From positions 3,035,501 through 3,099,500 of the forward strand of contig CP073746.1 of the NCBI GenBank assembly GCA_024397995.1: DNA of 64,000 bases. The letters are read 5' to 3'. Below the pieces are notes generated by a model. The model saw only the letters and a list, made by a program, of their open reading frames with translations, made no database searches and was not told where the DNA came from. The first letter of the stretch is position 1, and every line of letters starts with the position of its first letter. Positions 1 to 64,000 of this stretch are shown in pieces. This DNA comes from a bacterium SCSIO 12827. GTDB taxonomy: Bacteria > Pseudomonadota > Alphaproteobacteria > Rhodospirillales > Casp-alpha2. The translations under genes were made by a program, and so were the position numbers.

Positions 1-883
1 AGGTGGTCGTCAGCTCGCTGTCGTCTTCACGCTTGAGCACGAAAGACACGTCGTCGACCTTGCCGTTGGCGTCCGCATCGACGGTGAAGGCGCGGGCAAT
101 GCGGAACTTTTCATTGTCGAGGGCAAGCCAGGCCGGCTGCCACAGGTCGGTAATATCGAAATTGCAGGCACCGGGCTTGCCCTGCGGTGGCGGCGCCTTG
201 ATCTCGGTTTTGGTCAGATCGATCTCGGGTTTGGGTGCTTCGCGCATCTGCGGATGCGTCTCGAACGGCTTGTCAGGGTCCTCAGCAGGCGCCGTCGATG
301 GCTTGGCCGCACCGGAGGTCACGGCCTTCGACGCATCCGTGGCCAGCGAACGCACGGGCGCCGCCATGGCATCGCTGTAGCGCGCGGTGACCCCGTCGCT
401 CGGCAGGGACCGCACGGTGGTGCAGTCTTCCAGTTGTTCCAGGCGTTTTTGAATCTGGTTGTTCGGGCGACTGCTTTCCGTACGGCCGAGCGACAGATGC
501 ACAGCGACCAGTTTCTCGCGCCCGAACAGCGGTTCCAGGGCGCGGTACAGGTCGCTCGCCAGGTTCTTCATATCGTATTGCCATTTCGCATCGGCGAGTT
601 GGCGGTTGTAGGTGTTGACCAGGAAGATGCTCTTGACCTCGGCCTGATTGGCGCAGACCTGGCGCACGGATTTCTTGGTCACCGTCATGAAGAAATTGAC
701 GATCCGCTTCACGACCTTGTTGTCGGGCGTTACGAAGGGCATGGCTTGGGGCCGCATGCGAACGGTGGCGAATTCTTCCGCGACGGCAGCAGGTGCAAAC
801 AAGGACAGCCCGCCCGCGATCAGCAAAATGGCGGGAAGTATCCGGAACAGACCTTTGGCACGCGTCAAATAATCTGACGGCAT
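1..883 (-). CDS. secreted protein of unknown function (3' end outside window)
   Basis: This is a reverse-strand reading frame starting at an ATG whose first base is 883 and running off the left edge, so the C-terminus is missing. Residues 1-33 form a signal peptide with a hydrophobic core (ILPAILLIAGGLSLFAPAA) ending in AVAEE, so the product is probably periplasmic. The mature part has a basic, mixed-charge region, two isolated Cys, and a Pro/Lys-rich linker near residues 195-225 before a second folded part. I do not recognise the family. An AAGGGTG stretch upstream can serve as ribosome binding site. It lies 165 bases beyond the end of znuA on the same strand, but nothing ties it to zinc. 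Confidence 0.7.
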   Translation of the reverse strand, partial: MPSDYLTRAKGLFRILPAILLIAGGLSLFAPAAVAEEFATVRMRPQAMPFVTPDNKVVKRIVNFFMTVTKKSVRQVCANQAEVKSIFLVNTYNRQLADAKWQYDMKNLASDLYRALEPLFGREKLVAVHLSLGRTESSRPNNQIQKRLEQLEDCTTVRSLPSDGVTARYSDAMAAPVRSLATDASKAVTSGAAKPSTAPAEDPDKPFETHPQMREAPKPEIDLTKTEIKAPPPQGKPGACNFDITDLWQPAWLALDNEKFRIARAFTVDADANGKVDDVSFVLKREDDSELTTT

Positions 884-1048
884 GGCAGCTCACCCTTACA
901 TGCTGCCCCCAAGAACGCCGCCGTATGGTGGTCGGTTCACAGTGCCGGCCTTGTCGATGTTTCGAATGGGCCGGCGGCGCCGGGGAAAGCATAGAGCAGG
1001 CAGCCGCGGCGCCAAACCGATTTCCGGTCCGGAAATGGGAGGATGAGC

Positions 1049-1990
1049 CTAGGACTTGCCGCCCAGGCAATCCTCGAAGGCCCGCAGATTGGCCGCCATC
1101 ATGTTCCCATACAGGTCCGGACCGGGCGTGAAATCAGTGCCCAGGGGATCGAGAACACCGATCCGCGCCTGGGTCCCCTCGATCAGCGCCGTCGCAAGGC
1201 GTGATGGAAACTGCGGTTCCGTGAACAGGCAGACGACGTTCAGCCGCGTCATGCGGGCGCGCAGATCGGCGATATGACGAGCCCCCGCCGGGCGGTCCGG
1301 GTCGACGGCCAGGATGCCCTGAGCCACCAGCCCGAAGCGCCGTTCCAGGTATTGATAGGCGTCGTGGAAGACGACGAAGGGCCGGTCCTTGACCCGCGCC
1401 AAACGAACCGTGAAATCGGCAGTCAGGGTGTCGATCCCGGCCCGCGCGGCGGCGGCGTTGCGGACGTAAAGGTCCTTCCGCGCCGGGTCGGCGGCGGCCA
1501 GGGCGTCGGCGATGACGGCGGTCATCGTCTTGGCGTTTTCCGGATCAAGCCAATAGTGGGGGTCTTCCGCACCGGCCCCCTGGCCATGGTTATGACCATG
1601 ACCGTGATCATGGCCGTCATCGCCCAGATGGCGGATGGAATGGCGGACAAGGCCGGATGCCCGCGACAGGGCGACCACCTGGGCCGTCTTGGCCAGGGTC
1701 GCGATCGGCTTGGCCAGGGCCGCTTCCAGCCCGCCGCCGATCCACAGCACGACTTCGGCCTCGGCGAGCATGCTGGCCTGGGACGGGGACAGGGCGAAGC
1801 CGTGCGGCGAGGTGCCGGCGGGGATCAACAGACGCGGCGCGCCGGCGCCCGCCATGACCTGGGCGGCCAGGGAATGCAGCGGTGCGATCGACACCGCGAC
1901 CCGTACCTCCGCCCCGGCGGGGCGCGGCGCGCAAAGCACGGCAGCCAGCAGGATCAGCAGGACGCGCGCGGCATTGACAGGGACGTTCAT
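1049..1990 (-). CDS. znuA: zinc ABC transporter, periplasmic zinc-binding protein ZnuA
   Basis: Periplasmic solute-binding protein that captures Zn2+ and delivers it to ZnuB/ZnuC. The start at 1990 gives a 313-residue protein with a signal peptide (residues 1-27, cleavage near PAGA-EVR). A longer open frame upstream crosses the Zur box and znuC and was not used. Expected metal ligands of cluster A-I zinc proteins are visible: H63 (SPHGF), H145 (DPHYWLDP), H209 (FHDAY) and D281 (DPLG). A His/Asp-rich loop at residues 121-136 is typical of ZnuA and thought to gather zinc. It is divergent from znuCB-zur with one Zur operator between them, so it should be derepressed by zinc starvation. Function is confident from motifs and context. 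Confidence 0.95.
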   Translation of the reverse strand: MNVPVNAARVLLILLAAVLCAPRPAGAEVRVAVSIAPLHSLAAQVMAGAGAPRLLIPAGTSPHGFALSPSQASMLAEAEVVLWIGGGLEAALAKPIATLAKTAQVVALSRASGLVRHSIRHLGDDGHDHGHGHNHGQGAGAEDPHYWLDPENAKTMTAVIADALAAADPARKDLYVRNAAAARAGIDTLTADFTVRLARVKDRPFVVFHDAYQYLERRFGLVAQGILAVDPDRPAGARHIADLRARMTRLNVVCLFTEPQFPSRLATALIEGTQARIGVLDPLGTDFTPGPDLYGNMMAANLRAFEDCLGGKS

Positions 1991-2015
1991 TGGACTATGT
2001 TCCGCCTCTTGTCCG

Positions 2016-2037
2016 GAAATGTTATGATATAACGTTT
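2016..2037. promoter_or_regulatory. Zur operator between znuA and znuC
   Basis: AAATGTTAT (2017-2025), a 3-base spacer, and ATAACGTTT (2029-2037) form a 9-3-9 dyad with one mismatch. It closely resembles the zinc-uptake regulator box of alphaproteobacteria and is the only strong palindrome in the znuA/znuC intergenic space. A zur gene lies 1.7 kb downstream, so it can repress both divergent transcripts, including its own. Confidence 0.88.
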
Positions 2038-2095
2038 GTAGCCGGGAGTGACTTACACGATCCCGCCTGCGCAAGTAAACAGGAACCTGACGGCC

Positions 2096-2983
2096 ATGCC
2101 CCAAACCGCCCGCGCCATTGGCCCCGACGCCGCCCCCGGCACTCCCGGCGGCGTGCTGTTCCGCGCCACGGGCATCGGCGTTAAACGCGGCGGCGAATGG
2201 CTGGTCAAGGGCGTCGACCTGACCATCAACCCCGGCGAGATCGTCACCCTGATCGGCCCCAACGGCAGCGGCAAGTCGACCACGGCCAAGGTCGTGCTCG
2301 GCCTGATGCGGCCGGATGCGGGCAAGATCGAGCGCGCGGCGGCCCTGCGCGTGGGCTATGTGCCGCAGCGCCTTGCCATCGACGACACCCTGCCCTTCAC
2401 CGTCAGGCGCCTGATGACCATGACCGGGCCGGCGGACGACGACGCCATCGCCCATGCCCTGACCCGCGCCGGGGTCGGCCATCTCGCCGACGCGGCGGTG
2501 CAGCGCCTGTCCGGCGGCGAGTTTCAGCGCGCCCTGATGGCCCGCGCGATCCTGCGCCGCCCCGACCTTTTGGTCCTGGATGAACCTGTCCAGGGTGTCG
2601 ATTTCGCCGGCGAGGTGGCGCTGTACGAGCTGATCCGCGACATCCGCGACGAACTGGGCTGCGGCATTCTGCTGATTTCACACGACCTGCATTTCGTGAT
2701 GGCGGAAACCGATCGGGTGTTGTGCCTGAACCGCCATGTGTGCTGCGCCGGAACGCCGCAGTCCGTCGCCGCCGACCCCGAATACCGCCGCCTGTTCGGC
2801 CCCCGCGCGGTCGAAACCCTGGCCGTCTACCAACACCATCACGACCATGCCCACGGCCCGGACGGCGAAGTCATTCCTCTGGCCAGCCGCGACCCGGCGG
2901 CCCATAGCCACGGCGACGGTGCCGTCTGCCGCCTGGACCACGATCATCCGACAACCGCGAAGGGGACGCCGGATGATCAGTGA
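2096..2983 (+). CDS. znuC: zinc ABC transporter ATP-binding protein ZnuC
   Basis: Cytoplasmic ATPase of the ZnuABC importer. Walker A GPNGSGKST is at about residues 54-62, the signature LSGGEFQRA near 137, and Walker B LLVLDEP follows; a switch His is in LISHDLHF. I chose the ATG at 2096 because AGGAAC sits about 10 bases upstream; a GTG at 2048 in the same frame would start next to the Zur box and has no clear ribosome binding site. The last ~50 residues form a His-rich tail (QHHHDHAHG and AHSHGDG), a plausible cytoplasmic zinc-sensing or zinc-storage extension. The 3' end overlaps znuB by 11 bases, implying translational coupling. Confidence 0.95.
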   Translation: MPQTARAIGPDAAPGTPGGVLFRATGIGVKRGGEWLVKGVDLTINPGEIVTLIGPNGSGKSTTAKVVLGLMRPDAGKIERAAALRVGYVPQRLAIDDTLPFTVRRLMTMTGPADDDAIAHALTRAGVGHLADAAVQRLSGGEFQRALMARAILRRPDLLVLDEPVQGVDFAGEVALYELIRDIRDELGCGILLISHDLHFVMAETDRVLCLNRHVCCAGTPQSVAADPEYRRLFGPRAVETLAVYQHHHDHAHGPDGEVIPLASRDPAAHSHGDGAVCRLDHDHPTTAKGTPDDQ

Positions 2984-3776
2984 GTTCATCCTGCGGGCGG
3001 CCCTGGCCGGCATCGGCGTCGCCCTGGTCACCGCCCCCCTGGGCTGCTTTGTCGTGTGGCGGCGCATGGCCTATTTCGGCGACACCATGGCCCATTCAGC
3101 GCTGTTGGGTGCGGCGGCGGCGATCGCCTTCGATATCGACGCGACGCTCGGCGTATTCGTCGTCTCTGTCCTGGTCGCCCTTGCCCTGCTGGCGCTGGAA
3201 CGGCGCGGCGGCCTGGCGACGGACACTCTGCTTGGCCTGCTGTCCCATTCCGCCCTGGCCGTGGGCTTGGTGGTCATGGGTTTCATGACCGGGCTGCGTC
3301 TTGATCTGTTCGGTTATCTGTTCGGCGACATCCTGGCCGTCGGCATGAACGACCTGATCCTGATCTGGGGCGGTGGGGCCGTGATCCTGGCCATGCTGCT
3401 GCGCATCTGGCGGCCGCTTCTGGCCGCCACGGTAGCCCCCGACGTGGCGGCGGCCGAAGCCATGAACCCGGCACGCCAACGCCTGATCTTCATGTTGCTG
3501 CTGGCCGGCGTGATCGCCATCGCCATGAAGATCGTGGGCATCCTGTTGATCACCGCCCTTCTCATCATCCCTGCCGCCGCCGCACGGCGCCTTGCCCATA
3601 CGCCGGAATCCATGGCGATGATCGCCGCGGGCATCGGCGCCTTGGCCGTGGCCGGCGGGCTGGGGGCGGCGGTCGCGGCGGACACCCCGGCGGGCCCGAC
3701 CATCGTCGTCGCGGCCCTCGTCCTGTTCCTGATCGGATTGATCCCCTGGCACGGAAAGGCGGCTGACCATGGCTGA
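2973..3776 (+). CDS. znuB: zinc ABC transporter permease ZnuB
   Basis: Inner-membrane permease of the zinc importer, 267 residues with about eight hydrophobic segments. The N-terminus through WRRMAYFGDTMAHSALLG is characteristic of the ABC-3 (ZnuB/MntB) family, and the GILLITALLIIPAAAAR segment matches the conserved coupling region. The start at 2973 overlaps znuC by 11 bases and the stop overlaps zur by 8, so znuC-znuB-zur is one transcription unit. Regulation is expected through the Zur box upstream of znuC. Confidence 0.95.
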   Translation: MISEFILRAALAGIGVALVTAPLGCFVVWRRMAYFGDTMAHSALLGAAAAIAFDIDATLGVFVVSVLVALALLALERRGGLATDTLLGLLSHSALAVGLVVMGFMTGLRLDLFGYLFGDILAVGMNDLILIWGGGAVILAMLLRIWRPLLAATVAPDVAAAEAMNPARQRLIFMLLLAGVIAIAMKIVGILLITALLIIPAAAARRLAHTPESMAMIAAGIGALAVAGGLGAAVAADTPAGPTIVVAALVLFLIGLIPWHGKAADHG

Positions 3777-4194
3777 CCACGCGCATCACGACGGCCCGGC
3801 ACTGACTCGCAACCAGCAAACCGTGCTGACGGCGCTGAAAGGCGCGGACAAGCCGCTTACGGCCTATGACGTCCTGGGCCTGCCCGCCATCCGCAAGGCG
3901 GGGATGAAAGCCCCCCTGACCATCTACCGGGCACTCGATAAACTGATGGACCGGGGTCTGGTGCACCGCATCGAAAGCCTGAATGCCTTCGTCCATTGCG
4001 ATCATGGCCCCCATGACCACGCGACCGGGTTTCTCATCTGCACCGATTGCGGACGCACGCTCGAGGTTCACCTGGAATCCTGCGAAACCCATCTTGCCGG
4101 GCGCGCGCGCGAACAGGGTTTCGCCGTCGATAACGTGCGCGTGGAAATGACCGGCCGCTGCCCCGAGTGCGCGGCGCGGGCAGCCGCCTCCTAA
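3769..4194 (+). CDS. zur: zinc uptake regulator Zur (Fur family)
   Basis: Zinc-responsive repressor of 141 residues. The winged helix covers roughly residues 12-75. Structural zinc cysteines appear as C91-x2-C94 (CTDC) and C131-x2-C134 (CPEC), and H77/H84-type ligands lie in HCDHGPHDH. The N-terminus is also His-rich (MADHAHHD). Placement as last gene of znuCB and behind a Zur box makes Zur a better call than Fur, and suggests negative autoregulation. Its TAA stop overlaps the stop codon of the convergent TPR gene. Confidence 0.93.
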   Translation: MADHAHHDGPALTRNQQTVLTALKGADKPLTAYDVLGLPAIRKAGMKAPLTIYRALDKLMDRGLVHRIESLNAFVHCDHGPHDHATGFLICTDCGRTLEVHLESCETHLAGRAREQGFAVDNVRVEMTGRCPECAARAAAS

Positions 4195-5609
4195 CCCTTC
4201 CCAATCCGGCCCAGATCCGCCGCCACCCGCGTGACGACGGACGGCCAATCGCCCAAGGCGGGCTGTCGGTAAAGATGCAGGCTGTCGTACCAGGGCGTCG
4301 CCTCACCGGACAGGCCCCAGCGCCAGTCAGGCACGAAGGGCAGCAGGCCCCAGGCAGGCCGTCCCATCGCCCCCGCCAGATGCAGAACCGCCGTGTCGGC
4401 GCTGATGACGAGGTCGAGCCCGGCAACGACCGCCGCGGTATCTGCAAAGGTCCCGAGCCCCGGCGTCTCGGCGAACGGGTCCGGCCGCCGGACCAATTCC
4501 GCCGCATCGTCCGGCCGCAGCCCGACCTGCAGGTTGACGAAACGGACGCCCGGGACATTGAACAAGGGGGCGAGGTCGGCAAGGCGCAGGCTGCGCGCCC
4601 CGTCCCGGCGGTGGGTCGGGTTGCCGGACCAAGCCAGTCCGATACGCGGCCCCGCGCCCTCCCCGGCATCAGCGGTCGGCGCGCGCAGATAGGCCGCGCC
4701 GGAAACATCATCCGCTGTCAGACCAAGCACCGCGCCCAGGCTCATCACGGGGCACCACAGGGGGGCCTCAGGCGGATTGTCCGCATCAGCGATCTCAACG
4801 TCCCAACCCTGGGCCGCCATCAGGGCCGTCAGCGCCCCCGGCACGGCGAGCACGGGAACACCGCCCCGGTCCCGCACCCGGGGGGCGAAGCGCGCGAACT
4901 GGATGACATCGCCGAAGCCCTGTTCCGGGATCAGCAGCACACGTTCTCCTGAAAGCGCATCGCCGTTCCAGCGTTGGCCCGGCGGCGTGGCCATGCTCTG
5001 GAACGCCAGGCGTGACTCGTACATCGGCCAGCCGGCGGCCAAGTCCCCCATCAGCAAATAGAGAACCGCCCGGTTGAATCGCGTGCGCGCGTCATCAGGA
5101 TCAAGGGTCAAGGCGCGGTCGAGTGCCGCCGCCCCGTCGGCGTAACGGCCCAGGTCCGTGCAGGCGATGCCCAGGTTGCACCAGCCCGCGGCAAAGTCCG
5201 GGTCCGCCGCCACGGCGCGGCCATGCAGGTCCGCCGCCTCGGCATAATCGCCCTGCCGGTGGCGCACGATGCCCAAGCCGTCAATGGCGCGGGCATTGGC
5301 GGGCGCGGTTTCCAGAACCGTCGTGAAGGCTTCCGCAGCCGCGCCCAGGTCTTCCGCCGCAAGGCAGGCACGGCCCAGGTTGTTGCGGATCATCACCTCG
5401 TCAGGCATGAGGATCGCCAAGCGTTCCAGATGAGGTCGCGCCCCCGCCACGTCGCCGGTGGCGAAACACAGGTTGGCCAGGATCATCAGGGCGCCGACAT
5501 GGACTGGGTCGTCGGCCAGGGCCTGTTCGGCCGCCGCCTTCGCCTCGGCGCCGTTGCCCGCGCGCCAGGCGGTCTCAGCCTGCTTGAACAGAGAGGCGGC
5601 GTCGGCCAT
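4191..5609 (-). CDS. TPR-repeat protein with glycosyltransferase-like C-terminal domain
   Basis: A 472-residue protein with tetratricopeptide repeats over roughly residues 1-195 (repeated A-x-Y/L-x2-G-x4-A and DPD motifs) and a C-terminal domain of GT-B fold type. The C-terminal half has PEQGFGDVIQFARF, GLAWSGNPTHRRD and SADTAVLHLAGAMGRPAWGL, which resemble ADP-heptose/GT9-like modules found in alphaproteobacterial TPR-glycosyltransferase proteins. The substrate cannot be read from sequence. No signal peptide is seen, so it is probably cytoplasmic. It ends tail-to-tail with zur (stop codons overlap) and begins 10 bases after the SDR gene, so the two reverse genes probably form an operon. Confidence 0.75.
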   Translation of the reverse strand: MADAASLFKQAETAWRAGNGAEAKAAAEQALADDPVHVGALMILANLCFATGDVAGARPHLERLAILMPDEVMIRNNLGRACLAAEDLGAAAEAFTTVLETAPANARAIDGLGIVRHRQGDYAEAADLHGRAVAADPDFAAGWCNLGIACTDLGRYADGAAALDRALTLDPDDARTRFNRAVLYLLMGDLAAGWPMYESRLAFQSMATPPGQRWNGDALSGERVLLIPEQGFGDVIQFARFAPRVRDRGGVPVLAVPGALTALMAAQGWDVEIADADNPPEAPLWCPVMSLGAVLGLTADDVSGAAYLRAPTADAGEGAGPRIGLAWSGNPTHRRDGARSLRLADLAPLFNVPGVRFVNLQVGLRPDDAAELVRRPDPFAETPGLGTFADTAAVVAGLDLVISADTAVLHLAGAMGRPAWGLLPFVPDWRWGLSGEATPWYDSLHLYRQPALGDWPSVVTRVAADLGRIGKG

Positions 5610-5618
5610 CCCGCCGTC

Positions 5619-6323
5619 CTAGAAGGTCTCGACCCAGGGTCGGATTTCGACTTCCCAGGTCCAAGCCGAACGGGGCTGTTTCAGGATCGCCATGTAGGTT
5701 TCGGCGATGGCGTCGGGCTCCAGCCATTTGTCCGGCTGGTCGGCCGTGTTCTGCCGCCCCTCACGATGGTCGGCGGCGATGCCGCCGTCGATCACGAAAT
5801 GCGCGATATGGATGCCCTGGGGGTGCAGCTCGCGGGCCAGGCTCTGCGTCAAGCCGCGCAGGGCGAACTTGCCCATGGCGAAACTGGACGACCGGGGATA
5901 GCCCTTCACGCTGGCCGAGGCGCCGGTGAAGAAGATCGCGCCGCCCCCCGCTGGCAACATGCGCTGTGCCGCCTGCTGGGCGACCAGGAAGCCACCGAAG
6001 GCGGAAATCTCGATGGCTGTCTTGACCTCGGCCGGATTCAAATCGGTCAGTGCCCCGGGGGCGCGGCGCGAGGCGTTGTACAGAACAAAGGCCGGGGCGC
6101 CGCCGTTTTCATCAAGGGTCGCGAACAGGGCCGCAACCTGGCCCGGGTCCGTGGCGTCGCAGGCATGAGCCGTCGCCCCGATCTCGTCACAAAGCCCCGC
6201 CAGCTTGTCCGTATTCCGCGCGCTCAAACAGACCTGCCAGCCGTCCGCCGCCAATTGCCGCGCCACAGCGGCGCTGAGCCCCGCCCCGGCACCGACGATA
6301 AGCGCGCGTTTCTTGTCCGTCAT
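5619..6323 (-). CDS. SDR-family protein with Phe in place of the catalytic Tyr
   Basis: Short-chain dehydrogenase/reductase fold of 234 residues. The N-terminal nucleotide-binding motif is present in variant form (GAGAGLSAAVA). The usual NNAG is YNAS, and the YxxxK active site reads FAMGK, so the catalytic Tyr is replaced by Phe while Lys is kept. The sequence after it (GLTQSLARELHPQGIHIAHF) resembles an SDR subfamily in which this change is common, so it may be a real subfamily feature and not a broken gene. Substrate unknown. First gene of a two-gene reverse unit with the TPR protein. Confidence 0.8.
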   Translation of the reverse strand: MTDKKRALIVGAGAGLSAAVARQLAADGWQVCLSARNTDKLAGLCDEIGATAHACDATDPGQVAALFATLDENGGAPAFVLYNASRRAPGALTDLNPAEVKTAIEISAFGGFLVAQQAAQRMLPAGGGAIFFTGASASVKGYPRSSSFAMGKFALRGLTQSLARELHPQGIHIAHFVIDGGIAADHREGRQNTADQPDKWLEPDAIAETYMAILKQPRSAWTWEVEIRPWVETF

Positions 6324-6483
6324 GACCGCGTCCCTTTCTAATAACCCCCTTCAACCTTTACCCTTGCCCCCGGGCAGCGTCCAGCCTGCACGGGTCAGAC
6401 AGTCAGGCCGCCGGTTTCAACAACGAACATGAGAAGTGAAGCGTGAAGGCGGGAATGGCCGTATCGCAAAGGCCGCGCAGCGA

Positions 6484-6921
6484 TCAGCCGCGCGCCCGGT
6501 CGATCAGTTGACCATCATCGCCCAGGATGCGTACGGTGGCGTCGCCGCCCGCCAGTACGTCCCAATCGACATCACCCAGAATGCCCTGGGTTGTGTCCGT
6601 CTCTATGAACACGTCGGCTTCCGGAGCCTGGCCTAGACGCGAAGGATGGGTTCCCGGCCCGGAGAGGGCAGTGCCGGGGAGCAGACTGCAGTCCCCAGGC
6701 CGGGGCTCTTCGTTGGATGAGCGAAGAGCGAGCGTCGCATCGCCTGCCGCGTCAGCGCGGGCGCCGGAACCGGCGTCATCGGTGATGACGGGTGCGAAAA
6801 TTCGATGGCCGTCGATTGCGGCTGCGCGGGCTGCGGGCGCCGGGAGCATGTCCCGGTCTCGAAACAGGGCATCGCGGATTTCTTCAATCGCGTCGGCGAC
6901 AAGATTTTTTAGAGTTCGCAT
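6484..6921 (-). CDS. hypothetical protein with an internal palindromic insertion-like segment
   Basis: A 145-residue frame starting at 6921 with GGTGGAG just upstream; an in-frame start at 6957 is possible but lies in the AT-rich spacer. The N-terminus (TLKNLVADAIEEIRDALFRD) looks like a real helical coding sequence and the C-terminus is acidic. The middle, encoded by about 6640-6735, is Pro/Gly/Ser-rich and DNA there is strongly palindromic, as if a small mobile repeat had been read through in frame. No family recognised. The reality of the full frame is uncertain. Confidence 0.45.
   Translation of the reverse strand: MRTLKNLVADAIEEIRDALFRDRDMLPAPAARAAAIDGHRIFAPVITDDAGSGARADAAGDATLALRSSNEEPRPGDCSLLPGTALSGPGTHPSRLGQAPEADVFIETDTTQGILGDVDWDVLAGGDATVRILGDDGQLIDRARG
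6705..6729. repeat. perfect 8-bp inverted repeat inside the 6484-6921 frame
   Basis: GCTCTTCG (6705-6712) and CGAAGAGC (6722-6729) are separated by 9 bases. Immediately upstream, 6640-6705 holds further self-complementary G/C-rich stretches including the 10-base palindrome GACTGCAGTC (about 6683-6692). Together they look like a dispersed palindromic element. Copy number elsewhere in the genome cannot be seen here. Confidence 0.5.
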
Positions 6922-6944
6922 GCTCCACCCCGACTGCGCAACCG

Positions 6945-7075
6945 CGCAATATTTCAATTATTATTACTTTCGTCTATGCATCTATCAATTGTATTATTTG
7001 TTTATAATTTTGAATTATATTTTGATTTTATTTTAATAAAATTTCCTTCAAATTTTATCTTTCAAGCCACCTGGC
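6945..7075. other. strongly AT-rich spacer between divergent genes
   Basis: About 130 bases of very AT-rich sequence (long runs of A/T, several TATAAT-like and TTGxxx-like matches) in a roughly 65% GC neighbourhood. It sits between the reverse hypothetical gene and kdsB and probably carries the divergent promoters. It could also be a site for an AT-preferring nucleoid protein. No open frame or RNA gene is apparent. Confidence 0.6.
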
Positions 7076-7145
7076 ACGGCAGGACGCTGTCCGCTGTTGT
7101 TTGCAGCGATGCCCTGACTTAGAAAAGAGGCCGAGGAGAAACCCC

Positions 7146-7961
7146 ATGTCTCAGGGTCTCAGGACCGTCGTCGTCATTCCCGCCCGTTGGGGCTCGACCC
7201 GCTTTCCCGGCAAACCACTGGCCCTCGTGGCCGGGGTTTCCATGGTGCAGCGGGTCTGGGCGCTTGCTCGCGCGGCCAAGGATGTGGACAGCGTCTGCAT
7301 CGCCACCGACGACGCACGCATTGCCGAGGCCGCCGCCGCGTTCGGTGCCGAAGCGGTGATGACGCCGGAAGGCTGCCGCAACGGCACGGAGCGCGCCCAT
7401 GCTGCTGCTCAGGCCATGGATACGCCGCCGGACGTGATCATCAACCTGCAAGGCGACGCAGTTCTGACCCCACCCTGGGTGATCGCCGCCGTCGCAGGCG
7501 CCTTTGCCGACCCGGAGGCCCGCATCGCCACCCCTGCCGTGGCGCTCAACGATACGCAGTTGGCCGCCCTTGAAGCCCACAAAAAAGAAAGCCCGGCCAG
7601 CGGCACGACCGTTGTCTTGGATAACCGCTCGAACGCGCTCTATTTTTCCAAGGCGATCATCCCTTTCCGCCGCGCCGCAGCCGCCCCGGTTTACCGCCAT
7701 GTCGGTATCTATGGCTATCGGCGCGAGACGTTGGCCGGGCTCGTCGACCTGCCGGAAAGTACATTGGAAAAAACCGAGGGCCTGGAACAACTGCGCGCCC
7801 TGGAAAACGGAATCCCCATCCGCGTCGTGCCCGTGGATTACGCCGGGCGCACACATTGGTCTGTCGATAGCCCCGCCGATCTGACTGCCGCCGAAGACCT
7901 GATCGCCCGCGAAGGCGAACTACTGACCGCCTATGACGGCACGGGCACCGTCCGTTCATGA
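7146..7961 (+). CDS. kdsB: 3-deoxy-manno-octulosonate cytidylyltransferase-like protein (KdsB family)
   Basis: CMP-KDO synthetase family: activates KDO with CTP for lipopolysaccharide core or capsule. The N-terminus VVVIPARWGSTRFPGKPLA carries the nucleotide-binding signature, and HVGIYGYRRETL and LEKTEGLEQLRALENG match the family's central motifs; 271 residues is slightly longer than usual. GAGGAGAAA lies 6 bases before the chosen ATG at 7146. The usual metal/substrate motif QGDEP reads QGDAV here, a departure from housekeeping KdsB, so it may act on a related sugar acid. It overlaps the downstream phosphatase gene by 4 bases. Confidence 0.82.
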   Translation: MSQGLRTVVVIPARWGSTRFPGKPLALVAGVSMVQRVWALARAAKDVDSVCIATDDARIAEAAAAFGAEAVMTPEGCRNGTERAHAAAQAMDTPPDVIINLQGDAVLTPPWVIAAVAGAFADPEARIATPAVALNDTQLAALEAHKKESPASGTTVVLDNRSNALYFSKAIIPFRRAAAAPVYRHVGIYGYRRETLAGLVDLPESTLEKTEGLEQLRALENGIPIRVVPVDYAGRTHWSVDSPADLTAAEDLIAREGELLTAYDGTGTVRS

Positions 7962-8620
7962 AGCTTCTGCTGGTCCGCCACGGCAATACTTTCGAAACGG
8001 GTGAGACGCCGGTCCGCGTCGGCGCCAACGAGGACCTGCCCCTGACCGCCGCCGGCGAGGACCAGGCCCATGCGCTGGCCGCTCAATTGAAAGCTTCTGC
8101 CATCCGCCCCGATCTGTTCGTCTGTGGACCGCTCAAACGCACCCGCCGGCATACGGAGATTGTCATGGCGGATCTTGCTGCGCCGGGCGCGGCCGAGATC
8201 GACCCGCGGTTGATGGAAATCGATTACGGTGCCTGGGGCGGGATGAGCGACGGCGACATCGTCGCCCGCTTCGGCCCGGTGGCGGCGCGCGAACTCGACG
8301 CCTGGGAAAAAGATAGCCGCTGGCCAACGGAAACCGTCAAATGGATGCCCGGCGCCGAAACGGTGACGCGCAACCTCCGCAATCTGACGGCAGAATTAAC
8401 AGCGCGCCTGGGCGCGGATGAAACAGCGCTGGTCTGTTCGTCCAACGGTATCCTGCGTTATTTCCTGGAGTTCACCCCGGACGGCCTCGCCGGCCATCAG
8501 GTGGCGGGCAAGGCCAAGATGGCGACGGGGGCCGCGTCGTTGCTCGACGTTTCGGACGGCGAGACCCACGTCCTGTTCTGGAACGTCAAGGCGGGCATGC
8601 GACTGCCCGGCGCAATCTGA
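7958..8620 (+). CDS. histidine phosphatase family protein
   Basis: Phosphoglycerate-mutase-like phosphatase of 220 residues. The phospho-accepting motif LVRHGNT is at residues 5-11, a partner Arg in GPLKRTRRH near 55, and an acidic DYGAWGG segment follows; the family's second His is not in a standard SHGG context (SSNGILRYF instead). It is translationally coupled to the KdsB-like gene through an ATGA overlap, which suggests that its substrate is a phosphorylated sugar or nucleotide-sugar intermediate in the same route. Substrate is inference only. Confidence 0.8.
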   Translation: MKLLLVRHGNTFETGETPVRVGANEDLPLTAAGEDQAHALAAQLKASAIRPDLFVCGPLKRTRRHTEIVMADLAAPGAAEIDPRLMEIDYGAWGGMSDGDIVARFGPVAARELDAWEKDSRWPTETVKWMPGAETVTRNLRNLTAELTARLGADETALVCSSNGILRYFLEFTPDGLAGHQVAGKAKMATGAASLLDVSDGETHVLFWNVKAGMRLPGAI

Positions 8621-8632
8621 CGCAATGGAGAA

Positions 8633-8652
8633 GGGCCGCGTATCCGCGGCCC
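8633..8652 (+). terminator. GC-rich hairpin after the phosphatase gene (weak terminator candidate)
   Basis: GGGCCGCG (8633-8640), a 4-base loop and CGCGGCCC (8645-8652) form a perfect 8-bp stem 12 bases after the stop codon. No T-run follows, so it may slow but not fully terminate transcription. A second short stem, CCCTTT/AAAGGG, lies at 8684-8696 and could serve the convergent gene. Confidence 0.4.
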
Positions 8653-8715
8653 CAGAAACAGTTCGGGCGGCGGCACCATCCGACCCTTTAAAAGGGCCGG
8701 ACGCGCTAGGCATAC

Positions 8716-9189
8716 CTATTTCTTTTTCTTTGCTGTAGACTTTTTGGCAGCGGCTTTCTTCACCGCAGGCTTCTTGGCGGCCGCCTTCTTCACCGCGGGC
8801 TTCTTAGCAGCCGCCTTCTTCACCGCAGGCTTCTTGGCAGCCGCTTTCTTTGCCGCGGGCTTCTTGGCAGCCGCCTTCTTCACCGCGGGCTTCTTGGCAG
8901 CCGCTTTCTTCGCCGCGGGCTTCTTGGCAGCCGCCTTCTTCGCCGCAGGCTTCTTGGCAGCCGCCTTCTTCACCGCGGGCTTCTTGGCAGCCGCCTTCTT
9001 GGCCGCAACCTTCTTCACCGCAGGTTTCTTGGCAGTAGCTTTCTTCACCGCAGGCTTCTTGGCAGCCGCCTTCTTCACCGCAGGCTTTTTAGCAACCTTT
9101 TTCGCAGCGGGCTTTTTGGCCGTCGCGGGCTTGGCCGCCGACTTCTTCGCCGCAGGCTTTTTCGAAACTGTTTTCTGAGGTCCGGCCAT
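8716..9189 (-). CDS. Lys/Ala/Pro-rich histone H1-like DNA-binding repeat protein
   Basis: A 157-residue, extremely basic protein made almost only of Lys, Ala, Pro and Val. After a short non-repetitive start (MAGPQKTVSKK) the body is a decapeptide tandem array of the type KKPAVKKAAA, ending in KSTAKKKK. This matches bacterial histone H1-like or AlgP-like C-terminal domains that bind DNA non-specifically and help compact the nucleoid. There is no separate globular domain. AAGGGGGG lies about 6 bases before the ATG. The repeat number is likely to vary among strains because the DNA itself is a 30-bp tandem array. Confidence 0.85.
   Translation of the reverse strand: MAGPQKTVSKKPAAKKSAAKPATAKKPAAKKVAKKPAVKKAAAKKPAVKKATAKKPAVKKVAAKKAAAKKPAVKKAAAKKPAAKKAAAKKPAAKKAAAKKPAVKKAAAKKPAAKKAAAKKPAVKKAAAKKPAVKKAAAKKPAVKKAAAKKSTAKKKK
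8746..9080. repeat. 30-bp tandem repeat array within the H1-like gene
   Basis: The unit GGCAGCCGCC-TTCTTCACCG-CGGGCTTCTT recurs about eleven times in head-to-tail order with scattered single-base changes, so two units fill each 60 bases. The period keeps the reading frame of the KKPAVKKAAA peptide. Degeneration rises toward 9000-9080. Confidence 0.9.
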
Positions 9190-9397
9190 TGCATGCCCCC
9201 CTTAATCGTTGAACAAATGCGGCCCGAGTATTCGCGGGCCGCGCCACTAGTAAATATGACATTTTTATCCTTTACGATCCATGTACCATTTATTCAGGCA
9301 GCCAAAATGCTAGATTTTGCGTTCTAACTCGCTTATCAAGCGGCGCGACTTCCGCGCGAATCGACATGCCGAAACTGGACAATGGGGAAGAGCATTC

Positions 9398-9805
9398 ATG
9401 CACAAGTCACTCGTTATTGCCCTCGCAACGGCAACTGCTTTCGGGCTTGCCGCATGCGGCAAGAAAGAGCCGAGCAATCTGACCTTCGATCAAGCCGCGC
9501 AGGAATTGGCGAAGGGTGCCGACAGCTTCAAAGCCTATGTGAAGGGCCTTGATAACAAGCTGGTGAAATGGACCGGCACGGTCACGGAAACCCGCCGATG
9601 GCACGAAGACGATTACGCGCCGGCCGCCGGCATGCTGATCGACATGGACGGCGCGCCGGGACCGGAGCTGTTCGTCAACATCGGCGTCGATGATTTAGAG
9701 ACCGCCAAGACCGGCGCCAAGGTGTCCTTCACCGCGCGCCTGATGGAAAGCGTCGACGAGAAGGGCAAACTTCTGATCAAGATGAAGATCGAAGAATTCC
9801 ACTAG
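9398..9805 (+). CDS. small lipoprotein, possible OB-fold (tRNA_anti-like)
   Basis: A 135-residue lipoprotein. The signal sequence with lipobox LAAC places the lipidated Cys near residue 20 (start ATG 9398 with GGGGAAG about 8 bases upstream; a longer frame from 9317 has no signal at its start). The mature domain (helix, then VKWTGTVTETRRW and AKVSFTARLMES strands) has the strand pattern of tRNA_anti-like OB-fold lipoproteins that are of unknown function. Stands alone between convergent neighbours. Confidence 0.75.
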   Translation: MHKSLVIALATATAFGLAACGKKEPSNLTFDQAAQELAKGADSFKAYVKGLDNKLVKWTGTVTETRRWHEDDYAPAAGMLIDMDGAPGPELFVNIGVDDLETAKTGAKVSFTARLMESVDEKGKLLIKMKIEEFH

Positions 9806-9826
9806 GCGCCGACGGCGCCGAGGCAC

Positions 9827-10735
9827 TCATGCCCGGCTGAGAATCAGCAACAGGATCGCCAAAATGATCAAGGCGATGCCGATCACTTCAAGGCGCGTCA
9901 CCTTTTCTTTGAAAAAGAAAATCGACGCCGCGAAGGTGAAGACCAGTTCGATCTGTCCCAAGGCGCGGACGTAGGCCGCGTTCTGCATGGTAAAGGCGAA
10001 GCACCAGGCAATGGACCCCGCCAGGCCGACCATCCCCACCGCCGCCGACCATTTCCAATGGACGAACACGGCCTTCAGGGTCGGCGCCTCTTTCCACGCC
10101 AGATAGGCACCCATGGCAAATGTCTGGATGACCAACGACACCGCCACCGTATAGGCAACCGTCATTGTCAGGTCGTCCCATTTCAGCGACAGCGCCGCCC
10201 CCCGGAAGAACACCACCGACGCCCCCAAGAAAGCGCCGCAGACAAGCCCGATCACCGTCGCCCTTTCCGTCACTCCGGATATCAGCGCCTTCAGCGACAC
10301 CTTCGACTGACCCGCCGACAGCACGACGACGCCGACGCCTGCCAGCGCGATGGCGGCGGCGGCGGCGGTGGTCACCTTGTCACCAAGAATAAGAAACCCC
10401 AGGACCGCGACCTGAAACACTTCGGTCTTGGAAAAGGTTGTCCCCACGGCGAAGTTGCGGAATTGAAACAGATACAACAACAGCACGGTGAAGGCGATCT
10501 GGCTGGCACCGCCCAAGACGCAGTACATCAGAAAGGTGGTGTTGAATACGGGCAGGTCCTTGCCGGCGATCTCGTGCAGCCCCCACAGGTAGACCAGCGC
10601 AAAAGGCATGGCGTAAAGAAAGCGGACATAGGCCGCGCCGAGCGTCGACAGGCGCCCTTTCAAATGCCTCTGCAACGCCGAACGCGCATTCTGAAGAAAT
10701 GCCGCCAGGACGGTGATCGGTATCCAGAGTTCCAT
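9827..10735 (-). CDS. DMT-superfamily (EamA-type) membrane transporter
   Basis: About 302 residues with ten hydrophobic segments arranged as two EamA-like halves, typical of drug/metabolite transporters. The first half starts MELWIPITVLAAFLQNARSA and the second contains a QIELVFTFAASIFFFKEK motif, the usual family end motif before the last helix. Start at 10735 was preferred since the upstream extension is Pro/Arg rich and non-membranous. Substrate unknown. Confidence 0.8.
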   Translation of the reverse strand: MELWIPITVLAAFLQNARSALQRHLKGRLSTLGAAYVRFLYAMPFALVYLWGLHEIAGKDLPVFNTTFLMYCVLGGASQIAFTVLLLYLFQFRNFAVGTTFSKTEVFQVAVLGFLILGDKVTTAAAAAIALAGVGVVVLSAGQSKVSLKALISGVTERATVIGLVCGAFLGASVVFFRGAALSLKWDDLTMTVAYTVAVSLVIQTFAMGAYLAWKEAPTLKAVFVHWKWSAAVGMVGLAGSIAWCFAFTMQNAAYVRALGQIELVFTFAASIFFFKEKVTRLEVIGIALIILAILLLILSRA

Positions 10736-11061
10736 GTGTTGGGGGGGCCTTCGCGGGGGTGGGAGTGTCATCCATACCGTGTTCGTCTCCACCGGGAAAT
10801 GCAATTTTACCGCCAGGGCCGGCCATTGATGTGGGCGCCGTGATGACGTCATAATTATTTTATATTTTTTTGCATATAAAAATGTTGATAAAGCACTCGC
10901 ATATTGCGATTAATTAGTGCCAGTGCGTCTGAATACGTAACGCCGTATTCGCGCAGAGCAAACCGGCAGGCAATCGACGCTGCATTCGCCTTCGCCCATA
11001 ACACCATCCTTGGCGCCACCCGCTGACCATCGCGGCAATGCCTTGAGAAAAAGGAAATGCC
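10736..11061. other. intergenic region with AT-rich promoter-like sequence and a dyad
   Basis: 326 bases without a convincing gene. 10850-10920 is AT-rich and contains a TGACGTCA palindrome; GAATACG (10931-10937) and CGTATTC (10944-10950) form a 7-6-7 inverted repeat that may be an operator or a leader hairpin. The rest looks like a GC-balanced 5' leader ending in AAAAAGGA, the ribosome binding site of the next gene. Confidence 0.5.
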
Positions 11062-11286
11062 GTGGCCGACTCTGATCTGATTGTCTTGCGGTCGAAAACG
11101 GATCCATACCTTTTCATCATCACCCAGCGCAGTCGTTATCGCGTTGCAATGGATACCTTCCATGCCAGCGATCCGAACGACAGCCTGATCCACGTGCCGC
11201 CCGACCGCGCCCAGACCCTGCTGCGCGGGATGACGGATTTGTCCTATGTCGTGGACGCCATTAACGCCAAAGGACTTTATCGCTAA
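11062..11286 (+). CDS. small hypothetical protein, 74 residues
   Basis: Starts with GTG behind a good AAAAAGGA site 6-7 bases upstream. The sequence has no signal peptide or membrane segment, is mixed charged and contains one Arg/Tyr-rich strand (YLFIITQRSRYRV). No family recognised. The opposite strand has an overlapping frame lacking coding character. Confidence 0.55.
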   Translation: MADSDLIVLRSKTDPYLFIITQRSRYRVAMDTFHASDPNDSLIHVPPDRAQTLLRGMTDLSYVVDAINAKGLYR

Positions 11287-11379
11287 CAGACCAATTAACG
11301 CCGATCCCCCCCCTATTTCATCGCCGATCCAACCAGATACCTTTGAGGGAAGGGAGGGTACGATCGAGGATGTCTACAC

Positions 11380-11859
11380 GTGAATTTCTACAAAAGCCTC
11401 GCCGTCGCCGGCGGCGTTACCGGAACCGTTCTGGGCGCTGTATTGCTGACTGGATTGATGGCCGACCAGAAGATGGTGCTGCATGACGAGGAACTCAACC
11501 GGCCCCAGACCCTGCGCATTCAGGCGATCCCTGTGCGCCTGGGCGGCTACAGCCTGAAATACAAGCGAGGAACCGGCGACATCGTTATGCTGTCCGTATC
11601 AGTCACGGTCCCGGGCCTAAAAGAAAAGGATCTGGTCTGTCGCCTGGCGCCGCGCCTGATTTCGACCGTCACCAACGACGTTACCATTCGCTATGCCGAA
11701 GTCGAGGCCCTGCGGGCCGATCTGACCAAGACCCTGCCCGAACATCTGCGCCGCCGTTTCAATCTTGCCCTCGGCGGAAAGCTGATCCAGAGCGTGATTG
11801 TCGATAAGGTCGAAGCTGGGCAATTTCCGCCGCAATCGACCTGCAACAACGCCCCCTGA
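11380..11859 (+). CDS. membrane-anchored protein resembling FliL fold
   Basis: A 159-residue protein with one N-terminal membrane segment (residues 8-27) and a periplasmic domain. GTG start with CGAGGA upstream. The domain pattern (strand VMLSVSVTVPG, then CRLAPRLISTV, L-x3-LPEHLRRRFNLALGG, and strand IQSVIVDKV) resembles the FliL/stomatin-like fold of flagellar basal-body proteins. No flagellar gene is nearby, so this is only a structural resemblance. One Cys near each end of the domain could form a disulfide. Confidence 0.55.
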   Translation: MNFYKSLAVAGGVTGTVLGAVLLTGLMADQKMVLHDEELNRPQTLRIQAIPVRLGGYSLKYKRGTGDIVMLSVSVTVPGLKEKDLVCRLAPRLISTVTNDVTIRYAEVEALRADLTKTLPEHLRRRFNLALGGKLIQSVIVDKVEAGQFPPQSTCNNAP

Positions 11860-11965
11860 AGCACCACGCGTCAGGCCACCCCCTTTGCGGGGCGGCGGCC
11901 CGGTGGTATCTGTTGGGCCGACAATCGTGCCAACAACAGTGAACAAACGGGGGGGCACCTCACCC

Positions 11966-13636
11966 GTGAGCAGGGCGAACAACATCTTCGAGACGGACCT
12001 GGGCCCCACCCCGGCCAACCATCAGCCGCAAACACCGCTGAGCTTTTTGACCTGGGCGGCATCCGTTTATCCCGATCAACCGGCCGCCATCCACGGCGCG
12101 CGGACCATCTCTTACGGCGACATGTTGGTCCGTTGCCGGCGACTGGCGGGAGCACTGGCGGCGCGCGGCATCGGCCCAGGCGACGCGGTATCCGTCATGG
12201 GCGCCAACACGCCGGAGCTACTGGAAGCGCATTTCGGCATTCCCATGGCGGGCGCCGTGCTGAACGCGCTGAACACCCGGCTCGATGCGCCGACAATCGC
12301 CTTCATCCTGGATCATGCGGAAAGCAAATTGCTGATCACCGACCGGGAACACGCCCCGGTCATCAAGGACGCCCTCGCCAGGCTCGGGCGGAAAATCCCC
12401 GTCATCGACATCGACGACCCGGAAACGGAAGCCCAGGGCGGCACCCGGGGCGAGCACCTGGGCGACATGGACTACGAAGCCTTTCTGTTGACGGGCGACC
12501 CCGAATTCCCGGTCCTGCCGCCGGAAGACGAATGGCAGGCGATCTCGCTCAACTACACCTCCGGCACCACGGGAAATCCGAAAGGTGTCGTCTATCACCA
12601 TCGAGGCGCCTTTGTGACCGCCATGGGCGGCGCCCTGGTTTCGCGCCTCGACCGCCAGTCGCGCTATCTGTGGACCCTGCCCATGTTCCACTGCAACGGC
12701 TGGAGCTACCCCTGGTCGATCACCGCCGCTGCGGGCACACATATCTGCCTGCGCCGGGTCGATCCGGCCCTGATCTTTCCCATGATCGCCAAACATCGCG
12801 TCACCCACATGTGCGGCGCGCCGATCGTCCTCAACATGCTGATCCATGCGCCGGACGCGGTGAAGACCACCTTCGACCAAAAGGTCGAGGTATTCACCGG
12901 CGGCGCCGCCCTACCCTCGGCGGTGATATCGGGTATGGAAAAAATGGGCTTCCGCGTGACCCATCTGTACGGGCTGACGGAATCCTACGGCCCCTCGACC
13001 TATTGCGCCTGGCAGGACGATTGGGGCGACCTTGACCCCGACGCCCAGGCGCAGAAGATCAGCCGCGCCGGCGTGCGCTACCCCACCGTGGCGGGCCAGA
13101 CCGTGATGAACCCGGAGACCATGGAACCCGTGCCCAGCGACGGCCAAACCATGGGTGAAATCATGCTGCGCGGAAACACCATCATGAAGGGCTACCTGAA
13201 GAACCCGCAAGCGACGGAGGCCGCGTTCCGGGGCGGCTGGTTCCATACGGGCGACCTCGCCGTGATGCATCCCGACGGCTATGTGGAAATCAAGGACCGG
13301 TCGAAAGACGTCATCATCTCGGGCGGCGAGAATATTTCGTCGTTGGAGGTCGAGGAATGTCTCTATCGCCATCCTGACGTGATGGAAGCCGCCGTCGTCG
13401 CCAAGACCGACGCCAAATGGGGGGAAACGCCTTGCGCCTTCGTCACCCTGAAACCAGGAGCCGAAGGCCGCATTGATGCCGCGGCCATCATCGACTGGTG
13501 CCGGGCCAACATGGCCCACTACAAGGCACCGCGCCATGTCGTGTTCACCCCTCTGCCCAAGACATCGACGGGCAAGATTCAGAAGTTCGTGCTGCGCGAC
13601 CGCGCCAACGACACCGACCAGGAGACCAAATCATGA
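11966..13636 (+). CDS. acyl-CoA synthetase (AMP-forming), LvaE-like
   Basis: ATP-dependent acyl-CoA ligase of about 556 residues. The P-loop YTSGTTGNPKG, the ATP/AMP motifs LYGLTESYGPST and FHTGDLAV, and the hinge/C-terminal KDRSKDVIISGGENISS through STGKIQKF are all present. The GTG at 11966 matches the usual N-terminus (NIFETDLG...); an in-frame GTG at 11939 is an alternative. It overlaps the SDR gene by 4 bases. With downstream ACAD, kinase and DUF6285-like genes it parallels LvaE of the Pseudomonas putida levulinate pathway, which forms the CoA thioester. The exact acid (levulinate, 4-hydroxy or other short/medium acid) is inference. Confidence 0.85.
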   Translation: MSRANNIFETDLGPTPANHQPQTPLSFLTWAASVYPDQPAAIHGARTISYGDMLVRCRRLAGALAARGIGPGDAVSVMGANTPELLEAHFGIPMAGAVLNALNTRLDAPTIAFILDHAESKLLITDREHAPVIKDALARLGRKIPVIDIDDPETEAQGGTRGEHLGDMDYEAFLLTGDPEFPVLPPEDEWQAISLNYTSGTTGNPKGVVYHHRGAFVTAMGGALVSRLDRQSRYLWTLPMFHCNGWSYPWSITAAAGTHICLRRVDPALIFPMIAKHRVTHMCGAPIVLNMLIHAPDAVKTTFDQKVEVFTGGAALPSAVISGMEKMGFRVTHLYGLTESYGPSTYCAWQDDWGDLDPDAQAQKISRAGVRYPTVAGQTVMNPETMEPVPSDGQTMGEIMLRGNTIMKGYLKNPQATEAAFRGGWFHTGDLAVMHPDGYVEIKDRSKDVIISGGENISSLEVEECLYRHPDVMEAAVVAKTDAKWGETPCAFVTLKPGAEGRIDAAAIIDWCRANMAHYKAPRHVVFTPLPKTSTGKIQKFVLRDRANDTDQETKS

Positions 13637-14409
13637 GCCGCTTCTTCCGCGATGACCTGCTGGCAGATCGGGTGGCGCTGGTCACCGGGGCGTCCTCCGG
13701 CCTGGGCCGCCGTTTTGCCGAAGTTCTGGCCGCCCACGGCGCCGCTGTCGCCTGCTGTGCCCGGCGACGCGAGAAACTTGCTGAAACGGTCGATACGATC
13801 ACCGCCGCCGGCGGACAGGCGCTGGCCGTCGAAATGGACGTGACCGATCGGGAGTCCGTCGCCGACGCGTTCGAGACCGCCGACCGGGCGCTTGGCCAGG
13901 TCACGATCCTGATTAACAACGCGGGCCTTGCTTCCACGGACCGTGCCATCGACCTGGATCCCGCGACTTGGAATCAAATCATGGCAACAAACCTGACCGG
14001 CGCCTGGACCGTCGCCCAGCGTGCCGCTAATGACATGATCGCCGCCGGCAGGCCCGGCACCATCGTCAACGTCGCCTCGGTCCTGGGCCTGCGTCAGGCG
14101 GGCGGCGTCATGCCTTATGCGGTGTCCAAGGCGGGAATTGTGCAGATGACCAAGTCGCTGGCCCTGGAATGGGCGCGGCATAAAATCCGGGTTAACGCCA
14201 TCGCCCCCCGCTACATCGAGACGGATCTGAACCGGGATTTCCTGGAAAGCGAAGGCGGCCAGACCCTCATGAAACGCATTCCCCAACGCCGCTTCGGCAA
14301 GCCGGAAGACCTGGAAGGCGCCCTATTACTGTTGGCCTCGGACGCGTCGGATTTCATGACCGGCGAAGTCGTCGCCGTCGACGGCGGCCATTTGGTCAAT
14401 ACGCTTTAA
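13633..14409 (+). CDS. SDR-family dehydrogenase, LvaD-like
   Basis: 258-residue short-chain dehydrogenase with TGASSGLGRRF cofactor motif, NNAG, a catalytic Ser in NVASVLG and YAVSK (Tyr/Lys) at the active site; the C-terminus VVAVDGGHLV is typical of the FabG-like group. It is coupled to the ligase by an ATGA overlap. In the lva pathway the equivalent SDR oxidises the 3-hydroxyacyl-CoA produced after 4-phosphate removal, so a similar role here is plausible. Cofactor preference is not clear. Confidence 0.85.
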   Translation: MSRFFRDDLLADRVALVTGASSGLGRRFAEVLAAHGAAVACCARRREKLAETVDTITAAGGQALAVEMDVTDRESVADAFETADRALGQVTILINNAGLASTDRAIDLDPATWNQIMATNLTGAWTVAQRAANDMIAAGRPGTIVNVASVLGLRQAGGVMPYAVSKAGIVQMTKSLALEWARHKIRVNAIAPRYIETDLNRDFLESEGGQTLMKRIPQRRFGKPEDLEGALLLLASDASDFMTGEVVAVDGGHLVNTL

Positions 14410-14434
14410 GGACTTTTCGCCCTTGATAAAGGGC

Positions 14435-14755
14435 TCAACTGTCTCGGGAATTCGAAAAACGGTCGTCGGCAATATCCAGGGACCAATCGAATTGCACGGC
14501 GAATCCCCCGTCGAATACGCGGGCGACACGGCCCGGCACATGGGCACGGCCACGAATGATCAGCAGAATCTCGTCATCGACCTGAACCGGGCCGTCCTGA
14601 GGTTCACTGCCTTCGGGATAGACAATCGCCGCCCCACCGACGGACATGTCATACAGCTTTCCGCCCCGGTAAGGGCTGCCGCCGTTGACTTCCACGTCCC
14701 CGTACACGACGGAACGGGGGCTTCTGCGTGCGTCTTGTTGTTCGTTCAAGTCCAT
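14435..14755 (-). CDS. PilZ-domain protein (cyclic-di-GMP binding)
   Basis: Small single PilZ-domain protein. The c-di-GMP motifs RRSPR (near residue 10, RxxxR form) and DMSVGGA (DxSxxG) are both present, so ligand binding is likely. AAGGA precedes the start at 14755; an ATG at 14764 or 14851 is also possible. It is on the opposite strand between the two forward halves of the catabolic cluster, and appears unrelated to it. A 6-bp hairpin (14419-14434) separates its stop from the SDR gene. Confidence 0.82.
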   Translation of the reverse strand: MDLNEQQDARRSPRSVVYGDVEVNGGSPYRGGKLYDMSVGGAAIVYPEGSEPQDGPVQVDDEILLIIRGRAHVPGRVARVFDGGFAVQFDWSLDIADDRFSNSRDS

Positions 14756-14976
14756 GGCGGTCATCCTTGGCAACAAAGACCCCGCCCTCAAAAGCTGTTT
14801 TCTTTTAAGACGGGAGAAATTTAGGCCACAACCCTGATCTTTCCCTGACAAGATTAAAAATCAGACAAGAATTCATGCCCCATTTCCAATTTTTCCGGCA
14901 AATCTGATAGTCTCGCGGCCCGCCGCCTGGTGAAAATGACCCGGCCAACGACGCAGAAAGACAGGAACCCGCCTTC

Positions 14977-16176
14977 ATGGATTTCAATCTGACCCTGGAA
15001 GTGGACGAAACCCGGCAGGCCATCCGCCGATTCGTCGCCGACCACATCCTTCCGCTGGAAGCCGACCCGACCAGTTTCGACGACCACGAGAACATTCGCC
15101 TGGATCTGCTGGACGAGCTGCGCGCCAAGGCGAAAAGCGAAGGGCTTTGGGCGCTTTCCATGCCGACGGCGCGCGGCGGACGTGGCTTCGACACGGTCGG
15201 CATGGCTGCGTGCTACGAGGAAATGAACCGTTCCATCTTCGGGCCCGTGGTGTTCAACGCCGCCGCCCCCGACGACGGCAACATGTTCGTCCTCAACAAG
15301 GTCGCAACGGACGCGCAGAAGGAACAATGGTTGCAGCCGATCATCGACGGCGCCGTGCGGTCCTCGATCATCATGACGGAACCGGCACCGGGCGCCGGGT
15401 CCGACCCGTCGGGCATGATGCGCACGCGGGCGGAAAAGAAAGGCGACACATGGGTCGTCCACGGCCGCAAATGGTTCATCACCGGGGCCGGCGTGGCCGA
15501 CCATTTCATTCTGCTGGCACGCACGTCCGACGACGCGCGGCGCAACCTGACCGCCTTCCTGTTCCACAAGGATCAGCCGGGCTGGGAAATCGTGCGCCGC
15601 ATCCCGATCATGGGGCCGGAAGAACACGGCGGCCATTGCGAACTGACCTTCGACGGCCTGGAAATCCCCGACGAAAACCGACTGATGGGCGTCGGCGAAG
15701 GCATGAAATGCGTACAGATCAGGCTTGGCACCGCGCGACTGACCCATTGCATGCGCTGGCTGGGTCTGGCCAAACGGTCGCTGGAAATCGCCGATGAATA
15801 CATCTCCGAACGGGAAGCCTTCGGCACCCGCCTGGCCGACCGGGAAAGCGTGCAGTTGCTTTTGGGCGACGCGGCCAAGGAAATCCAGATCGGCCGCCTG
15901 TTGACCATGCATGCTGCCTGGACCCTCGACCAGGGCAGCCGGGCCCGGGCCGAGGTTTCGACCGCCAAGGTCCAGGTCGCCGACACCCTGCACAAATGCG
16001 TCGATACGGCCGTGCAGTTGTGCGGCGCCCGTGGCTATTCCAAGGACACGGTTCTGGAATGGATCTACCGCTACGCCCGCCAGGCGCGCCTGGTCGATGG
16101 TGCTTCCGAGGTTCACAAGATGGTTCTGGCCGGCCAGTTCCGCGAACAGGGCCTTGATTACTGGCACTGGGGCTGA
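14977..16176 (+). CDS. acyl-CoA dehydrogenase, ACAD10/11 (LvaC)-like
   Basis: 399-residue FAD-dependent acyl-CoA dehydrogenase. Flavin/substrate motifs (SIIMTEPAPGAGSDPSGM, WFITGAGVADHF, RLGTARLTHCMRW) and the late VDGASEVHK segment with catalytic Glu fit the ACAD10/11 branch, where the enzyme works with an APH-type kinase on 4-hydroxyacyl-CoAs. The next gene is such a kinase, 8 bases away. In the P. putida lva pathway LvaC converts the 4-phosphoacyl-CoA to the enoyl-CoA. Starts at an ATG with a CGCAGAAAGACAGGAAC site. Confidence 0.88.
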   Translation: MDFNLTLEVDETRQAIRRFVADHILPLEADPTSFDDHENIRLDLLDELRAKAKSEGLWALSMPTARGGRGFDTVGMAACYEEMNRSIFGPVVFNAAAPDDGNMFVLNKVATDAQKEQWLQPIIDGAVRSSIIMTEPAPGAGSDPSGMMRTRAEKKGDTWVVHGRKWFITGAGVADHFILLARTSDDARRNLTAFLFHKDQPGWEIVRRIPIMGPEEHGGHCELTFDGLEIPDENRLMGVGEGMKCVQIRLGTARLTHCMRWLGLAKRSLEIADEYISEREAFGTRLADRESVQLLLGDAAKEIQIGRLLTMHAAWTLDQGSRARAEVSTAKVQVADTLHKCVDTAVQLCGARGYSKDTVLEWIYRYARQARLVDGASEVHKMVLAGQFREQGLDYWHWG

Positions 16177-16184
16177 GGCTGCCC

Positions 16185-17210
16185 GTGGCCGGAAACCTGA
16201 CATCCGATGAGCGCGCCCGTCTGACAGACTGGCTCGCGGAGCAGGCCGGGGCGGCGATGCGCATTTTGGCGACGGAACGTCTGTCCGGCGGGGCGATCCA
16301 GGAAAACCATCGGCTGGAAATCGACGTCGCCGGCGGTCCCTGGCCCGGCCGTCACGATCTTGTCCTGCGCCGGGACGCGGCCTCCGCCGTCGCCACCAGC
16401 CATTCCCGGGCCGAGGAATTCGCACTGTTGAAGGCCGCACACATGGCCGGGGTCGCCGTGCCGGCCCCTTGCGTTCTGTGCGAGGACCTGGACATTCTGG
16501 GGGTGCCGTTCTTTCTCATGCATCGGGTGATGGGCGAGGCCCGGGGCAGCCGGCTGGTCAAGGAAGCGCCCAGCGCGGATCTGGTCTACGCCATCGGCGC
16601 CAACCTGGCGCGCATTCACAGCATCACGCCGCAGGGCGCCGACCTGGCCTTTCTCGGCCCACTGCCCAAGGACCCAGCCCGCGCCGCCGTGGCACAGTAC
16701 CGTGCCTATCTGGATGCCCTGCCCGACCCCCATCCCGCCGTCGAATGGGGCTTGGCCTGGCTTTCCGATCATGCCCCCGATCCCAGCGCCATCGTGCTGT
16801 GCCACCGCGACTACCGCATCGGCAACCTGATGATTGCACATGAAGAAACAGGCGGCACCCTGTCCGCGACCCTGGATTGGGAATTTGCCGGCTGGTCCGA
16901 TCCGCTGGAGGATATCGGCTGGTTCCTCGCCAAATGCTGGCGCTTCGGGCGCTGGGAGGAAGAAGCCGGCGGCCTGGGCCCGCGGGACGCCTTCCTCGCG
17001 GGTTATGAAGACGCCTCGGGCCGCACGGTCGACCCCGCCACCGTCACCTATTGGGAGGTCATGGCCCATGTGCGCTGGGCGGTGATCGCCCTGCAGCAGG
17101 CCTGGCGGCATGTATCGGGCGAGGAGCCGTCCCTCGAACTGGCGCTGACCGCCCATGTGGTGCCGGAACTCGAGGCGGAAATTCTCGCCATGACGGGAGA
17201 AGGCACATGA
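16185..17210 (+). CDS. aminoglycoside-phosphotransferase-fold kinase, LvaA/ACAD10-kinase-like
   Basis: 341-residue kinase-like protein. The Brenner motif LCHRDYRIGNLMI (HxDx4N catalytic loop) and LDWEFAGWSDPLEDIGWF (metal-binding Asp) show an active APH/choline-kinase fold. Placement straight after an ACAD and before a DUF6285-like gene matches the 4-hydroxyacyl-CoA kinase LvaA; antibiotic resistance is not indicated. GTG start; ends overlapping the next gene by 4 bases (ATGA). Confidence 0.88.
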   Translation: MAGNLTSDERARLTDWLAEQAGAAMRILATERLSGGAIQENHRLEIDVAGGPWPGRHDLVLRRDAASAVATSHSRAEEFALLKAAHMAGVAVPAPCVLCEDLDILGVPFFLMHRVMGEARGSRLVKEAPSADLVYAIGANLARIHSITPQGADLAFLGPLPKDPARAAVAQYRAYLDALPDPHPAVEWGLAWLSDHAPDPSAIVLCHRDYRIGNLMIAHEETGGTLSATLDWEFAGWSDPLEDIGWFLAKCWRFGRWEEEAGGLGPRDAFLAGYEDASGRTVDPATVTYWEVMAHVRWAVIALQQAWRHVSGEEPSLELALTAHVVPELEAEILAMTGEGT

Positions 17211-17560
17211 GAAAAAACCCAAGCGGCCCCGCCCTGACCATGATCGCCGACGCCACGGAGGCCGGCGCCGCCCCCGATGCCGGCAATGCCAAATACGTCG
17301 CGGCGATGATCCGCAACGCCCGTGCCATCGCCGCGCGTCAGGCCGCCGCCGGGGATGCGCCGGAACGGGCCGAGACGGCGGCCCTCAAGGCACTTCTGGG
17401 TGCGGACGGCAGCCTTCAAGACCTCAATCGTGCCCTCGCCCAAGCCATCCGCGACGGCAATGCCCCCCAGGGCACCCATGCCCATTTGACCGCCGTCACG
17501 CAGGCGGAATTGGGTGAGAGCAACCCCCGCTATCTGGCGCGGCTTAAAGAAACCGGCTGA
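17207..17560 (+). CDS. DUF6285-like small protein (LvaB-like kinase partner)
   Basis: 117-residue helical protein. YVAAMIRNARAIAARQ, then ALLGADGSLQDLNRALAQAI and a closing NPRYLARLK block resemble DUF6285 proteins, which sit next to APH-type kinases. In P. putida LvaB is the small partner required for LvaA activity. ATGA overlap with the kinase gene implies coupled translation and a probable complex. Family assignment is from memory of the pattern, so moderate confidence. Confidence 0.7.
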   Translation: MRKNPSGPALTMIADATEAGAAPDAGNAKYVAAMIRNARAIAARQAAAGDAPERAETAALKALLGADGSLQDLNRALAQAIRDGNAPQGTHAHLTAVTQAELGESNPRYLARLKETG

Positions 17561-17562
17561 TC

Positions 17563-18888
17563 ATGTCGGAGGTTCACGATGGCAGGCTGACCGGTCAGTT
17601 CTACGATCTCGCGACCGGCGACGAGGACGCCCGTCTGTGCCGTGACATCCCGGAAGAACAATGCCGCGAACAACCCGTCAATTTTCTTGCCCAGACGGCG
17701 GCCCAGGCCCTCAGCAAGACCGGCGACGCTTTGGCCGACACCAAGGTCGTCCTGCCCTGGCTTTTAGGCACGATGGGCGCGCCCGCCGCCTTCGCGGGAC
17801 TGCTTGTTCCGATCCGGGAATCGCTGGCGTTGATGCCGCAAATACTGGTCGGCGGCGTCATCCGCCAGTTCCCCCGGCGCAAGGCGTTCTGGGCCGTCGC
17901 CTCGATCGCGCAGGGGGCATGCATCCTGGCCATGGCCGGCGCGGCCGTTGCGGGTCTGGAGGGCATGGCGGCGGGATGGACGGTGACCACGCTGGTGGTG
18001 CTGTTCAGTCTGGCGCGCGGCGTCGCGTCCATCGCCGCCAAGGACGTTCTGGGCAAGACCGTGTCCAAGGGCCGTCGCGGGCGCGTCAGCGGACATGCCG
18101 CCACGATTGCCGGGCTCGCTGCCGGGGCCGTGGGCACCTACCTGATGCTGAGCCCCGCCGCGACCCGGCCTGACTGGCTGCTCTATGCCCTTGTCGCCGG
18201 TGCCGGAATCTGCTGGTTCGTCGCGGCGGCGGTCTATCTTCGGATTGTCGAGCATCCCGGCGCCGTTAGCGGCGGGCGCGGCATCAACGATCTGGTGCGC
18301 GAACAGGTCTCGATCCTGGCCAAGGACCGGCAGTTGCAGCGGTTTCTGGCGACCCGGGCCTTGATGATTTCGACAGCGTTGGTGGGCCCGCTTTACGTGA
18401 CCCTGGCACAGCAGCAAACGGGCCTGGGGCTTGATGGCTTGGGCTGGCTGATCATCGCTTCGGGTCTGTCCGCAGCGCTTAGTTCGTCGTTCTGGGGCAT
18501 TCTCTCCGATCGTTCCTCCCGCGCCACAATGGCCCTGGCGGCGACGATCGCGGGCGCGCTCGGCCCCGTGGCGCTGCTGGCCCTGACGCATATGCCCGGC
18601 ATTGCCGGCTCAATCATCTTTTACGCTGCCATTCTATTCGTGCTGGGCGTCGCCCATGCCGGCGTACGCATCGGGCGCAAAACCCACGTCGTCGACCTTG
18701 CGGGCGGTGACCGCAAGGCCGAGTACGTCGCGCTGAGCAACACCGTGATCGGCATACTGTTGCTGGGAACCGGCGCGCTGACGGGGGCCTTGATGGGGAT
18801 CAGCATCACGGCGGCGATCGGAACGCTGTCAGTGCTCGCCCTGTTGGGCGCGGGCCTGGCCATGACGATGGCCAACGTCCAGGAATGA
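17563..18888 (+). CDS. MFS transporter
   Basis: 441 residues with about twelve membrane segments and a long (~45 residue) hydrophilic N-terminus containing two Cys. No substrate motif is recognisable. The gene begins 2 bases after the DUF6285-like stop, so it belongs to the ACAD-kinase operon and may carry the organic acid substrate or a product. Confidence 0.75.
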   Translation: MSEVHDGRLTGQFYDLATGDEDARLCRDIPEEQCREQPVNFLAQTAAQALSKTGDALADTKVVLPWLLGTMGAPAAFAGLLVPIRESLALMPQILVGGVIRQFPRRKAFWAVASIAQGACILAMAGAAVAGLEGMAAGWTVTTLVVLFSLARGVASIAAKDVLGKTVSKGRRGRVSGHAATIAGLAAGAVGTYLMLSPAATRPDWLLYALVAGAGICWFVAAAVYLRIVEHPGAVSGGRGINDLVREQVSILAKDRQLQRFLATRALMISTALVGPLYVTLAQQQTGLGLDGLGWLIIASGLSAALSSSFWGILSDRSSRATMALAATIAGALGPVALLALTHMPGIAGSIIFYAAILFVLGVAHAGVRIGRKTHVVDLAGGDRKAEYVALSNTVIGILLLGTGALTGALMGISITAAIGTLSVLALLGAGLAMTMANVQE

Positions 18889-18965
18889 TGCCGCAGGCTG
18901 CACAGACAACATAATGTGATGGGCTGTGATTTCACGGCCCACCGGCCAACAACGATAATCCAGCC

Positions 18966-19313
18966 ATGACGACAATTCTGCTGGTCGATGATGACGCGGA
19001 CCTGCGCGGGACGCTGTGCGAAACCCTGGAAGATGCCGGGTTTCGCGTACTGGCCGCGTCGGGCGGTCATGCGGCGCTTGAGATCGTCGCGCGCGAGGCC
19101 GTCGACACCGCCGTCACCGACATTGTCATGGCCGACGGCGAAGGTATCGAGTTCATCCTGAAAGCAAAGGCGACCCGGCCCGGCCTGCCCGTGATCGCCA
19201 TGTCAGCCAAGGCCATGTATCTCAAGGACGCGGCCCGGCTTGGCGCCGATCATACGCTGCTGAAACCGTTTCGCCTGCGCCAGTTGCTGGACCTGCTTGG
19301 TCCCGCCGCCTAG
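18966..19313 (+). CDS. single-domain response regulator (CheY-like)
   Basis: 115-residue stand-alone receiver with D8/D9 acidic pair, phospho-acceptor D52 (TDIVMADGEG), S80 and K100 (LLKPF). There is no output domain, so it may relay phosphate or act by protein contact. No cognate kinase is adjacent; the nearest histidine kinase is at 21381-22904 on the opposite strand. Confidence 0.85.
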   Translation: MTTILLVDDDADLRGTLCETLEDAGFRVLAASGGHAALEIVAREAVDTAVTDIVMADGEGIEFILKAKATRPGLPVIAMSAKAMYLKDAARLGADHTLLKPFRLRQLLDLLGPAA

Positions 19314-19409
19314 ACCGTGCGTTTCGCGAATTTAGGCGTTATATAACTTCAGAGACAAAAACAGCCGCGCCCACCGGGCAGCGACCGCCACCGAGGAGAC
19401 GCCACCCCC

Positions 19410-20711
19410 ATGTCCATCGTATTGGGATGCATTGCCGACGATTTCACCGGCGCCACGGACCTTGCCAACACCCTGGTCAAGAACGGCATGCGCACGGTCC
19501 AGGTCAACGGCGTGCCCTCGGGCGCCAGCCTGAAGGATCTGGGCGATGCGGAAGCCGTGGTCGTGGCCTTGAAATCACGCACCTGCCCGGTGCACGAAGC
19601 CGTCACCGAATCGCTCGCCGCCCTGGCCTGGCTCAAGGGTCTGGGTACCCGGCAGATCTTCTTCAAGTACTGTTCGACCTTCGATTCCACGGACATCGGC
19701 AATATCGGCCCGGTCGCCGACGCCCTGCTGGACGCGCTCGACGCCGATTTCGCCATCGCCTGCCCGGCCTTTCCGACCACCGGGCGGACGATCTACAAGG
19801 GCTATCTGTTCGTGAACGACGTGCTGTTGTCTGAATCGAGCCTCAAGGATCACCCCCTGACCCCCATGCGCGACGCCAATCTTGTCCGCGTGCTGTCCCG
19901 GCAGACGGACGAGATGGTCGGCCTGGTCGAACACAAGACCGTGCGCAAAGGCCCGGCCGAGGTAAAAGCCGCCTTCGCGTCCCTGAAAAAGAACGGCAAC
20001 CGTTATGCCATCGTCGATGCCCTGGACGACGCCGATCTGGGCGTGATCGGCCAGGCCGTGGCCGATCACCCGTTGGTCACCGGCGGCTCGGGCATTGCGC
20101 TTGGCCTGCCGGAAAACTATCGCCGCCAGGGCCTGTTGGGGGCCGCCGCCAAGGCGCAATTACCGAATGTCACCGGCCCCGCCGTGGTCATTGCCGGAAG
20201 CTGCTCACAAGCCACCCGTGCGCAGGTCGCGCGGGCGAAAAAGCTGTGGCCGACCCATCAGGTCGATCCCCTGGCCCTCGGCGACGTGGTCGAGGCGGCG
20301 CGCGTGTTGGCCGACAAGATATTGGCCGGCCTCAATACCGGACCGCAGCTGATCTATTCCACCGCTGACCCGGATACGGTGCTGAAGGTGCAGTCGGAAA
20401 TGGGCCGCGGTCAGGCGGGTGATACGGTCGAACGGTTCTTCGGACGGCTGGCGCGCAACCTGCGCGACGGCGGCGTGCGGCGCTTCGTCGTCGCCGGCGG
20501 TGAAACGTCGGGCGCCGTGGTTCAGGCGCTGGGCGTACAGGCCATGCGCATCGGCCCGGAAATCGACCCGGGCGTGCCCTGGACGGAAAGCCTGTCCCTA
20601 GGCGCTGGCGGCGAGGCGCCCCTGGCGCTCACCCTCAAGTCCGGCAACTTCGGGGCCGAGGACTTTTTCGAAAAAGCGCTGGCCATGCTCGACGAAAAGG
20701 CCGCCGCATGA
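19410..20711 (+). CDS. otnK: 3-oxo-tetronate kinase OtnK
   Basis: Phosphorylates 3-oxo-tetronate at O-4 in four-carbon acid sugar breakdown. At 433 residues it fits the DUF1537 family length. The N-terminal substrate motif CIADDFTGATDLA and the C-terminal VVAGGETSGAVVQALG nucleotide motif are both intact. The next gene is otnC with an ATGA overlap, so the kinase-decarboxylase pair is present, but the isomerase (otnI) and the initial dehydrogenase are not in this window. Confidence 0.9.
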   Translation: MSIVLGCIADDFTGATDLANTLVKNGMRTVQVNGVPSGASLKDLGDAEAVVVALKSRTCPVHEAVTESLAALAWLKGLGTRQIFFKYCSTFDSTDIGNIGPVADALLDALDADFAIACPAFPTTGRTIYKGYLFVNDVLLSESSLKDHPLTPMRDANLVRVLSRQTDEMVGLVEHKTVRKGPAEVKAAFASLKKNGNRYAIVDALDDADLGVIGQAVADHPLVTGGSGIALGLPENYRRQGLLGAAAKAQLPNVTGPAVVIAGSCSQATRAQVARAKKLWPTHQVDPLALGDVVEAARVLADKILAGLNTGPQLIYSTADPDTVLKVQSEMGRGQAGDTVERFFGRLARNLRDGGVRRFVVAGGETSGAVVQALGVQAMRIGPEIDPGVPWTESLSLGAGGEAPLALTLKSGNFGAEDFFEKALAMLDEKAAA

Positions 20712-21346
20712 CCCCGGAAAACAAACAGCGCGACGAGATTGCTCTTCTTGGAAAATCCCTGTTCGACCGGGGCATGACCTATGCATCGTCCGGCAACATC
20801 AGCGTGCGGACGGAAGACGGCGGCTGGCTGATGACGCCGTCCGGATCCTGCCTGGGACGGCTTGACCCGGAACGCATTTCCAAGCTCGACAAGGACGGCA
20901 ATCACGTCAGTGGCGACAAGCCGACCATCGAGACCTTCCTGCACATGGCCGTCTACGATCAGCGCGCCACGGCCAAGGCCATCGTGCACCTGCATTCGAC
21001 CCATTCGGTCGCCGTCAGTTGTTTGAAGGAAGTGAACCCGAAGAACGTGCTGCCGCCGATCACCGCCTATTACGTGATGAAGGTCGGCACCCTGCCGCTG
21101 ATCCCGTTCTTTCCGCCAGGCAGCGTTGACCTGGCCAAGGCCGTCAAGGAAATGGCGTCGGACCACCACGCGGTATTGCTTGCCAACCACGGGCCCGTGG
21201 TCGCCGGCAAGACGCTGGCTGATGCGGTCTACGCGACGGAAGAACTTGAGGAAACGGCGCGGCTCTACCTCATGCTGCGCGGGCTCGACACCACGTTCCT
21301 TTCGCCGGAACAGGTCGCCGAATTGAAGGCGCGCTTTCCAGGTTGA
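20708..21346 (+). CDS. otnC: 3-oxo-tetronate 4-phosphate decarboxylase OtnC
   Basis: Class II aldolase/adducin-fold decarboxylase of 212 residues that turns 3-oxo-tetronate 4-phosphate into dihydroxyacetone phosphate. Zinc ligands H94 and H96 (HLHSTHS) and a further His in ANHGPVV are visible, with a Glu (E75) as likely catalytic acid. Operon with otnK. Class II aldolases on other phosphosugars remain an alternative, but the neighbour supports OtnC. Confidence 0.88.
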   Translation: MTPENKQRDEIALLGKSLFDRGMTYASSGNISVRTEDGGWLMTPSGSCLGRLDPERISKLDKDGNHVSGDKPTIETFLHMAVYDQRATAKAIVHLHSTHSVAVSCLKEVNPKNVLPPITAYYVMKVGTLPLIPFFPPGSVDLAKAVKEMASDHHAVLLANHGPVVAGKTLADAVYATEELEETARLYLMLRGLDTTFLSPEQVAELKARFPG

Positions 21347-21380
21347 CCTGTCGGGACAGACTGGATTCCACCGTGACCGG

Positions 21381-22904
21381 CTACTTCACTGCCGGCAATT
21401 CAAACCAGAACGTGCTGCCGTCTCCCAGAACACTGTCCACACCGATCTGGCCGTTCATCAACTCGATCAACTGCTTACAGAGCGCGAGGCCGATACCATC
21501 CCCTTCGACCCTCGAGGATAAGGCGTCGCTTGTACGGTGATAACGGGTAAACACTTCCTCCAAATGAGATTCGGCGACCCCAGTTCCCGTGTCCTTGACC
21601 CAAATTCGGATGAATCCGTCACCAACTCTGCGGGCCCCGATCATGATCCGGCCCCCGGCTCGGTTATACTTGATCGCATTCCCTAAAAGATTCAGCAGGC
21701 ATTGCTTGACGCGGAAATCATCACCGTTGACCGTCAGGTTCGCCGCGACATCGTCCACGAAAATCGTGATGTCGCGTTGGTGGGCCAGCATGTCGACCAA
21801 TGAAACACTTTCGGTAACGAGCTCAAGCACAGAAATCGGGGTAACTCTAAGATTGAAGGCGCCGTCATCGCTGCGGGATTGTTCAAGGACATGGTTGATC
21901 AGATTCAACTGATGGTTTCCGGCCTTGATCATGTTCTCGATGTATTTCTCCTGCTTATCGTCCAGGCCATTGCCCCCGTTAATCGTGAGCAATTGGGCGA
22001 ATCCCAGAATGGCATTGAGCGGTGTTCGCAATTCATGGCTCATGAATTCGACCAACCATGATTTCTGATCGCTTGCTTTTTGCGCGATTTCGCGGGCACG
22101 AACTTCGCTGGTTACATCCGACACCAAAGCCATGAATTCAGGCGCGCCGCCAGCCGTGGTCGCCGCCGGTACGATCCGTACGGACAGGTGCCGAGTGCTT
22201 TCTGGATAGGCGCCGATCGTCAATTCCCGCACCATGGGCTGCACCGAATGCCTCTGGCTCGGGTCCGCAACGGCGCCGCCATCCAGATTACAGCCAGGCA
22301 GCACATCACGAATATGGCGTCGGGTAAGGTCCCGCTCATCCAAACCGAGCATCTCCAATCCGAACCTGTTGATCGAATGGACCATTCCCTGATCACTGAT
22401 CAGCAGAATTCCAATCGGCGCATGCTCCAGCAGGTCGTCGAGAAACGAATGATGGGCATCCTGAAAGCTGTGTCGGTTCGGCAAGTCCTGTTCGGCGTGG
22501 CGGAGCGACCCAATGGCTGCGCGGCGGCATTGCAGAATGTGAATGCGCTCACGAATATGATCCGCAACGGCCTTCGGGTCGGCTGTTGAGAGTACGGCTG
22601 TATCGCTGACTGGCAGGTCCTGAAACTTTTGAGACTGCTCCTGGCCGCCAGCGCTGAAAGCATCATTCAATATGACGATCGGCAATTTGGCGCCCGAGTA
22701 ACGCAATCCAACGGCTGTTCCGACAGGATCACGATCTCCCGCGCCCAACAAAAGCAATCTTGGCCACTCTTCGCCATTGTCCTGACAGATGTCGTCGACC
22801 GCCCCAGCCCATGCATGAAAAGAGAATCCATCGCCCATGGAGCCGATCAGGCGGTCCAAGAATGGTTGATCGTCGAGTTGATAGAGCACTTGCGCGTTCA
22901 TCAT
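21381..22904 (-). CDS. PAS-domain hybrid-like sensor histidine kinase with degenerate N-terminal receiver
   Basis: 507 residues, cytoplasmic (no membrane segment). Residues 1-125 have a receiver-like alpha/beta pattern lacking the phospho-acceptor Asp context; a PAS domain lies at about 152-270; HisKA has its H-box at H290 (MSHELRTPLNA); HATPase motifs LLNLLGNAIKYN and VKDTGTG and GDGIGLALCK follow. Starts 3 bases after the end of the acyl-CoA dehydrogenase-like gene, so the two are co-transcribed. Lower GC than neighbours suggests the pair was acquired together. No paired response regulator is adjacent. Confidence 0.87.
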   Translation of the reverse strand: MMNAQVLYQLDDQPFLDRLIGSMGDGFSFHAWAGAVDDICQDNGEEWPRLLLLGAGDRDPVGTAVGLRYSGAKLPIVILNDAFSAGGQEQSQKFQDLPVSDTAVLSTADPKAVADHIRERIHILQCRRAAIGSLRHAEQDLPNRHSFQDAHHSFLDDLLEHAPIGILLISDQGMVHSINRFGLEMLGLDERDLTRRHIRDVLPGCNLDGGAVADPSQRHSVQPMVRELTIGAYPESTRHLSVRIVPAATTAGGAPEFMALVSDVTSEVRAREIAQKASDQKSWLVEFMSHELRTPLNAILGFAQLLTINGGNGLDDKQEKYIENMIKAGNHQLNLINHVLEQSRSDDGAFNLRVTPISVLELVTESVSLVDMLAHQRDITIFVDDVAANLTVNGDDFRVKQCLLNLLGNAIKYNRAGGRIMIGARRVGDGFIRIWVKDTGTGVAESHLEEVFTRYHRTSDALSSRVEGDGIGLALCKQLIELMNGQIGVDSVLGDGSTFWFELPAVK

Positions 22905-22907
22905 GTG

Positions 22908-24101
22908 CTACTCATCACCGAACAATGCGCTCCCCAGGAGCTTTCGGCCCGTCCAAATGCGCAACAGGTCGGTCGTCGGCGCCATCACATGCGCCGCGCG
23001 TACATCGCGCAAATGCCGTTGCAACCGATCACCATCCCGATAGGCGCTTCCCCCCATCATGGTCATCGACTCGTTGACGACATGCGTTGCAACATCGGCG
23101 ACTTCCGCCTTCGATGACAGAATGTGTATAACCGCATTCTCATCGCCCGAATCAAACAACCGCGCCCCGTTGTACAGAAGTTGACGCACGGCTTCGGTCT
23201 TGGCCCAAAGCGTGCCAAGGCGCTGTTGCAAGACAGATGAATCGGACAAACGGCGACCGTCGTGTTTGAACTCCCGCGCAATCAAATGCGCCCGCACGAT
23301 TTCAAGGGCATCGGCAGCAACACCCAAATATGTCCCCGACATGGCCGCCAGAAAGTACGGCGCAACGACATTGAACATGTACCAGATCTGATCGCCCTCA
23401 GATCCCAGCAGGTTACGTGCGTCTAAATGGACGCTGTTCAGTTCAAGCGTGCGGGAATCGTTGCCACGCATGCCGAAGCCTTCCCAGGGGTCATGCCATG
23501 TCATGCCCTCAGTCCCGTCGGGAAGAACCGTGCAAGAGAACTGCACCAGTCCTTCGGGGTCATGGTTCATGACGGATACGACGTATGAATCGACGTGCGA
23601 TCCATTGGTTACGAAATGTTTACTCCCGTCGATGCGAAGCGTCGCCTCATCCATATGAGTCAGGCGGGTCTGCGGAAAGTAGAAATGCGATCCGGTCCCG
23701 GCTTCGCTTAACGCCAGTGTCGTTAGATGCTCACCATCACAGATCGGGCGCAGGAATGCCTGCACGTGGTAATCCGTTGCACGGGCCGCGATCACAGACG
23801 AACCAACGCAATGCATACCGAAGCAGATCGCCGTCGATGCGCATTCCCGCCCGAGGGTTTCGCAGACCTTTGCCAGTGCCGTCAGGCCGTGGCCCAGACC
23901 GCCGAATTTACGGTCAACCACCAATCCACCCAATCCGGCAGCTTGCAGGGCTCTCAGTCCTGCTTCCGGCCAGGAGCAATCCTTGTCAATTTGCGTCGCA
24001 TTCTCTCGAACCACGCCTTCGGCGATGCGTTTCGTAACGGCGAGTACATCACTCAAGGACGTGCGGTCCGATGAGAGAACTTGTGCGGCTTCATTAGCCA
24101 T
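22908..24101 (-). CDS. acyl-CoA dehydrogenase-fold flavoprotein lacking the catalytic Glu
   Basis: 397 residues with the ACAD fold: ALSEAGTGSHF and WEGFGMRGNDSRTL motifs, a middle beta domain, and a C-terminal four-helix region. Where classic dehydrogenases have EGTxE, this protein has HVMAPTTDLLR after the YRDGDRLQRHLRD segment, so the base Glu is missing. That pattern is seen in ACAD-like flavin monooxygenases or N-oxygenases of PF08028 type. A strong GGAGGA lies just before the ATG. Base composition is lower in GC than surrounding genes. Downstream kinase coupling suggests sensory or secondary metabolism. Confidence 0.8.
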   Translation of the reverse strand: MANEAAQVLSSDRTSLSDVLAVTKRIAEGVVRENATQIDKDCSWPEAGLRALQAAGLGGLVVDRKFGGLGHGLTALAKVCETLGRECASTAICFGMHCVGSSVIAARATDYHVQAFLRPICDGEHLTTLALSEAGTGSHFYFPQTRLTHMDEATLRIDGSKHFVTNGSHVDSYVVSVMNHDPEGLVQFSCTVLPDGTEGMTWHDPWEGFGMRGNDSRTLELNSVHLDARNLLGSEGDQIWYMFNVVAPYFLAAMSGTYLGVAADALEIVRAHLIAREFKHDGRRLSDSSVLQQRLGTLWAKTEAVRQLLYNGARLFDSGDENAVIHILSSKAEVADVATHVVNESMTMMGGSAYRDGDRLQRHLRDVRAAHVMAPTTDLLRIWTGRKLLGSALFGDE

Positions 24102-24113
24102 TCGTTCTCCTCC

Positions 24114-24133
24114 AATCGCCTGATTTGGCGATT
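24114..24133. promoter_or_regulatory. operator-like dyad upstream of the flavoprotein-kinase operon
   Basis: AATCGCC (24114-24120), a 6-base spacer, and GGCGATT (24127-24133) form a perfect 7-6-7 inverted repeat, 12 bases upstream of the start codon at 24101 and directly before its ribosome binding site. Repressor operator or 5' leader hairpin. Confidence 0.55.
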
Positions 24134-24326
24134 ATTTATCGGTTTCACCAACCCCGCCCGAGCAATGTCTGCATTACATCTTCATCCAGAAGACACGACA
24201 CAACCGGCAGGGTTCAGGCCCCCTTTAGCAACGCTAACGACGCAAACTTCATGCCATATTATACACGCCTTAAGGATAGTATACTTATGCGCGTGGGCTT
24301 ATTTGCCCTGCCAATCCGGCTTCTGC

Positions 24327-24361
24327 CCAGGACGGATATGAAAGCACACTTTCCGTCCTGG
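24327..24361. repeat. perfect 9-bp inverted repeat (hairpin)
   Basis: CCAGGACGG (24327-24335) and CCGTCCTGG (24353-24361) with a 17-base loop in the divergent spacer. No T-run on either side, so an intrinsic terminator is unlikely; it may be an operator or structured leader. Confidence 0.5.
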
Positions 24362-24442
24362 CACGGCCCAATTCGGCCAAGGCATCAAAATTCACAATCC
24401 GGGCGGCAAGACGGTTGCCGTAATTTCCATCTCATGAAATAT

Positions 24443-24460
24443 ATAGACTGTTCTGTCTAT
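24443..24460 (+). promoter_or_regulatory. TetR-family-type operator upstream of the VOC gene
   Basis: ATAGAC (24443-24448), 6 bases, GTCTAT (24455-24460). A TAGAC-N6-GTCTA dyad is a common operator form of TetR repressors that control detoxification genes. It lies 24 bases before the VOC start, over the probable promoter. No tetR gene is in the window. Confidence 0.65.
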
Positions 24461-24484
24461 CAACATTGTAATTGGAGCACGACC

Positions 24485-24898
24485 ATGACCACGCCCCCGC
24501 TCACCCTCGGCGCCCATCACATCGGCCTGACCGTTCCCGACCTCGACCAGACCAAGGCTTTCTTTGAAGAAGCGCTCGGCTTTCAACAGGTGGGGGAGGT
24601 TCCCGATTATCCGGCGGTGTTCGTTTCGGACGGCACAATCATGCTGACCCTGTGGCGGGCGGAAAATCCGGACACCGCCACCCCCTTCGACCGCCGGAAG
24701 AACATCGGCCTGCATCACCTGGCCCTGAAGGTCGCGGATTTCGCGGCGCTGGACGCCGTTTACGAACGGGTCAGCACCTGGCCCGGTGTCGAGACCGAGT
24801 GCGCGCCCTGCCCGGTGCGGCCGCAATCCCCGGCGCGGCATTTTCTTTGCATCATTCCGGGCGGGCTGCGTTTCGAATTCTTCGCCCCGCCTCAATAA
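24485..24898 (+). CDS. VOC-superfamily (glyoxalase/dioxygenase fold) protein
   Basis: 137-residue vicinal-oxygen-chelate protein with two beta-alpha-beta-beta-beta modules: HHIGLTVPDL begins the first and GLHHLALKVADF the second; RFEFFAPP at the end provides the final metal-ligand Glu. Glyoxalase I, fosfomycin/bleomycin resistance-like and dioxygenase roles are all possible. The start at 24485 follows TTGGAGCAC. A TetR-type operator immediately upstream hints at induction by a toxic electrophile or aromatic. Confidence 0.78.
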   Translation: MTTPPLTLGAHHIGLTVPDLDQTKAFFEEALGFQQVGEVPDYPAVFVSDGTIMLTLWRAENPDTATPFDRRKNIGLHHLALKVADFAALDAVYERVSTWPGVETECAPCPVRPQSPARHFLCIIPGGLRFEFFAPPQ

Positions 24899-24904
24899 CG
24901 GTGC

Positions 24905-25696
24905 TCAGACGCCCTTCCACGCCGGCTTCTGCTTGGCGACGAAGCTTTCGACGCCGTGCTTGAAATCGCGGCTGCCGTAGGCGGCATGAATCAGGTCGCG
25001 GTCGTCGGGGGTCAGATCGGTGCCCAGTCGGCGCAGGGCCTCCTTGGTCACACGCATGGTCACCGGCGCGTGGCCCAGCAGCTTTTCGACAAGCTCCGCC
25101 TGCAGGGCATCGATGCCGTCGGCCTCCGCAACGGCCAGCAGGTAGCCATGGCCCAGAAGTTCCTCCGCTTCGGGCATTTCCGCCAGCATCAGCATGCGCT
25201 TGACCATGGGCAGACCTAGGGTTTCCGTCAACGCGCGCAGGTTCTGCGCCGACAGACAGTTGCCCAGCGTGCGCGCGATGGGCACGCCGAACCGCGATCC
25301 CGTCGTGGCGATGCGGAAATCGCAGGCGTTGGCGATCGCCATGCCGCCCCCGACAGCCCAGCCTTCGACCACGCAGAGGGTCGGCATCGGCAGGCGTTCG
25401 ACGCGGGAGATATAGGTCTCGACCTTATCCTCATAAGCTAGGCCGTCATCGCCCGAGGAAAAGGCCCCGAATTGGGCGATATCCGTGCCGGCGACGAAAG
25501 CCTTGCCGCCCGCCCCCCGGAACACAGCGACCCGCACGGAGGGATCGTCCATGATCTCGTCGCAGGCATCGGCCAGGCCTTCGTACATGGTCCAGGTCAT
25601 GGCGTTGCGGGCCTGCGGCCGGTCGAAAATCAGATGGGCAACGGCGCCGTTACGGGTCAGGCGCACGGCACCTTGGTCGTCTGCGGGAGTGGTCAT
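24905..25696 (-). CDS. enoyl-CoA hydratase/isomerase-family protein with altered catalytic site
   Basis: 263-residue crotonase. The CoA-binding/oxyanion segments FVAGTDIAQF and CVVEGWAVGGGMAIANACD are well conserved. The usual PE with catalytic Glu is replaced (FGVPIARTLGN), and the GGT region reads NCLSAQNLRAL, so neither canonical hydratase Glu is visible. Crotonase-fold enzymes of this kind can be isomerases, hydrolases or lyases. It converges with the VOC gene with only 6 bases between stops. Confidence 0.83.
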   Translation of the reverse strand: MTTPADDQGAVRLTRNGAVAHLIFDRPQARNAMTWTMYEGLADACDEIMDDPSVRVAVFRGAGGKAFVAGTDIAQFGAFSSGDDGLAYEDKVETYISRVERLPMPTLCVVEGWAVGGGMAIANACDFRIATTGSRFGVPIARTLGNCLSAQNLRALTETLGLPMVKRMLMLAEMPEAEELLGHGYLLAVAEADGIDALQAELVEKLLGHAPVTMRVTKEALRRLGTDLTPDDRDLIHAAYGSRDFKHGVESFVAKQKPAWKGV

Positions 25697-25830
25697 GGGG
25701 CTTGGTTCCGTGGTTGTTGGATGGCAAGTGAATTCTGCGGGCCGCATCCTAGCCCAGGAGACCCCAAAGGCACAGCCATGAGGGGCATTTTCGCCTGACC
25801 GAACGGCATCAAGCGGAGTAGAATGCCGCC

Positions 25831-26196
25831 ATGAAGGCAGGAAATCAGCAGACCGGGGCGCGGCTTCGCGTCGTTCTCGCCCCCGACATCGCCATCGGGC
25901 CGGGCAAGGCCGACCTGTTGCAGGGCGTCGGCGAAACCGGCTCCATCGCCGCCGCCGGGCGCGACTTGGGCATGAGCTACAAGAAAGCCTGGGGCCTGAT
26001 CGAAGCCCTGAACGCGCAGTTCGGCACGCCCTTGGTCACCACCTCGCGGGGCGGCAGCTCGCGCGGAGGGGCCGAGTTGACGGAACTGGGGCACAAGATT
26101 CTCGACCAGTACCGCAAGATGGAGGCCAAGACGGAAAAGGCCATCGCCGGCGACTTGATCGCCATGCGCAAGCTGCTGCCCAACGGGGGCGAATAG
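25831..26196 (+). CDS. ModE-type DNA-binding regulator without Mop/TOBE domain
   Basis: 121-residue regulator with the LysR-like winged helix of ModE (AAAGRDLGMSYKKAWGLIEALN at about residues 40-61 is the recognition helix region) and a GGSSRGGAELTELG wing/end. Standard ModE carries a C-terminal molybdate-binding Mop/TOBE pair, absent here. Located 81 bases before modA in the same direction, so it probably regulates modABC, sensing molybdate in some indirect way or through short residual contacts. Confidence 0.85.
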   Translation: MKAGNQQTGARLRVVLAPDIAIGPGKADLLQGVGETGSIAAAGRDLGMSYKKAWGLIEALNAQFGTPLVTTSRGGSSRGGAELTELGHKILDQYRKMEAKTEKAIAGDLIAMRKLLPNGGE

Positions 26197-26239
26197 CGCC
26201 CCATCGCAAGCTTGCCATCGCTGCCGGCAAAAGATACTT

Positions 26240-26267
26240 TCCGATATGTCCGAGTTGTCCTATCGGA
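26240..26267 (+). promoter_or_regulatory. inverted repeat overlapping the modA ribosome binding site
   Basis: TCCGATA (26240-26246) and TATCGGA (26261-26267) form a perfect 7-bp dyad with a 14-base spacer. The right arm runs into the GGAGGAG Shine-Dalgarno of modA. It could be the ModE-like operator or an RNA hairpin that hides the ribosome binding site. Confidence 0.6.
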
Positions 26268-26277
26268 GGAGATCACC

Positions 26278-27066
26278 GTGTCCACGCCCCTCGCGCTGAA
26301 ACGCTGCCTGCTTCTGCTGGCCGCCGTCGCCGCGCTGATGCTACCCGGCCCGGCCCGCGCGGGCGAGGTCAAGGTCGCCGTGGCCGCCAATTTCACCCAG
26401 GCCGCCCAGGACATCGGCGCCCTGTTCGAGAACAAGACCGGCCACAAGGTTGTGTACAGCTTCGGGTCGACCGGGCAGCTCTATACCCAGATCGCCAAGG
26501 GGGCGCCGTTCGAGGTGTTCCTGGCCGCCGACCAGGCCCGCCCCCAAAAGGCCGGGACCGACGGCTTGGCGGTGGCCCAAACCCGCTTCACCTATGCCAC
26601 GGGCAAGATCGTGCTCTACAGCCGCGACGCCGCCTTGGTGCAGGGACCGAGCACGCTGGAGCGTGGACCCTTTTCCAGGATCGCCATCGCCAATCCCGTG
26701 ACCGCCCCCTACGGTGCGGCCGCCGTGGCGACCCTGAAGGCACTTGGCCTGTATGACGCCCTGAAGCCCAAGATCGTCCAGGGCAACAGCATCGCCCAGA
26801 CCCATCAATTCGTGGAATCGGGCAACGCGGAATTGGGCTTTATCGCCCTGTCGCAGATCGCCGGTCACGACCAGGGGTCGCGCTGGCCCGTGCCGGAAAA
26901 CCTCTACCCCGCCATCGCCCAGGACGCCGTGCTGTTGACCGCCGGCAAGGACAACCCGGCAGCCCGCGCGTACCTATTGTTCCTGGGCGGGGCTGAGGCC
27001 AACCGGGTGAAAGACAAATTCGGTTACGGCACGGGCGAACCGGCCAAGATCCGCCCGGATGCCTGA
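26278..27066 (+). CDS. modA: molybdate ABC transporter substrate-binding protein ModA
   Basis: Periplasmic molybdate-binding protein, 262 residues. GTG start at 26278, 6 bases after GGAGGAG; signal peptide residues 1-25 ending [36 protein letters not shown] and FEVFLAADQ are ModA motifs, the Ser/Gly set providing oxyanion contacts. Overlaps modB by 8 bases. Tungstate binding cannot be excluded. Confidence 0.94.
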
Positions 27067-27754
27067 CCAGGGGCTTGATCTCGCCGGGCTGTGGTCGCCG
27101 ATCCGCCTGACGCTTGAATTGGCCACGGTGACCACCGTGGTTCTTCTTATTATCGGCACCCCCATTGCCTGGTGGCTGGCGCGCTCCAAGGCCAAGTGGA
27201 AGGAAGCCGTCGCCGCCGTGGTCGCCCTGCCGCTGGTGCTGCCGCCGACCGTGCTGGGGTTTTATCTGTTGGTCGCCATGGGGCCGGACGGGCCCGGCGG
27301 ATGGATCGCCGGATTGTGGGGCGAACGCTCCCTCGCCTTTACCTTCCAGGGACTGGTCATCGGCTCCGTATTCTATTCCATGCCTTTCGTGGTGCAGCCC
27401 ATCCGCAACGCCTTCGAAGCCTTTGGCGACCGGCCGTTGGAGGTCGCGGCGACCCTGCATGCCTCGCCCTGGGACGCCTTCTGGTCCGTCGCCGTGCCCC
27501 TGGCCCGGCCCGGGTTCCTGACCGGCGCGGTCCTGGGCTTCGCCCATACGGTGGGTGAATTCGGCGTCGTTCTGATGATCGGCGGCAACATCCCGGGCGA
27601 GACCAAGGTGTTGTCCGTCGCCATCTACGACTATGTGGAAACCCTACGCTGGGCCGAGGCCCATATCCTGGCCGGCGGCCTGCTGGTGTTCGCCTTCGTC
27701 GTCATCCTGTCCATGATGCTGCTGGAAAAGCGCATCGGGCGCGCCGCACGATGA
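27059..27754 (+). CDS. modB: molybdate ABC transporter permease ModB
   Basis: 231-residue inner-membrane permease with five or six helices. The EAA loop is seen as [25 protein letters not shown], the site of contact with the ATPase ModC. Starts inside the end of modA and overlaps modC by 4 bases. Confidence 0.93.
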
Positions 27755-28863
27755 CCACGGACACCCCGGTTCTCGACGCCGCCTTCAAGGGGCCGGTCGG
27801 TAATTTCAACCTGGACGTGGCGTTCAAGGCGCCGCTCAAGGGCGTGACGGCCCTGTTCGGCGCATCGGGCTGCGGCAAGACCACGATTCTGCGCTGCATT
27901 GCCGGGCTGCACCGCCTGCCCGGGCGCCTCGCCCTCGGCGATCGGACGTGGCAGAACGACGGGGAAAACCTGTTCCGCCCGCCGCACAAACGGCGCGTCG
28001 GCTATGTGTTTCAGGAACCGTCGCTGTTCGCCCATCTGACTGTGCAGGGCAACCTAAACTTCGGCGCCCGCCGGGCACCGCGCGGCAACGGAACTGTCCC
28101 TGCCGTCGATTTCGACCAGGTCGTGAACCTTCTCGGCATCACGCATTTGCTGGACCGGGCACCCGCCAAGCTGTCGGGCGGCGAGCGCCAACGCGTTGCC
28201 GTCGGCCGGGCCCTATTGTCGGAACCGCGACTGCTGTTGATGGATGAGCCGCTGTCGGCCCTTGACCGTTCGACCAAGGATGAAATCCTCGCCTATTTCG
28301 AGGTCCTGCACCGGGAATTGAACATCCCCATCCTCTACGTCAGTCACGACATCTCCGAGGTCACCCGTCTGGCCGACCGCCTGGTCGTGCTGTCCCGGGG
28401 CGGTAAGGTCGCCGAAGGCTCCGTCGGCGAGGTGCTGGAACGCCTGGACCTGCAACCCATGACTGGGCGGTTCGAGGCCGGGGTCATGCTGACCGCCACG
28501 GTCAAGGCACATGACGACGCCTTCAGCCTGACCTTCCTGGATCATCACGGCCAGATCCTGACCATCCCCGCCGTCGATGCCGCCGTCGGCGAAACCATTC
28601 GCCTTCGGGTGCGCGCCCGCGACGTGTCGTTGGCGACCCAGCCGCCCACGGGTATCAGCATCCGCAACATCCTGAAGGGCACGGTCATCGAGGTCCGAGA
28701 AGAACCGGATACCGCCTTTGCCGAAACCCTGATCGATATCGGCGGTGGCCGCCTGCGCGCGCGCGTCACCCGCCATGCGGTGGCGGACCTAAAGCTCACC
28801 GCCGGCATGCCCGTCCATGCCCTGATCAAGAGCATCACCTTCGACCGGCGCTCCCTCGGCTGA
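27751..28863 (+). CDS. modC: molybdate ABC transporter ATP-binding protein ModC
   Basis: 370-residue ATPase. Walker [10 protein letters not shown] (near residue 35), signature [15 protein letters not shown], Walker [13 protein letters not shown] and switch SHDISEV are intact. The C-terminal ~70 residues form a TOBE/Mop domain ([16 protein letters not shown]), which in ModC can bind molybdate and inhibit transport. Last gene of modABC; with the truncated ModE-like regulator lacking Mop, this is the only visible molybdate-binding Mop domain here. Confidence 0.93.
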
Positions 28864-28938
28864 CCCACTCCGCACGGACTGGAAAAACCCGCGCCGGGCG
28901 CGTAGGAATATCCCTGATCTCAGGGAGGGCCATCGACC

Positions 28939-29559
28939 GTGAAGGATTGGAACACACGCTACGCCAAGGCCGGGACGGAGGCCGACAGCCGCCTGTTCGG
29001 CGATCAGCCCTGCGAGTATCTGCGCGCAGTCATGGCGCGCTCCGATTTTCGCCCGCGCTCGGCCCTCTGCCTGGCCGATGGCGACGGCCGCAACGGCGGC
29101 TGGCTGGCCGAACAGGGTTTGGCCGTGACGGCGGTCGATGCTTCGACCGTGGCAACGGAGCTGGCCCTAGCCCACGACACCGTGCGCGGCGTAACGGTGG
29201 AGCGCATCACGGCCGATCTGGCCGAATGGTCCCCGCCCCCGGGCCGCACCTGGGACGCCGTGTTTTTAATGTACCTGCAATGCGAGGCTTCCGTGCGCCT
29301 GCACGCGGCCCGGACGGCGGCGGCGGCACTGGCCCCCGGCGGTTGGTTCGTCGCCGAAGGCTTCGCCCCGGCCGGCGCCGGCGGGCGCAGCCTGGGCCCG
29401 GAAGACCCGGACCTGCTGTATGAACTGGGCGACCTGCTGGACGCCCTGCCGGGGCTTGAGGTCATGGAAGCGCTGAAGGGCCGCATCCGCGTCAACGAAG
29501 GCCTGCGCCACCGGGGCGAGGCGCGGATCGCACGCCTGCTGCTGCGCAAGCCGGCCTAG
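28939..29559 (+). CDS. SAM-dependent methyltransferase (TehB/thiopurine type)
   Basis: 206-residue class I methyltransferase. Motif I appears as CLADGDGRNGGWLAEQG followed by VTAVDAST (acidic residue binding SAM ribose). GTG start with CAGGGAGGG upstream. It follows modC by 75 bases but needs no functional link. Substrate unknown; tellurite or other oxyanion methylation is only a family-based possibility. Confidence 0.8.
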   Translation: MKDWNTRYAKAGTEADSRLFGDQPCEYLRAVMARSDFRPRSALCLADGDGRNGGWLAEQGLAVTAVDASTVATELALAHDTVRGVTVERITADLAEWSPPPGRTWDAVFLMYLQCEASVRLHAARTAAAALAPGGWFVAEGFAPAGAGGRSLGPEDPDLLYELGDLLDALPGLEVMEALKGRIRVNEGLRHRGEARIARLLLRKPA

Positions 29560-29570
29560 CCCCGCCACCG

Positions 29571-30761
29571 TTATTCGGCGGCGACCGTGGTCCGCGCGGC
29601 CCGGGTTTGGCGTGCGCCCCGTTTCTTCCACCAGATGACCACGCCGGTGATAGATAGGATGACGACGGCAATCCCCATAGCCGAAATCACAATCCGGCCG
29701 GGTAAACCGATGATGTGCCCGGAATGGAGCGGAAACTGGATCTGCGTGAACACCTCGCCGGCCGTTCCCCGGCCGGGAATTCGTAGCCCCAGAAGATTCC
29801 CGTTCCGGTTATCGATCACCGCATAGGCAGGCCCCAACCCAGCAGCGGCTTGATGCTGGGGGTCGCCGAATTCGATCAGGAAAAGCCCGTAGCGGGTGTA
29901 GTGGGAAAGACGGCTGGGCGCCACAAGGCCCTGTCCGGCCGCAATCTCCGCCCCCCGCCGGACGGCGGCGGGGAACGACAGGGTCGCCGTTTCGCCGGCA
30001 GGCTGATTGCCCCTGGTTTCGAACGGCGAGCGGGCGACAGGGGAAAACAGTTCGACCACCGGGCGGAACACCTCGCGATCCAGGTTCAACTGAATGCCCG
30101 ACAGCGCCAGCATGAATAGCAAACCCCACAACCAAAGCCCGCCCGCGCGATGCAGATCGACGTTGAGGCGGTAGGCTCTTCCCGTCGGCCGCACCAACCA
30201 TGACCGCCGCCAACGGGCGGCAACCGCGGCCCCTTTCGGCAGTGTCAGGGCGAAACCGAAGAAACAGTCAAACAACCAGATCAGCGACACGCCCCCCATG
30301 ATCCACCGCCCCCAGCCCCCCGGGATAAGCAGCGAATTATGAAGCCGGTAGATCAACGGCATCAGATGCCGCCGGTCGAGATGCAGCGCACCCCACTTTC
30401 GAACACCGAGAACGTCCCCTGTCACCGGGTCGGCGAACACCTGATCGTATTCCACATCGAAGGGACGTCCGGTCGCGGGATCAACCCGCGGCGTAACGAA
30501 CAGGCTGGCTGCATAACCGTCGCTGACCCTGACCGGAACCGAACGCACCCTGATCCGCGCATCCGTGGCCTCGACCCGCGCCACCAGGTCGCCGGCCGCG
30601 ATCCGCGCGCCTGTCCCTTCGACATGGAACAGATCCGGATTCAGCCAGGAATCAAGTTCGGTCTGAAACGCGATCAGGCTGCCGGTCAAACCGGCGATAA
30701 TCAGAAACCCTGCAATGGAGAGTCCTGCCCAGCGGTGCAGGACAACCAGTACACGGCGCAC
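29571..30761 (-). CDS. PepSY-associated membrane protein, iron cassette 1
   Basis: 396 residues with four main membrane helices and PepSY-type periplasmic segments; the N-terminus RRVLVVLHRWAGLSIAGFL and the HSGHIIGLPGRI segment with conserved His are hallmarks of PepSY_TM proteins. These accompany siderophore receptors and are thought to reduce or handle ferric complexes via haem-type His ligands. It follows its receptor by 10 bases, so it belongs to cassette 1 and is under the same Fur and sigma control. Confidence 0.85.
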   Translation of the reverse strand: MRRVLVVLHRWAGLSIAGFLIIAGLTGSLIAFQTELDSWLNPDLFHVEGTGARIAAGDLVARVEATDARIRVRSVPVRVSDGYAASLFVTPRVDPATGRPFDVEYDQVFADPVTGDVLGVRKWGALHLDRRHLMPLIYRLHNSLLIPGGWGRWIMGGVSLIWLFDCFFGFALTLPKGAAVAARWRRSWLVRPTGRAYRLNVDLHRAGGLWLWGLLFMLALSGIQLNLDREVFRPVVELFSPVARSPFETRGNQPAGETATLSFPAAVRRGAEIAAGQGLVAPSRLSHYTRYGLFLIEFGDPQHQAAAGLGPAYAVIDNRNGNLLGLRIPGRGTAGEVFTQIQFPLHSGHIIGLPGRIVISAMGIAVVILSITGVVIWWKKRGARQTRAARTTVAAE

Positions 30762-30771
30762 CGGGCAGGAC

Positions 30772-33279
30772 CTACCACTGGGCCTTCAGGCTCGCCAGAA
30801 CCGTCCGGCGAAAGCCGTAGAAGCACTGTGAGGTCGAGGCGCAGGACGAGATATACTCCTTGTCCAGAAGGTTCTTGGCGTTGACCTCGAAGGTGAAGGC
30901 CGTGTCCTTCAACTGATAGCGCATCGCCGCGTCCAGGACGGCAAACTCCGGCACCCGGAACGAACTGTTGGAATCCCCGAATGTCGCCCCCGTGTAGCGC
31001 ACGCCGAGGCTCAGCCCCAGACCGCCCAGCGGGCCGTTGCGGAACGTATAATCGCCCCAGAGTGACGCCAGATGTTTCGGCGTCTGGCGCGGCGTGCTGC
31101 CGACGTCGGTGCCGTTGCTTTCAGTGATTTCGACACGCTGGTAGGTATAGGCGCCGATCAGGCTCAGTTCGTCCGTGATGCCGGCCCGGGCTTCAAATTC
31201 AAGACCACGGGAACGGACTTCACCGGTCTGGACGCTGAAGTTGTTGTCACTGGGATCCGTTGTCGTGACGTTCTGGCGGGTCAGTTCGAACGCTGCCAGA
31301 CTGAACAGCATGTTCCGGTTGGGCGGCTGGTATTTAAGCCCCACTTCATACTGGGTTCCCGTCGTCGGCACGAAGGCGTTGCCCGACCTGTCGGTGCCGA
31401 TCTGCGGTTCGAACGATTCCGCATAGCTGGCGTAGGGTGCGAACCCGTTGTCGAACAGATAGGTCAGCCCCGCCTGCCCGGTGAATGCCGTGTCCTCCTG
31501 GATTTCCGTGCTGTTGGCGTCCCGGTCAATCGTTTCGGAGCGCGCGATGTCATAACGCCCGCCCAGGGTCACGACGACCCGGTCGAACAGCTTCGTCTGA
31601 TCCTGGAAATAAAACCCGGACTGACGGAGGTGCTGATCCGAACTGTTGATGAAGGCGTTCGAGGCCTCGGTCGGGATGTTGAGCGCCTGACCATAGACGG
31701 GATTGAAGATGTCGATGGTCGGCGCCACGTTGATGAGAATCACGCTGTCGTAATTGAGGTTCTTATGATCGAACCCGGCGACGATGGTGTTGCGGGACCC
31801 CGCCAGTTCGAACGATTTCTCCACCTGGGTGTCCAGGAGAAGGGACTGCAGATAGGCGCGGTCCTTTCGGATGCGGCGATTGACCGTGGTCGCGGTCGCC
31901 ATGCCGCTGGTATAGACCGTATCGAACCGCGTATTGGCATAGCCGTAGCGCATATTGCCGCGGAACGTGGTGGTGTCGTCGAACCGATGTTCAAGCAGGG
32001 CACCGGCCGTCCCGGCGACATTTTCATAACTGTCGAAATCCGGTTCACCCAGGAAGCGGCTGGCCGGAAGCTTACCGTTGTCATTGCCCAGCACCGTGCC
32101 CGAAGCCGGCAAAAACTGCAGCAGGCTTCCCGAATCGTCGTTCTGAAAGTGACCGAGAAGCGTCAGGCTGGTCTGGTCCGTAAGCCGCACGCTCACCGCC
32201 GGCGCGATATAGGTCCGGTTGTCGTCGACGTAATCGATTTGCGTGTCGCCTTCGCGATGCAGACCGGTCAGCCGGACCGATACCTTGCCGCTGTCAAGAA
32301 CCGGCCCCCCGACGTCGAAACGACCTTCGACCTGATCGAAGCTGCCGCCGAGAAGCTGCGCTTCAGAAAAAAATGTTTCCGGGGGCCGTTTGGTCACCAC
32401 GTTGACCAGACCACCGGGCGCGTTCTGGCCGAACAGCGTGGAGGCCGGGCCGCGCAGCACCTCGATGCGTTCCAGGCCGTAGGTGTCCGGCTCCAGGGCC
32501 GTGAACCCCTGGCTTTGGATGTTCAACCCGTCACGGTAGAGCGCCTTGTCCGACCCGAAGCCTCGGTAGATGATTTCCGTGGACCGATTGTCGACGCCCA
32601 GGGTTTCCGGAACCAGGCCCGGCGTATAACGCAGGGCTTCGCGGATATTGTTCACCTTCTGGGCCTCGACCTGATCGGCGGTGACGACCGATATGGACCG
32701 CGGCGTCTCGATGATCGGCGTGTCGGTCTTGGTGCCCGTGGCGCTGCGCGTGGCGACATAACCAGTCACCGGCCCCCAGGCCGATTCACCCCGGCCTTCG
32801 ATCGCGATGGTGCCCAAGGTCACCCGGTCGCCGCCGGCGGTGGGCTTGCTCAGCACCACCGTCTTGGCATCCGTGAAACGAAAGGTAATGCCCGTGCCCT
32901 GCAGCATCCGGATCAGGGCCGCTTCGGGCGTCAGGTCGCCGCTCACGGCGCGGCTGGTGATGCCGCTGAGGTCTGCGTGGTCGCCGGAGACCTGCAATCC
33001 CGCCTGGCGGCCGAAAGCCGTCAGCGCCGCCGCCAGCGGCTGAGCCGGAATATCGAAAGACGCGGCCTCACCGGCCGCCACCTCAGTCTCCTGGGATGAC
33101 ATCACGGCAAGGATGGAAGGTGTGGTATCGGCGGCAAGACCGGCCCCCGGCAGCAGCGCCACGGCCAGCAGGCCGGCGACGGTCCCGGCCCCCAAGGCCC
33201 GGCCCATCCGCGTCACGCTTGCATGGTTACGTCCTTCGCCGGCATGCGGGCGCCCGCTCATTTCCCCAAAACCCCTCAT
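30772..33279 (-). CDS. TonB-dependent siderophore receptor with STN signalling domain, cassette 1
   Basis: 835-residue outer-membrane receptor. A signal peptide with a long n-region (1-49) precedes an STN/secretin-TonB N-terminal domain (about 73-145: FDIPAQPLAAALTAFGRQAG), then the plug (IETPRSISVVTADQVEAQ, RGPASTLFGQNAPGGLVN) and a barrel ending in a C-terminal Trp. The STN domain lets ligand-loaded receptor signal to the FecR-type protein upstream. AGAGGGA lies about 8 bases before the ATG. Two Cys in the last loop (SSCASTSQC) are shared with the cassette 3 receptor pattern. Ferric siderophore identity unknown. Confidence 0.92.
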   Translation of the reverse strand: MRGFGEMSGRPHAGEGRNHASVTRMGRALGAGTVAGLLAVALLPGAGLAADTTPSILAVMSSQETEVAAGEAASFDIPAQPLAAALTAFGRQAGLQVSGDHADLSGITSRAVSGDLTPEAALIRMLQGTGITFRFTDAKTVVLSKPTAGGDRVTLGTIAIEGRGESAWGPVTGYVATRSATGTKTDTPIIETPRSISVVTADQVEAQKVNNIREALRYTPGLVPETLGVDNRSTEIIYRGFGSDKALYRDGLNIQSQGFTALEPDTYGLERIEVLRGPASTLFGQNAPGGLVNVVTKRPPETFFSEAQLLGGSFDQVEGRFDVGGPVLDSGKVSVRLTGLHREGDTQIDYVDDNRTYIAPAVSVRLTDQTSLTLLGHFQNDDSGSLLQFLPASGTVLGNDNGKLPASRFLGEPDFDSYENVAGTAGALLEHRFDDTTTFRGNMRYGYANTRFDTVYTSGMATATTVNRRIRKDRAYLQSLLLDTQVEKSFELAGSRNTIVAGFDHKNLNYDSVILINVAPTIDIFNPVYGQALNIPTEASNAFINSSDQHLRQSGFYFQDQTKLFDRVVVTLGGRYDIARSETIDRDANSTEIQEDTAFTGQAGLTYLFDNGFAPYASYAESFEPQIGTDRSGNAFVPTTGTQYEVGLKYQPPNRNMLFSLAAFELTRQNVTTTDPSDNNFSVQTGEVRSRGLEFEARAGITDELSLIGAYTYQRVEITESNGTDVGSTPRQTPKHLASLWGDYTFRNGPLGGLGLSLGVRYTGATFGDSNSSFRVPEFAVLDAAMRYQLKDTAFTFEVNAKNLLDKEYISSCASTSQCFYGFRRTVLASLKAQW

Positions 33280-33314
33280 TTTCGTCCCTCTTAATTCGGC
33301 AATAGATGCTATTT

Positions 33315-33337
33315 ATGAGAATAATTCCTATTCTCAT
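33315..33337. promoter_or_regulatory. iron-box-like palindrome upstream of receptor 1
   Basis: ATGAGAATA (33315-33323), 5 bases, TATTCTCAT (33329-33337), a perfect 9-5-9 dyad of GAGAAT/ATTCTC type, 36 bases upstream of the receptor start. Fur is the likely ligand, though spacing is longer than the standard box. Confidence 0.65.
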
Positions 33338-33434
33338 TCTATTAGAGTGACGAACCGAAGATCGCGATTTCTCGGGAAATCTCAGGGTCAGATGAAAATT
33401 CTTTCCCGTCCGCCGGCCGCCTCGGCTGAGTTGC

Positions 33435-34397
33435 TCAGAACGCAGTGACCGTGATGACGAAGGGTCCTGCCCGGCGCACGACGGCCCCGAACGGCCCCGC
33501 CAGGGCGCCGAGAGCCCGCCCCGGGTCCGACAGGTCGAACACGCCGGTGACCCGACGGCCCTCAAGTCCCGCCATGGCCACGACGACCACCCCCGGATAG
33601 TGGCGACGGATCACATCGACCACGTCTGCGAAGGCTCGGTCCTGTACAATCAGGCTGCCGCCCCGCCATGCGGCGACATCCCGCGCGTCGACCCTTGTGC
33701 GGGCGACGGCACCGTCGCGCCGGTTGATGGCGATGCGGTCACCCGGGACAAGATCGACGTCTCCTGCCCGCGCCCCGCCGACCCGCACGCTGCCGTGGGC
33801 GACGGCGACGGCCAAAGTGCGATCCGTCAGGGCGACGTCGAAGGCCGTGCCGGTTACGGTGACCGAATAGCCCCCGACATCGACGATGAACGGCCGGTCC
33901 GTATCCTTGGCGACGCGGAACAGCGCCTGCCCCCGCAGCAGGGTCAGTTCCCGGCGCCGTTCGGTGAAATGGGTTTTAACGGCGCTGCCGGCGGCCAGAT
34001 CGACCTCCGACCCGTCGGACAACGCCACCGTCGTCGTCTCGCCCGCGCCGGTGAGGTGATCGGCCATCAGATGCAGCCGCACCTGGGGCGCCACGACAAA
34101 CAGGGCGAGGCAGGCTGCCATCGCCAGCCCCGCCATCGCCGCAACCATCCGGCGGCGAGATTGCGGCCGGGCGCGTGCCGTCGGCGCCGCATTCCCGGCC
34201 TGAACAGCCATCAGCCCCGACAAGTCCCAGGACCGCTGCGTCAGATCCCAGGCTCGCCGATGGGCCGCGTTTTCAGCCAGCCATGCCTGCAGCCCGCGGC
34301 GCAGCGCGCCGTCGTCCGGCCGCTCGGCAATCCGGTAGAACCAGACGGTCGCTTGTTCCAGTTGCGTGTCGGTGGGGCCGTCGGGTGCGGCGGTCAT
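33435..34397 (-). CDS. FecR-family anti-sigma regulator, cassette 1
   Basis: 320 residues. N-terminal DUF4880-type cytoplasmic domain (LEQATVWFYRIAERPDD), one membrane helix near residue 105 (MVAAMAGLAMAACLALFVV), and a periplasmic FecR domain with TTTVALSDGSEVDLAAGSAV and RGQALFRVAKDTDRPF motifs. It holds the sigma factor inactive until its receptor signals. Start at 34397 chosen by similarity to other FecR N-termini; an upstream in-frame extension is unlikely. Confidence 0.9.
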   Translation of the reverse strand: MTAAPDGPTDTQLEQATVWFYRIAERPDDGALRRGLQAWLAENAAHRRAWDLTQRSWDLSGLMAVQAGNAAPTARARPQSRRRMVAAMAGLAMAACLALFVVAPQVRLHLMADHLTGAGETTTVALSDGSEVDLAAGSAVKTHFTERRRELTLLRGQALFRVAKDTDRPFIVDVGGYSVTVTGTAFDVALTDRTLAVAVAHGSVRVGGARAGDVDLVPGDRIAINRRDGAVARTRVDARDVAAWRGGSLIVQDRAFADVVDVIRRHYPGVVVVAMAGLEGRRVTGVFDLSDPGRALGALAGPFGAVVRRAGPFVITVTAF

Positions 34398-34523
34398 CGG
34401 TCTCTCTTGGTTTGCGTCCGCAAGCGGCGCCGGTGGCGTCGCCTTGGCATAAGATATGTCGTCATATGCATGACGGTTGCCGGCAGGCAATTTCTTGCCC
34501 CCGGCCGTCATTTGTTCGTCCGG

Positions 34524-35024
34524 TCACGTCCGCAGACGCTTGGTGATGTGGAGATGCGCCTGCTGCGTCCAGCGCGCCGCCGTGGCGGTCGAAACGCCAA
34601 GCCGCCCGGCGATTTCCTGAAAGGTCAATTCGCCCAGACGGTGCAGTTCGAAGGCCCGGCGCTGTCCCTCGGGCAACTCGTCCAGGGCGTCCCGCACCCG
34701 GCGAAGTTCGTCGCGGTAAAGCGCCGTATCCTCGGGCGAGGGCACGCCGGGGGCCTCCGCGAGGGACAGTTCATGGGCCTTGTCGCGCCGGGCCTCGGCC
34801 GATGTCCGACGCGTGCTGTCGAACGCCAGATTGCGCACGATGCGGTACAGATAGGCCAAAGGTTCTTCCAGGATGCTGCCCGACGCGGCGGAATTGAAGC
34901 GGATATAAGCTTCCTGGACCACGTCCTCGGCCCGCGCCCGATCGCCCAGAAGCCGACTGGCATAGTTCACCAGTTCGCCCCGATGGCTTATGTAGACGGC
35001 CAGGAAATTGGAGTTGTTCGGCAT
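34524..35024 (-). CDS. ECF sigma factor, FecI type, cassette 1
   Basis: 166-residue extracytoplasmic-function sigma factor. Region 2 (ASRLLGDRARAEDVVQEAYIRF, then AYLYRIVRNLAFDSTRR) and region 4 (LPEGQRRAFELHRLGELTFQEIAGRLGVS) are clear. A Fur box lies 56 bases upstream of the start. Expected to direct transcription of the receptor operon 30772-33279. Confidence 0.9.
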   Translation of the reverse strand: MPNNSNFLAVYISHRGELVNYASRLLGDRARAEDVVQEAYIRFNSAASGSILEEPLAYLYRIVRNLAFDSTRRTSAEARRDKAHELSLAEAPGVPSPEDTALYRDELRRVRDALDELPEGQRRAFELHRLGELTFQEIAGRLGVSTATAARWTQQAHLHITKRLRT

Positions 35025-35079
35025 AGACGGGTGCCCGGTCAATCCGTCGAGGTGAGCGGCGCATCGTTGCGCCACACAA

Positions 35080-35094
35080 TGAGAATGATTCTCA
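35080..35094. promoter_or_regulatory. Fur box upstream of fecI-type gene 1
   Basis: TGAGAAT (35080-35086), one base, ATTCTCA (35088-35094): a perfect 7-1-7 palindrome fitting the TGA-N9-TCA Fur/iron box. Places sigma factor 1 under iron repression. Confidence 0.82.
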
Positions 35095-35141
35095 ATAACT
35101 ATGTATCTTGGATTGTCCGAAAAGACAACAGACACCGCCGG

Positions 35142-35744
35142 TTATGGCCGGCCCTTTTCGCGGGCAATCGCGGGCGCCAGTCGGGCAATCACCGCCCGCG
35201 CGTCATAGGCGTCGGCGCCGTCCGGCTTGGGTCCACGGCCCAGGACCACGTCGGCATGGGCCGTATAGCGGTCGACGGGCCAGGACGTGGCCTCGGCATG
35301 GCCGCCGAAATAACCGTAGGAATTCCGGAAAGACGCGCCATACCCGTAGGGACCGCAGCACCAGGCCCGCCTGGGGCCGTAGAACCCGAAGTTCGGCCCG
35401 AATCCAAACCCGAAGGGCCCGTCGAAATCATAACTGGTGTGGTAGACCGTGGTCTTGTCCGTGTCCCGATCGGCGACGACGAAATGATCGCGGCCTCGGG
35501 CCAGGGTGACCTCGGCGGCGCGATAAAGCAGGTAATTTTCCACCGTTTCGCGCGGTGTCACCGTATTACCGGAAAAGGTCACGCGGATGTGGTCATCCTC
35601 CAGACCCTGTTCCCAATAGCCGTGCCCGCGCGCACCGTCGGCGCCGGACGCGGGGCCGTAAGGCGTCGGCACGGCACAGGCGGCCAGCCCAACGACGGCC
35701 GCCAGCAGAGCACATAGGAAACCGCGTTTGCGGGGTCCATGCAT
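35142..35744 (-). CDS. CC0125/CC1285-family lipoprotein
   Basis: 200-residue lipoprotein with lipobox LAAC near residue 22. Start 35744 is 6 bases after GGGAGG. The conserved core (LEDDHIRVTFSGN, ETVENYLLYRAAEVTLARG, HFVVADRDTDK) matches the alphaproteobacterial CC0125 family whose function is unknown. The C-terminal part has a Gly/Phe/Tyr-rich stretch. It sits between iron cassettes 1 and 2; no link to iron is evident, though its position inside the block invites a check. Confidence 0.85.
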   Translation of the reverse strand: MHGPRKRGFLCALLAAVVGLAACAVPTPYGPASGADGARGHGYWEQGLEDDHIRVTFSGNTVTPRETVENYLLYRAAEVTLARGRDHFVVADRDTDKTTVYHTSYDFDGPFGFGFGPNFGFYGPRRAWCCGPYGYGASFRNSYGYFGGHAEATSWPVDRYTAHADVVLGRGPKPDGADAYDARAVIARLAPAIAREKGRP

Positions 35745-35820
35745 GACATCCTCCCACGGGCAATGACGCGTTTCTTGGAATATAGGAACGGCGCCCCGGT
35801 CCGGCAACGGGCAGGGCCGC

Positions 35821-36102
35821 CTAGGGCGCGCGCCGGGTCCCCGGCCGGAACGCCAGGGCCATCACCAAGCTGAGCGCAGAAGCCGTCATCACGCCGAACC
35901 AGGCGACCGTACCCATGGACCATCCCCAATGGCCGGCACAGGCCCAGAGCGACGCCGCGAGCAGACCGCCGCCGACACTCCGCAGCATGATCCGTTGCAC
36001 CGGCGCGGCCCGCGCCCAGCCCATGTCGCGGCGGTGGCGGTTCATGGCGCAGGCCAGGGCCGTCCAGGCGGCGAAGGACAGAAAGAAAGCGAGAACGATC
36101 AT
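35821..36102 (-). CDS. DUF3325-type small membrane protein, cassette 2
   Basis: 93 residues with three hydrophobic helices and the central ALACAMNRHRRDMG pattern of DUF3325 proteins, which are repeatedly found after PepSY genes in siderophore uptake operons. Its start overlaps the stop of the PepSY gene by 4 bases, so the two are made together and probably interact in the inner membrane. Role unknown. Confidence 0.8.
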   Translation of the reverse strand: MIVLAFFLSFAAWTALACAMNRHRRDMGWARAAPVQRIMLRSVGGGLLAASLWACAGHWGWSMGTVAWFGVMTASALSLVMALAFRPGTRRAP

Positions 36103-37682
36103 TCGGCCGCCTCCTGCAGGTTGGAAGAAATCTCTTTCGCCTTTACTGCACGCTGATGGCCGCGGGCGGCAATCCGGGCCGCGACGATGAAACCAAGACC
36201 GAAGGCCAGACAGGTCAGATCGACGGCGGCAAGCTCCCACTGCCCGGCGGGCAGGCTTGCCCCCAGGTGCCGGTCTGTCGTCAGCGCATTCACCAGGGGA
36301 ATCAGGCCGAAGGCGGCGGCGGCGATCCAGCATTGTTCGGTCCAGGCGCGGGCGGCGGGGCGCAGGGCCGCATGAACGGCCAGGGCCGCCCAGGCCAGGA
36401 ACATGATATTCGCCTCCCAGGCTGCGCGCCCGGCGATATCGACCGGCACCAGCCGGTTGGCCCAAAGATATGCGGCGACGGCCGTGGGCAGGCCACAGAC
36501 GGTCGCCACATTCAGGCGTTCGACCAGGGCGAAGCCGAGGCGCCGTTCCAGGCGCGCCCGCCGTTTCTTGGTCCACAGGATCAATCCTGAACCGATCATC
36601 GCCGTGCCCATCAGACCTGTAAGGAAATAAAGCCAGCGCAGCACCGGCCCGGCGAACAGACCTTCGTGCAGGGACAGCAATGTCTCGCTCACGATCCGGG
36701 GAGCGGGATTGACGGCGGGCGCATCGACCACGGTCCCCGTCGCCCCGTTAAACAGCACTTCCGCCCGATCACCTGAGACGCGCCGCGTGCTTTCGAGAAT
36801 GCGGACCCGGGCCGCGACCGTACCGGGCCGCGTGATGTCCACGAAACCGATGTTGCCGGGCCCCCAAATACGATCCGCCTCGGCCAGCATGGGGGCGAGT
36901 GGCGCCAACGGCGCTGGAGCCGCCCGTTCCGTATTCCGGTCAAACGGCCGGCCACTGAACATGATATCCGTGAATGCGCGGCGGTTGTCCTCGCCCCAGC
37001 CGTATTCAGACGCGATCACCGGCGCCATGTAGAGGTAACAGATGAACAGCAGCCCCGAGTAGGTGATCATCAAATGAAACGGCAGGGACAGTACGCCGAG
37101 CAAGTTGTGGGCGTCGAGCCAGTTGCGGTGCCCGGTGCCGGGCCGGAAGGTGAAGAAGTCCTTGAAGATGCGGGCATGAATGATGACGCCGGTGACCAGA
37201 GCCGCGAACATGACCATGGCGCAGAACCCGACGATCCATTCCCCCGCCGTTGTCGGGATGTAGTGAAGCCGGTAATGCATGCGGTACAGCAGCCGGCCCC
37301 CGCCCGTGGCCCGGTACGCGACCTTTTCCCCGGTTTCCGGATTAAGGAACCCGCTCTGCCGTTTGCCGGTCGCGCCTTCGGTTTCGGGATAACCTTCGAC
37401 GAAATACCGCAACTCCGGCTGTTCGCGCCCGCCCGGCGGGGACACCAGCCAGCGCCGGGCGTCCGGCATTTTCTCCTGCACGAATTTGAGGCCCAGGGCC
37501 AGGGCGTCCGCCTGCGTGACCTCCGCCGCGACCAGGGGCTTTTCCGGGCGCATCCACCGGTCCAGTTCGGCCTCCACATAGCCCGTCGTGCCGGTCAGAA
37601 AGACGAAGAACAGTATCCAGCCCATGAGCAGTCCGCCCCAGGTATGGAGCCAGGACATGGATTGGCGGAACCCTTCCTTCAT
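36099..37682 (-). CDS. PepSY-domain membrane protein, cassette 2
   Basis: 527-residue inner-membrane protein with an N-terminal helix (SWLHTWGGLLMGWILFFVFL), a periplasmic PepSY-containing loop, conserved His residues in MHYRLHYIPTTAGEWIVG and SLHEGLFAGPVLR, and a bundle of C-terminal helices. Such proteins are likely haem- or Fe-handling reductases that act after receptor import. Begins 94 bases after the DUF3649 gene with a Fur-like box in between, and is coupled to the DUF3325 gene. Confidence 0.86.
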   Translation of the reverse strand: MKEGFRQSMSWLHTWGGLLMGWILFFVFLTGTTGYVEAELDRWMRPEKPLVAAEVTQADALALGLKFVQEKMPDARRWLVSPPGGREQPELRYFVEGYPETEGATGKRQSGFLNPETGEKVAYRATGGGRLLYRMHYRLHYIPTTAGEWIVGFCAMVMFAALVTGVIIHARIFKDFFTFRPGTGHRNWLDAHNLLGVLSLPFHLMITYSGLLFICYLYMAPVIASEYGWGEDNRRAFTDIMFSGRPFDRNTERAAPAPLAPLAPMLAEADRIWGPGNIGFVDITRPGTVAARVRILESTRRVSGDRAEVLFNGATGTVVDAPAVNPAPRIVSETLLSLHEGLFAGPVLRWLYFLTGLMGTAMIGSGLILWTKKRRARLERRLGFALVERLNVATVCGLPTAVAAYLWANRLVPVDIAGRAAWEANIMFLAWAALAVHAALRPAARAWTEQCWIAAAAFGLIPLVNALTTDRHLGASLPAGQWELAAVDLTCLAFGLGFIVAARIAARGHQRAVKAKEISSNLQEAAE

Positions 37683-37762
37683 CGCCGGGACTGCCGGGGG
37701 TGTTTATGCAAATGCGTGCTCATACACATAGGACGAACGGCGGGAGCAAAACCGCACCTTAA

Positions 37763-37779
37763 TTGCGAATTATTCTCAA
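37763..37779. promoter_or_regulatory. Fur-box-like site before the PepSY gene of cassette 2
   Basis: TTGCGAATTATTCTCAA at 37763-37779, with GAAT-T-ATTC core, overlaps the last codon of the DUF3649 gene and lies 81 bases upstream of the PepSY start. It suggests an internal iron-regulated promoter. Confidence 0.6.
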
Positions 37780-38105
37780 CCAAGACGGCCGGCGACCGGC
37801 CCCAGCCAATGAGCCAGGCCGGCGCAGATTGCCGCCGGAATCAATATCCCGCCCCACATGCGGGCCAGCGGCCGGGCACGAAAAGCCCAGAGAACCACGC
37901 AGAGGTAGATGAGAAAGCTGGCCAGCACCGCCCATTGCATCGCTTCATAGCGGCTCAGCGGCAGACTCCGGGCCATGAGGACCGACGCCGCCCAGGCCAG
38001 GCCGTAGCCGCCCAAGACCGCCGCCGCGATGCGTTGGACGATATGGAGAAACGATGCGCCCGTCCCGGTCCGTACCCCGATCTGTGAATATGTCCTCATA
38101 CCCAT
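37776..38105 (-). CDS. DUF3649-type small membrane protein, cassette 2
   Basis: 109 residues with three hydrophobic helices. RIAAAVLGGYGLAWAAS and AVLASFLIYLCVVLWAF match the DUF3649 pattern found beside PepSY/DUF3325 genes. It follows receptor 2 by 71 bases and is likely an inner-membrane part of the same iron-processing complex. The upstream ribosome binding site is weak; ATG 38099 is an alternative start. Confidence 0.75.
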   Translation of the reverse strand: MGMRTYSQIGVRTGTGASFLHIVQRIAAAVLGGYGLAWAASVLMARSLPLSRYEAMQWAVLASFLIYLCVVLWAFRARPLARMWGGILIPAAICAGLAHWLGPVAGRLG

Positions 38106-38176
38106 AAGACGAACGGCCAGGCGAAATCATCATACCGGGACTGATAAAAATTCCGCCGCCACAGCCTAACCACGAC

Positions 38177-40633
38177 CTAAAAGTCCAAACGAATGCCGCC
38201 GAACACGGTTCGGGGGGCACCCGCATTGATGCGGTAGGTCCCGCCGGAGGCCGTGTAATAGGTTTCGTCGGTGATGTTTTTGACTCCGAGGTCAAAGCGC
38301 AGACGCTTTTCCTTGCCCACGGGCAGGTAGTACCACAGGCCCACGTCGAACAGCAGGTACTGGCCCAGCTTGTAGGTATGGGCGTCGTCACCGAACCGGG
38401 TGCCGACGTAGGTCACGCCGCCGCCGACCCCCAAGCCGTCAAGATTGGTCCCCGTATCAGTGAATTCATAACTGGTCCACAGGCTGGCGGTCGCCTTGGG
38501 CACGCCGCGCGGGCGGTTGCCGTCGGTCGAGGTATCCGTCGACGTGATATCCGCCTTGAGGAAACCAAGCCCGCCGCGGATGTTCCAACCCGGCGTCGGA
38601 TTGCCGACCCCGGAGACCTCGACCCCGCTGGTGTTGACCTCACCCACCAATTGGGGCTCGCCGTTCACGGTTTCGACGACGTTTTCCTTCTTGATGTCGA
38701 AGACAGCGGCATTCAGCAGAAGCTTGCCGCCCAAGGCGTTCCATTTGATGCCCGCCTCGTATTGCCGCCCTTGTTCCGGTTCCAACACCAGAACGCTTTC
38801 GTTGCCCGATGAAATTCCCTGCGCCGTAAAGGTATCCGCATAGTTGGCGTACAGGGCGACAGTCTCGACCGGCTTCCAGACTAGACCTGCCGTTTTCGTC
38901 AGCTTCGCATCGCGCGGCTGTTCCGCGGTCGTGATGGCGTTGGTCAGAAGATTCTTGCGGTAAAAATCGCCGTTGTAGAACTCGTAACGCAGCCCCCCGG
39001 TCAAGTTGACCGTCGGCATGATCTCGATGTCGGTCGCCAAATACGGGCCGTATGATTTCTGCGACAGGTCGGTGAACTGCAAGGATGACGGGTTTCCGGA
39101 ATCGTCGACCAGTATCTCCGGCGTCGGATTGTTGACCGTACCGCCGACCTGGTTGGCGCCGGCATAGTTACGCCAGTCATGGTCCTGTTGGTGATACTCG
39201 AAGCCGGCAACGAGCTCGGTGGGCATGACCAAGGTGTCAAACTTCCCGCGCGCCTGCAGGCGACCGAACAATGTCTGCAGGTTGCGGTCGTCGTTGCCTT
39301 GGACCCGCCGGGTCAAGGTGCCGTCCGCCGCGATGCTGCGGACCTCGACGTAAACGTCTTGTGCCTTTTCCGTATAATAGGCGACCTTGTTTTCCAGCGA
39401 CCACGGACTGTCCCCCAAAGGCACGGCGCCGTCGAATTCGAAAATATGATAGGTCGCTTGACGGTCAACGAAGTCCGGATGGTAGGCCGTGTCCGTCGGC
39501 ACGTCCGCGATCAATCGCGTGCTGCCGTTCCCGGCGACCGTGGGCAAACCGCGGTCCATGGTGCGATCGTCGTTGGTGACTTCATGGTTGACCCGCGCGG
39601 TCGCACCGCTGTCGCCGACCCAAAGGAACGACGTCGACAGGAATTGGCGTTCGACCTTGGAATTCTTCCGGAACGTCTCCCCCTGGTCGCCCGACGTGGT
39701 GATGCGATAGGCGAAATTCTCGCTGTCACCGATTGCGCCGGTGGCGTCGAAGGTGAGGTTCCGCTCACCGTCTTCGTCGAAATTGGTTTCGACGTGATGT
39801 TCGGCCTCGAACTGCGGTTTTTTCGTTACCACGTTCACGAGGCCGCCCGGTGTCATCTGACCGATGTCGGCGACAGGCCCTTTCATGATCTGGATGCTGT
39901 CCACCGTCGCCGGATCGAACCGGCCGCTGGTCTTCAATCGTACGCCATTTCGATAGATATCGTCGTCCCGCCGAAAGCCGCGGATGATGTAGTCCTCGCG
40001 CGTTCCACCGAACCCGTCAGCGCTCACCGTGTTGGGCGACAGCTTGTAGACGTCCTCCATTTCCCGGGCATGCTGATCCAGCAGCAACTGCTCGGGAATG
40101 ATGTCGATTGTTCGCGGGATATCGATCAGGTCCTTGTCGAACCGGGTGCCCGTTTCCGCATGGCGGCTGTTGTAGCGCGATTGCTTGGTGCCCATGACCG
40201 AGACCGTGTCCAGCATCAGCGTTCCGCCCGCCTGGGGTTTGCTCAGGGTCACGGACTTTTCCCCGGCGAAATGCCAGGTCACGCCCGTACCGGTCAGAAG
40301 CAACTGCAACGCCTGCTCGGCGGTGTAATTCCCCTTAATGCCCTGGGTCTGCAGGCCGGCCGCCAGCGCCGTGTCGTAAACCAACTGCAGGCCGCTTTCA
40401 TCGGCAAACCGGTTGAGCGCCGCCGCGAGAGAACCGGCAGGGATGTCGTAGACGCGGGATTCCGCCGACTGCGCCTGAAGGACCGTTTCCGGCGCGGGTG
40501 CTGCCCCCGCTGCTCCGGGCAGCATGATGACCAGCACCCCGGCCAATGCCGTCCCGGCAAGCAGCCCCCGCATTAATCCGCACCGGCGGTTTGCCTGCGC
40601 GTGGTTGTTCATCCGGATTCTGGTCGGCGTCAT
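38177..40633 (-). CDS. TonB-dependent siderophore receptor with STN signalling domain, cassette 2
   Basis: 818-residue receptor; start at 40633 with GAGGGG 7 bases upstream. Signal peptide ends near AAGAAPA (about residue 45), STN domain follows (YDIPAGSLAAALNRFADESG), then plug (IDIPRTIDIIPEQ, GFGGTREDYIIRGFRRDD, MTPGGLVNVVTKKP) and barrel ending in FGGIRLDF with a C-terminal Phe. Diverges more from receptors 1, 3 and 4, which share a common segment after the STN domain. Cassette FecI/FecR genes lie directly upstream, so it is probably autoinducing for its siderophore. Confidence 0.92.
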   Translation of the reverse strand: MTPTRIRMNNHAQANRRCGLMRGLLAGTALAGVLVIMLPGAAGAAPAPETVLQAQSAESRVYDIPAGSLAAALNRFADESGLQLVYDTALAAGLQTQGIKGNYTAEQALQLLLTGTGVTWHFAGEKSVTLSKPQAGGTLMLDTVSVMGTKQSRYNSRHAETGTRFDKDLIDIPRTIDIIPEQLLLDQHAREMEDVYKLSPNTVSADGFGGTREDYIIRGFRRDDDIYRNGVRLKTSGRFDPATVDSIQIMKGPVADIGQMTPGGLVNVVTKKPQFEAEHHVETNFDEDGERNLTFDATGAIGDSENFAYRITTSGDQGETFRKNSKVERQFLSTSFLWVGDSGATARVNHEVTNDDRTMDRGLPTVAGNGSTRLIADVPTDTAYHPDFVDRQATYHIFEFDGAVPLGDSPWSLENKVAYYTEKAQDVYVEVRSIAADGTLTRRVQGNDDRNLQTLFGRLQARGKFDTLVMPTELVAGFEYHQQDHDWRNYAGANQVGGTVNNPTPEILVDDSGNPSSLQFTDLSQKSYGPYLATDIEIMPTVNLTGGLRYEFYNGDFYRKNLLTNAITTAEQPRDAKLTKTAGLVWKPVETVALYANYADTFTAQGISSGNESVLVLEPEQGRQYEAGIKWNALGGKLLLNAAVFDIKKENVVETVNGEPQLVGEVNTSGVEVSGVGNPTPGWNIRGGLGFLKADITSTDTSTDGNRPRGVPKATASLWTSYEFTDTGTNLDGLGVGGGVTYVGTRFGDDAHTYKLGQYLLFDVGLWYYLPVGKEKRLRFDLGVKNITDETYYTASGGTYRINAGAPRTVFGGIRLDF

Positions 40634-40682
40634 ACCCATTCCCCTCTTGGTCCCCGCGCATCCGGCATTCCACCGTTTTAAA

Positions 40683-40697
40683 CGCAATTAATTCTTA
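40683..40697. promoter_or_regulatory. diverged iron-box-like site upstream of receptor 2
   Basis: CGCAATTAATTCTTA at 40683-40697 matches 11 of 14 positions of the more standard box at 42472-42487 read on the other strand. Located about 50 bases before the receptor start. A Fur site or the FecI-type promoter region; weakly supported. Confidence 0.4.
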
Positions 40698-40788
40698 CTC
40701 GTAATTATGTGACGGCCGGGGAGCAGGATAGAGGAGGTCCGAAGCGCATTTTTTTCACGCCCGCATCCCGGCCTGCGGGCCGCCACCG

Positions 40789-41775
40789 TTATTGATGCAG
40801 CAGGATCAGATAGTCGGTCAGGCGGGTGGACCTGAGGCCGAGCGCCGTTTCCAACGCCCCGACGACGGCGACCGGATCACGGGTGTCGAACACGCCGTTG
40901 ACCCGCCGCTGGCGCAGCCCCGCACCGGTCAGGCGGATCAGGCCCGCGTGGTAGCGGTTCAGTTCGTCGATGACAGCGCCCAAGGCCCGGTCGCGGAACA
41001 CCAGCTTGTCCCGGCGCCAGGCGGCGGCACTTTGCGGGTCCACGGTTTCCACGGCGCCGAGCCCCCCGGCCGCGCCGTAGCTGACCCGCTGGTTCAGGGC
41101 CAGGATCGTTTCCGCCCCGCCGTCGGTCGCCGCGACGGCGACCCGGCCCTCAAGCAGCGTCACCGACGCGCCATCGCCCAATACTCGCACGCTAAACACC
41201 GTGCCGAGCACCCGGCTGATTCCGCCGCCGGCGGCCACCGTGAAGGGCCGGTCCGGGTTTTTGACCACGTCGAACGCCGCCTCGCCCCGCAGCAGGCGGA
41301 CCCGCCGCGGCCCCGTATCGTCCGGGCCAAAATCGACGGCGATGGCACTGGCCGTGTTCAACTGCGCGGTCGACCCGTCGGGCAGGGAAACCGTCCGCGT
41401 TTCCCCGACCGCCGTCACGGCATCGGCGCGGAGCCCCGTATCAATGCGCTGCGGCAGATCCGTGCCCAGCCCGAGGGCCAGAACCAGCCCGGCCGCGACG
41501 GCCCCCAGCGCCCAGCGGCGCCCGGTCCGATATCCATCCGTGGCCGGTTTTCCTGCCAATGACGTCGTTTCCACAGTGCCCGCCAGATCGCCAAGTGCAT
41601 CCCAGGTCCGGGAAATCCGCTCGAACGCCCGCTGATGGCCGGGATCGGCGGCAAGCCAGCCGTCGAACGCCTGTTGTTCACGGTCCGACAGGTCGCCTCG
41701 GTCAATCCGCGCGAACCAAGCCGCGGCCTGCTCCAGGGCGGCGGCGGAGACGGGTTGTTTCGGGCGGTCGGACAA
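40789..41775 (-). CDS. FecR-family anti-sigma regulator, cassette 2
   Basis: 328 residues: DUF4880-type start (LEQAAAWFARIDRGDLSDRE), membrane helix near residue 95 (WALGAVAAGLVLALGLG), and periplasmic FecR domain with TRTVSLPDGSTAQLNTASAI and RGEAAFDVVKNPDRPFTV; the C-terminus contains the ..RVNGVFDTRDPVAVVGAL receptor-contact-like STN-related repeat. It should gate sigma factor 2 (next gene upstream) in response to receptor 2. Confidence 0.9.
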   Translation of the reverse strand: MSDRPKQPVSAAALEQAAAWFARIDRGDLSDREQQAFDGWLAADPGHQRAFERISRTWDALGDLAGTVETTSLAGKPATDGYRTGRRWALGAVAAGLVLALGLGTDLPQRIDTGLRADAVTAVGETRTVSLPDGSTAQLNTASAIAVDFGPDDTGPRRVRLLRGEAAFDVVKNPDRPFTVAAGGGISRVLGTVFSVRVLGDGASVTLLEGRVAVAATDGGAETILALNQRVSYGAAGGLGAVETVDPQSAAAWRRDKLVFRDRALGAVIDELNRYHAGLIRLTGAGLRQRRVNGVFDTRDPVAVVGALETALGLRSTRLTDYLILLHQ

Positions 41776-41880
41776 GTTGTATTCCCTTGATCTGTCAGGC
41801 CTTGGACGGCAGACCGCGCATAGAGACGCATGGTGCCAATAGGTATGACGAATGAAGCGGAGATTAGAGGAGGGGAAACC

Positions 41881-42393
41881 CTATTCTTCCGGGTCAAGGC
41901 GCGCGGCGCAGTGAAGCAGGGCCTTGCGCAGGTGCTTTTCCACCATGTTGCGGCTGATCCCCAGGCGGTCGGCGATTTCGGCCTGATCCAGGCCGTCGAA
42001 CCGGCGCAACATGAACACCGCGCGACATTTTGGCGGCAGGCCGTCGACGATGCGCCGCAGATGGTCGATGTCCTGGCGCGCCGCGACGGCGCGCTCCGCC
42101 CCCGGCTGGCCGTCCGGAACGAAGTCGGCAACGACACCGTCGGCCATGATGGCCTGGCGGCGCTGTTCCCGGCGCAGGTGATCGATCGCCAGGTTGCCGG
42201 CGACGCGGTACAGAAAGGCTCGCGGATTATCGACGGGAGCCGGCGTTTTCGCGGTGACCGCGCGTACATAGGTTTCCTGCACGATGTCGGCAGCCATCGC
42301 CGGGCAGCGCACGCGGCGGCGCACGAAGACCATCAATTCCTCGTAATGGGCCTCGAAAGCCGTGATCAGGTTGTCCGCGGTCGTCGTGGTCAT
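41881..42393 (-). CDS. ECF sigma factor, FecI type, cassette 2
   Basis: About 170 residues. Region 2 (MAADIVQETYVRAVTA, NPRAFLYRVAGNLAIDHLRR) and region 4 (LPPKCRAVFMLRRFDGLDQAEIADRLGISRNMVEKHL) are clear. Starts at ATG 42393; a GTG at 42417 is also possible. A Fur-like box lies about 80 bases upstream. Confidence 0.9.
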   Translation of the reverse strand: MTTTTADNLITAFEAHYEELMVFVRRRVRCPAMAADIVQETYVRAVTAKTPAPVDNPRAFLYRVAGNLAIDHLRREQRRQAIMADGVVADFVPDGQPGAERAVAARQDIDHLRRIVDGLPPKCRAVFMLRRFDGLDQAEIADRLGISRNMVEKHLRKALLHCAARLDPEE

Positions 42394-42471
42394 GAAATCG
42401 GCTGTAAACTCTTGCACGCCCGCCGTTTGCCACGGCTTCAGGCCTTATTCTTGGCGCGAAGATAGCGATAT

Positions 42472-42487
42472 TAAGAATTATTCGCAA
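42472..42487. promoter_or_regulatory. Fur-box-like site before fecI-type gene 2
   Basis: TAAGAATTATTCGCAA at 42472-42487 with GAAT-T-ATTC core, nearly the reverse complement of the box at 37763-37779. It lies between the sigma factor gene and tonB, both on the reverse strand. Confidence 0.68.
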
Positions 42488-42546
42488 TTACTGATTTCAC
42501 GGATACACGGAGAGTATCAAGCCACCCTCGCCCGCCAGACAGGCCC

Positions 42547-43365
42547 TTATCGCAAGGAAAATTGCACCGGCACCACGACTTCCAACTTGTCACGGGACAT
42601 GTCGCCGGGAATGGGCGGCAGGGGCTGGGCGCGGTTGATCATGGCGATGGTTTCCGTATCCAGCATGCGGTGGCCCGAGGATCTCTCGATCCGGTAGGCC
42701 AGGAGATGCCCGTCCCGGTCGATGGAGAAATACAGCAGCACCGCCCCTTCGATGCGGCGCAGACGGGCCGAACGCGGGTATTCCTTGTGCTTTTCCAACC
42801 AGGCCTGCAGCACGGACATGTAATCCGCCGCCGCGCCGGCCTGACCACCGCCCTGGGAATTGTCGCCGCTGCCGACGTCCTTGGCATCCTTGGTGCCGGC
42901 CTTGCCCTGGGAGCCCGCGACCGCCGGCGGCGGTGTGTGAACCGGGGTCGGGGCCACCGCTGCCGTTTCCACAGGCTTGGGCGGCGGTGCTGCCTTGGGG
43001 CGCACCACTTTGGGCGGCACGGGCAAGGGGTCGCGCGGGCGTTCCTCGACCGCCTTGACCGGCTCGATGGCGACCGCGTCGGGAACCACCGGCTCCACGG
43101 GCACCACTTCCGCCGGAACTTCGGGCGTTACCGCCTCGACGGTCTCAACCGGCTCGACCGGTTTCGCTTCCTGCGGTTCCGGAGAATCTTGGGCGTCGGA
43201 ACCGGGTGCGCCCCCCGCCGGGCCCAATGAAATCTCGATCCCGCCGACACCCGGAAGCTGTGCCCCCGACGGCGCCGGGGTCCACAACACGACGGCGGCC
43301 GCAGCCGCGTGCAGAAACACCGCCCCGGCAATAGCCATATTCCAATGACGAACGCGAATTTCCAT
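42547..43365 (-). CDS. tonB: energy transducer TonB
   Basis: 272 residues: an N-terminal membrane anchor (residues 10-28), a Pro/Glu/Lys-rich periplasmic spanner (about 55-140), a Gly/Ser/Asp linker, and the C-terminal TonB fold (YPRSARLRRIEGAVLLYFSI, EVVVPVQFSL). It transmits proton-motive force from ExbB-ExbD to outer-membrane receptors, probably serving all five in the window. ATG 43365 overlaps the exbD stop (TGATG); a GTG at 43368 is the other option. The nearest dedicated iron operator lies upstream of the exb unit. Confidence 0.92.
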   Translation of the reverse strand: MEIRVRHWNMAIAGAVFLHAAAAAVVLWTPAPSGAQLPGVGGIEISLGPAGGAPGSDAQDSPEPQEAKPVEPVETVEAVTPEVPAEVVPVEPVVPDAVAIEPVKAVEERPRDPLPVPPKVVRPKAAPPPKPVETAAVAPTPVHTPPPAVAGSQGKAGTKDAKDVGSGDNSQGGGQAGAAADYMSVLQAWLEKHKEYPRSARLRRIEGAVLLYFSIDRDGHLLAYRIERSSGHRMLDTETIAMINRAQPLPPIPGDMSRDKLEVVVPVQFSLR

Positions 43366-43778
43366 CACAGGGCCTTCGGTACGGTCAGCACGTTGACCTT
43401 CCGCACACCGGCAGCGCGCAGCAGTTCCATGATCTCGACCAAACGCACCGCCGGCGCACCGCCATCGGCCTTGACCCGGAAATGCGTCACCCCGGCCTCG
43501 ACCGGCGCGATCAGGGCGGCCTTCAACCCGGCGTCGTCCACGGTCTTGCCGTCGAAGGCGATGCGCCCGTCGGTGCCGACCAGAATGACAGGACCGGCCT
43601 CATCCGGTTCCGTCTCGCTGGCGGAAACCGGCGGCTCGATATGGAAGGGATCGGTCGCCGCCAAATGTCCCGCCAGCATGAAGAAGATCAGCAGCAGAAA
43701 CACCACGTTGATGAGCGGCAGAATGCGGTCGTCGTCATTGGTGCCACGCCCGGGGCCGGGCCGAAGGGAGCGCATCAC
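43365..43778 (-). CDS. exbD: ExbD-family biopolymer transport protein (second copy)
   Basis: 137 residues with one N-terminal membrane helix containing the conserved Asp context (LPLINVVFLLLIFFML) and a periplasmic domain. It replaces the usual PLxD with PLIN, so the proton-path Asp of classical ExbD is absent at this position; function might be structural or the partner ExbD could carry it. Coupled to both neighbours by short overlaps. Confidence 0.85.
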   Translation of the reverse strand: MMRSLRPGPGRGTNDDDRILPLINVVFLLLIFFMLAGHLAATDPFHIEPPVSASETEPDEAGPVILVGTDGRIAFDGKTVDDAGLKAALIAPVEAGVTHFRVKADGGAPAVRLVEIMELLRAAGVRKVNVLTVPKAL

Positions 43779-44200
43779 TTATTCCTCCGGATCAGCGACA
43801 GGTTGGCGACCCCGGCGGCGGCCAGTGCATCGACCACCTGGACCACCTCCTGTACGGCGATGCCGTCGTCGGGGCGGACCAGCACGGGGCGGTCGGGTTT
43901 CTTGGCAAGCGCCGCCACGGCACGGCTCGTAATGCGGTCGAGCGACATGGTCTCACCGGCAAGCCGCAGACCGTCCGCGCGCACCTCGATCAACAAAGCC
44001 TGCTCCAGCGACGCCGACCTTCCCGTCTGTTTCGGCGAGTCCAGGGTAATGGACCGCCAATTGAGGAACGACGACGCCAGCATGAAGAACACCAGCAGGA
44101 TGAACACCACATCGATCAGCGGCGTCAGCGAGATCAGGTTGCGGCGGCGACCGTTATTCGGCGGCGCCAGCGACAGGCGTGCGGTAGGCAGAGCCGGCAT
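43775..44200 (-). CDS. exbD: ExbD-family biopolymer transport protein (first copy)
   Basis: 141 residues. The membrane helix has LTPLIDVVFILLVFFMLASSF with the conserved proton-accepting Asp, so this copy is the canonical one. GGAAG sits 7 bases before the ATG, but the start lies 47 bases inside exbB, an unusually long overlap. Works with ExbB and TonB; pairing of one Asp-containing and one Asn-containing ExbD suggests a heteromeric stator. Confidence 0.9.
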   Translation of the reverse strand: MPALPTARLSLAPPNNGRRRNLISLTPLIDVVFILLVFFMLASSFLNWRSITLDSPKQTGRSASLEQALLIEVRADGLRLAGETMSLDRITSRAVAALAKKPDRPVLVRPDDGIAVQEVVQVVDALAAAGVANLSLIRRNK

Positions 44201-44900
44201 GGCTTTCTTCCGTCTGAGGGGCGGCCGTCAGGTCCGCCGTGAAGACCTGGGTCACCAGGTTGTCCATTTCATGGGCGGTGCGATCGATCATCCGTTCCAG
44301 CCAGTTGACCACCGCGACCGTCGGGATCGCGACCGCCAGTCCGACGGCCGTGGTCAACAAGGCCTCCCAGATGCCGCCGGACAGGATCGCCGGGTTGATG
44401 CGATTGCCCGCCTGCTCCAACTGCTGGAAGGCCTCGATCATGCCCAGCACCGTGCCGAACAAACCCAACAGCGGCGCCAGGGTGGCGATGACTTCGAGCG
44501 GGCGCATGTAGGCGCGCAACATTTCCAGCATGTCCAGACCACACCGCACGACCTCTTCACGGACCTTGCCTTCGTCCAGGTCACGGCGCGCTTTGCCACG
44601 CATGGCCAGCAGCACGACCCGCGCCGCCGGATTGGGCGAAGCGCGCAGAAGCTCTGCCGCGCGCGATGCCTTGCCCGTACGGTACAGGGCCAACCCCCGG
44701 CGCGCAGTGTCCCGATCCCACAAGCGGACGCCGCGGAACTGCCACAGCTTCAGGCCCAAAATCGCCACGGCGACGACGGACATGGCGATCAGGATGGCGA
44801 CGACGGGTCCGCCGGCAATCAACCAGTCCAGGCCCTGCGCCAACATTCCGGGATCTTCCGCGACGGCTGCCAGCGGGTCCCCCACCTGTTGGTTCTCCAT
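44154..44900 (-). CDS. exbB: ExbB/TolQ-family proton channel protein
   Basis: 248 residues with an extended N-terminus, first helix near residues 28-50, and the conserved pair of C-terminal helices (LEVIATLAPLLGLFGTVLGM and LLTTAVGLAVAIPTVAVVNW). Gene order exbB-exbD-exbD-tonB is complete. It begins 139 bases after the small secreted protein gene 45040-45477. Confidence 0.92.
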   Translation of the reverse strand: MENQQVGDPLAAVAEDPGMLAQGLDWLIAGGPVVAILIAMSVVAVAILGLKLWQFRGVRLWDRDTARRGLALYRTGKASRAAELLRASPNPAARVVLLAMRGKARRDLDEGKVREEVVRCGLDMLEMLRAYMRPLEVIATLAPLLGLFGTVLGMIEAFQQLEQAGNRINPAILSGGIWEALLTTAVGLAVAIPTVAVVNWLERMIDRTAHEMDNLVTQVFTADLTAAPQTEESHAGSAYRTPVAGAAE

Positions 44901-45039
44901 TTGATTACTCCTCTAACCCCTGGGTGTTGCGCCCCAAGCGGGCACGACAATGACTGCCCCGCATCCGCTTCGACACGGGCTGCCTATTCAATAAGACGAT
45001 TGAAAAACCGAATTCCTTCACGCCGATATCCAAAAATTC

Positions 45040-45477
45040 TTACTTAATGAAAGGCTGGGCCGCGCGCGACGACACAGACACAAGCGCAAGACAGTCCGCA
45101 GGTTCAGCCTTCGCCCCTTTGCAGGACATCACACCGTTCAACAGCATGCGCCCGATCGCCTGGCATTGAATGCCGCTGATATCGAATACCTTCAGGCTGG
45201 TTTTGCCGGCGCCGATGGGGGCCGCCTCAACGGCGACCCGGCGCTGCACGATCCCGTCCGCATCGAAGGTGACAAGGTCCAGTTTCAGCGATGTGAATGC
45301 CGCCGCCGTCCCGTTCGACAACAGCAAATAGGCCCGGCAGGCGTCGCCGGCGGCCTCCAGCTTGTTCAACTCGACCCCGATGCGGCCTTTTTCCACAGCC
45401 GATGCGGCACCGCCGGAAAGACAAAGGCCGGCGACAAGCAAGGCGGCGGCAAGGACGGACGGGATGCGGTTGTTCAT
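45040..45477 (-). CDS. small secreted protein of the exb-tonB locus
   Basis: 145 residues with a signal peptide (residues 1-27, cleavage ASA-VEK), three Cys in the mature part (two likely pair), and a beta-rich domain (YLLLSNGTAAAFTSLKLDL). Similar secreted proteins of unknown function are found ahead of exbB in alphaproteobacteria, sometimes labelled Tat pathway proteins, though no twin Arg is visible here. It may be a periplasmic accessory of the TonB system. Confidence 0.65.
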   Translation of the reverse strand: MNNRIPSVLAAALLVAGLCLSGGAASAVEKGRIGVELNKLEAAGDACRAYLLLSNGTAAAFTSLKLDLVTFDADGIVQRRVAVEAAPIGAGKTSLKVFDISGIQCQAIGRMLLNGVMSCKGAKAEPADCLALVSVSSRAAQPFIK

Positions 45478-45563
45478 TCTGGGCCTCGTATGCTGGCTTC
45501 GGTGGGGCGCCGCCGGGGCTGATCCCCGGCGGCAGCACAGGTGATTGGCTGTTCCATAATGCG

Positions 45564-45587
45564 ATTGACTATTAATATCAAGTCAAT
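45564..45587. promoter_or_regulatory. operator-like dyad upstream of the exb-tonB locus
   Basis: ATTGACT (45564-45570), 10 bases, AGTCAAT (45581-45587), a perfect 7-10-7 dyad. The stretch 45566-45580 also has TGA-N9-TCA form, as in other iron boxes here, but the internal symmetry is imperfect. It is in the spacer between the reverse receptor gene and gene 45040-45477. Confidence 0.5.
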
Positions 45588-45619
45588 ACCTCCAATGCAC
45601 TTCCTTCTTGATCTGCCGC

Positions 45620-47698
45620 CTACCACGCGGCGCGAAGGCCGACGAAAACGGACCGCCCGGTTCCCGGTTCGAACAGGGCCGAACTGTCGGTCGCGGTCGC
45701 GGCGACGCTGGAACTGGCGATATACTTCGTGTTCGCCAGGTTGCGCAGGTCGATGAACATGGACACATCCTTCGACACCTCGTATCCCGCACGGAAGCCG
45801 AACAGGACATAGGACTTGGTCGCCACGGAATTGGCGTTGTCGACGAAATAGGCCTCGGGCACCCATTCGATGTTGGGCCCGGCATGGAAGCCCAGGGGAT
45901 GGTGGTAGGTCAGCGCCGCCCGGATAAAGTGCTTGGGCGCCCCGGGCAGGTCGTTGTCGCCCCAGGTCGCGTCGTCATCGAACTTGAAGTCGCTGTAGGT
46001 ATAGGCCGCGTCGAGCGACAGGCTGTCCCCCTTATCGCCGCTTTCCAGCAGGTTTCTGGCAAAGGCCCAGCCAATCCCGGCCTCGATGCCCTGGTGGATG
46101 GTCTTGTCGGCGTTGGTGACGGAATAGTTGCCGCCGCCCAGGTCGAAGTACTGGAACTCATCCTTCAGATGGGCGCGGTAGATGACCAGGTCCCAGCTCA
46201 AATCCCGGACCATGCCGCGGGTGCCGATTTCCAAGGTCGTCGCGGTTTGGGCCTCGGTATCGGACAAGGTGGTGTTGGTGAAGTTCAGTTCACCGAAGGT
46301 CGGTGCTTCGCCGCTGCGCGACAGGTTGCCGAACACTTGCCAATCGGGCGCCGCCTGCCACAGCAATCCGACCTTGGGATTGACAAAGGTGTAATCGTTT
46401 TCGCCCGAGGTGTCGGTCGCATTGTCGAAGCGGTCATTACGTTTGCGCGTCGCATGGAGGAACTGCAGCCCGCCGATCAGCGCCAGCCCCGGCCGCAAGT
46501 CATAGGCGTTTTCCACATAGGCCGCATAATTGACCGACCGGTCCGACGATGCGGACAATAGCCCGCCCTTGTTCCCGGCGTTATTGGTCGACTGGGTGTT
46601 GTCGACCCAGCCGCCGGAAATCGTCAGCCCAGCCGTCAGGCGGTTGCCGTGGCCGGCGATTTCCCGTTCGTCGACGATCCGGCCGTAGGCGCCGAAGTCG
46701 TGATAGGTGTAATCCAGATACTGGAAGATCGGATGGATCAGGTGCTTGTTCACGGCATAGCCGCCCAGTTCCACCGTCGCCGTATCCAACTGCAAGGTCG
46801 TCTTGTTGGCGAAGCGCCAGGATTCGATGTTGCGCTGGTAATCGCGGGTCAGATTGGCGGACGCCGCCGTCTTGGGATCGGTCAGGGCGGCGGTCTTGGT
46901 CACCGACCCGGGGATGTCCTGCTGAATGTCGGCGTAGCCCATGTAGAAGCGGGTTTCCAGGCTGGGATTGATGCGCCAGCCAACATTGCCCGAGGTACGG
47001 ATGGAATGACCGCCGCTGTGGTCGCGATACCCGCCCTGGCGCAACCAGGACGCCGTGGCGAAGACATCGACGACGCCGTTGTTGCCGCCGCTTGAGACCT
47101 GGCCCCGGCGGAAGCCGAAGCTGCCCAGGTCGAGACGCCCCTGCGCAAGATCCGCATCATATCCCGTGGGCGTCACGAAATTGATCGCCCCACCCAGGGA
47201 ATTGGCGCCATAACGCAGCGCGTTCGCACCCTTGTAGACCTCGGTATAACGAAACGCTGTCGGGTCCAGTTCCTGGAAATCCGTGCTGCCGTCGGCCGCA
47301 TTGATCGGCACGCCATCCTGGTACAGCTGAATGCCGCGCATGTGGAAGTTCCGCGACAGACCCGAACCGCGGATGGACAGACGCGAGTCCTCACCCCACT
47401 TCGGCTGCACGAACACGCCCGGTGTGTATTCGAGGATGTCCTTGAGCGTGCCCGAAGCCGTGTCCTTCCAGGCCGTGTCGGGCACCAGTTCGACGCCGCC
47501 GGGGGTGCGTTCGATCAGGCGGCGGGCATCGTCCGTGCCCGGCACGGTGAGCGACGGCGCGGCGGTCCCGGTGACGGTGACCGGGTTCATTTCAACGGGC
47601 GTCGCCGTGCCCTCGGCCGCCGCCGCCGGAATGGCGGCCGCGGTCAGGGCTATGGCGATGAGGGCGCCGAGCGGGTTGCGGATCGGATATCGGTTCAT
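45620..47698 (-). CDS. TonB-dependent receptor without STN domain (copper-like module)
   Basis: 692-residue outer-membrane receptor: signal peptide (1-27, PAAAAEG), a plug domain (PGGVELVPDTAWKDTASG, LSIRGSGLSRNFHMRGI) and a barrel ending in VFVGLRAAW. No STN domain, so it is not part of cell-surface signalling. AAGGAGA lies 10 bases before the ATG. Follows a YcnI-like and a DUF2946 gene on the same strand, both of which are often associated with copper; import of a copper complex or chalkophore is therefore a reasonable but unproven guess. Iron is the alternative. Confidence 0.82.
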   Translation of the reverse strand: MNRYPIRNPLGALIAIALTAAAIPAAAAEGTATPVEMNPVTVTGTAAPSLTVPGTDDARRLIERTPGGVELVPDTAWKDTASGTLKDILEYTPGVFVQPKWGEDSRLSIRGSGLSRNFHMRGIQLYQDGVPINAADGSTDFQELDPTAFRYTEVYKGANALRYGANSLGGAINFVTPTGYDADLAQGRLDLGSFGFRRGQVSSGGNNGVVDVFATASWLRQGGYRDHSGGHSIRTSGNVGWRINPSLETRFYMGYADIQQDIPGSVTKTAALTDPKTAASANLTRDYQRNIESWRFANKTTLQLDTATVELGGYAVNKHLIHPIFQYLDYTYHDFGAYGRIVDEREIAGHGNRLTAGLTISGGWVDNTQSTNNAGNKGGLLSASSDRSVNYAAYVENAYDLRPGLALIGGLQFLHATRKRNDRFDNATDTSGENDYTFVNPKVGLLWQAAPDWQVFGNLSRSGEAPTFGELNFTNTTLSDTEAQTATTLEIGTRGMVRDLSWDLVIYRAHLKDEFQYFDLGGGNYSVTNADKTIHQGIEAGIGWAFARNLLESGDKGDSLSLDAAYTYSDFKFDDDATWGDNDLPGAPKHFIRAALTYHHPLGFHAGPNIEWVPEAYFVDNANSVATKSYVLFGFRAGYEVSKDVSMFIDLRNLANTKYIASSSVAATATDSSALFEPGTGRSVFVGLRAAW

Positions 47699-47773
47699 GG
47701 TCGTATTCTCCTTGGCACCGGGCTGGCCAGTCGCGCGCATTGCGCCTCGGCGGCATCGTCCCCGGTACGGTCG

Positions 47774-48319
47774 TCAATGTTTGTGGGCGTGCGGATTGGC
47801 GGTCAGAGTCAGGGTCGGGGCCGGGGACGTAAGATCCCGGCGCGATTGTCCCGGCTTGGGTACCTCGACCCAAGCGCGGGTCCCTTGCGCGCAATCCTGG
47901 ATGACCGGAAAGATCAGCACCCCGCCGTCGGCGGCGTCCGGCAATTTCATCTGCAGGGCGAACTCGTCGAAGTGTTCGTTCGGCAGGGAACCGCCGTGCC
48001 ACACGATCTCGGAAACCACTTCCGTAACCGTCTTGCCGTGCGGACCGGCAACCGGTTCCGGCAACGTCTTCTTGCGGATGTCGATGGTCCAACCCGCCTT
48101 GGGTTGGGACCGCACGCTGAGGATGCCCGATGGAATCTGCACCGTGACGCGGACGGTCGGCGACGTGCCGCAGCCGTGTCCGACGCGGAACAGGGCCTTG
48201 TAGTAGGAACCGGCCGCGGCTTCGCGTTTGTCGAGGACGATATGGGCGGACGCCTGTGCACCCATGAACGCTGAAATAAGAACCGCGCAACCGGCAGCCG
48301 AGACGAAACGTCGGGGCAT
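47774..48319 (-). CDS. YcnI/DUF1775-family copper-binding periplasmic protein
   Basis: 181 residues, signal peptide 1-25; the mature chain begins with His (AHIVLDKREAAAGSY), the N-terminal His that forms the copper site in YcnI proteins. The middle (GCGTSPTVRVTVQIPSG, WTIDIRKK) follows the family pattern. AGGAG is 7 bases before ATG 48319. A strong palindrome lies at 48362-48396 before the start. It and the following receptor gene (75 bases) probably form an operon. Confidence 0.85.
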   Translation of the reverse strand: MPRRFVSAAGCAVLISAFMGAQASAHIVLDKREAAAGSYYKALFRVGHGCGTSPTVRVTVQIPSGILSVRSQPKAGWTIDIRKKTLPEPVAGPHGKTVTEVVSEIVWHGGSLPNEHFDEFALQMKLPDAADGGVLIFPVIQDCAQGTRAWVEVPKPGQSRRDLTSPAPTLTLTANPHAHKH

Positions 48320-48361
48320 GTTTTGCTCCTATGATGTATAATTTATGCATGTTCATTACTG

Positions 48362-48396
48362 CCATATAACATGTATGTCAATTGCATGTTATATGG
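48362..48396. promoter_or_regulatory. perfect 12-bp inverted repeat upstream of the YcnI-like gene
   Basis: CCATATAACATG (48362-48373), 11 bases, CATGTTATATGG (48385-48396). Every base of the arms pairs. The 35-base element lies 42 bases upstream of the YcnI-like start in an AT-rich stretch, so it is likely the operator of a metal-responsive regulator. The ATGTTAT core is reminiscent of the Zur half-site at 2017, with arms in the opposite order. Confidence 0.75.
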
Positions 48397-48500
48397 ATTT
48401 AGGATCGCTGGCCCACGCCTGCAGGGCTTGGCAGCCGTCTACTGCCGTCACAACGCGAAGGGTGTCGGACGCGCCTTAGGGGCGCCGATACCTGCGGGGA

Positions 48501-48926
48501 TCAGCCGAGGAGACTGGGGGGCGCGCGGGAGCCGAGCGGCAGGCGGTCCGCCGACGCCGGCAGGCCAAGGGCGGGCGGCAGAAGGCCGGAGACGCTGCGA
48601 ACCGCATGGACCGTCAGCAGGACAGGCTGTTCAGGAACCGCCAGGGCCTTGCCCGCGACGGTTGCAAAGGGGCATTTCTGCATCCCTTCGCTGCCGGGGG
48701 TGGCCGGGCCGTCCGGCGCGACCCGATTGCCCGTCTTATCGAGGACGACCGTCTGCAGACCGGCCCCGGTACAGATGACGACCTCGTACCGGCCATCGCG
48801 CAGGGAGTCCGTATCGAGCATGTAGCCCGCCGGAAGAACCGCTTGCAGGGTGAACAGGAACAGGGCAAGCCACGCAACCGCGCGCCGCGCCCCCGATCCG
48901 TATCCTGTGTAACTCCCCCTGATCAT
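48501..48926 (-). CDS. DUF2946-family protein
   Basis: 141 residues. An N-terminal membrane/signal helix (AVAWLALFLFTLQAVLPAG) is followed by VVICTGAGLQTVV, KCPFA, and a C-terminal RAPPS motif, the usual signature of DUF2946 proteins that occur beside TonB receptors and copper genes. Cys and Met residues could bind metal. Its reading frame ends 181 bases before the YcnI-like gene start, so a separate promoter for that operon is possible. Confidence 0.75.
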   Translation of the reverse strand: MIRGSYTGYGSGARRAVAWLALFLFTLQAVLPAGYMLDTDSLRDGRYEVVICTGAGLQTVVLDKTGNRVAPDGPATPGSEGMQKCPFATVAGKALAVPEQPVLLTVHAVRSVSGLLPPALGLPASADRLPLGSRAPPSLLG

Positions 48927-49049
48927 GTTCCTACGAAAGCATCGCTTCGGCGAAGCTGTCCAGCTTTTTTGTGCGACGCAATACAAGTTTCCACCAGCGT
49001 AGTGCGGCATCGCACCCGAACGGCATGCCAATCCGACGAAAGCCACCTT

Positions 49050-49085
49050 ATTAGAAACAGACTCAAAATTAGAAACAGACTCAAA
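49050..49085. repeat. two perfect 18-bp tandem repeats
   Basis: ATTAGAAACAGACTCAAA occurs twice without gap (49050-49067 and 49068-49085). It is in the 307-base spacer between the reverse DUF2946 gene and forward sigma factor 3, directly adjacent to the Fur box at 49088. Otherwise that spacer shows no gene. Confidence 0.9.
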
Positions 49086-49087
49086 CG

Positions 49088-49110
49088 TTATTGAGAATCA
49101 TTCTCAATAA
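49088..49110. promoter_or_regulatory. Fur box upstream of fecI-type gene 3 (perfect 23-bp palindrome)
   Basis: TTATTGAGAAT (49088-49098), C, ATTCTCAATAA (49100-49110), so 11-bp arms around one base. This is the best Fur-type box in the window and lies 124 bases before sigma factor 3. Confidence 0.88.
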
Positions 49111-49233
49111 CTGTACGTTGTCGGTGGGCCGAGGCGATTACCCCGGAACCACAAGTGCGGCCCATTCCCTGCCCGCAGATGCCACGACACGATCAGGCCA
49201 CATGAAGATGATCGACGCCCACGGACCGGCAAC

Positions 49234-49761
49234 ATGACGAGACACCCGTTCCACTCCCTGGCTCAGGCTGCGGAGATCTACTACGAGGAACTGCGTCGCT
49301 TCATCCTGCGGCGGACGGGGTCGCTCGCCATCGCCGAAGACGTGGTCCAGGAAACCTGGATTCGCGCAACCACATCCGGCGCCGTCATGCCCGACAACCC
49401 CCGGGCCTATCTGTATCGCATGGCGGGAAACCTGGCGATCGACCACATGCGCCGAAATCGGCGCCGGGAAACCTGGGTCGATGGCGATGCCGACGACGGG
49501 ATGCTGGCGCACCTAGAATGCCAAAGCCCCGCCCCCGACGATGTCGTCTCGGCGCGACAGGAATGGCATATCCTGACCCAGGCGGTTGCGGAACTTCCCG
49601 ATAAATGCCGCGAGGTCTTCCTGCTGTACCGCGGACGCGGCCTGACCATGCGTCAAGTCGCACAGACCTTGGGCATTTCCGACAAAACCGTGGAAAAACA
49701 TATCGCCCGCGCCATGGTCCATTGCCGCCGGCGCCTGCGCGATGCCGGGCGCGACGTGTGA
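49234..49761 (+). CDS. ECF sigma factor, FecI type, cassette 3
   Basis: 175 residues: region 2 (AIAEDVVQETWIRATT, NPRAYLYRMAGNLAIDHMRR) and region 4 (LPDKCREVFLLYRGRGLTMRQVAQTLGISDKTVEKHI). It closely resembles the cassette 2 sigma in the region 2 arginine-rich loop. Fur box and tandem repeats upstream; FecR gene begins 145 bases downstream. Confidence 0.9.
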   Translation: MTRHPFHSLAQAAEIYYEELRRFILRRTGSLAIAEDVVQETWIRATTSGAVMPDNPRAYLYRMAGNLAIDHMRRNRRRETWVDGDADDGMLAHLECQSPAPDDVVSARQEWHILTQAVAELPDKCREVFLLYRGRGLTMRQVAQTLGISDKTVEKHIARAMVHCRRRLRDAGRDV

Positions 49762-49906
49762 CCGCCCCAACGCCCCAGATAAGCAGGGCCCGAAAACCGG
49801 CACGCGGATTTCATGGGGGATTTTCCGGCCGCCAACCGTCTTATTCTTAAGAGCCCCGCATAGAGCGGCCGACCCGGCACCCCGTTGACACCCGCCACAG
49901 GTTCAA

Positions 49907-50872
49907 ATGACCGACGATCAGGATCATTCCACCCACCAGCCTCCGGACGACGTGATTTTCGCACAGGCCGTTTCGTGGCTGACGCGCCTGCGCGAACGGA
50001 ACGCGGACGCGGCCGACTTTCAGGCATGGCTTGCCGCCGATCCACGGCACGATGCGGCCTTCGCCGAGGCTGAATGCCTGTGGGGGCGGCTTGAACTGCC
50101 GACCCGAAAGCTGACCGATACGGAAATCGGACGAACACACACCACCCGGTGGCAACGCCCGCTCCACGGCCTTGCCGCCGCAGCCGCCCTGATGATCCTG
50201 CTGGGGGCAGGGCTGCTGTGTCGCGACGACATCGCGATCCGCCTGCAAAGCGATTACATAACGTCGATCGGCGTGCGCGCCCCCGTTGACCTTGCCGACG
50301 GCAGCCGCATCACCCTGAACACCGACACGGCAATCGCCATCGACATGACCGATAACGGCCGCCATGTCCGCCTGTTCAGGGGTGAGGCCTGGTTCGATGT
50401 CGCGCCGGACGCCGCCCGTCCGTTTACGGTCGACACCCCCATGGGTACCGTCCGCGTGACCGGCACGCGATTCAATCTGCGTATCGCCGACAGCAAGGCC
50501 GACGTCAGTCTGACCGAAGGCAGGGTCAGACTGACCGACCGTCGCCTCGGCGACACCCTGATCCTGACCCCGGGGGAAAGCGCCCAATTGACGGCGGCGG
50601 GGATCTCACCGCCAAAGCCCTTCGACCGGACCGCCGTGACTGCCTGGCTACGCGGACAGTTCGTGTTCTATGACATGCCACTGTCCAGCGTGGTTGCCGA
50701 AATCAACCGTTACAGCCCGGGCCGCATCGTGATCGCCAAGGATGCACTGCGCGACCTCAAGGTCAGCGGAGTATTCCACACGGACGACCCCGGCGCGGCG
50801 CTTCGCGCCATCACGGACACCCTGCCCCTCAGCGCAACACGCATCACAGGCTATCTCGTCGTGCTGCATTAA
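49907..50872 (+). CDS. FecR-family anti-sigma regulator, cassette 3
   Basis: 321 residues. N-terminal DUF4880 (FAQAVSWLTRLRERNADAAD), membrane helix near residue 90 (AAAAALMILLGAGLLC), periplasmic FecR with GVRAPVDLADGSRITLNTDTA and RGEAWFDVAPDAARPFTV; the end repeats the KVSGVFHTDDPGAALRAI pattern. It should relay receptor 3 binding to sigma factor 3. Confidence 0.9.
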   Translation: MTDDQDHSTHQPPDDVIFAQAVSWLTRLRERNADAADFQAWLAADPRHDAAFAEAECLWGRLELPTRKLTDTEIGRTHTTRWQRPLHGLAAAAALMILLGAGLLCRDDIAIRLQSDYITSIGVRAPVDLADGSRITLNTDTAIAIDMTDNGRHVRLFRGEAWFDVAPDAARPFTVDTPMGTVRVTGTRFNLRIADSKADVSLTEGRVRLTDRRLGDTLILTPGESAQLTAAGISPPKPFDRTAVTAWLRGQFVFYDMPLSSVVAEINRYSPGRIVIAKDALRDLKVSGVFHTDDPGAALRAITDTLPLSATRITGYLVVLH

Positions 50873-51020
50873 AAACGCGCCGCGCCCGCCATCCAAGGGC
50901 ATGAAAAATTATGCCGGCAGCACTGGGGGAAACGGACCTTCAACCCCGTCTCATGTTCATATGATTTTGCTACTTAGTCGCAATTAAATATATGAGCATG
51001 AACTCAAGGGGAATACGGGG

Positions 51021-53498
51021 ATGAACAACGAACACCAATCCACCCGGGCATTGAACCGCGGGACGACATTAACGGCGCGGTACGCTCTGCTAACCGGCGC
51101 GTCGCTGCTGGCCCTGGTGCTGGCCACGCCCGCCGGCGCCGCGCCGGAGCCACTTCAGGCCGGCAACGATACGGACAAGACCATCGAAAAGGCCCAGGCC
51201 GACGATCTCTTCACCTTCAAGATTTCCTCGAAGCCCCTGCCCCAGGCCATCGCCGAGTTCTCGGCCGTCACCGGCCTTCAGGTTCTCTATACGGAACCCG
51301 CCGTGTTCGAGCGGACCGCCCCGGCGCTGGTCGGCGACTTCACTGCGCGGGATGCCTTGACCCGACTGCTTGCGGGCTCCGGTCTGGTCGGGCGCTATAC
51401 GTCTTCCGCATCGGTCACCGTCGAGTTGCCCGGCAAGGGCGCCAATGGCGACGTCATGACCATGAACCCCGTGACCGTCGAGGGCCGGGGTGAAAAGGCC
51501 AGCGGCGCCGTCGCGGGCTATGTCGCGAAACGCAGCATGTCCGCGTCCAAGACCGACACGCCGCTGATCGAAACCCCGCAGTCGATCTCGGTCATCACCC
51601 GCGACCAGATGGATGCCCGCAACGTCAACAAGATCAACGAAGTGTTGCGCTATACGCCGGGCGTCGATCCGCAACCGTATGGCAATGAACCGCGCTATAC
51701 CGACCTGCGCATGCGCGGGTTGAATGCAACGACCAACGGCATTTTCCAGGATGGTCTGGCGCTGACCTTCCCCGATTACGTCGTCAGCTACAACCCGGAA
51801 CCCTGGGGCGCGGAACGGGTCGAAGTCCCGCGCGGCCCGGCCTCCGTGCTCTACGGACAGGGATCACCCGGCGGACTGGTCAACTATGTCTCCAAACGTC
51901 CGACAACGGACCCCATCAACATCGTCCACTTGGAAGGCGGTGATTTCGACCGGTATCAAGGCAAGTTCGATTTCGCGGGGGCGATTGACGAGGCCAAGCA
52001 GTTCTCATATCGCTTTACCGGCCTTTACCGCGACAGCGACACCTTCATCGATTTCATCGAAGACGACCGTTACTGGTTTGCCCCACAGCTGAGCTGGCAG
52101 CCGTCGAAGAACACCACCGTGACGGTGTTCAGCCATTACCAGCAGGACAACACCAAGAACTCCCAGGCCCTTCCCAGGTCCGGAACGGTGGTCGCGAATG
52201 CGAACGGTGAGGTTCCGCTCAGCCGTTTCGTGGGCGAGCCGGATATCGACCGGGTCGACCGGACGGAATACGCCATCGGATACGAGGTTACGCACGACGT
52301 CGGCGAACGCCTGAAGCTGAGCCACAAACTCCGCTACAACAACGTCGACTTGGACGATGTCGTTGTTTACGGCTCGGGGTTCGACGGCAACCGGACATTG
52401 TCGCGCAGCGTCTACGGCAATTTCGGCAACCTGGACGGTGTCTACACGGACAGTAATGCGCAACTGAAACTGGATGTCGCCGGCACCAGGCACACCTTGC
52501 TGGCCGGACTCGATTATCAACTCATGTATCTGGAACAGATCGCGAGTTCCGGATCGGCGACATCGATCGACGTTTTCGCACCGGTCTACGGCACGCAGAC
52601 GTCCGAAGGTAACATCATCATCAACAAGGACTTCACGCGCAGCCAAACGGGCATCTATTTCCAGGATCAGATCGAATGGGGCGACCATTGGCGCTTCACC
52701 CTGGGCGGGCGGTTCGACCGCGCGGTGACCGAAACCATAAATCACCTCACCAAGGCGGTTTCCCAGCAAGCGGATAGCGCCTTCACCGGCCGGGCGGGCG
52801 TGGTCTATCTGTTCGACAATGGGCTGGCCCCCTATGCCAGCTATGCGGAATCCTTCGCACCCGTGATCGGCACCAACCCGTCGAGCAGGAATTACAAACC
52901 CGAAACCGGCCAGCAATATGAAATCGGCATCAAGTTCCAGCCTGAAGGCAGCCGCAGTTCCGTGACGCTGGCCGCCTTCGACCTGCGCCGCCAGAACTAT
53001 ACGGAAACGGATCCGTCAACGAACACGACGGACCAGACAGCCGCCGTTCGCTCCCAAGGGATCGAACTGGAAGGTGTCGCGAGTTTCGACTTCGGCCTGA
53101 ACGTGACCGCCGGATACACCTACATGGAAACTGAAGTCATCGAGAGCGTCGACCCGGCCGACCTGGGCGATGTTCTGACGCCCGCACCTAAGCATGTCGC
53201 CACGGCCTGGGCGGACTACACCATCCCGGAAGGCCCCTTCAAAGGCCTGGGCTTCGGTGCCGGCGTCCGCTATCGCGGCATGCATTGGGGTGATGGTGAC
53301 CGGACCCTTTCCGTTCCCGCCTTTCTTCTGTTCGACGCCTCGGTCCATTACGAATGGAAGGGTGTGCACTTCGGGCTGCATGCGCGAAACCTTCTGGATA
53401 AGCAGCATGTCGGGTCCTGCTATTACCGGAACAGCGCCGGGATTTGCACGGCGGGTGAACCGCTGACCGTCATCGGGAATCTGTCTTACCAGTGGTAG
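51021..53498 (+). CDS. TonB-dependent siderophore receptor with STN signalling domain, cassette 3
   Basis: 825 residues: signal region (1-40), STN (FTFKISSKPLPQAIAEFSAV), plug (IETPQSISVITRDQMDAR, RGPASVLYGQGSPGGLVN) and barrel ending SYQW with C-terminal Trp. GGGGAATACGGGG precedes the ATG. It shares the EGRGE... G(Y) linker after the STN with receptors 1 and 4 and the Cys-containing last loop with receptor 1. Two pairs of Cys in the last 30 residues may form a disulfide. Ligand unknown. Confidence 0.92.
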   Translation: MNNEHQSTRALNRGTTLTARYALLTGASLLALVLATPAGAAPEPLQAGNDTDKTIEKAQADDLFTFKISSKPLPQAIAEFSAVTGLQVLYTEPAVFERTAPALVGDFTARDALTRLLAGSGLVGRYTSSASVTVELPGKGANGDVMTMNPVTVEGRGEKASGAVAGYVAKRSMSASKTDTPLIETPQSISVITRDQMDARNVNKINEVLRYTPGVDPQPYGNEPRYTDLRMRGLNATTNGIFQDGLALTFPDYVVSYNPEPWGAERVEVPRGPASVLYGQGSPGGLVNYVSKRPTTDPINIVHLEGGDFDRYQGKFDFAGAIDEAKQFSYRFTGLYRDSDTFIDFIEDDRYWFAPQLSWQPSKNTTVTVFSHYQQDNTKNSQALPRSGTVVANANGEVPLSRFVGEPDIDRVDRTEYAIGYEVTHDVGERLKLSHKLRYNNVDLDDVVVYGSGFDGNRTLSRSVYGNFGNLDGVYTDSNAQLKLDVAGTRHTLLAGLDYQLMYLEQIASSGSATSIDVFAPVYGTQTSEGNIIINKDFTRSQTGIYFQDQIEWGDHWRFTLGGRFDRAVTETINHLTKAVSQQADSAFTGRAGVVYLFDNGLAPYASYAESFAPVIGTNPSSRNYKPETGQQYEIGIKFQPEGSRSSVTLAAFDLRRQNYTETDPSTNTTDQTAAVRSQGIELEGVASFDFGLNVTAGYTYMETEVIESVDPADLGDVLTPAPKHVATAWADYTIPEGPFKGLGFGAGVRYRGMHWGDGDRTLSVPAFLLFDASVHYEWKGVHFGLHARNLLDKQHVGSCYYRNSAGICTAGEPLTVIGNLSYQW

Positions 53499-53517
53499 GC
53501 CTCGAAAACCTGCGATG

Positions 53518-53558
53518 CTCTGCCCCCCTGGGAGAATTTTTTTCTCCAAGGGGGAGAG
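53518..53558 (+). terminator. hairpin after receptor 3
   Basis: CTCT-GCCCCCC-TGGGAG and CTCC-AAGGGGG-AGAG form an imperfect long stem with a T-rich loop, 20 bases after the receptor stop. No T-run follows the stem, so it may attenuate and thereby set the ratio of receptor to downstream membrane genes. Confidence 0.35.
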
Positions 53559-53588
53559 GTTATTGGTCTGTTTGTTCGTCTTAGAGTC

Positions 53589-53930
53589 ATGAGTATGACA
53601 TTCGACGAACAAACCGGACCTTTTCCCTTGGCGGCACGTCTGAGCCGTGCACTGGACATGCGTCCCCGATTAACCCGCTGGCTGTTGGCCGGCCCCGGCG
53701 CAGTGGCGGCGGCCCTTCTGTTCGCCATGGCCATGCCGATTTGGCTGCCCAAGGGGGCCGCCGGGGTCGACAACATCGTCTTTCCCCTGATCCTGGTGCC
53801 GCTGATCTGGGCCGTGGTCTTCGTTTATGCCTGCGTGGAGGAAAGCCTCCTGCGCTGTGCCGCCGTGATCTGCGGCACCGCCACCGTCTGCGGACTGACA
53901 GCCGCCATGGCCTTTGCCGGATGGATATGA
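53589..53930 (+). CDS. three-helix membrane protein of cassette 3 (DUF3649 positional equivalent)
   Basis: 113 residues with three hydrophobic helices (AAALLFAMAMPIWLP; FPLILVPLIWAVVFVYACV; GTATVCGLTAAMAFAGWI). It holds the same place (between receptor and PepSY gene) as the DUF3649 gene of cassette 2, although sequence similarity is low. Likely an inner-membrane partner of the PepSY protein. Family not recognised with certainty. Confidence 0.65.
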   Translation: MSMTFDEQTGPFPLAARLSRALDMRPRLTRWLLAGPGAVAAALLFAMAMPIWLPKGAAGVDNIVFPLILVPLIWAVVFVYACVEESLLRCAAVICGTATVCGLTAAMAFAGWI

Positions 53931-53970
53931 CGCGCCCCAGCCGAATCAAACAGTGACGAAAGCCCCATCG

Positions 53971-55557
53971 ATGAAATCCCTTTCGCAATCCCAACTGAAA
54001 CGCCTGACCGCCGTGCACGGCTGGTCCGGAACGGTCCTGGGCCTGTTGCTTTACGCCGTCGTCGCCACCGGCACGGTCGCCGTATTCGCCCACGAAATTG
54101 CCGCATGGTCCGTCGGCGGCGCCAAAAGTCACGCGCCGCTGGCAGGTGATCTCGACGGCAAGGTCCGGCCCATCGCAGAACGGATGACCAAGGGATACCT
54201 TGAAGAAATCGCCATCTGGGCAACGGCCAAGGGCGACCTGAACGTGTTTCCCCATGCCCATGCCCGCAACCCGGAAAGCGGAAAGATCGGCAATTACGGC
54301 ACCCTGTTCCGGCTTGACGGCGTAACGGGTGAGGAATTGGCGCGCAACGAAGGATTCGTGTTCACGAAACCGGAATGGTTCGAAGCCAGCGCGCTCGAAG
54401 ATTTTCTCGTCGACCTGCACGTGCAGCTCTACGTTCCACGGCCTTGGGGCTTGATCCTGACCGGTATTCTCGGGCTGTCCATGATGGCGGCGGGCGTCAC
54501 CGGCTTTCTCATGCACCGCCATCTGATCCGTGACCTGTTCGTCGCCGCTCGACCGGGCAACCGTCTTGTCACGGCCCGCGACCGCCATGTCCTCGCCGCA
54601 AGTTGGGGCCTTCTGTTCGCGTTTCTTCTGGGATTTACCGGCTCATTCTTCAGTTTTGCGGCCACGGTCTCCCTGCCCCTGATATCGCAGGTCGCCTTCG
54701 GCGGCGACCAGAAGGCGATGCGCGAAACCCTTTACGAACCCGCCGTGACACCCGATCCGCGCCCGGCCGCCCTGGCCGATCTTGATGCCGTGGTCGCCCA
54801 GTCCACGGCCCTGACCGGCACGCCGGTCCGCTTCCTCGTGGTTGACCACTACGGCCGCGCCGATGCCCGCATCAACCTCTGGCACATGCCGCCACAAGGA
54901 AAACTGGCCTGGGTGCGCAACGTGTTCGACGGCACGGACGGCCGGTTCCTGGGCGTCAAACCACGGGTCGGCCGGAAACCGTCGGCGGGCAGCGCGCTTT
55001 ATGAACTGATCTGGCCCCTGCACACGGGCGATTTCGCGGGTCCCCTGTCCAAGGCCGTGTGGGTCGGTCTGGGCGCCGCCATGTGTTACGTGATCCTGTC
55101 GGGCATGCAGCTTTGGGTGCGTCGCCGCGAAGAGGCCGCCCTGTGGCGCGGCTTCGGGCGTGCGGTCACGATCACCGCCTACGGATTGCCATTCGCCATG
55201 ACGGCGGCGGCCTACGGCTTTTTCCTGTCCCTGCCGGCCGCCGATCCCTTCTATTGGACACCGATGGGCTTTGTCCTGGGTGCTCTCGCCTGTATCGCGG
55301 TCGGCGCCTTCGCGGGCGACGGCAGCGGCCTGGCCCGGCGGTTCCGGCGGTTGCTCGGCGCCGCCTGCGTCGCGCTGCCCGTCGTGCGCATGGCCATGGG
55401 CGGGTTAGGTTGGGCCGATGCCGTGGTCCAGGGGCAAGGGGCGGTGCTGTCCTTTGATCTGATGTTCCTCGCACTCGGCATCCTGCTGCTTCGCTGGGCG
55501 GCGCGGCAGCCCCATGTCCGCCCTGCCGGCGACCCGTTACCGGAACCCGCCGAATGA
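53971..55557 (+). CDS. PepSY-domain membrane protein, cassette 3
   Basis: About 528 residues: N-terminal helix (RLTAVHGWSGTVLGLLLYAVVATG), conserved LHVQLYVPRPWG and WPLHTGDFAGP segments with His ligands as in PepSY proteins, large periplasmic loops and at least five helices. The start at 53971 is supported by comparison with the cassette 2 protein; GTG 53953 is an alternative. It overlaps the next gene by 4 bases. Confidence 0.85.
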   Translation: MKSLSQSQLKRLTAVHGWSGTVLGLLLYAVVATGTVAVFAHEIAAWSVGGAKSHAPLAGDLDGKVRPIAERMTKGYLEEIAIWATAKGDLNVFPHAHARNPESGKIGNYGTLFRLDGVTGEELARNEGFVFTKPEWFEASALEDFLVDLHVQLYVPRPWGLILTGILGLSMMAAGVTGFLMHRHLIRDLFVAARPGNRLVTARDRHVLAASWGLLFAFLLGFTGSFFSFAATVSLPLISQVAFGGDQKAMRETLYEPAVTPDPRPAALADLDAVVAQSTALTGTPVRFLVVDHYGRADARINLWHMPPQGKLAWVRNVFDGTDGRFLGVKPRVGRKPSAGSALYELIWPLHTGDFAGPLSKAVWVGLGAAMCYVILSGMQLWVRRREEAALWRGFGRAVTITAYGLPFAMTAAAYGFFLSLPAADPFYWTPMGFVLGALACIAVGAFAGDGSGLARRFRRLLGAACVALPVVRMAMGGLGWADAVVQGQGAVLSFDLMFLALGILLLRWAARQPHVRPAGDPLPEPAE

Positions 55558-56057
55558 GTATCCTGGCCATCGTCGCCGCTGTTGCCGTCTCGACGGCGGC
55601 CCTCGCCTATCTTGCCTTGGGCAACGCCAAGCGGCGACGGGTGTTCGGCCTGCCCCCCCTTGAACGCAAGGCGTGGCAGACCTGGCTTGCCATCGCCGGC
55701 GTGCTGGCCCCCGCCGTGTTTCTGCTCTATGGCGGCGGCGGTGCGGGTTTTGTCGTGTGGTGCGGGGCCGTCAGCGTGACCGGCTGGGGCTTGGCCGCGA
55801 TGTCCCCCGCCCAAGCCGCCGCGGTGGGACGTCGGGTGATTGGCGGCACCGCCGCAGCAGGGCGCACCTTGCGGGCCATGATCCGGGCTGCCCGCGGGGC
55901 CGGGGACACCGACGCTCGGCTCAACCGCCTGGAATGCAGAATCGCCGCATTGGAAGCCGCCCTGGAACATCAAGAACCGGCGGCCAAGCCCGCCGCGCCG
56001 CGCCGTCGGAACGGCGGCGGAACGAAACCGGATGCCGCGCAGCCGTCCGGCGCATGA
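55554..56057 (+). CDS. membrane protein with C-terminal coiled coil, cassette 3 (DUF3325 positional equivalent)
   Basis: 167 residues. Three hydrophobic segments (AIVAAVAVSTAALAYLALG, TWLAIAGVLAPAVFLLYGG, GFVVWCGAVSVTGWGLAAM), then a short coiled-coil (DARLNRLECRIAALEAALEH) and a Lys/Arg/Pro-rich tail. The WxxW/GW pattern and its position after a PepSY gene parallel the DUF3325 gene of cassette 2, but the soluble tail is new. Unknown role. Confidence 0.6.
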   Translation: MSILAIVAAVAVSTAALAYLALGNAKRRRVFGLPPLERKAWQTWLAIAGVLAPAVFLLYGGGGAGFVVWCGAVSVTGWGLAAMSPAQAAAVGRRVIGGTAAAGRTLRAMIRAARGAGDTDARLNRLECRIAALEAALEHQEPAAKPAAPRRRNGGGTKPDAAQPSGA

Positions 56058-56080
56058 TCCGGAAAACTCTCTATTGGAAT

Positions 56081-56095
56081 TGATAATCATTCTCA
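56081..56095. promoter_or_regulatory. Fur box upstream of fecI-type gene 4
   Basis: TGATAATCATTCTCA at 56081-56095 fits TGA-N9-TCA with one mismatched pair of arms. It lies 65 bases before ATG 56161, directly after the end of the cassette 3 operon, so cassette 4 is separately iron-regulated. Confidence 0.78.
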
Positions 56096-56160
56096 TTTAA
56101 TATCGGCTGGCCTGCCCCTGCATCATGGGACAGACGCACAAACTTGGATCCGGCCGGACA

Positions 56161-56700
56161 ATGACCAACAACGGCGCTCACAGACCGGCAAGCCCCCTGG
56201 CGCTTGCCTATGACACGCATTATGCGGCCCTGATCGAATCCGTGGCGCCGATCCTGGGCTGCCGCTTTCGCGCCCAGGATGTGGTCCAGGACGCCTGGAT
56301 CAAGCTGGCTGAACATCCGCCCGCGGATACGGTTCGCCAACCCGTGTCCTATCTGTTCCGCTTGGTCCGCAATCTGGCCATCGACCGCGCGCGGCGACTG
56401 GCGCTTGAAGTGCGCTATGGCGCCCGCGAAGAGCTGCCCCTGGCCGCCCCCAGCGCCGATCCGACACCGGAGCAGGCCGCCATTTCACGGGACATGGTGC
56501 GTGTCCTGAGCGACGCCCTGTCCGAACTGCCGGAGAGAACCCGCCTGGTGTTTGAAATGCACCGCATCACCGGGCATTCCGTGGACGAGATCGCAGACCG
56601 TCTTGATGTCTCCGCCGGCTATGTCTATCGCATGCTGCGCCAGGCGACGGTCCACTGCGCCAAGCGCCTGGGCCCCGACCTCGGCCGTCAGGAGCGATGA
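56161..56700 (+). CDS. ECF sigma factor, FecI type, cassette 4
   Basis: About 179 residues. Region 2 (FRAQDVVQDAWIKLAEH, PVSYLFRLVRNLAIDRARR) and region 4 (LPERTRLVFEMHRITGHSVDEIADRLDVSAGYVYRML) are clear. Region 4 ends in GYVYRMLRQA in place of the usual xVEKH, giving a distinct recognition helix and so probably a distinct promoter specificity from sigma 2 and 3. ATG 56125 is an alternative start. Confidence 0.9.
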   Translation: MTNNGAHRPASPLALAYDTHYAALIESVAPILGCRFRAQDVVQDAWIKLAEHPPADTVRQPVSYLFRLVRNLAIDRARRLALEVRYGAREELPLAAPSADPTPEQAAISRDMVRVLSDALSELPERTRLVFEMHRITGHSVDEIADRLDVSAGYVYRMLRQATVHCAKRLGPDLGRQER

Positions 56701-56823
56701 GCGGGTTCCGCCGCATCCCGCAACTTTCCCTGTTCACGAATGCCCCCGCCAAGCGTCTATGTATATAGGCGGCCAACATCCGCAATCGCCCGCGCCGGGC
56801 CCGCACACGAGATCGAGACCCCC

Positions 56824-57810
56824 ATGACGGGCACCCCCCCCCCCATCGACGACGAGATCTGGAACACCGCCTTCGACTGGCTGATGCGGACGGAGGCCAA
56901 TCCCGGCGACCCGGCCCTGGCGACGGCCCTGCACGCCTGGCTGGAGGCCGACGCGGCCCATGCCCAAGCCTTCGATCAGGTGTGCCGCACCTGGCAAACC
57001 GCCCCCCATCTGCAACCGGCCCTGGCCGATCACAAACACCCGGCATCCTCCCGCCGCCCCCCGGCCCGACCCGCCCTCCGCCTCAGCCGTCGACAGGTCC
57101 TGGCCGGCGCCGGCGCCATGGCGGCGGGACTGGCGCTCTATGCCGGAACCGGCGCCCCTCGCCGCCTGTTCGCGGATATTTCCACCGCGACCGGCGAATT
57201 CCGCACCGTGACCTTGGAAGACGGCACCCATGTGCACATGGACACGGCGACGGCCATCAGCCTTGATTTCACCGGCCCAATCCGCCGTGCCGCCCTGCTG
57301 GGCGGGCGGGCCTATTTCGACGTCGCCCGCGACGCGGCCCGTCCGTTCGCCGTGACGGCGGGCCCCGCCGAAGTGACGGTTATCGGCACCCGGTTCGACC
57401 TGCGCCTGGACGACGACAGCGTTTCCGTCGCCGTCGAACATGGCCGCGTGGCCGTCGGCATGGCAGGACGGCGCATGACACCGGACGATGGCTTGGTCGG
57501 CGGCGACAGCTTGCGCATTGACCTGACGACCCGCGCGGCACGGCGGGCCGACATTGTTCCCGGCACCGACACCGCCTGGCGCGACGGCCGGCTGGAGGTC
57601 GAAGACTGGCCCATTACCCAGGTTCTCGCCGAACTGGACCGTTATCACCGTGGCGTCATCCTATTGGGTGATGCGGCGTTCGGCCGCCAGCGGGTCAGCG
57701 GCTCGTTCGATCTGACACGGCCGGACCAGGCCGCGCACTCCGTGGCCAGGGCACAGGGGGGGCGGGTCCGCGCGCTCAGTCCCTGGGTTTTGTTGGTCAG
57801 CCCCGCCTGA
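56824..57810 (+). CDS. FecR-family anti-sigma regulator with twin-arginine-like membrane segment, cassette 4
   Basis: 328 residues. N-terminal DUF4880 (IWNTAFDWLMRTEANPGD), then a Pro/Arg-rich stretch and LSRRQVLAGAGAMAAGLALY, which resembles a Tat signal (SRRxx with hydrophobic core), then FecR with FRTVTLEDGTHVHMDTATAI and GGRAYFDVARDAARPFAV. Tat-dependent insertion of FecR proteins is known in some species. Pairs with sigma factor 4 and receptor 4. Codon use is more GC-rich than the other FecR genes. Confidence 0.88.
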   Translation: MTGTPPPIDDEIWNTAFDWLMRTEANPGDPALATALHAWLEADAAHAQAFDQVCRTWQTAPHLQPALADHKHPASSRRPPARPALRLSRRQVLAGAGAMAAGLALYAGTGAPRRLFADISTATGEFRTVTLEDGTHVHMDTATAISLDFTGPIRRAALLGGRAYFDVARDAARPFAVTAGPAEVTVIGTRFDLRLDDDSVSVAVEHGRVAVGMAGRRMTPDDGLVGGDSLRIDLTTRAARRADIVPGTDTAWRDGRLEVEDWPITQVLAELDRYHRGVILLGDAAFGRQRVSGSFDLTRPDQAAHSVARAQGGRVRALSPWVLLVSPA

Positions 57811-57865
57811 TCGATCTTTACGGATAAATTTGTTCAAACTCCCCCACACCATCCGTCCTTAATAT

Positions 57866-57886
57866 GAATGCTATTAAATCGCATTC
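57866..57886. promoter_or_regulatory. iron-box-like palindrome upstream of receptor 4
   Basis: GAATGC (57866-57871), 9 bases, GCATTC (57881-57886) with one further mismatched pair inside: a near perfect 21-base palindrome. It sits 38 bases upstream of the receptor start. Resembles a Fur box with G/C substitutions; could alternatively be the receptor's own regulator site. Confidence 0.55.
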
Positions 57887-57923
57887 GCATAATTATGAAA
57901 TGGGCGTAAAGGTGTAATCGAAA

Positions 57924-60359
57924 ATGACGACGACAAGCCGCAGCAGCGGGCTGCTTATGGCCGGTTTTCTGGCCACCGGTATCGTGATTCATGTGGGCGG
58001 CCCGGCAGCGGCGGAAACCCCGGACCGCTTGGATGCGGCCGAATTCGCCCAGGCGCCGGCCGATGCCACGCGCCGCTTCGACATCACGGCGCAACCCCTG
58101 GCCGAAGCCCTGAAGGCTTTCGGACGTCAATCCGGCTGGCAATTCTCCTATCCCGCGGGCCTGACCAAGGGCCTGCGTTCGCAACCGGTTTCAGGCGACC
58201 TGCCGCCCGCCGCGGCGCTGCGCATTCTGCTGGGCGGCACGGGCGTCAGCTGGCAATCGACCGGCCCCGGCACCGTCGCCCTGGCCAAGCCCGGCGAAGG
58301 CGCGGACGCCATGGTGCTCGGCCCGATCACGGTCGAGGGACAGGGGGAAAGCGCCTGGGGTCCGGTCGAAGGATACCGGGCGACCCGCAGCGCCACCGCG
58401 ACCAAGACCGATACGCCGATTTCCGAAACCCCGGCGTCGATCCAGGTCGTCCCCCGCCAGATCATCAAGGACCAGGGCGCGCAGAACCTGAAGGACGTCT
58501 ACGAAAACGTCAGCGGCGTGGTCCAGGCCGGTAATACCCTGAACGCGCAGTCGGAGGTCCTGCCCTTCATCCGCGGCTTCGAATCCTCGGTCCTGCGGCG
58601 CAACGGATTGCGCGCGACCAACGTCGGCACGGTCGACCTTGTCAACGTGGAGCGCGTCGAGGTTCTCAAGGGTCCGGCCTCGATCCTGTACGGCGCGATC
58701 GAGCCGGGCGGCATGCTCAACGTCGTCACCAAACGCCCCCAGGCGACCGCCGCATACGATGTCGACGCCGAGGCCGGCAGCTACGACCACTACCGGACGA
58801 CGGCCGACCTGACCGGCCCCCTGACCGCCGACGGCTCCCTTCTGTACCGTGCGAACCTGGCCTATACGGACGAAGGCTCGTTCCGCGACGGCATGCACCT
58901 GGACCGCGTCACCGCCGCGCCGACCCTGTTGTGGACCCCCCGCGAGGGCACGGAAGTTTTGTTCGAGCTGGGCTATACCCGCGAGAAGCAGCCCTATGAC
59001 ACGGGTGTCCCCATCGGCTTCAACGGCGAGCAGTTGGTGTCGGACAGCACGTCCTTCAACCTGGCATCGCTCGACGGCCGCGACATCCGCGACTATTCGG
59101 CCAGCTACCAGTTGAGCCACGATTTCTCGGACGCCGTCACGCTGCGCCATCAGTTGTCGTTCCACCGCGCCCATGCGGAAAACGAATCCCTGCGCCCGCG
59201 CAACGTCGTTGGCACCGTGGGCGCCGAAGTCATCCGTCTGCGTTATCAGAACGAGGACCGCACGGACGACGAAGTCCAGGCCGTGGCCGACCTGCAAAGC
59301 AAGTTCAACACCGCCGGGATCGACCACACCTTGCTGTTCGGCTCCGAGTTTTCATGGGAGATCTCGGATTTCCTGCGATTTCGCGAGAACACGTCCAACG
59401 TGACGATTTCCGACAATCCCGTAATCAATTACACACCGCCGTCGTCACAGCCCAAACAGTCGATCCGCGCCCATAACCGGCGTCTGTCGTTCTATGGCCA
59501 GAACCAAATGTCCATGCTGGAAGACGGGCGCCTGAAGGTCCTGGTCGGCGGGCGCTTTGATTTCGTCAAAGGCGAGAGCGAAACCGACGGTGTCAAGGCA
59601 CGCGCCGTTCACGCGTCCGACTTTACGTTCCGCGTCGGCTCTCTCTATCAGCTGAACGATGCCTATTCCGTCTACGCCAGCGCGGCACAATCGTTCGAAC
59701 CCCAAGGCAACTCGGTCCTCGACGTCAACGACAATCCGCTTGCCCCTGAAACGGGCGAACAACTGGAAATCGGCGTGAAGGCGGAAACTCCGGACAAGCG
59801 GTTCTCGGCAACGGCGTCCGTGTTCTATCTGAAAAAGGAAAATGTCGGCGTGGTCGATTCCGCCCATCAGAATGCAACCGGCGACATCCGCTACATTCCC
59901 GGCGTCAGCCAGAAGGCCGAAGGCTTCGAGTTCGACCTGTCGGGCACCCCCATCGCCGGCGTCAACCTGATCGGCTCTTACTCCTATACCCAATCGCAGA
60001 CCCTGGAAAATCCGGAAGACACCTCGCAAGTCGGCCAACGCCTGGGCAACGTGCCGGTCCACAAGGCGCGGCTCTGGGCCTCCTACGACTTCCCTCAGGA
60101 TACCGCCCTCGGCGGTCTGTCACTTGGTGGTGGCGTGCGTTACGTGAGCGACAACAGGGCCCAGTTCGACACCGCCTACATCCTCGATTCCTATTGGGTG
60201 GCCGACTTGGGCGCCAAATACACATGGCGGTCGATGACCTTGAATCTCAATGTCTACAACCTGTTCGACAAGCACTTCTACGAACGCGCATCGAACCAGG
60301 CGATCGTCCATCCGGGTGAGCCGCTGACCGTTCTCGGCCGCCTATCCATGACGTTCTGA
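57924..60359 (+). CDS. TonB-dependent siderophore receptor with STN signalling domain, cassette 4
   Basis: 811 residues: signal region to about residue 30, STN (FDITAQPLAEALKAFGRQSG), plug (SETPASIQVVPRQIIKDQ, KGPASILYGAIEPGGMLN) and barrel ending RLSMTF with C-terminal Phe. AAAGGTG lies 9 bases before the ATG. The STN-plug linker EGQGESAWGPVEGYRATRS is nearly the same as in receptor 1, suggesting that cassettes 1 and 4 are related by duplication. Ferrioxamine- or ferrichrome-type ligands are only a guess. Confidence 0.92.
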   Translation: MTTTSRSSGLLMAGFLATGIVIHVGGPAAAETPDRLDAAEFAQAPADATRRFDITAQPLAEALKAFGRQSGWQFSYPAGLTKGLRSQPVSGDLPPAAALRILLGGTGVSWQSTGPGTVALAKPGEGADAMVLGPITVEGQGESAWGPVEGYRATRSATATKTDTPISETPASIQVVPRQIIKDQGAQNLKDVYENVSGVVQAGNTLNAQSEVLPFIRGFESSVLRRNGLRATNVGTVDLVNVERVEVLKGPASILYGAIEPGGMLNVVTKRPQATAAYDVDAEAGSYDHYRTTADLTGPLTADGSLLYRANLAYTDEGSFRDGMHLDRVTAAPTLLWTPREGTEVLFELGYTREKQPYDTGVPIGFNGEQLVSDSTSFNLASLDGRDIRDYSASYQLSHDFSDAVTLRHQLSFHRAHAENESLRPRNVVGTVGAEVIRLRYQNEDRTDDEVQAVADLQSKFNTAGIDHTLLFGSEFSWEISDFLRFRENTSNVTISDNPVINYTPPSSQPKQSIRAHNRRLSFYGQNQMSMLEDGRLKVLVGGRFDFVKGESETDGVKARAVHASDFTFRVGSLYQLNDAYSVYASAAQSFEPQGNSVLDVNDNPLAPETGEQLEIGVKAETPDKRFSATASVFYLKKENVGVVDSAHQNATGDIRYIPGVSQKAEGFEFDLSGTPIAGVNLIGSYSYTQSQTLENPEDTSQVGQRLGNVPVHKARLWASYDFPQDTALGGLSLGGGVRYVSDNRAQFDTAYILDSYWVADLGAKYTWRSMTLNLNVYNLFDKHFYERASNQAIVHPGEPLTVLGRLSMTF

Positions 60360-60375
60360 CGGCGCGGGCGGGGCC

Positions 60376-61725
60376 TTGACCGGCGGCACGCGCAAGGCCC
60401 TGTACCGGGTCCATTCCTGGCTTGGGCTTAACCTGGGCCTGCTGGCCTTCGTGCTGTGCCTGTCGGGAACCATCGCCGTGTTCGGCCCGGAACTGACCTG
60501 GCTGACCGATCCGGCCTATCGGGTGGACCCGCCGCCGGCGGCGGAACGAAAGGCCCTGTCGTGGCAGAAAATTCACGACAGCGTCCGGCAGGCCTATCCC
60601 GATGTCGCGATCCGACGGATCGCCGCCCCCCGGGGCGACCACTGGGCCGCCCGCGTTCTGGTCCACCACGGGGAGAGCGGTCTGCGCGTGGTGCTGGTCG
60701 ACCCTTACAGCGGCCGGGTCCAGGGACAGCGCAGCACCTTCAACACGCAAAGCTTCTTCCGCCTGCTGCACAAACAGTTCTACATCGTGCCCACGATACA
60801 GGGGCTGCACGGCATCCTCATCGTCGGCCCCTTGGGGCTGATGCTGCTGATCTCGGTCGTGACGGGCCTGTTGTCCATCAAGCGGTGGTGGCGGGCGCTG
60901 GTCCGCCTGCGGGTCGACCAGGGGCGCGGTGTCCTGTGCTCGGACTTGCACCGTTTCGCGGGCACCTGGTCCCTGGTCGTCGCCGTGATGCTCTCCGTCA
61001 CCGGGATCTGGTATCTGGCCGAGTGGGGGCTGCACAAGGCGGAAGTCCTGACCGAGGACGCCAAGCCCGCCCGTCTTTCGGCGGCGGCCATCAAAAGCCT
61101 GCCGCCGTCCCCGATGATGCTCGACCTGGATCATGCCCAGGCATTGGCCTGGCGGGCCTATCCGGCGCTCGACACGGTCTTGGTGACCCTGCCCCGCCGG
61201 ATGGGCGCCTCCCTGATCTTCCAGGGTCAGGCCGAAGCCTGGTTGGTCCGCGCGCGCGCCAATCAGGTGCATCTTAATCCCTATACGGGCGAGGTCCTGG
61301 CGCTTCGCCGGGCGACGGATCTGGGTGCCTTCGACCGTTGGGTGGAAACCGCCGACCCGCTGCACTTCGGCACCTGGGGTGGTCTGATCACCCGTATCAT
61401 CTGGCTGATGACGGGCCTTCTTCTTTCGGGCGGCATTCTGGCGGGCATGTACGGCATGTGGCTGCGCCGTCGGGATAATGCCCCCGTCCGGCCGCGTCCC
61501 TGGGCGGCGCTCGCCGCCATCCTGCCGACGGTCGCCGTGATCACGGCCGCCATTCAGGGAACCCTGGCCTACGGATTGGCCCAGCAACACCGCGCGCAAA
61601 TCGCGTCGGAGACGCTTGCCCCGGTCCCGGACCTGACGCCCGGCTTCATCCTGCTGATCGTTCTGTTCACCGGCCTGGCCTTGGCGCCGGCAGGATTCTG
61701 GGTCCTGTTGCGGCTACGCACCTGA
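60376..61725 (+). CDS. PepSY-associated membrane protein, cassette 4
   Basis: 449 residues with TTG as probable start (GGGCGGGG upstream). N-terminal RKALYRVHSWLGLNLGLLA, conserved His in RLLHKQFYIV and SDLHRFAGTWSLV and DPLHFGTWGG, and multiple membrane helices follow the PepSY_TM pattern. Directly after receptor 4 (16 bases). Closest in size and design to the cassette 1 PepSY protein. It converges with the tectonin gene. Confidence 0.82.
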   Translation: MTGGTRKALYRVHSWLGLNLGLLAFVLCLSGTIAVFGPELTWLTDPAYRVDPPPAAERKALSWQKIHDSVRQAYPDVAIRRIAAPRGDHWAARVLVHHGESGLRVVLVDPYSGRVQGQRSTFNTQSFFRLLHKQFYIVPTIQGLHGILIVGPLGLMLLISVVTGLLSIKRWWRALVRLRVDQGRGVLCSDLHRFAGTWSLVVAVMLSVTGIWYLAEWGLHKAEVLTEDAKPARLSAAAIKSLPPSPMMLDLDHAQALAWRAYPALDTVLVTLPRRMGASLIFQGQAEAWLVRARANQVHLNPYTGEVLALRRATDLGAFDRWVETADPLHFGTWGGLITRIIWLMTGLLLSGGILAGMYGMWLRRRDNAPVRPRPWAALAAILPTVAVITAAIQGTLAYGLAQQHRAQIASETLAPVPDLTPGFILLIVLFTGLALAPAGFWVLLRLRT

Positions 61726-61738
61726 CCGGCCGACGGGA

Positions 61739-64000
61739 TCAGTCCTTGGCGCGCCAAATGTCGCCCGAGGAGGTAATATCGCCGGAGGTGTTGACGATCC
61801 ATGGGCGGCCGTCGATTGTGACGGTTACCTTGTGCATCGCCTGTGTAATGTTGACATCGTCGAACCGCCCATTCGATGCGTTCCACTTCTTCAGCAGATT
61901 CGTCGAAAAATCAAGAACATAGACTGATCCATCCGCACCGACGGCCATATCCTGCGCCTTCTGGGCCGTGCCCTTGGGCCGGTTTTCGAACTTGCTGCCT
62001 GTATACTGCTGCACTTTATACGACTGGTTCATAATCCAGAGATCGCCGCCGGCGCCCAGATGAACATAGAAAATGTCGTCGCTTTCGATCTGCTTGAACA
62101 CACTCTTGCCGGCTTCCATCTTATAGAGCTGGGCGCCGACAGCGACGTAAACCGTGCCGTCCGCGGCAACCGCCATGTTGCGCGGCGTGTTGGTGTCGGT
62201 GGAATTGATGACGTAATAGGTTTTTTCCTGGGTTCCCTTGAGGCGGTACACGCGGGCCGGCGCGATTTGGCTTAACCCCCACAAGGTACCGCTTTCATCC
62301 TCGCCCACATCAGCCAGGGACGAATTGGAGAACGCCTTGTCCAGGGCCTCGAACTTTTCGGTCTTGGTGTTGAACTTAAAGACCCCCGTGTCACCCGAGA
62401 TGTAGACCGCGCCCGTATGCCCGGCATGGACATCCGACAGCATGCCCATGCTGGCTTCGGCGTCACTCGACTTGTACTTGTCGAACTTCAGGTTCTTGGT
62501 GAAGGTGAAGGCGCTGGCGCTTTGCGACGCGACGACGGCCGCGGTCGAACCGCTGCCGGTGGTATCACCGCTCGACTTCAAGGCCAGGACGCGATCACCG
62601 GCCTCGTTGCGTTCGAAGTAGCGGGTCGCCAGGACCTTGCGCGTGCTCGTCACCACCCAAGGGAAACCATTGGGGCCGACGGCGACAGCGGCGGGCGTGT
62701 GGCCCGGCACCAGGACCTGGGAAAATTTCTTATCGGTCGGGCGCTTGCGCATCAAAAGATCATTGGTGTTGACCAGGAACACCGTGCCGTCAGGCCCCAC
62801 CGCGATGCTGCGCGCCAGTTGAAACAGAGGGGTGCAGGGGCTTTTTCCGCAACGCTGGGCGATATGGTCCTTGCTGATGGTCCAAGGCGTGCCGTCCGGC
62901 CCGGCGGCGACCTGAACGCCTAAACCGGGAACATTACTGGTCTTGCCCGTCGCCATGTCGAACCGGGACAAGATGCCGTCGGCACTGGCAAACAGCACGA
63001 TATCATCTTTGCCGCCGATCGAGATATCCGACGCGGTCACCCCCTGGACCTGAACCCAAGCCGTGCCATCGTGGCGGAACACGCGGCCGACGCTGGTCAC
63101 GCCCCAGGGATTACCCTGGCTGTCCACGGCAATGCGCGCCAACTGGCCGGGAAAGCTTTCAAAAGAACCTCGGGCATTGCTCCACCGCGTGATCCCGCCG
63201 CTGGTATCCAGCGCGAACACGCTGCCGTCGCGGCCGATCGCGATCTGTTGGGCGGTGCCGCGCGTATCGACGAATTCCAGTTTCTCGTTCGTCGTGCTGG
63301 CGGCTGGATCGCTGGTTCCACCACCGCCGCCGGGTGACACGGAATTGCTGTTGGAATTGGACTTGTTACTTGTGCCCGAGCCGCTGCCCGAGGTGCCGAT
63401 GGATTGGGCAGTCGGCTCGTCGGCCTTGGCATCCGGCGCGGTGCTTTCCGTGGCCGTGTTTGTCGTGGCCTGCACGTTGCTTGCCGTGATCTTCGGCGCG
63501 ATGATCGGTTGTGCCTGCGCCAGCGGCGCCTGAGGCACCGGCGCATGCGGTGTTTCCGCCTTGTCTTTGTTTTCTTCCTCGGTCAGCGGCACCTGATCGC
63601 GGATCAGCACGGTGGCGAAAATGCGCCCGTCGCCCAAGGTCACCCAAGGGCCGCCATTGGGGGTAAGCCCCACGGCGACAACATCGGTGACCCCCTCGTA
63701 AGGCACCCAACGCACAGGCGACATGCGCAGTTTCCGCAATTGCCCGTTGCCGTCGACGATGACGGCCGAACCATCGGCGCCAAGCGCGATGTCACGGGCA
63801 ATCCCCGGCATGGTAATCCAGACGCCGTCTTCCCAGCGCATGATCTGTCCCTTGGGCGTGACGATCCACGGCTTGCCCCGGATATCAAGAGCGATGCGCC
63901 GCGCCAACTGTCCCGGCACGGCTTTCCAGCTTTGCGACAGGGGCTCCCATTTCTCGACAGTGCCGGCAAGCCGAACAATGTAAATGTTACCGACCGCGTC
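61739..64000 (-). CDS. tectonin-repeat beta-propeller protein (5' end outside window)
   Basis: At least 754 residues in frame, since the frame stays open to the right edge (the codon at 63919 is an internal Val). It consists of tectonin/TECPR-type repeats (GxDGSVFxxD, GNPWGVT, GQLARIAVDSQG) in two blocks separated by a low-complexity Ser/Asn/Gly-rich linker at residues about 200-230 of the visible part (positions about 63310-63410). Such propellers bind lectin-like ligands or proteins on membranes and surfaces. No signal peptide can be judged because the start is missing. Ends 14 bases from the PepSY gene, tail-to-tail. Confidence 0.8.
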   Translation of the reverse strand, partial: DAVGNIYIVRLAGTVEKWEPLSQSWKAVPGQLARRIALDIRGKPWIVTPKGQIMRWEDGVWITMPGIARDIALGADGSAVIVDGNGQLRKLRMSPVRWVPYEGVTDVVAVGLTPNGGPWVTLGDGRIFATVLIRDQVPLTEEENKDKAETPHAPVPQAPLAQAQPIIAPKITASNVQATTNTATESTAPDAKADEPTAQSIGTSGSGSGTSNKSNSNSNSVSPGGGGGTSDPAASTTNEKLEFVDTRGTAQQIAIGRDGSVFALDTSGGITRWSNARGSFESFPGQLARIAVDSQGNPWGVTSVGRVFRHDGTAWVQVQGVTASDISIGGKDDIVLFASADGILSRFDMATGKTSNVPGLGVQVAAGPDGTPWTISKDHIAQRCGKSPCTPLFQLARSIAVGPDGTVFLVNTNDLLMRKRPTDKKFSQVLVPGHTPAAVAVGPNGFPWVVTSTRKVLATRYFERNEAGDRVLALKSSGDTTGSGSTAAVVASQSASAFTFTKNLKFDKYKSSDAEASMGMLSDVHAGHTGAVYISGDTGVFKFNTKTEKFEALDKAFSNSSLADVGEDESGTLWGLSQIAPARVYRLKGTQEKTYYVINSTDTNTPRNMAVAADGTVYVAVGAQLYKMEAGKSVFKQIESDDIFYVHLGAGGDLWIMNQSYKVQQYTGSKFENRPKGTAQKAQDMAVGADGSVYVLDFSTNLLKKWNASNGRFDDVNITQAMHKVTVTIDGRPWIVNTSGDITSSGDIWRAKD

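Follow-up and report, generated by a model that had tools for sequence, protein, structure and literature searches.

The stretch of DNA analysed here, hereafter the window, comprises 64,000 nucleotides of the alphaproteobacterium SCSIO 12827 (contig CP073746.1) and holds relatives of the five Pseudomonas proteins LvaA to LvaE, with a gene of the opposite strand in their midst and a transporter gene behind them:

11966..13636, plus strand: LvaE-like acyl-CoA synthetase (E), 556 aa, NCBIfam PRK08162 acyl-CoA synthetase, 55.6% identity to LvaE of the Pseudomonas plasmid
13633..14409, plus strand: LvaD-like SDR reductase (D), 258 aa, 52% to LvaD
within 14438-14758, minus strand: PilZ-domain gene (PF07238, 1.3e-9), a neighbour of the pathway and not a member
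14977..16176, plus strand: LvaC-like acyl-CoA dehydrogenase (ACAD; C), 399 aa, 42% to plasmid LvaC, with a predicted role in phosphate elimination from 4-phosphoacyl-CoA
16185..17210, plus strand: LvaA-like APH-type kinase (A), 341 aa, GTG start, 50% to plasmid LvaA
17207..17560, plus strand: LvaB/DUF6285 kinase partner (B), 117 aa, PF19802 3.4e-19
17563..18888, plus strand: MFS transporter, PF07690 2.1e-11 with partial coverage, a doubtful member

Layout of the set and comparison with the Pseudomonas operon

An earlier note on this DNA had placed the genes at these same positions and had described C, A and B as overlapping or 8 bases apart; we recovered both, the A frame beginning 8 bases past C and overlapping B by four bases (ATGA). 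The E and D frames share four bases (ATGA) in the same way, and 2 bases separate B from the MFS gene. Pfam and NCBIfam together returned the classes that had been named (AMP-binding ligase, SDR, acyl-CoA dehydrogenase and APH kinase), with DUF6285 and MFS_1 coming from Pfam only and with A, B and C giving no NCBIfam match above the cut-off. D and C are 567 bases apart, and the minus-strand PilZ gene, which the earlier note had missed, sits in that interval; transcription of E-D may therefore be separate from that of C-A-B in this genome. The PilZ gene lies at the same place in all six congener loci, which come from Rhodospirillales and Rhodospirillaceae MAGs. A scan for signals gave two promoter-like sites (1.1 expected) and nine terminator-like sites (5.7 expected), and nothing was drawn from these counts.

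The Pseudomonas system, described in 2017, was compared through the available portions of PMC6692424 and PMC11342911 and through the sequences of plasmid p12939-PER and P. putida 31753. The claim that an alphaproteobacterium holds a complete LvaEDCAB-like set stood, with all five proteins matching a KT2440-type operon at 56, 52, 42, 50 and 45% identity for E, D, C, A and B, respectively (B over 91 residues), and these values include the alignments of C, A and B with LvaC, LvaA and LvaB that had been proposed as a check. In the reference operon on p12939-PER (L063) the order is regulator-A-B-C-D-E-DUF485-symporter, one gene being annotated lvaB. The window shares with it the five relatives, the A/B overlap and the identity of LvaB as a DUF6285 protein, annotated LvaB itself scoring as such (PF19802, 4.8e-24); it differs in its E-D/C-A-B order, in the PilZ gene between D and C, in the MFS gene behind B and in a dehydrogenase that lies outside the Pseudomonas LvaC branch. 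Neither the PrpR/LvaR-type (sigma-54) regulator nor the symporter of L063, both parts of the Pseudomonas form, has a match among the open reading frames of the whole window. A histidine phosphatase at window positions 7958-8620 was rejected as a partner; among the matches listed, the only one to a cluster-associated phosphatase had an E value of 0.002 over 71 residues.

Within the genome, the window D is the best of 33 LvaD matches, the runner-up reaching 42%. The window E is likewise the best LvaE match, yet another protein elsewhere in the genome reaches 51%, for which reason E is not specific as judged from its sequence; this paralogue, given its location, was set aside.

Active sites and branches of the dehydrogenase and the kinase

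The window C carries R249, R254, H257 (the His of HCMR), R260 and D374 (the catalytic Asp), matching the residues named for ACAD11, which the available text of PMC12440821 ties to phosphate elimination and uses to define the ACAD10/11/LvaC type. When ACAD rows covering more than 300 model positions and scoring above 80 bits were compared (shorter rows being dropped), the elimination-site residues, namely the Asp replacing the usual Glu and three phosphate-binding residues, were found in every one of the 109 rows that reached 300 bits or more and in 0 of 13 lower-scoring rows, score and motif not being independent here because the model was built from motif-bearing ACADs. With regard to its branch, C is 42% identical to plasmid LvaC and 41% to LvaC of P. 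putida 31753; identity within its own group (90 rows) is 63-97%, and to the other 18 rows, which form the branch of Pseudomonas LvaC, at most 44%. Support was 0.98 for the 18-row branch and only 0.099 for the node of the 90-row group. No assay of any member of the branch holding the window LvaC was found in the literature.

The window A is 50% identical to plasmid LvaA and 52% to LvaA of P. putida 31753, and its D209 and N214 correspond to the catalytic Asp and Asn of ACAD11 (D220 and N225). The earlier note had regarded clades with other partners as the outcome that would speak against it; the kinase and the DUF6285 protein group instead with LvaA and LvaB and with their usual partners. In the kinase tree (193 rows, 184 after removal of near-identical ones) the DUF6285-associated kinases split from ACAD10/11-type kinases with a support of 1.0. 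An Arg directly before the alpha-C Glu, corresponding to ACAD11 R86, occurs in all 51 ACAD10/11-type rows (49 of the 53 loci for which DNA was obtained, four being too short to read, with flanks of up to about 1.5 kb per side, plus two plasmid kinases). The LvaA-type rows have it in 3 of 109 cases, and a second kinase group, defined by a score below 350 bits against the LvaA-type model and not as a clade, has it in 2 of 24. Neither the LvaA-type rows nor those of the second group form a clean group in the tree. The window kinase has Glu at the R86 position and so lacks the mark of the ACAD10/11-type kinases. This pattern might mean that LvaB takes the place of Arg86, the CoA-binding residue of ACAD11. 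However, 104 of the 109 LvaA-type rows have an Arg three residues before the alpha-C Glu, the role of R86 comes from modelling in the literature, and the split is a single branch point, making it a clue rather than a test.

The window set resembles mammalian ACAD10 and ACAD11, as far as these are covered in the available parts of PMC12440821 and PMC11342911, in pairing a kinase with an ACAD, in the elimination-site residues (three Arg, His and Asp) and in the catalytic Asp and Asn of the kinase. It differs in that the two are separate polypeptides, in that the kinase is of another branch, and in its DUF6285 partner, none being described for ACAD10/11 in those parts of the two papers.

Conservation of gene order and the kinase-DUF6285 linkage

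We examined 80 genome loci, the ones that ranked highest among 475 when compared with a kinase-DUF6285 fusion (a selection that favours the presence of DUF6285, some loci also ending at contig ends). All five genes are present in 39 of them, and 23 have the order E-D-C-A-B, counting those in which A and B form one fused gene; four of the 23 are congeners of the window. The earlier note had called the order rearranged, which does not fit with an arrangement so common. Since this order recurs in 23 of the 80 loci, comparison of gene neighbourhoods indicates that E-D and C-A-B belong together as one set, and the conservation of gene set and order across loci excludes a chance association of the genes. 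The tables hold some duplicates (for example L106 = G030, L111 = L070 and L063 = PaLvaC).

That E-D is a separate unit, next to C-A-B by chance of position, is accordingly a most improbable reading of the gap with its PilZ gene, for E-D-C-A-B runs uninterrupted by any labelled gene in three further genera belonging to the same family (L072, L073, L075, L077, L079 and L083). The MFS carrier, which had been counted into the pathway, was not borne out as a member by the comparison: it is found in four of the six congener loci, with no match in the other two or in the other 34 stretches fetched around DUF6285 genes.

Of 58 loci retrieved through DUF6285 without use of the kinase, all of them matches for which DNA was obtained (29, the window's own among them, plus 29 from a second search in which some lower-scoring matches came without a locus), 57 have a kinase adjoining DUF6285 or fused with it. 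One 9.8 kb contig (L281) carries DUF6285 without a kinase. Natural kinase-DUF6285 fusions occur in 15 of the 80 loci. The predicted fold of one of them has a pLDDT of 94.5 and a pTM of 0.92, a pTM from which we read that the two parts may dock in a fixed way. The window B is predicted to be all-helical (pLDDT 93.4, pTM 0.77), and this fold gives no functional hint because no solved relative of the model was found (best E 5.5). DUF6285 has one match in the whole genome, so that only the window kinase adjoins it. The alignment joining both kinds of protein (A2, 118 rows) contains all 15 fusions and the window pair, along with some of the unfused kinases and unfused DUF6285 proteins; in its DUF6285 rows, 8 of some 95 aligned residues fell in the wrong part. 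Taken together, DUF6285 is likely the LvaB-type kinase partner family. Tentatively, and with the balance of probability against it, we suggest that DUF6285/LvaB could be an obligate docked subunit throughout a branch of small-molecule kinases, completing or shaping an acyl-CoA site which kinases of the ACAD10/11 type form by themselves, and that a second DUF6285-linked kinase group feeds a Glu-type ACAD that has no phosphate-binding residues; if true, the latter would amount to phosphoacyl-CoA chemistry so far undescribed.

A plasmid search with the window DUF6285 gave Thermus only (12 records), and plasmid clusters were then sought with the ACAD. Those of Azospirillum sp. B510, Paroceanicella profunda and Thermus thermophilus HB8 share the order SDR, ACAD, kinase, DUF6285; unlike the window, the Azospirillum and Thermus clusters have an extra histidine phosphatase, and the Thermus C belongs to the Pseudomonas LvaC branch. 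Neither the PilZ nor the MFS gene of the window has a match in these three stretches. The levulinate cluster of P. citronellolis LA18T, as given in the available text of PMC6692424, shares relatives of A, C and D with the window and differs in a histidine phosphatase between A and C and in LvaB, which is reported missing; this published absence in one cluster type looks like a missed small gene.

The putative 4-hydroxyacyl-CoA route and its alternatives

Placing these results together, we consider it very probable that the five window genes form an Lva-type 4-hydroxyacyl-CoA route, which probably adds phosphate to 4-hydroxy acids and then eliminates it, letting them serve as fuel. The LvaE-like ligase would convert the acid to its 4-oxo- or 4-hydroxyacyl-CoA, the LvaD-like SDR would reduce the 4-oxo group, phosphate from ATP would be transferred to the 4-hydroxyl by the LvaA-like kinase together with LvaB/DUF6285, its small helical partner, and the LvaC-like flavoprotein would eliminate the phosphate to give a 2-enoyl-CoA for beta-oxidation. 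The natural substrate may be levulinate or a different short 4-oxo acid; lactone-derived 4-hydroxy acids are also candidates. The reading draws on homology, the catalytic and phosphate-binding residues, the E/D and A/B overlaps, co-location, the natural A-B fusions and the confidently predicted fusion fold, from which we infer the reactions themselves; counting against it are the modest identity to Pseudomonas LvaC (41-42%) and the position of C outside that branch, the 51% LvaE paralogue, the PilZ gene between E-D and C-A-B in this genus, the lack of a regulator or symporter match, and the contig with DUF6285 but no kinase (L281).

The nature of the substrate is where the strongest alternative lies. 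With a probability that falls a little short of even, the route is of Lva type but does not have levulinate as its natural substrate, acting instead on 4-oxo or 4-hydroxy acids whose chains differ in length, such as those that gamma-lactones or oxidised lipids would yield. Such substrates would agree with E fitting a general acyl-CoA synthetase subfamily, with a dehydrogenase outside the Pseudomonas branch, with the lack of a Pseudomonas-type regulator or symporter in the window, and with the branched-chain-amino-acid-type importer that recurs near D-C-A-B-E in Marinobacter-like loci; however, the LvaD relative (52%, the clear best match) points to a 4-oxo acid, and among the ligases of the genome E is the closest to LvaE.

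It is rather unlikely that the main 4-hydroxyacyl-CoA route is a second pair near 2.74 Mb of C1 (L218), the window set being a back-up or serving short chains only. There, an ACAD with RLGPGRIHHCMR and FADGPDEVHR lies about 4.7 kb from an ACAD10/11-type kinase on the opposite strand, and the stretch gave no DUF6285 match; against this stand the unique adjacency of the window kinase to DUF6285 and the fact that the closest LvaD and LvaE matches belong to the window set. Because of this second kinase and ACAD, normal growth of a kinase mutant, which had been offered as a refutation, is a weak one, and a growth test of a single mutant may mislead. The least probable reading makes C a conventional acyl-CoA dehydrogenase and gives the kinase an unrelated alcohol as its substrate. 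In its favour are the many substrates of APH-type kinases and the best solved match of the kinase-DUF6285 model, a 25-hydroxysteroid kinase; against it stand the Asp and the three phosphate-binding residues of C and the 50% identity of A to LvaA.

For the Lva-type route as we prefer it, the occurrence outside Pseudomonas, put forward as novel, is not new: PMC6692424, in the text available and citing Rand et al. 2017, already reports lvaABCD homologues in Alpha-, Beta- and Gammaproteobacteria, and the set, far from being unique, is widespread. What is new here is that the window LvaC sits, by its sequence, in a branch separate from that of Pseudomonas LvaC, together with the kinase-DUF6285 linkage and the probable missed LvaB in a published cluster type. 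With these results, what had been a guess at annotation becomes a defined route in Rhodospirillales that can be put to the test, and they warn that one genome can carry two kinds of likely 4-hydroxyacyl-CoA kinase. DUF6285, a Pfam family of unknown function, is likely to serve as the LvaB-type partner of the kinase, a role that the natural single-chain kinase-LvaB fusions make directly testable.

The gene set in the window and its match to known lva operons

The genome of SCSIO 12827 is a single contig of 3.93 Mb, and the genes considered here occupy 11966-18888 in the window, in the following order:

AMP-binding ligase (E), first gene of 11966-18888
SDR (D), with a 4-base overlap with the ligase
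PilZ gene, minus strand, between the SDR and the acyl-CoA dehydrogenase
Acyl-CoA dehydrogenase (ACAD, C), after the PilZ gene
APH kinase (A), 8 bases past the acyl-CoA dehydrogenase
DUF6285 protein (B), with a 4-base overlap with the kinase
MFS gene, 2 bases past the DUF6285 gene, last of 11966-18888

The earlier note had proposed a set for 4-hydroxyacid/levulinate breakdown and, as a check, alignment of its products with LvaA, LvaB and LvaC; all five products have relatives in the lva operon of plasmid p12939-PER at 42-56% identity (A 50%, B 45% over 91 aa, C 42%, D 52%, E 56%). Identities to P. putida 31753 are 52% for A, 36% over 90 aa for B and 41% for C, and window D and E are the best LvaD and LvaE matches in their own genome (runner-up to E, 51%). 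The p12939-PER operon comprises a PrpR-type regulator, a phosphotransferase, an annotated LvaB, an ACAD, an SDR, a ligase, a DUF485 protein and a symporter. The accessible passages of PMC6692424 give KT2440 lva the same gene content as the p12939-PER operon, and report that deletion of lvaA, lvaB or lvaC abolishes growth on levulinate, that LvaB bound in an LvaA pulldown, and that lvaABCD homologues occur in Alpha-, Beta- and Gammaproteobacteria.

In mouse ACAD11, phosphate elimination is tied to R626, H634 and R637 (HCMR motif) and the catalytic D753, R631 being common to ACADs (PMC12440821, in the part available). The window ACAD presents R249, R254, H257 and R260 in identical 5-3-3 spacing, plus D374, and the full residue set was found in 109 of 109 ACAD rows that reach 300 bits with the LvaC model and in 0 of 13 rows below that score (122 examined), score and motif being partly dependent on each other. 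D209 and N214 of the window kinase are the equivalents of D220 and N225. Judged from sequence, the Lva-type pathway reading is likely right.

OtnK and OtnC (3-oxo-tetronate kinase and 3-oxo-tetronate-4-phosphate decarboxylase) lie 3' of the set at 19410-21346, a position kept in five of six loci of the same genus; the sixth stops at a contig end.

Gene order and LvaC branches

All six congener loci share the order E, D, PilZ, C, A, B, four of them with the MFS gene after it, and E-D-C-A-B with no labelled gene in between occurs in three other genera of the same family (L072, L073, L075, L077, L079, L083). Among 80 genome loci, the best 80 of 475 by similarity to a kinase-DUF6285 fusion, this order, with A and B separate or fused, appears in 23, all five genes in any order in 39, and DUF6285 behind or fused to the kinase in 79, the remaining contig (L174) stopping 0.2 kb past the kinase. 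Because E-D-C-A-B recurs across loci, the earlier note was right to join E-D to C-A-B and wrong to call the arrangement rearranged.

A tree of 108 LvaC-like rows, with two ACAD10/11-type ACADs as outgroup, separates a branch of 18 rows that includes Pseudomonas LvaC and Thermus (support 0.98) from 90 rows on the side of window C. Since the node of the latter has a support of only 0.099, firmer evidence for this group is the gap in identity to window C, from 63-97% within it to 44%. By score, the 73 ACADs above 400 bits among the 80 loci divide into 61 on the side of window C and 12 on that of Pseudomonas LvaC; the open-access literature searched yielded no assayed protein from the former group. 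The window set is real and likely a further case of the Lva kind already known, its LvaC being divergent.

Branched-chain-amino-acid-type importer genes recur near D-C-A-B-E (L154, L158, L165, L166, L172, L178, L179, L181, L184), mostly in Marinobacter and Alcaligenaceae-like loci. Among 88 loci compared, the binding-protein cluster occurs in 9 and the permease clusters in 9 and 11, each cluster annotated from one representative; these genes may encode an importer of the substrate.

DUF6285, LvaB and the histidine phosphatase

The annotated LvaB of p12939-PER scores 4.8e-24 against DUF6285: LvaB is a member of this family. The word DUF6285 is absent from the open-access literature searched. 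A kinase adjoins DUF6285 in 57 of 58 loci found from DUF6285 alone (fused in 5 of the 57), the exception, L008, having no kinase on its entire 9.8-kb contig. The fusion occurs in 15 of the 80 genome loci, and where the two genes are unfused their reading frames overlap in 59 of 64 pairs, start codons having been assigned by a fixed rule. DUF6285 turned up in 28 of 61 relatives, in 39 of 398 genomes sampled across the phylum and in 14 of 148 from the Pseudomonas-type family of genome G445. In the AlphaFold2 model of a natural fusion, L110 (pLDDT 94.5, pTM 0.92), the DUF6285 part forms helices at the back of the kinase, and the best solved matches of the model are a 25-hydroxysteroid kinase and other APH-type kinases. 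Modelled alone, the window protein is also helical (pLDDT 93.4, pTM 0.77), with no credible relative found among solved structures.

For the LA18T levulinate region of P. citronellolis, lvaB was reported as not found. The order of this region (A, histidine phosphatase, C) is that of L282, in the Pseudomonadaceae-type genome G521, and of L189-L195, L198 and L167, and in all of these DUF6285 sits between A and the phosphatase. In L282, A is 58% and C 76% identical to the P. putida 31753 proteins and the ligase 35% identical to plasmid LvaE, close to the values given for LA18T against KT2440 (59%, 78% and 35%); the DUF6285 of L282 is 49% identical to P. putida 31753 LvaB. Judged from these LA18T-like loci, a small gene was probably overlooked.

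The histidine phosphatase recurs directly 3' of DUF6285 (L059, L062, L138, L167, L189-L195, L198), and in Azospirillum B510 is annotated as two pieces flanking an IS21 element. A possible role for the phosphatase is to undo or proofread 4-phosphoacyl-CoA formation.

Two kinds of kinase

DUF6285-linked kinases and ACAD10/11-type kinases without DUF6285 are split in the tree (support 1.0), and no DUF6285 match lies within about 1.5 kb in 53 ACAD10/11-type loci. Both kinds occur as partners of alphaproteobacterial relatives of window C: a DUF6285-linked kinase in Azospirillum and Paroceanicella, and an ACAD10/11-type kinase, no DUF6285 being found, in Chelatococcus and Sulfitobacter. The window genome has both kinds, the other near 2.74 Mb:

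G000:C1 (the genome's own contig), about 2738880-2745800, a second kinase and ACAD, of ACAD10/11 type (L218)

These two genes are about 4.7 kb apart; the second ACAD, adjoined by an acyl-CoA ligase match, is 34% identical to window C and contains RLGPGRIHHCMR. PMC11342911 reports that a bacterial kinase closer to ACAD10 than LvaA is can stand in for the ACAD10 kinase domain, and its text makes no mention of LvaB, as would fit a kinase kind needing no LvaB.

A second group of DUF6285-linked kinases (L030-L051) scores lower against the LvaA-type model. Near these lie ACADs in which Glu occupies the base position and the phosphate-binding residues are missing; of the seven ACADs read (L085, L093, L094, L097, L101, L102 and L185), six have FRQSE and one FRQAE.

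The greater worth of these results lies in the light that they shed on DUF6285 and on the two kinds of kinase, rather than in the window set itself.
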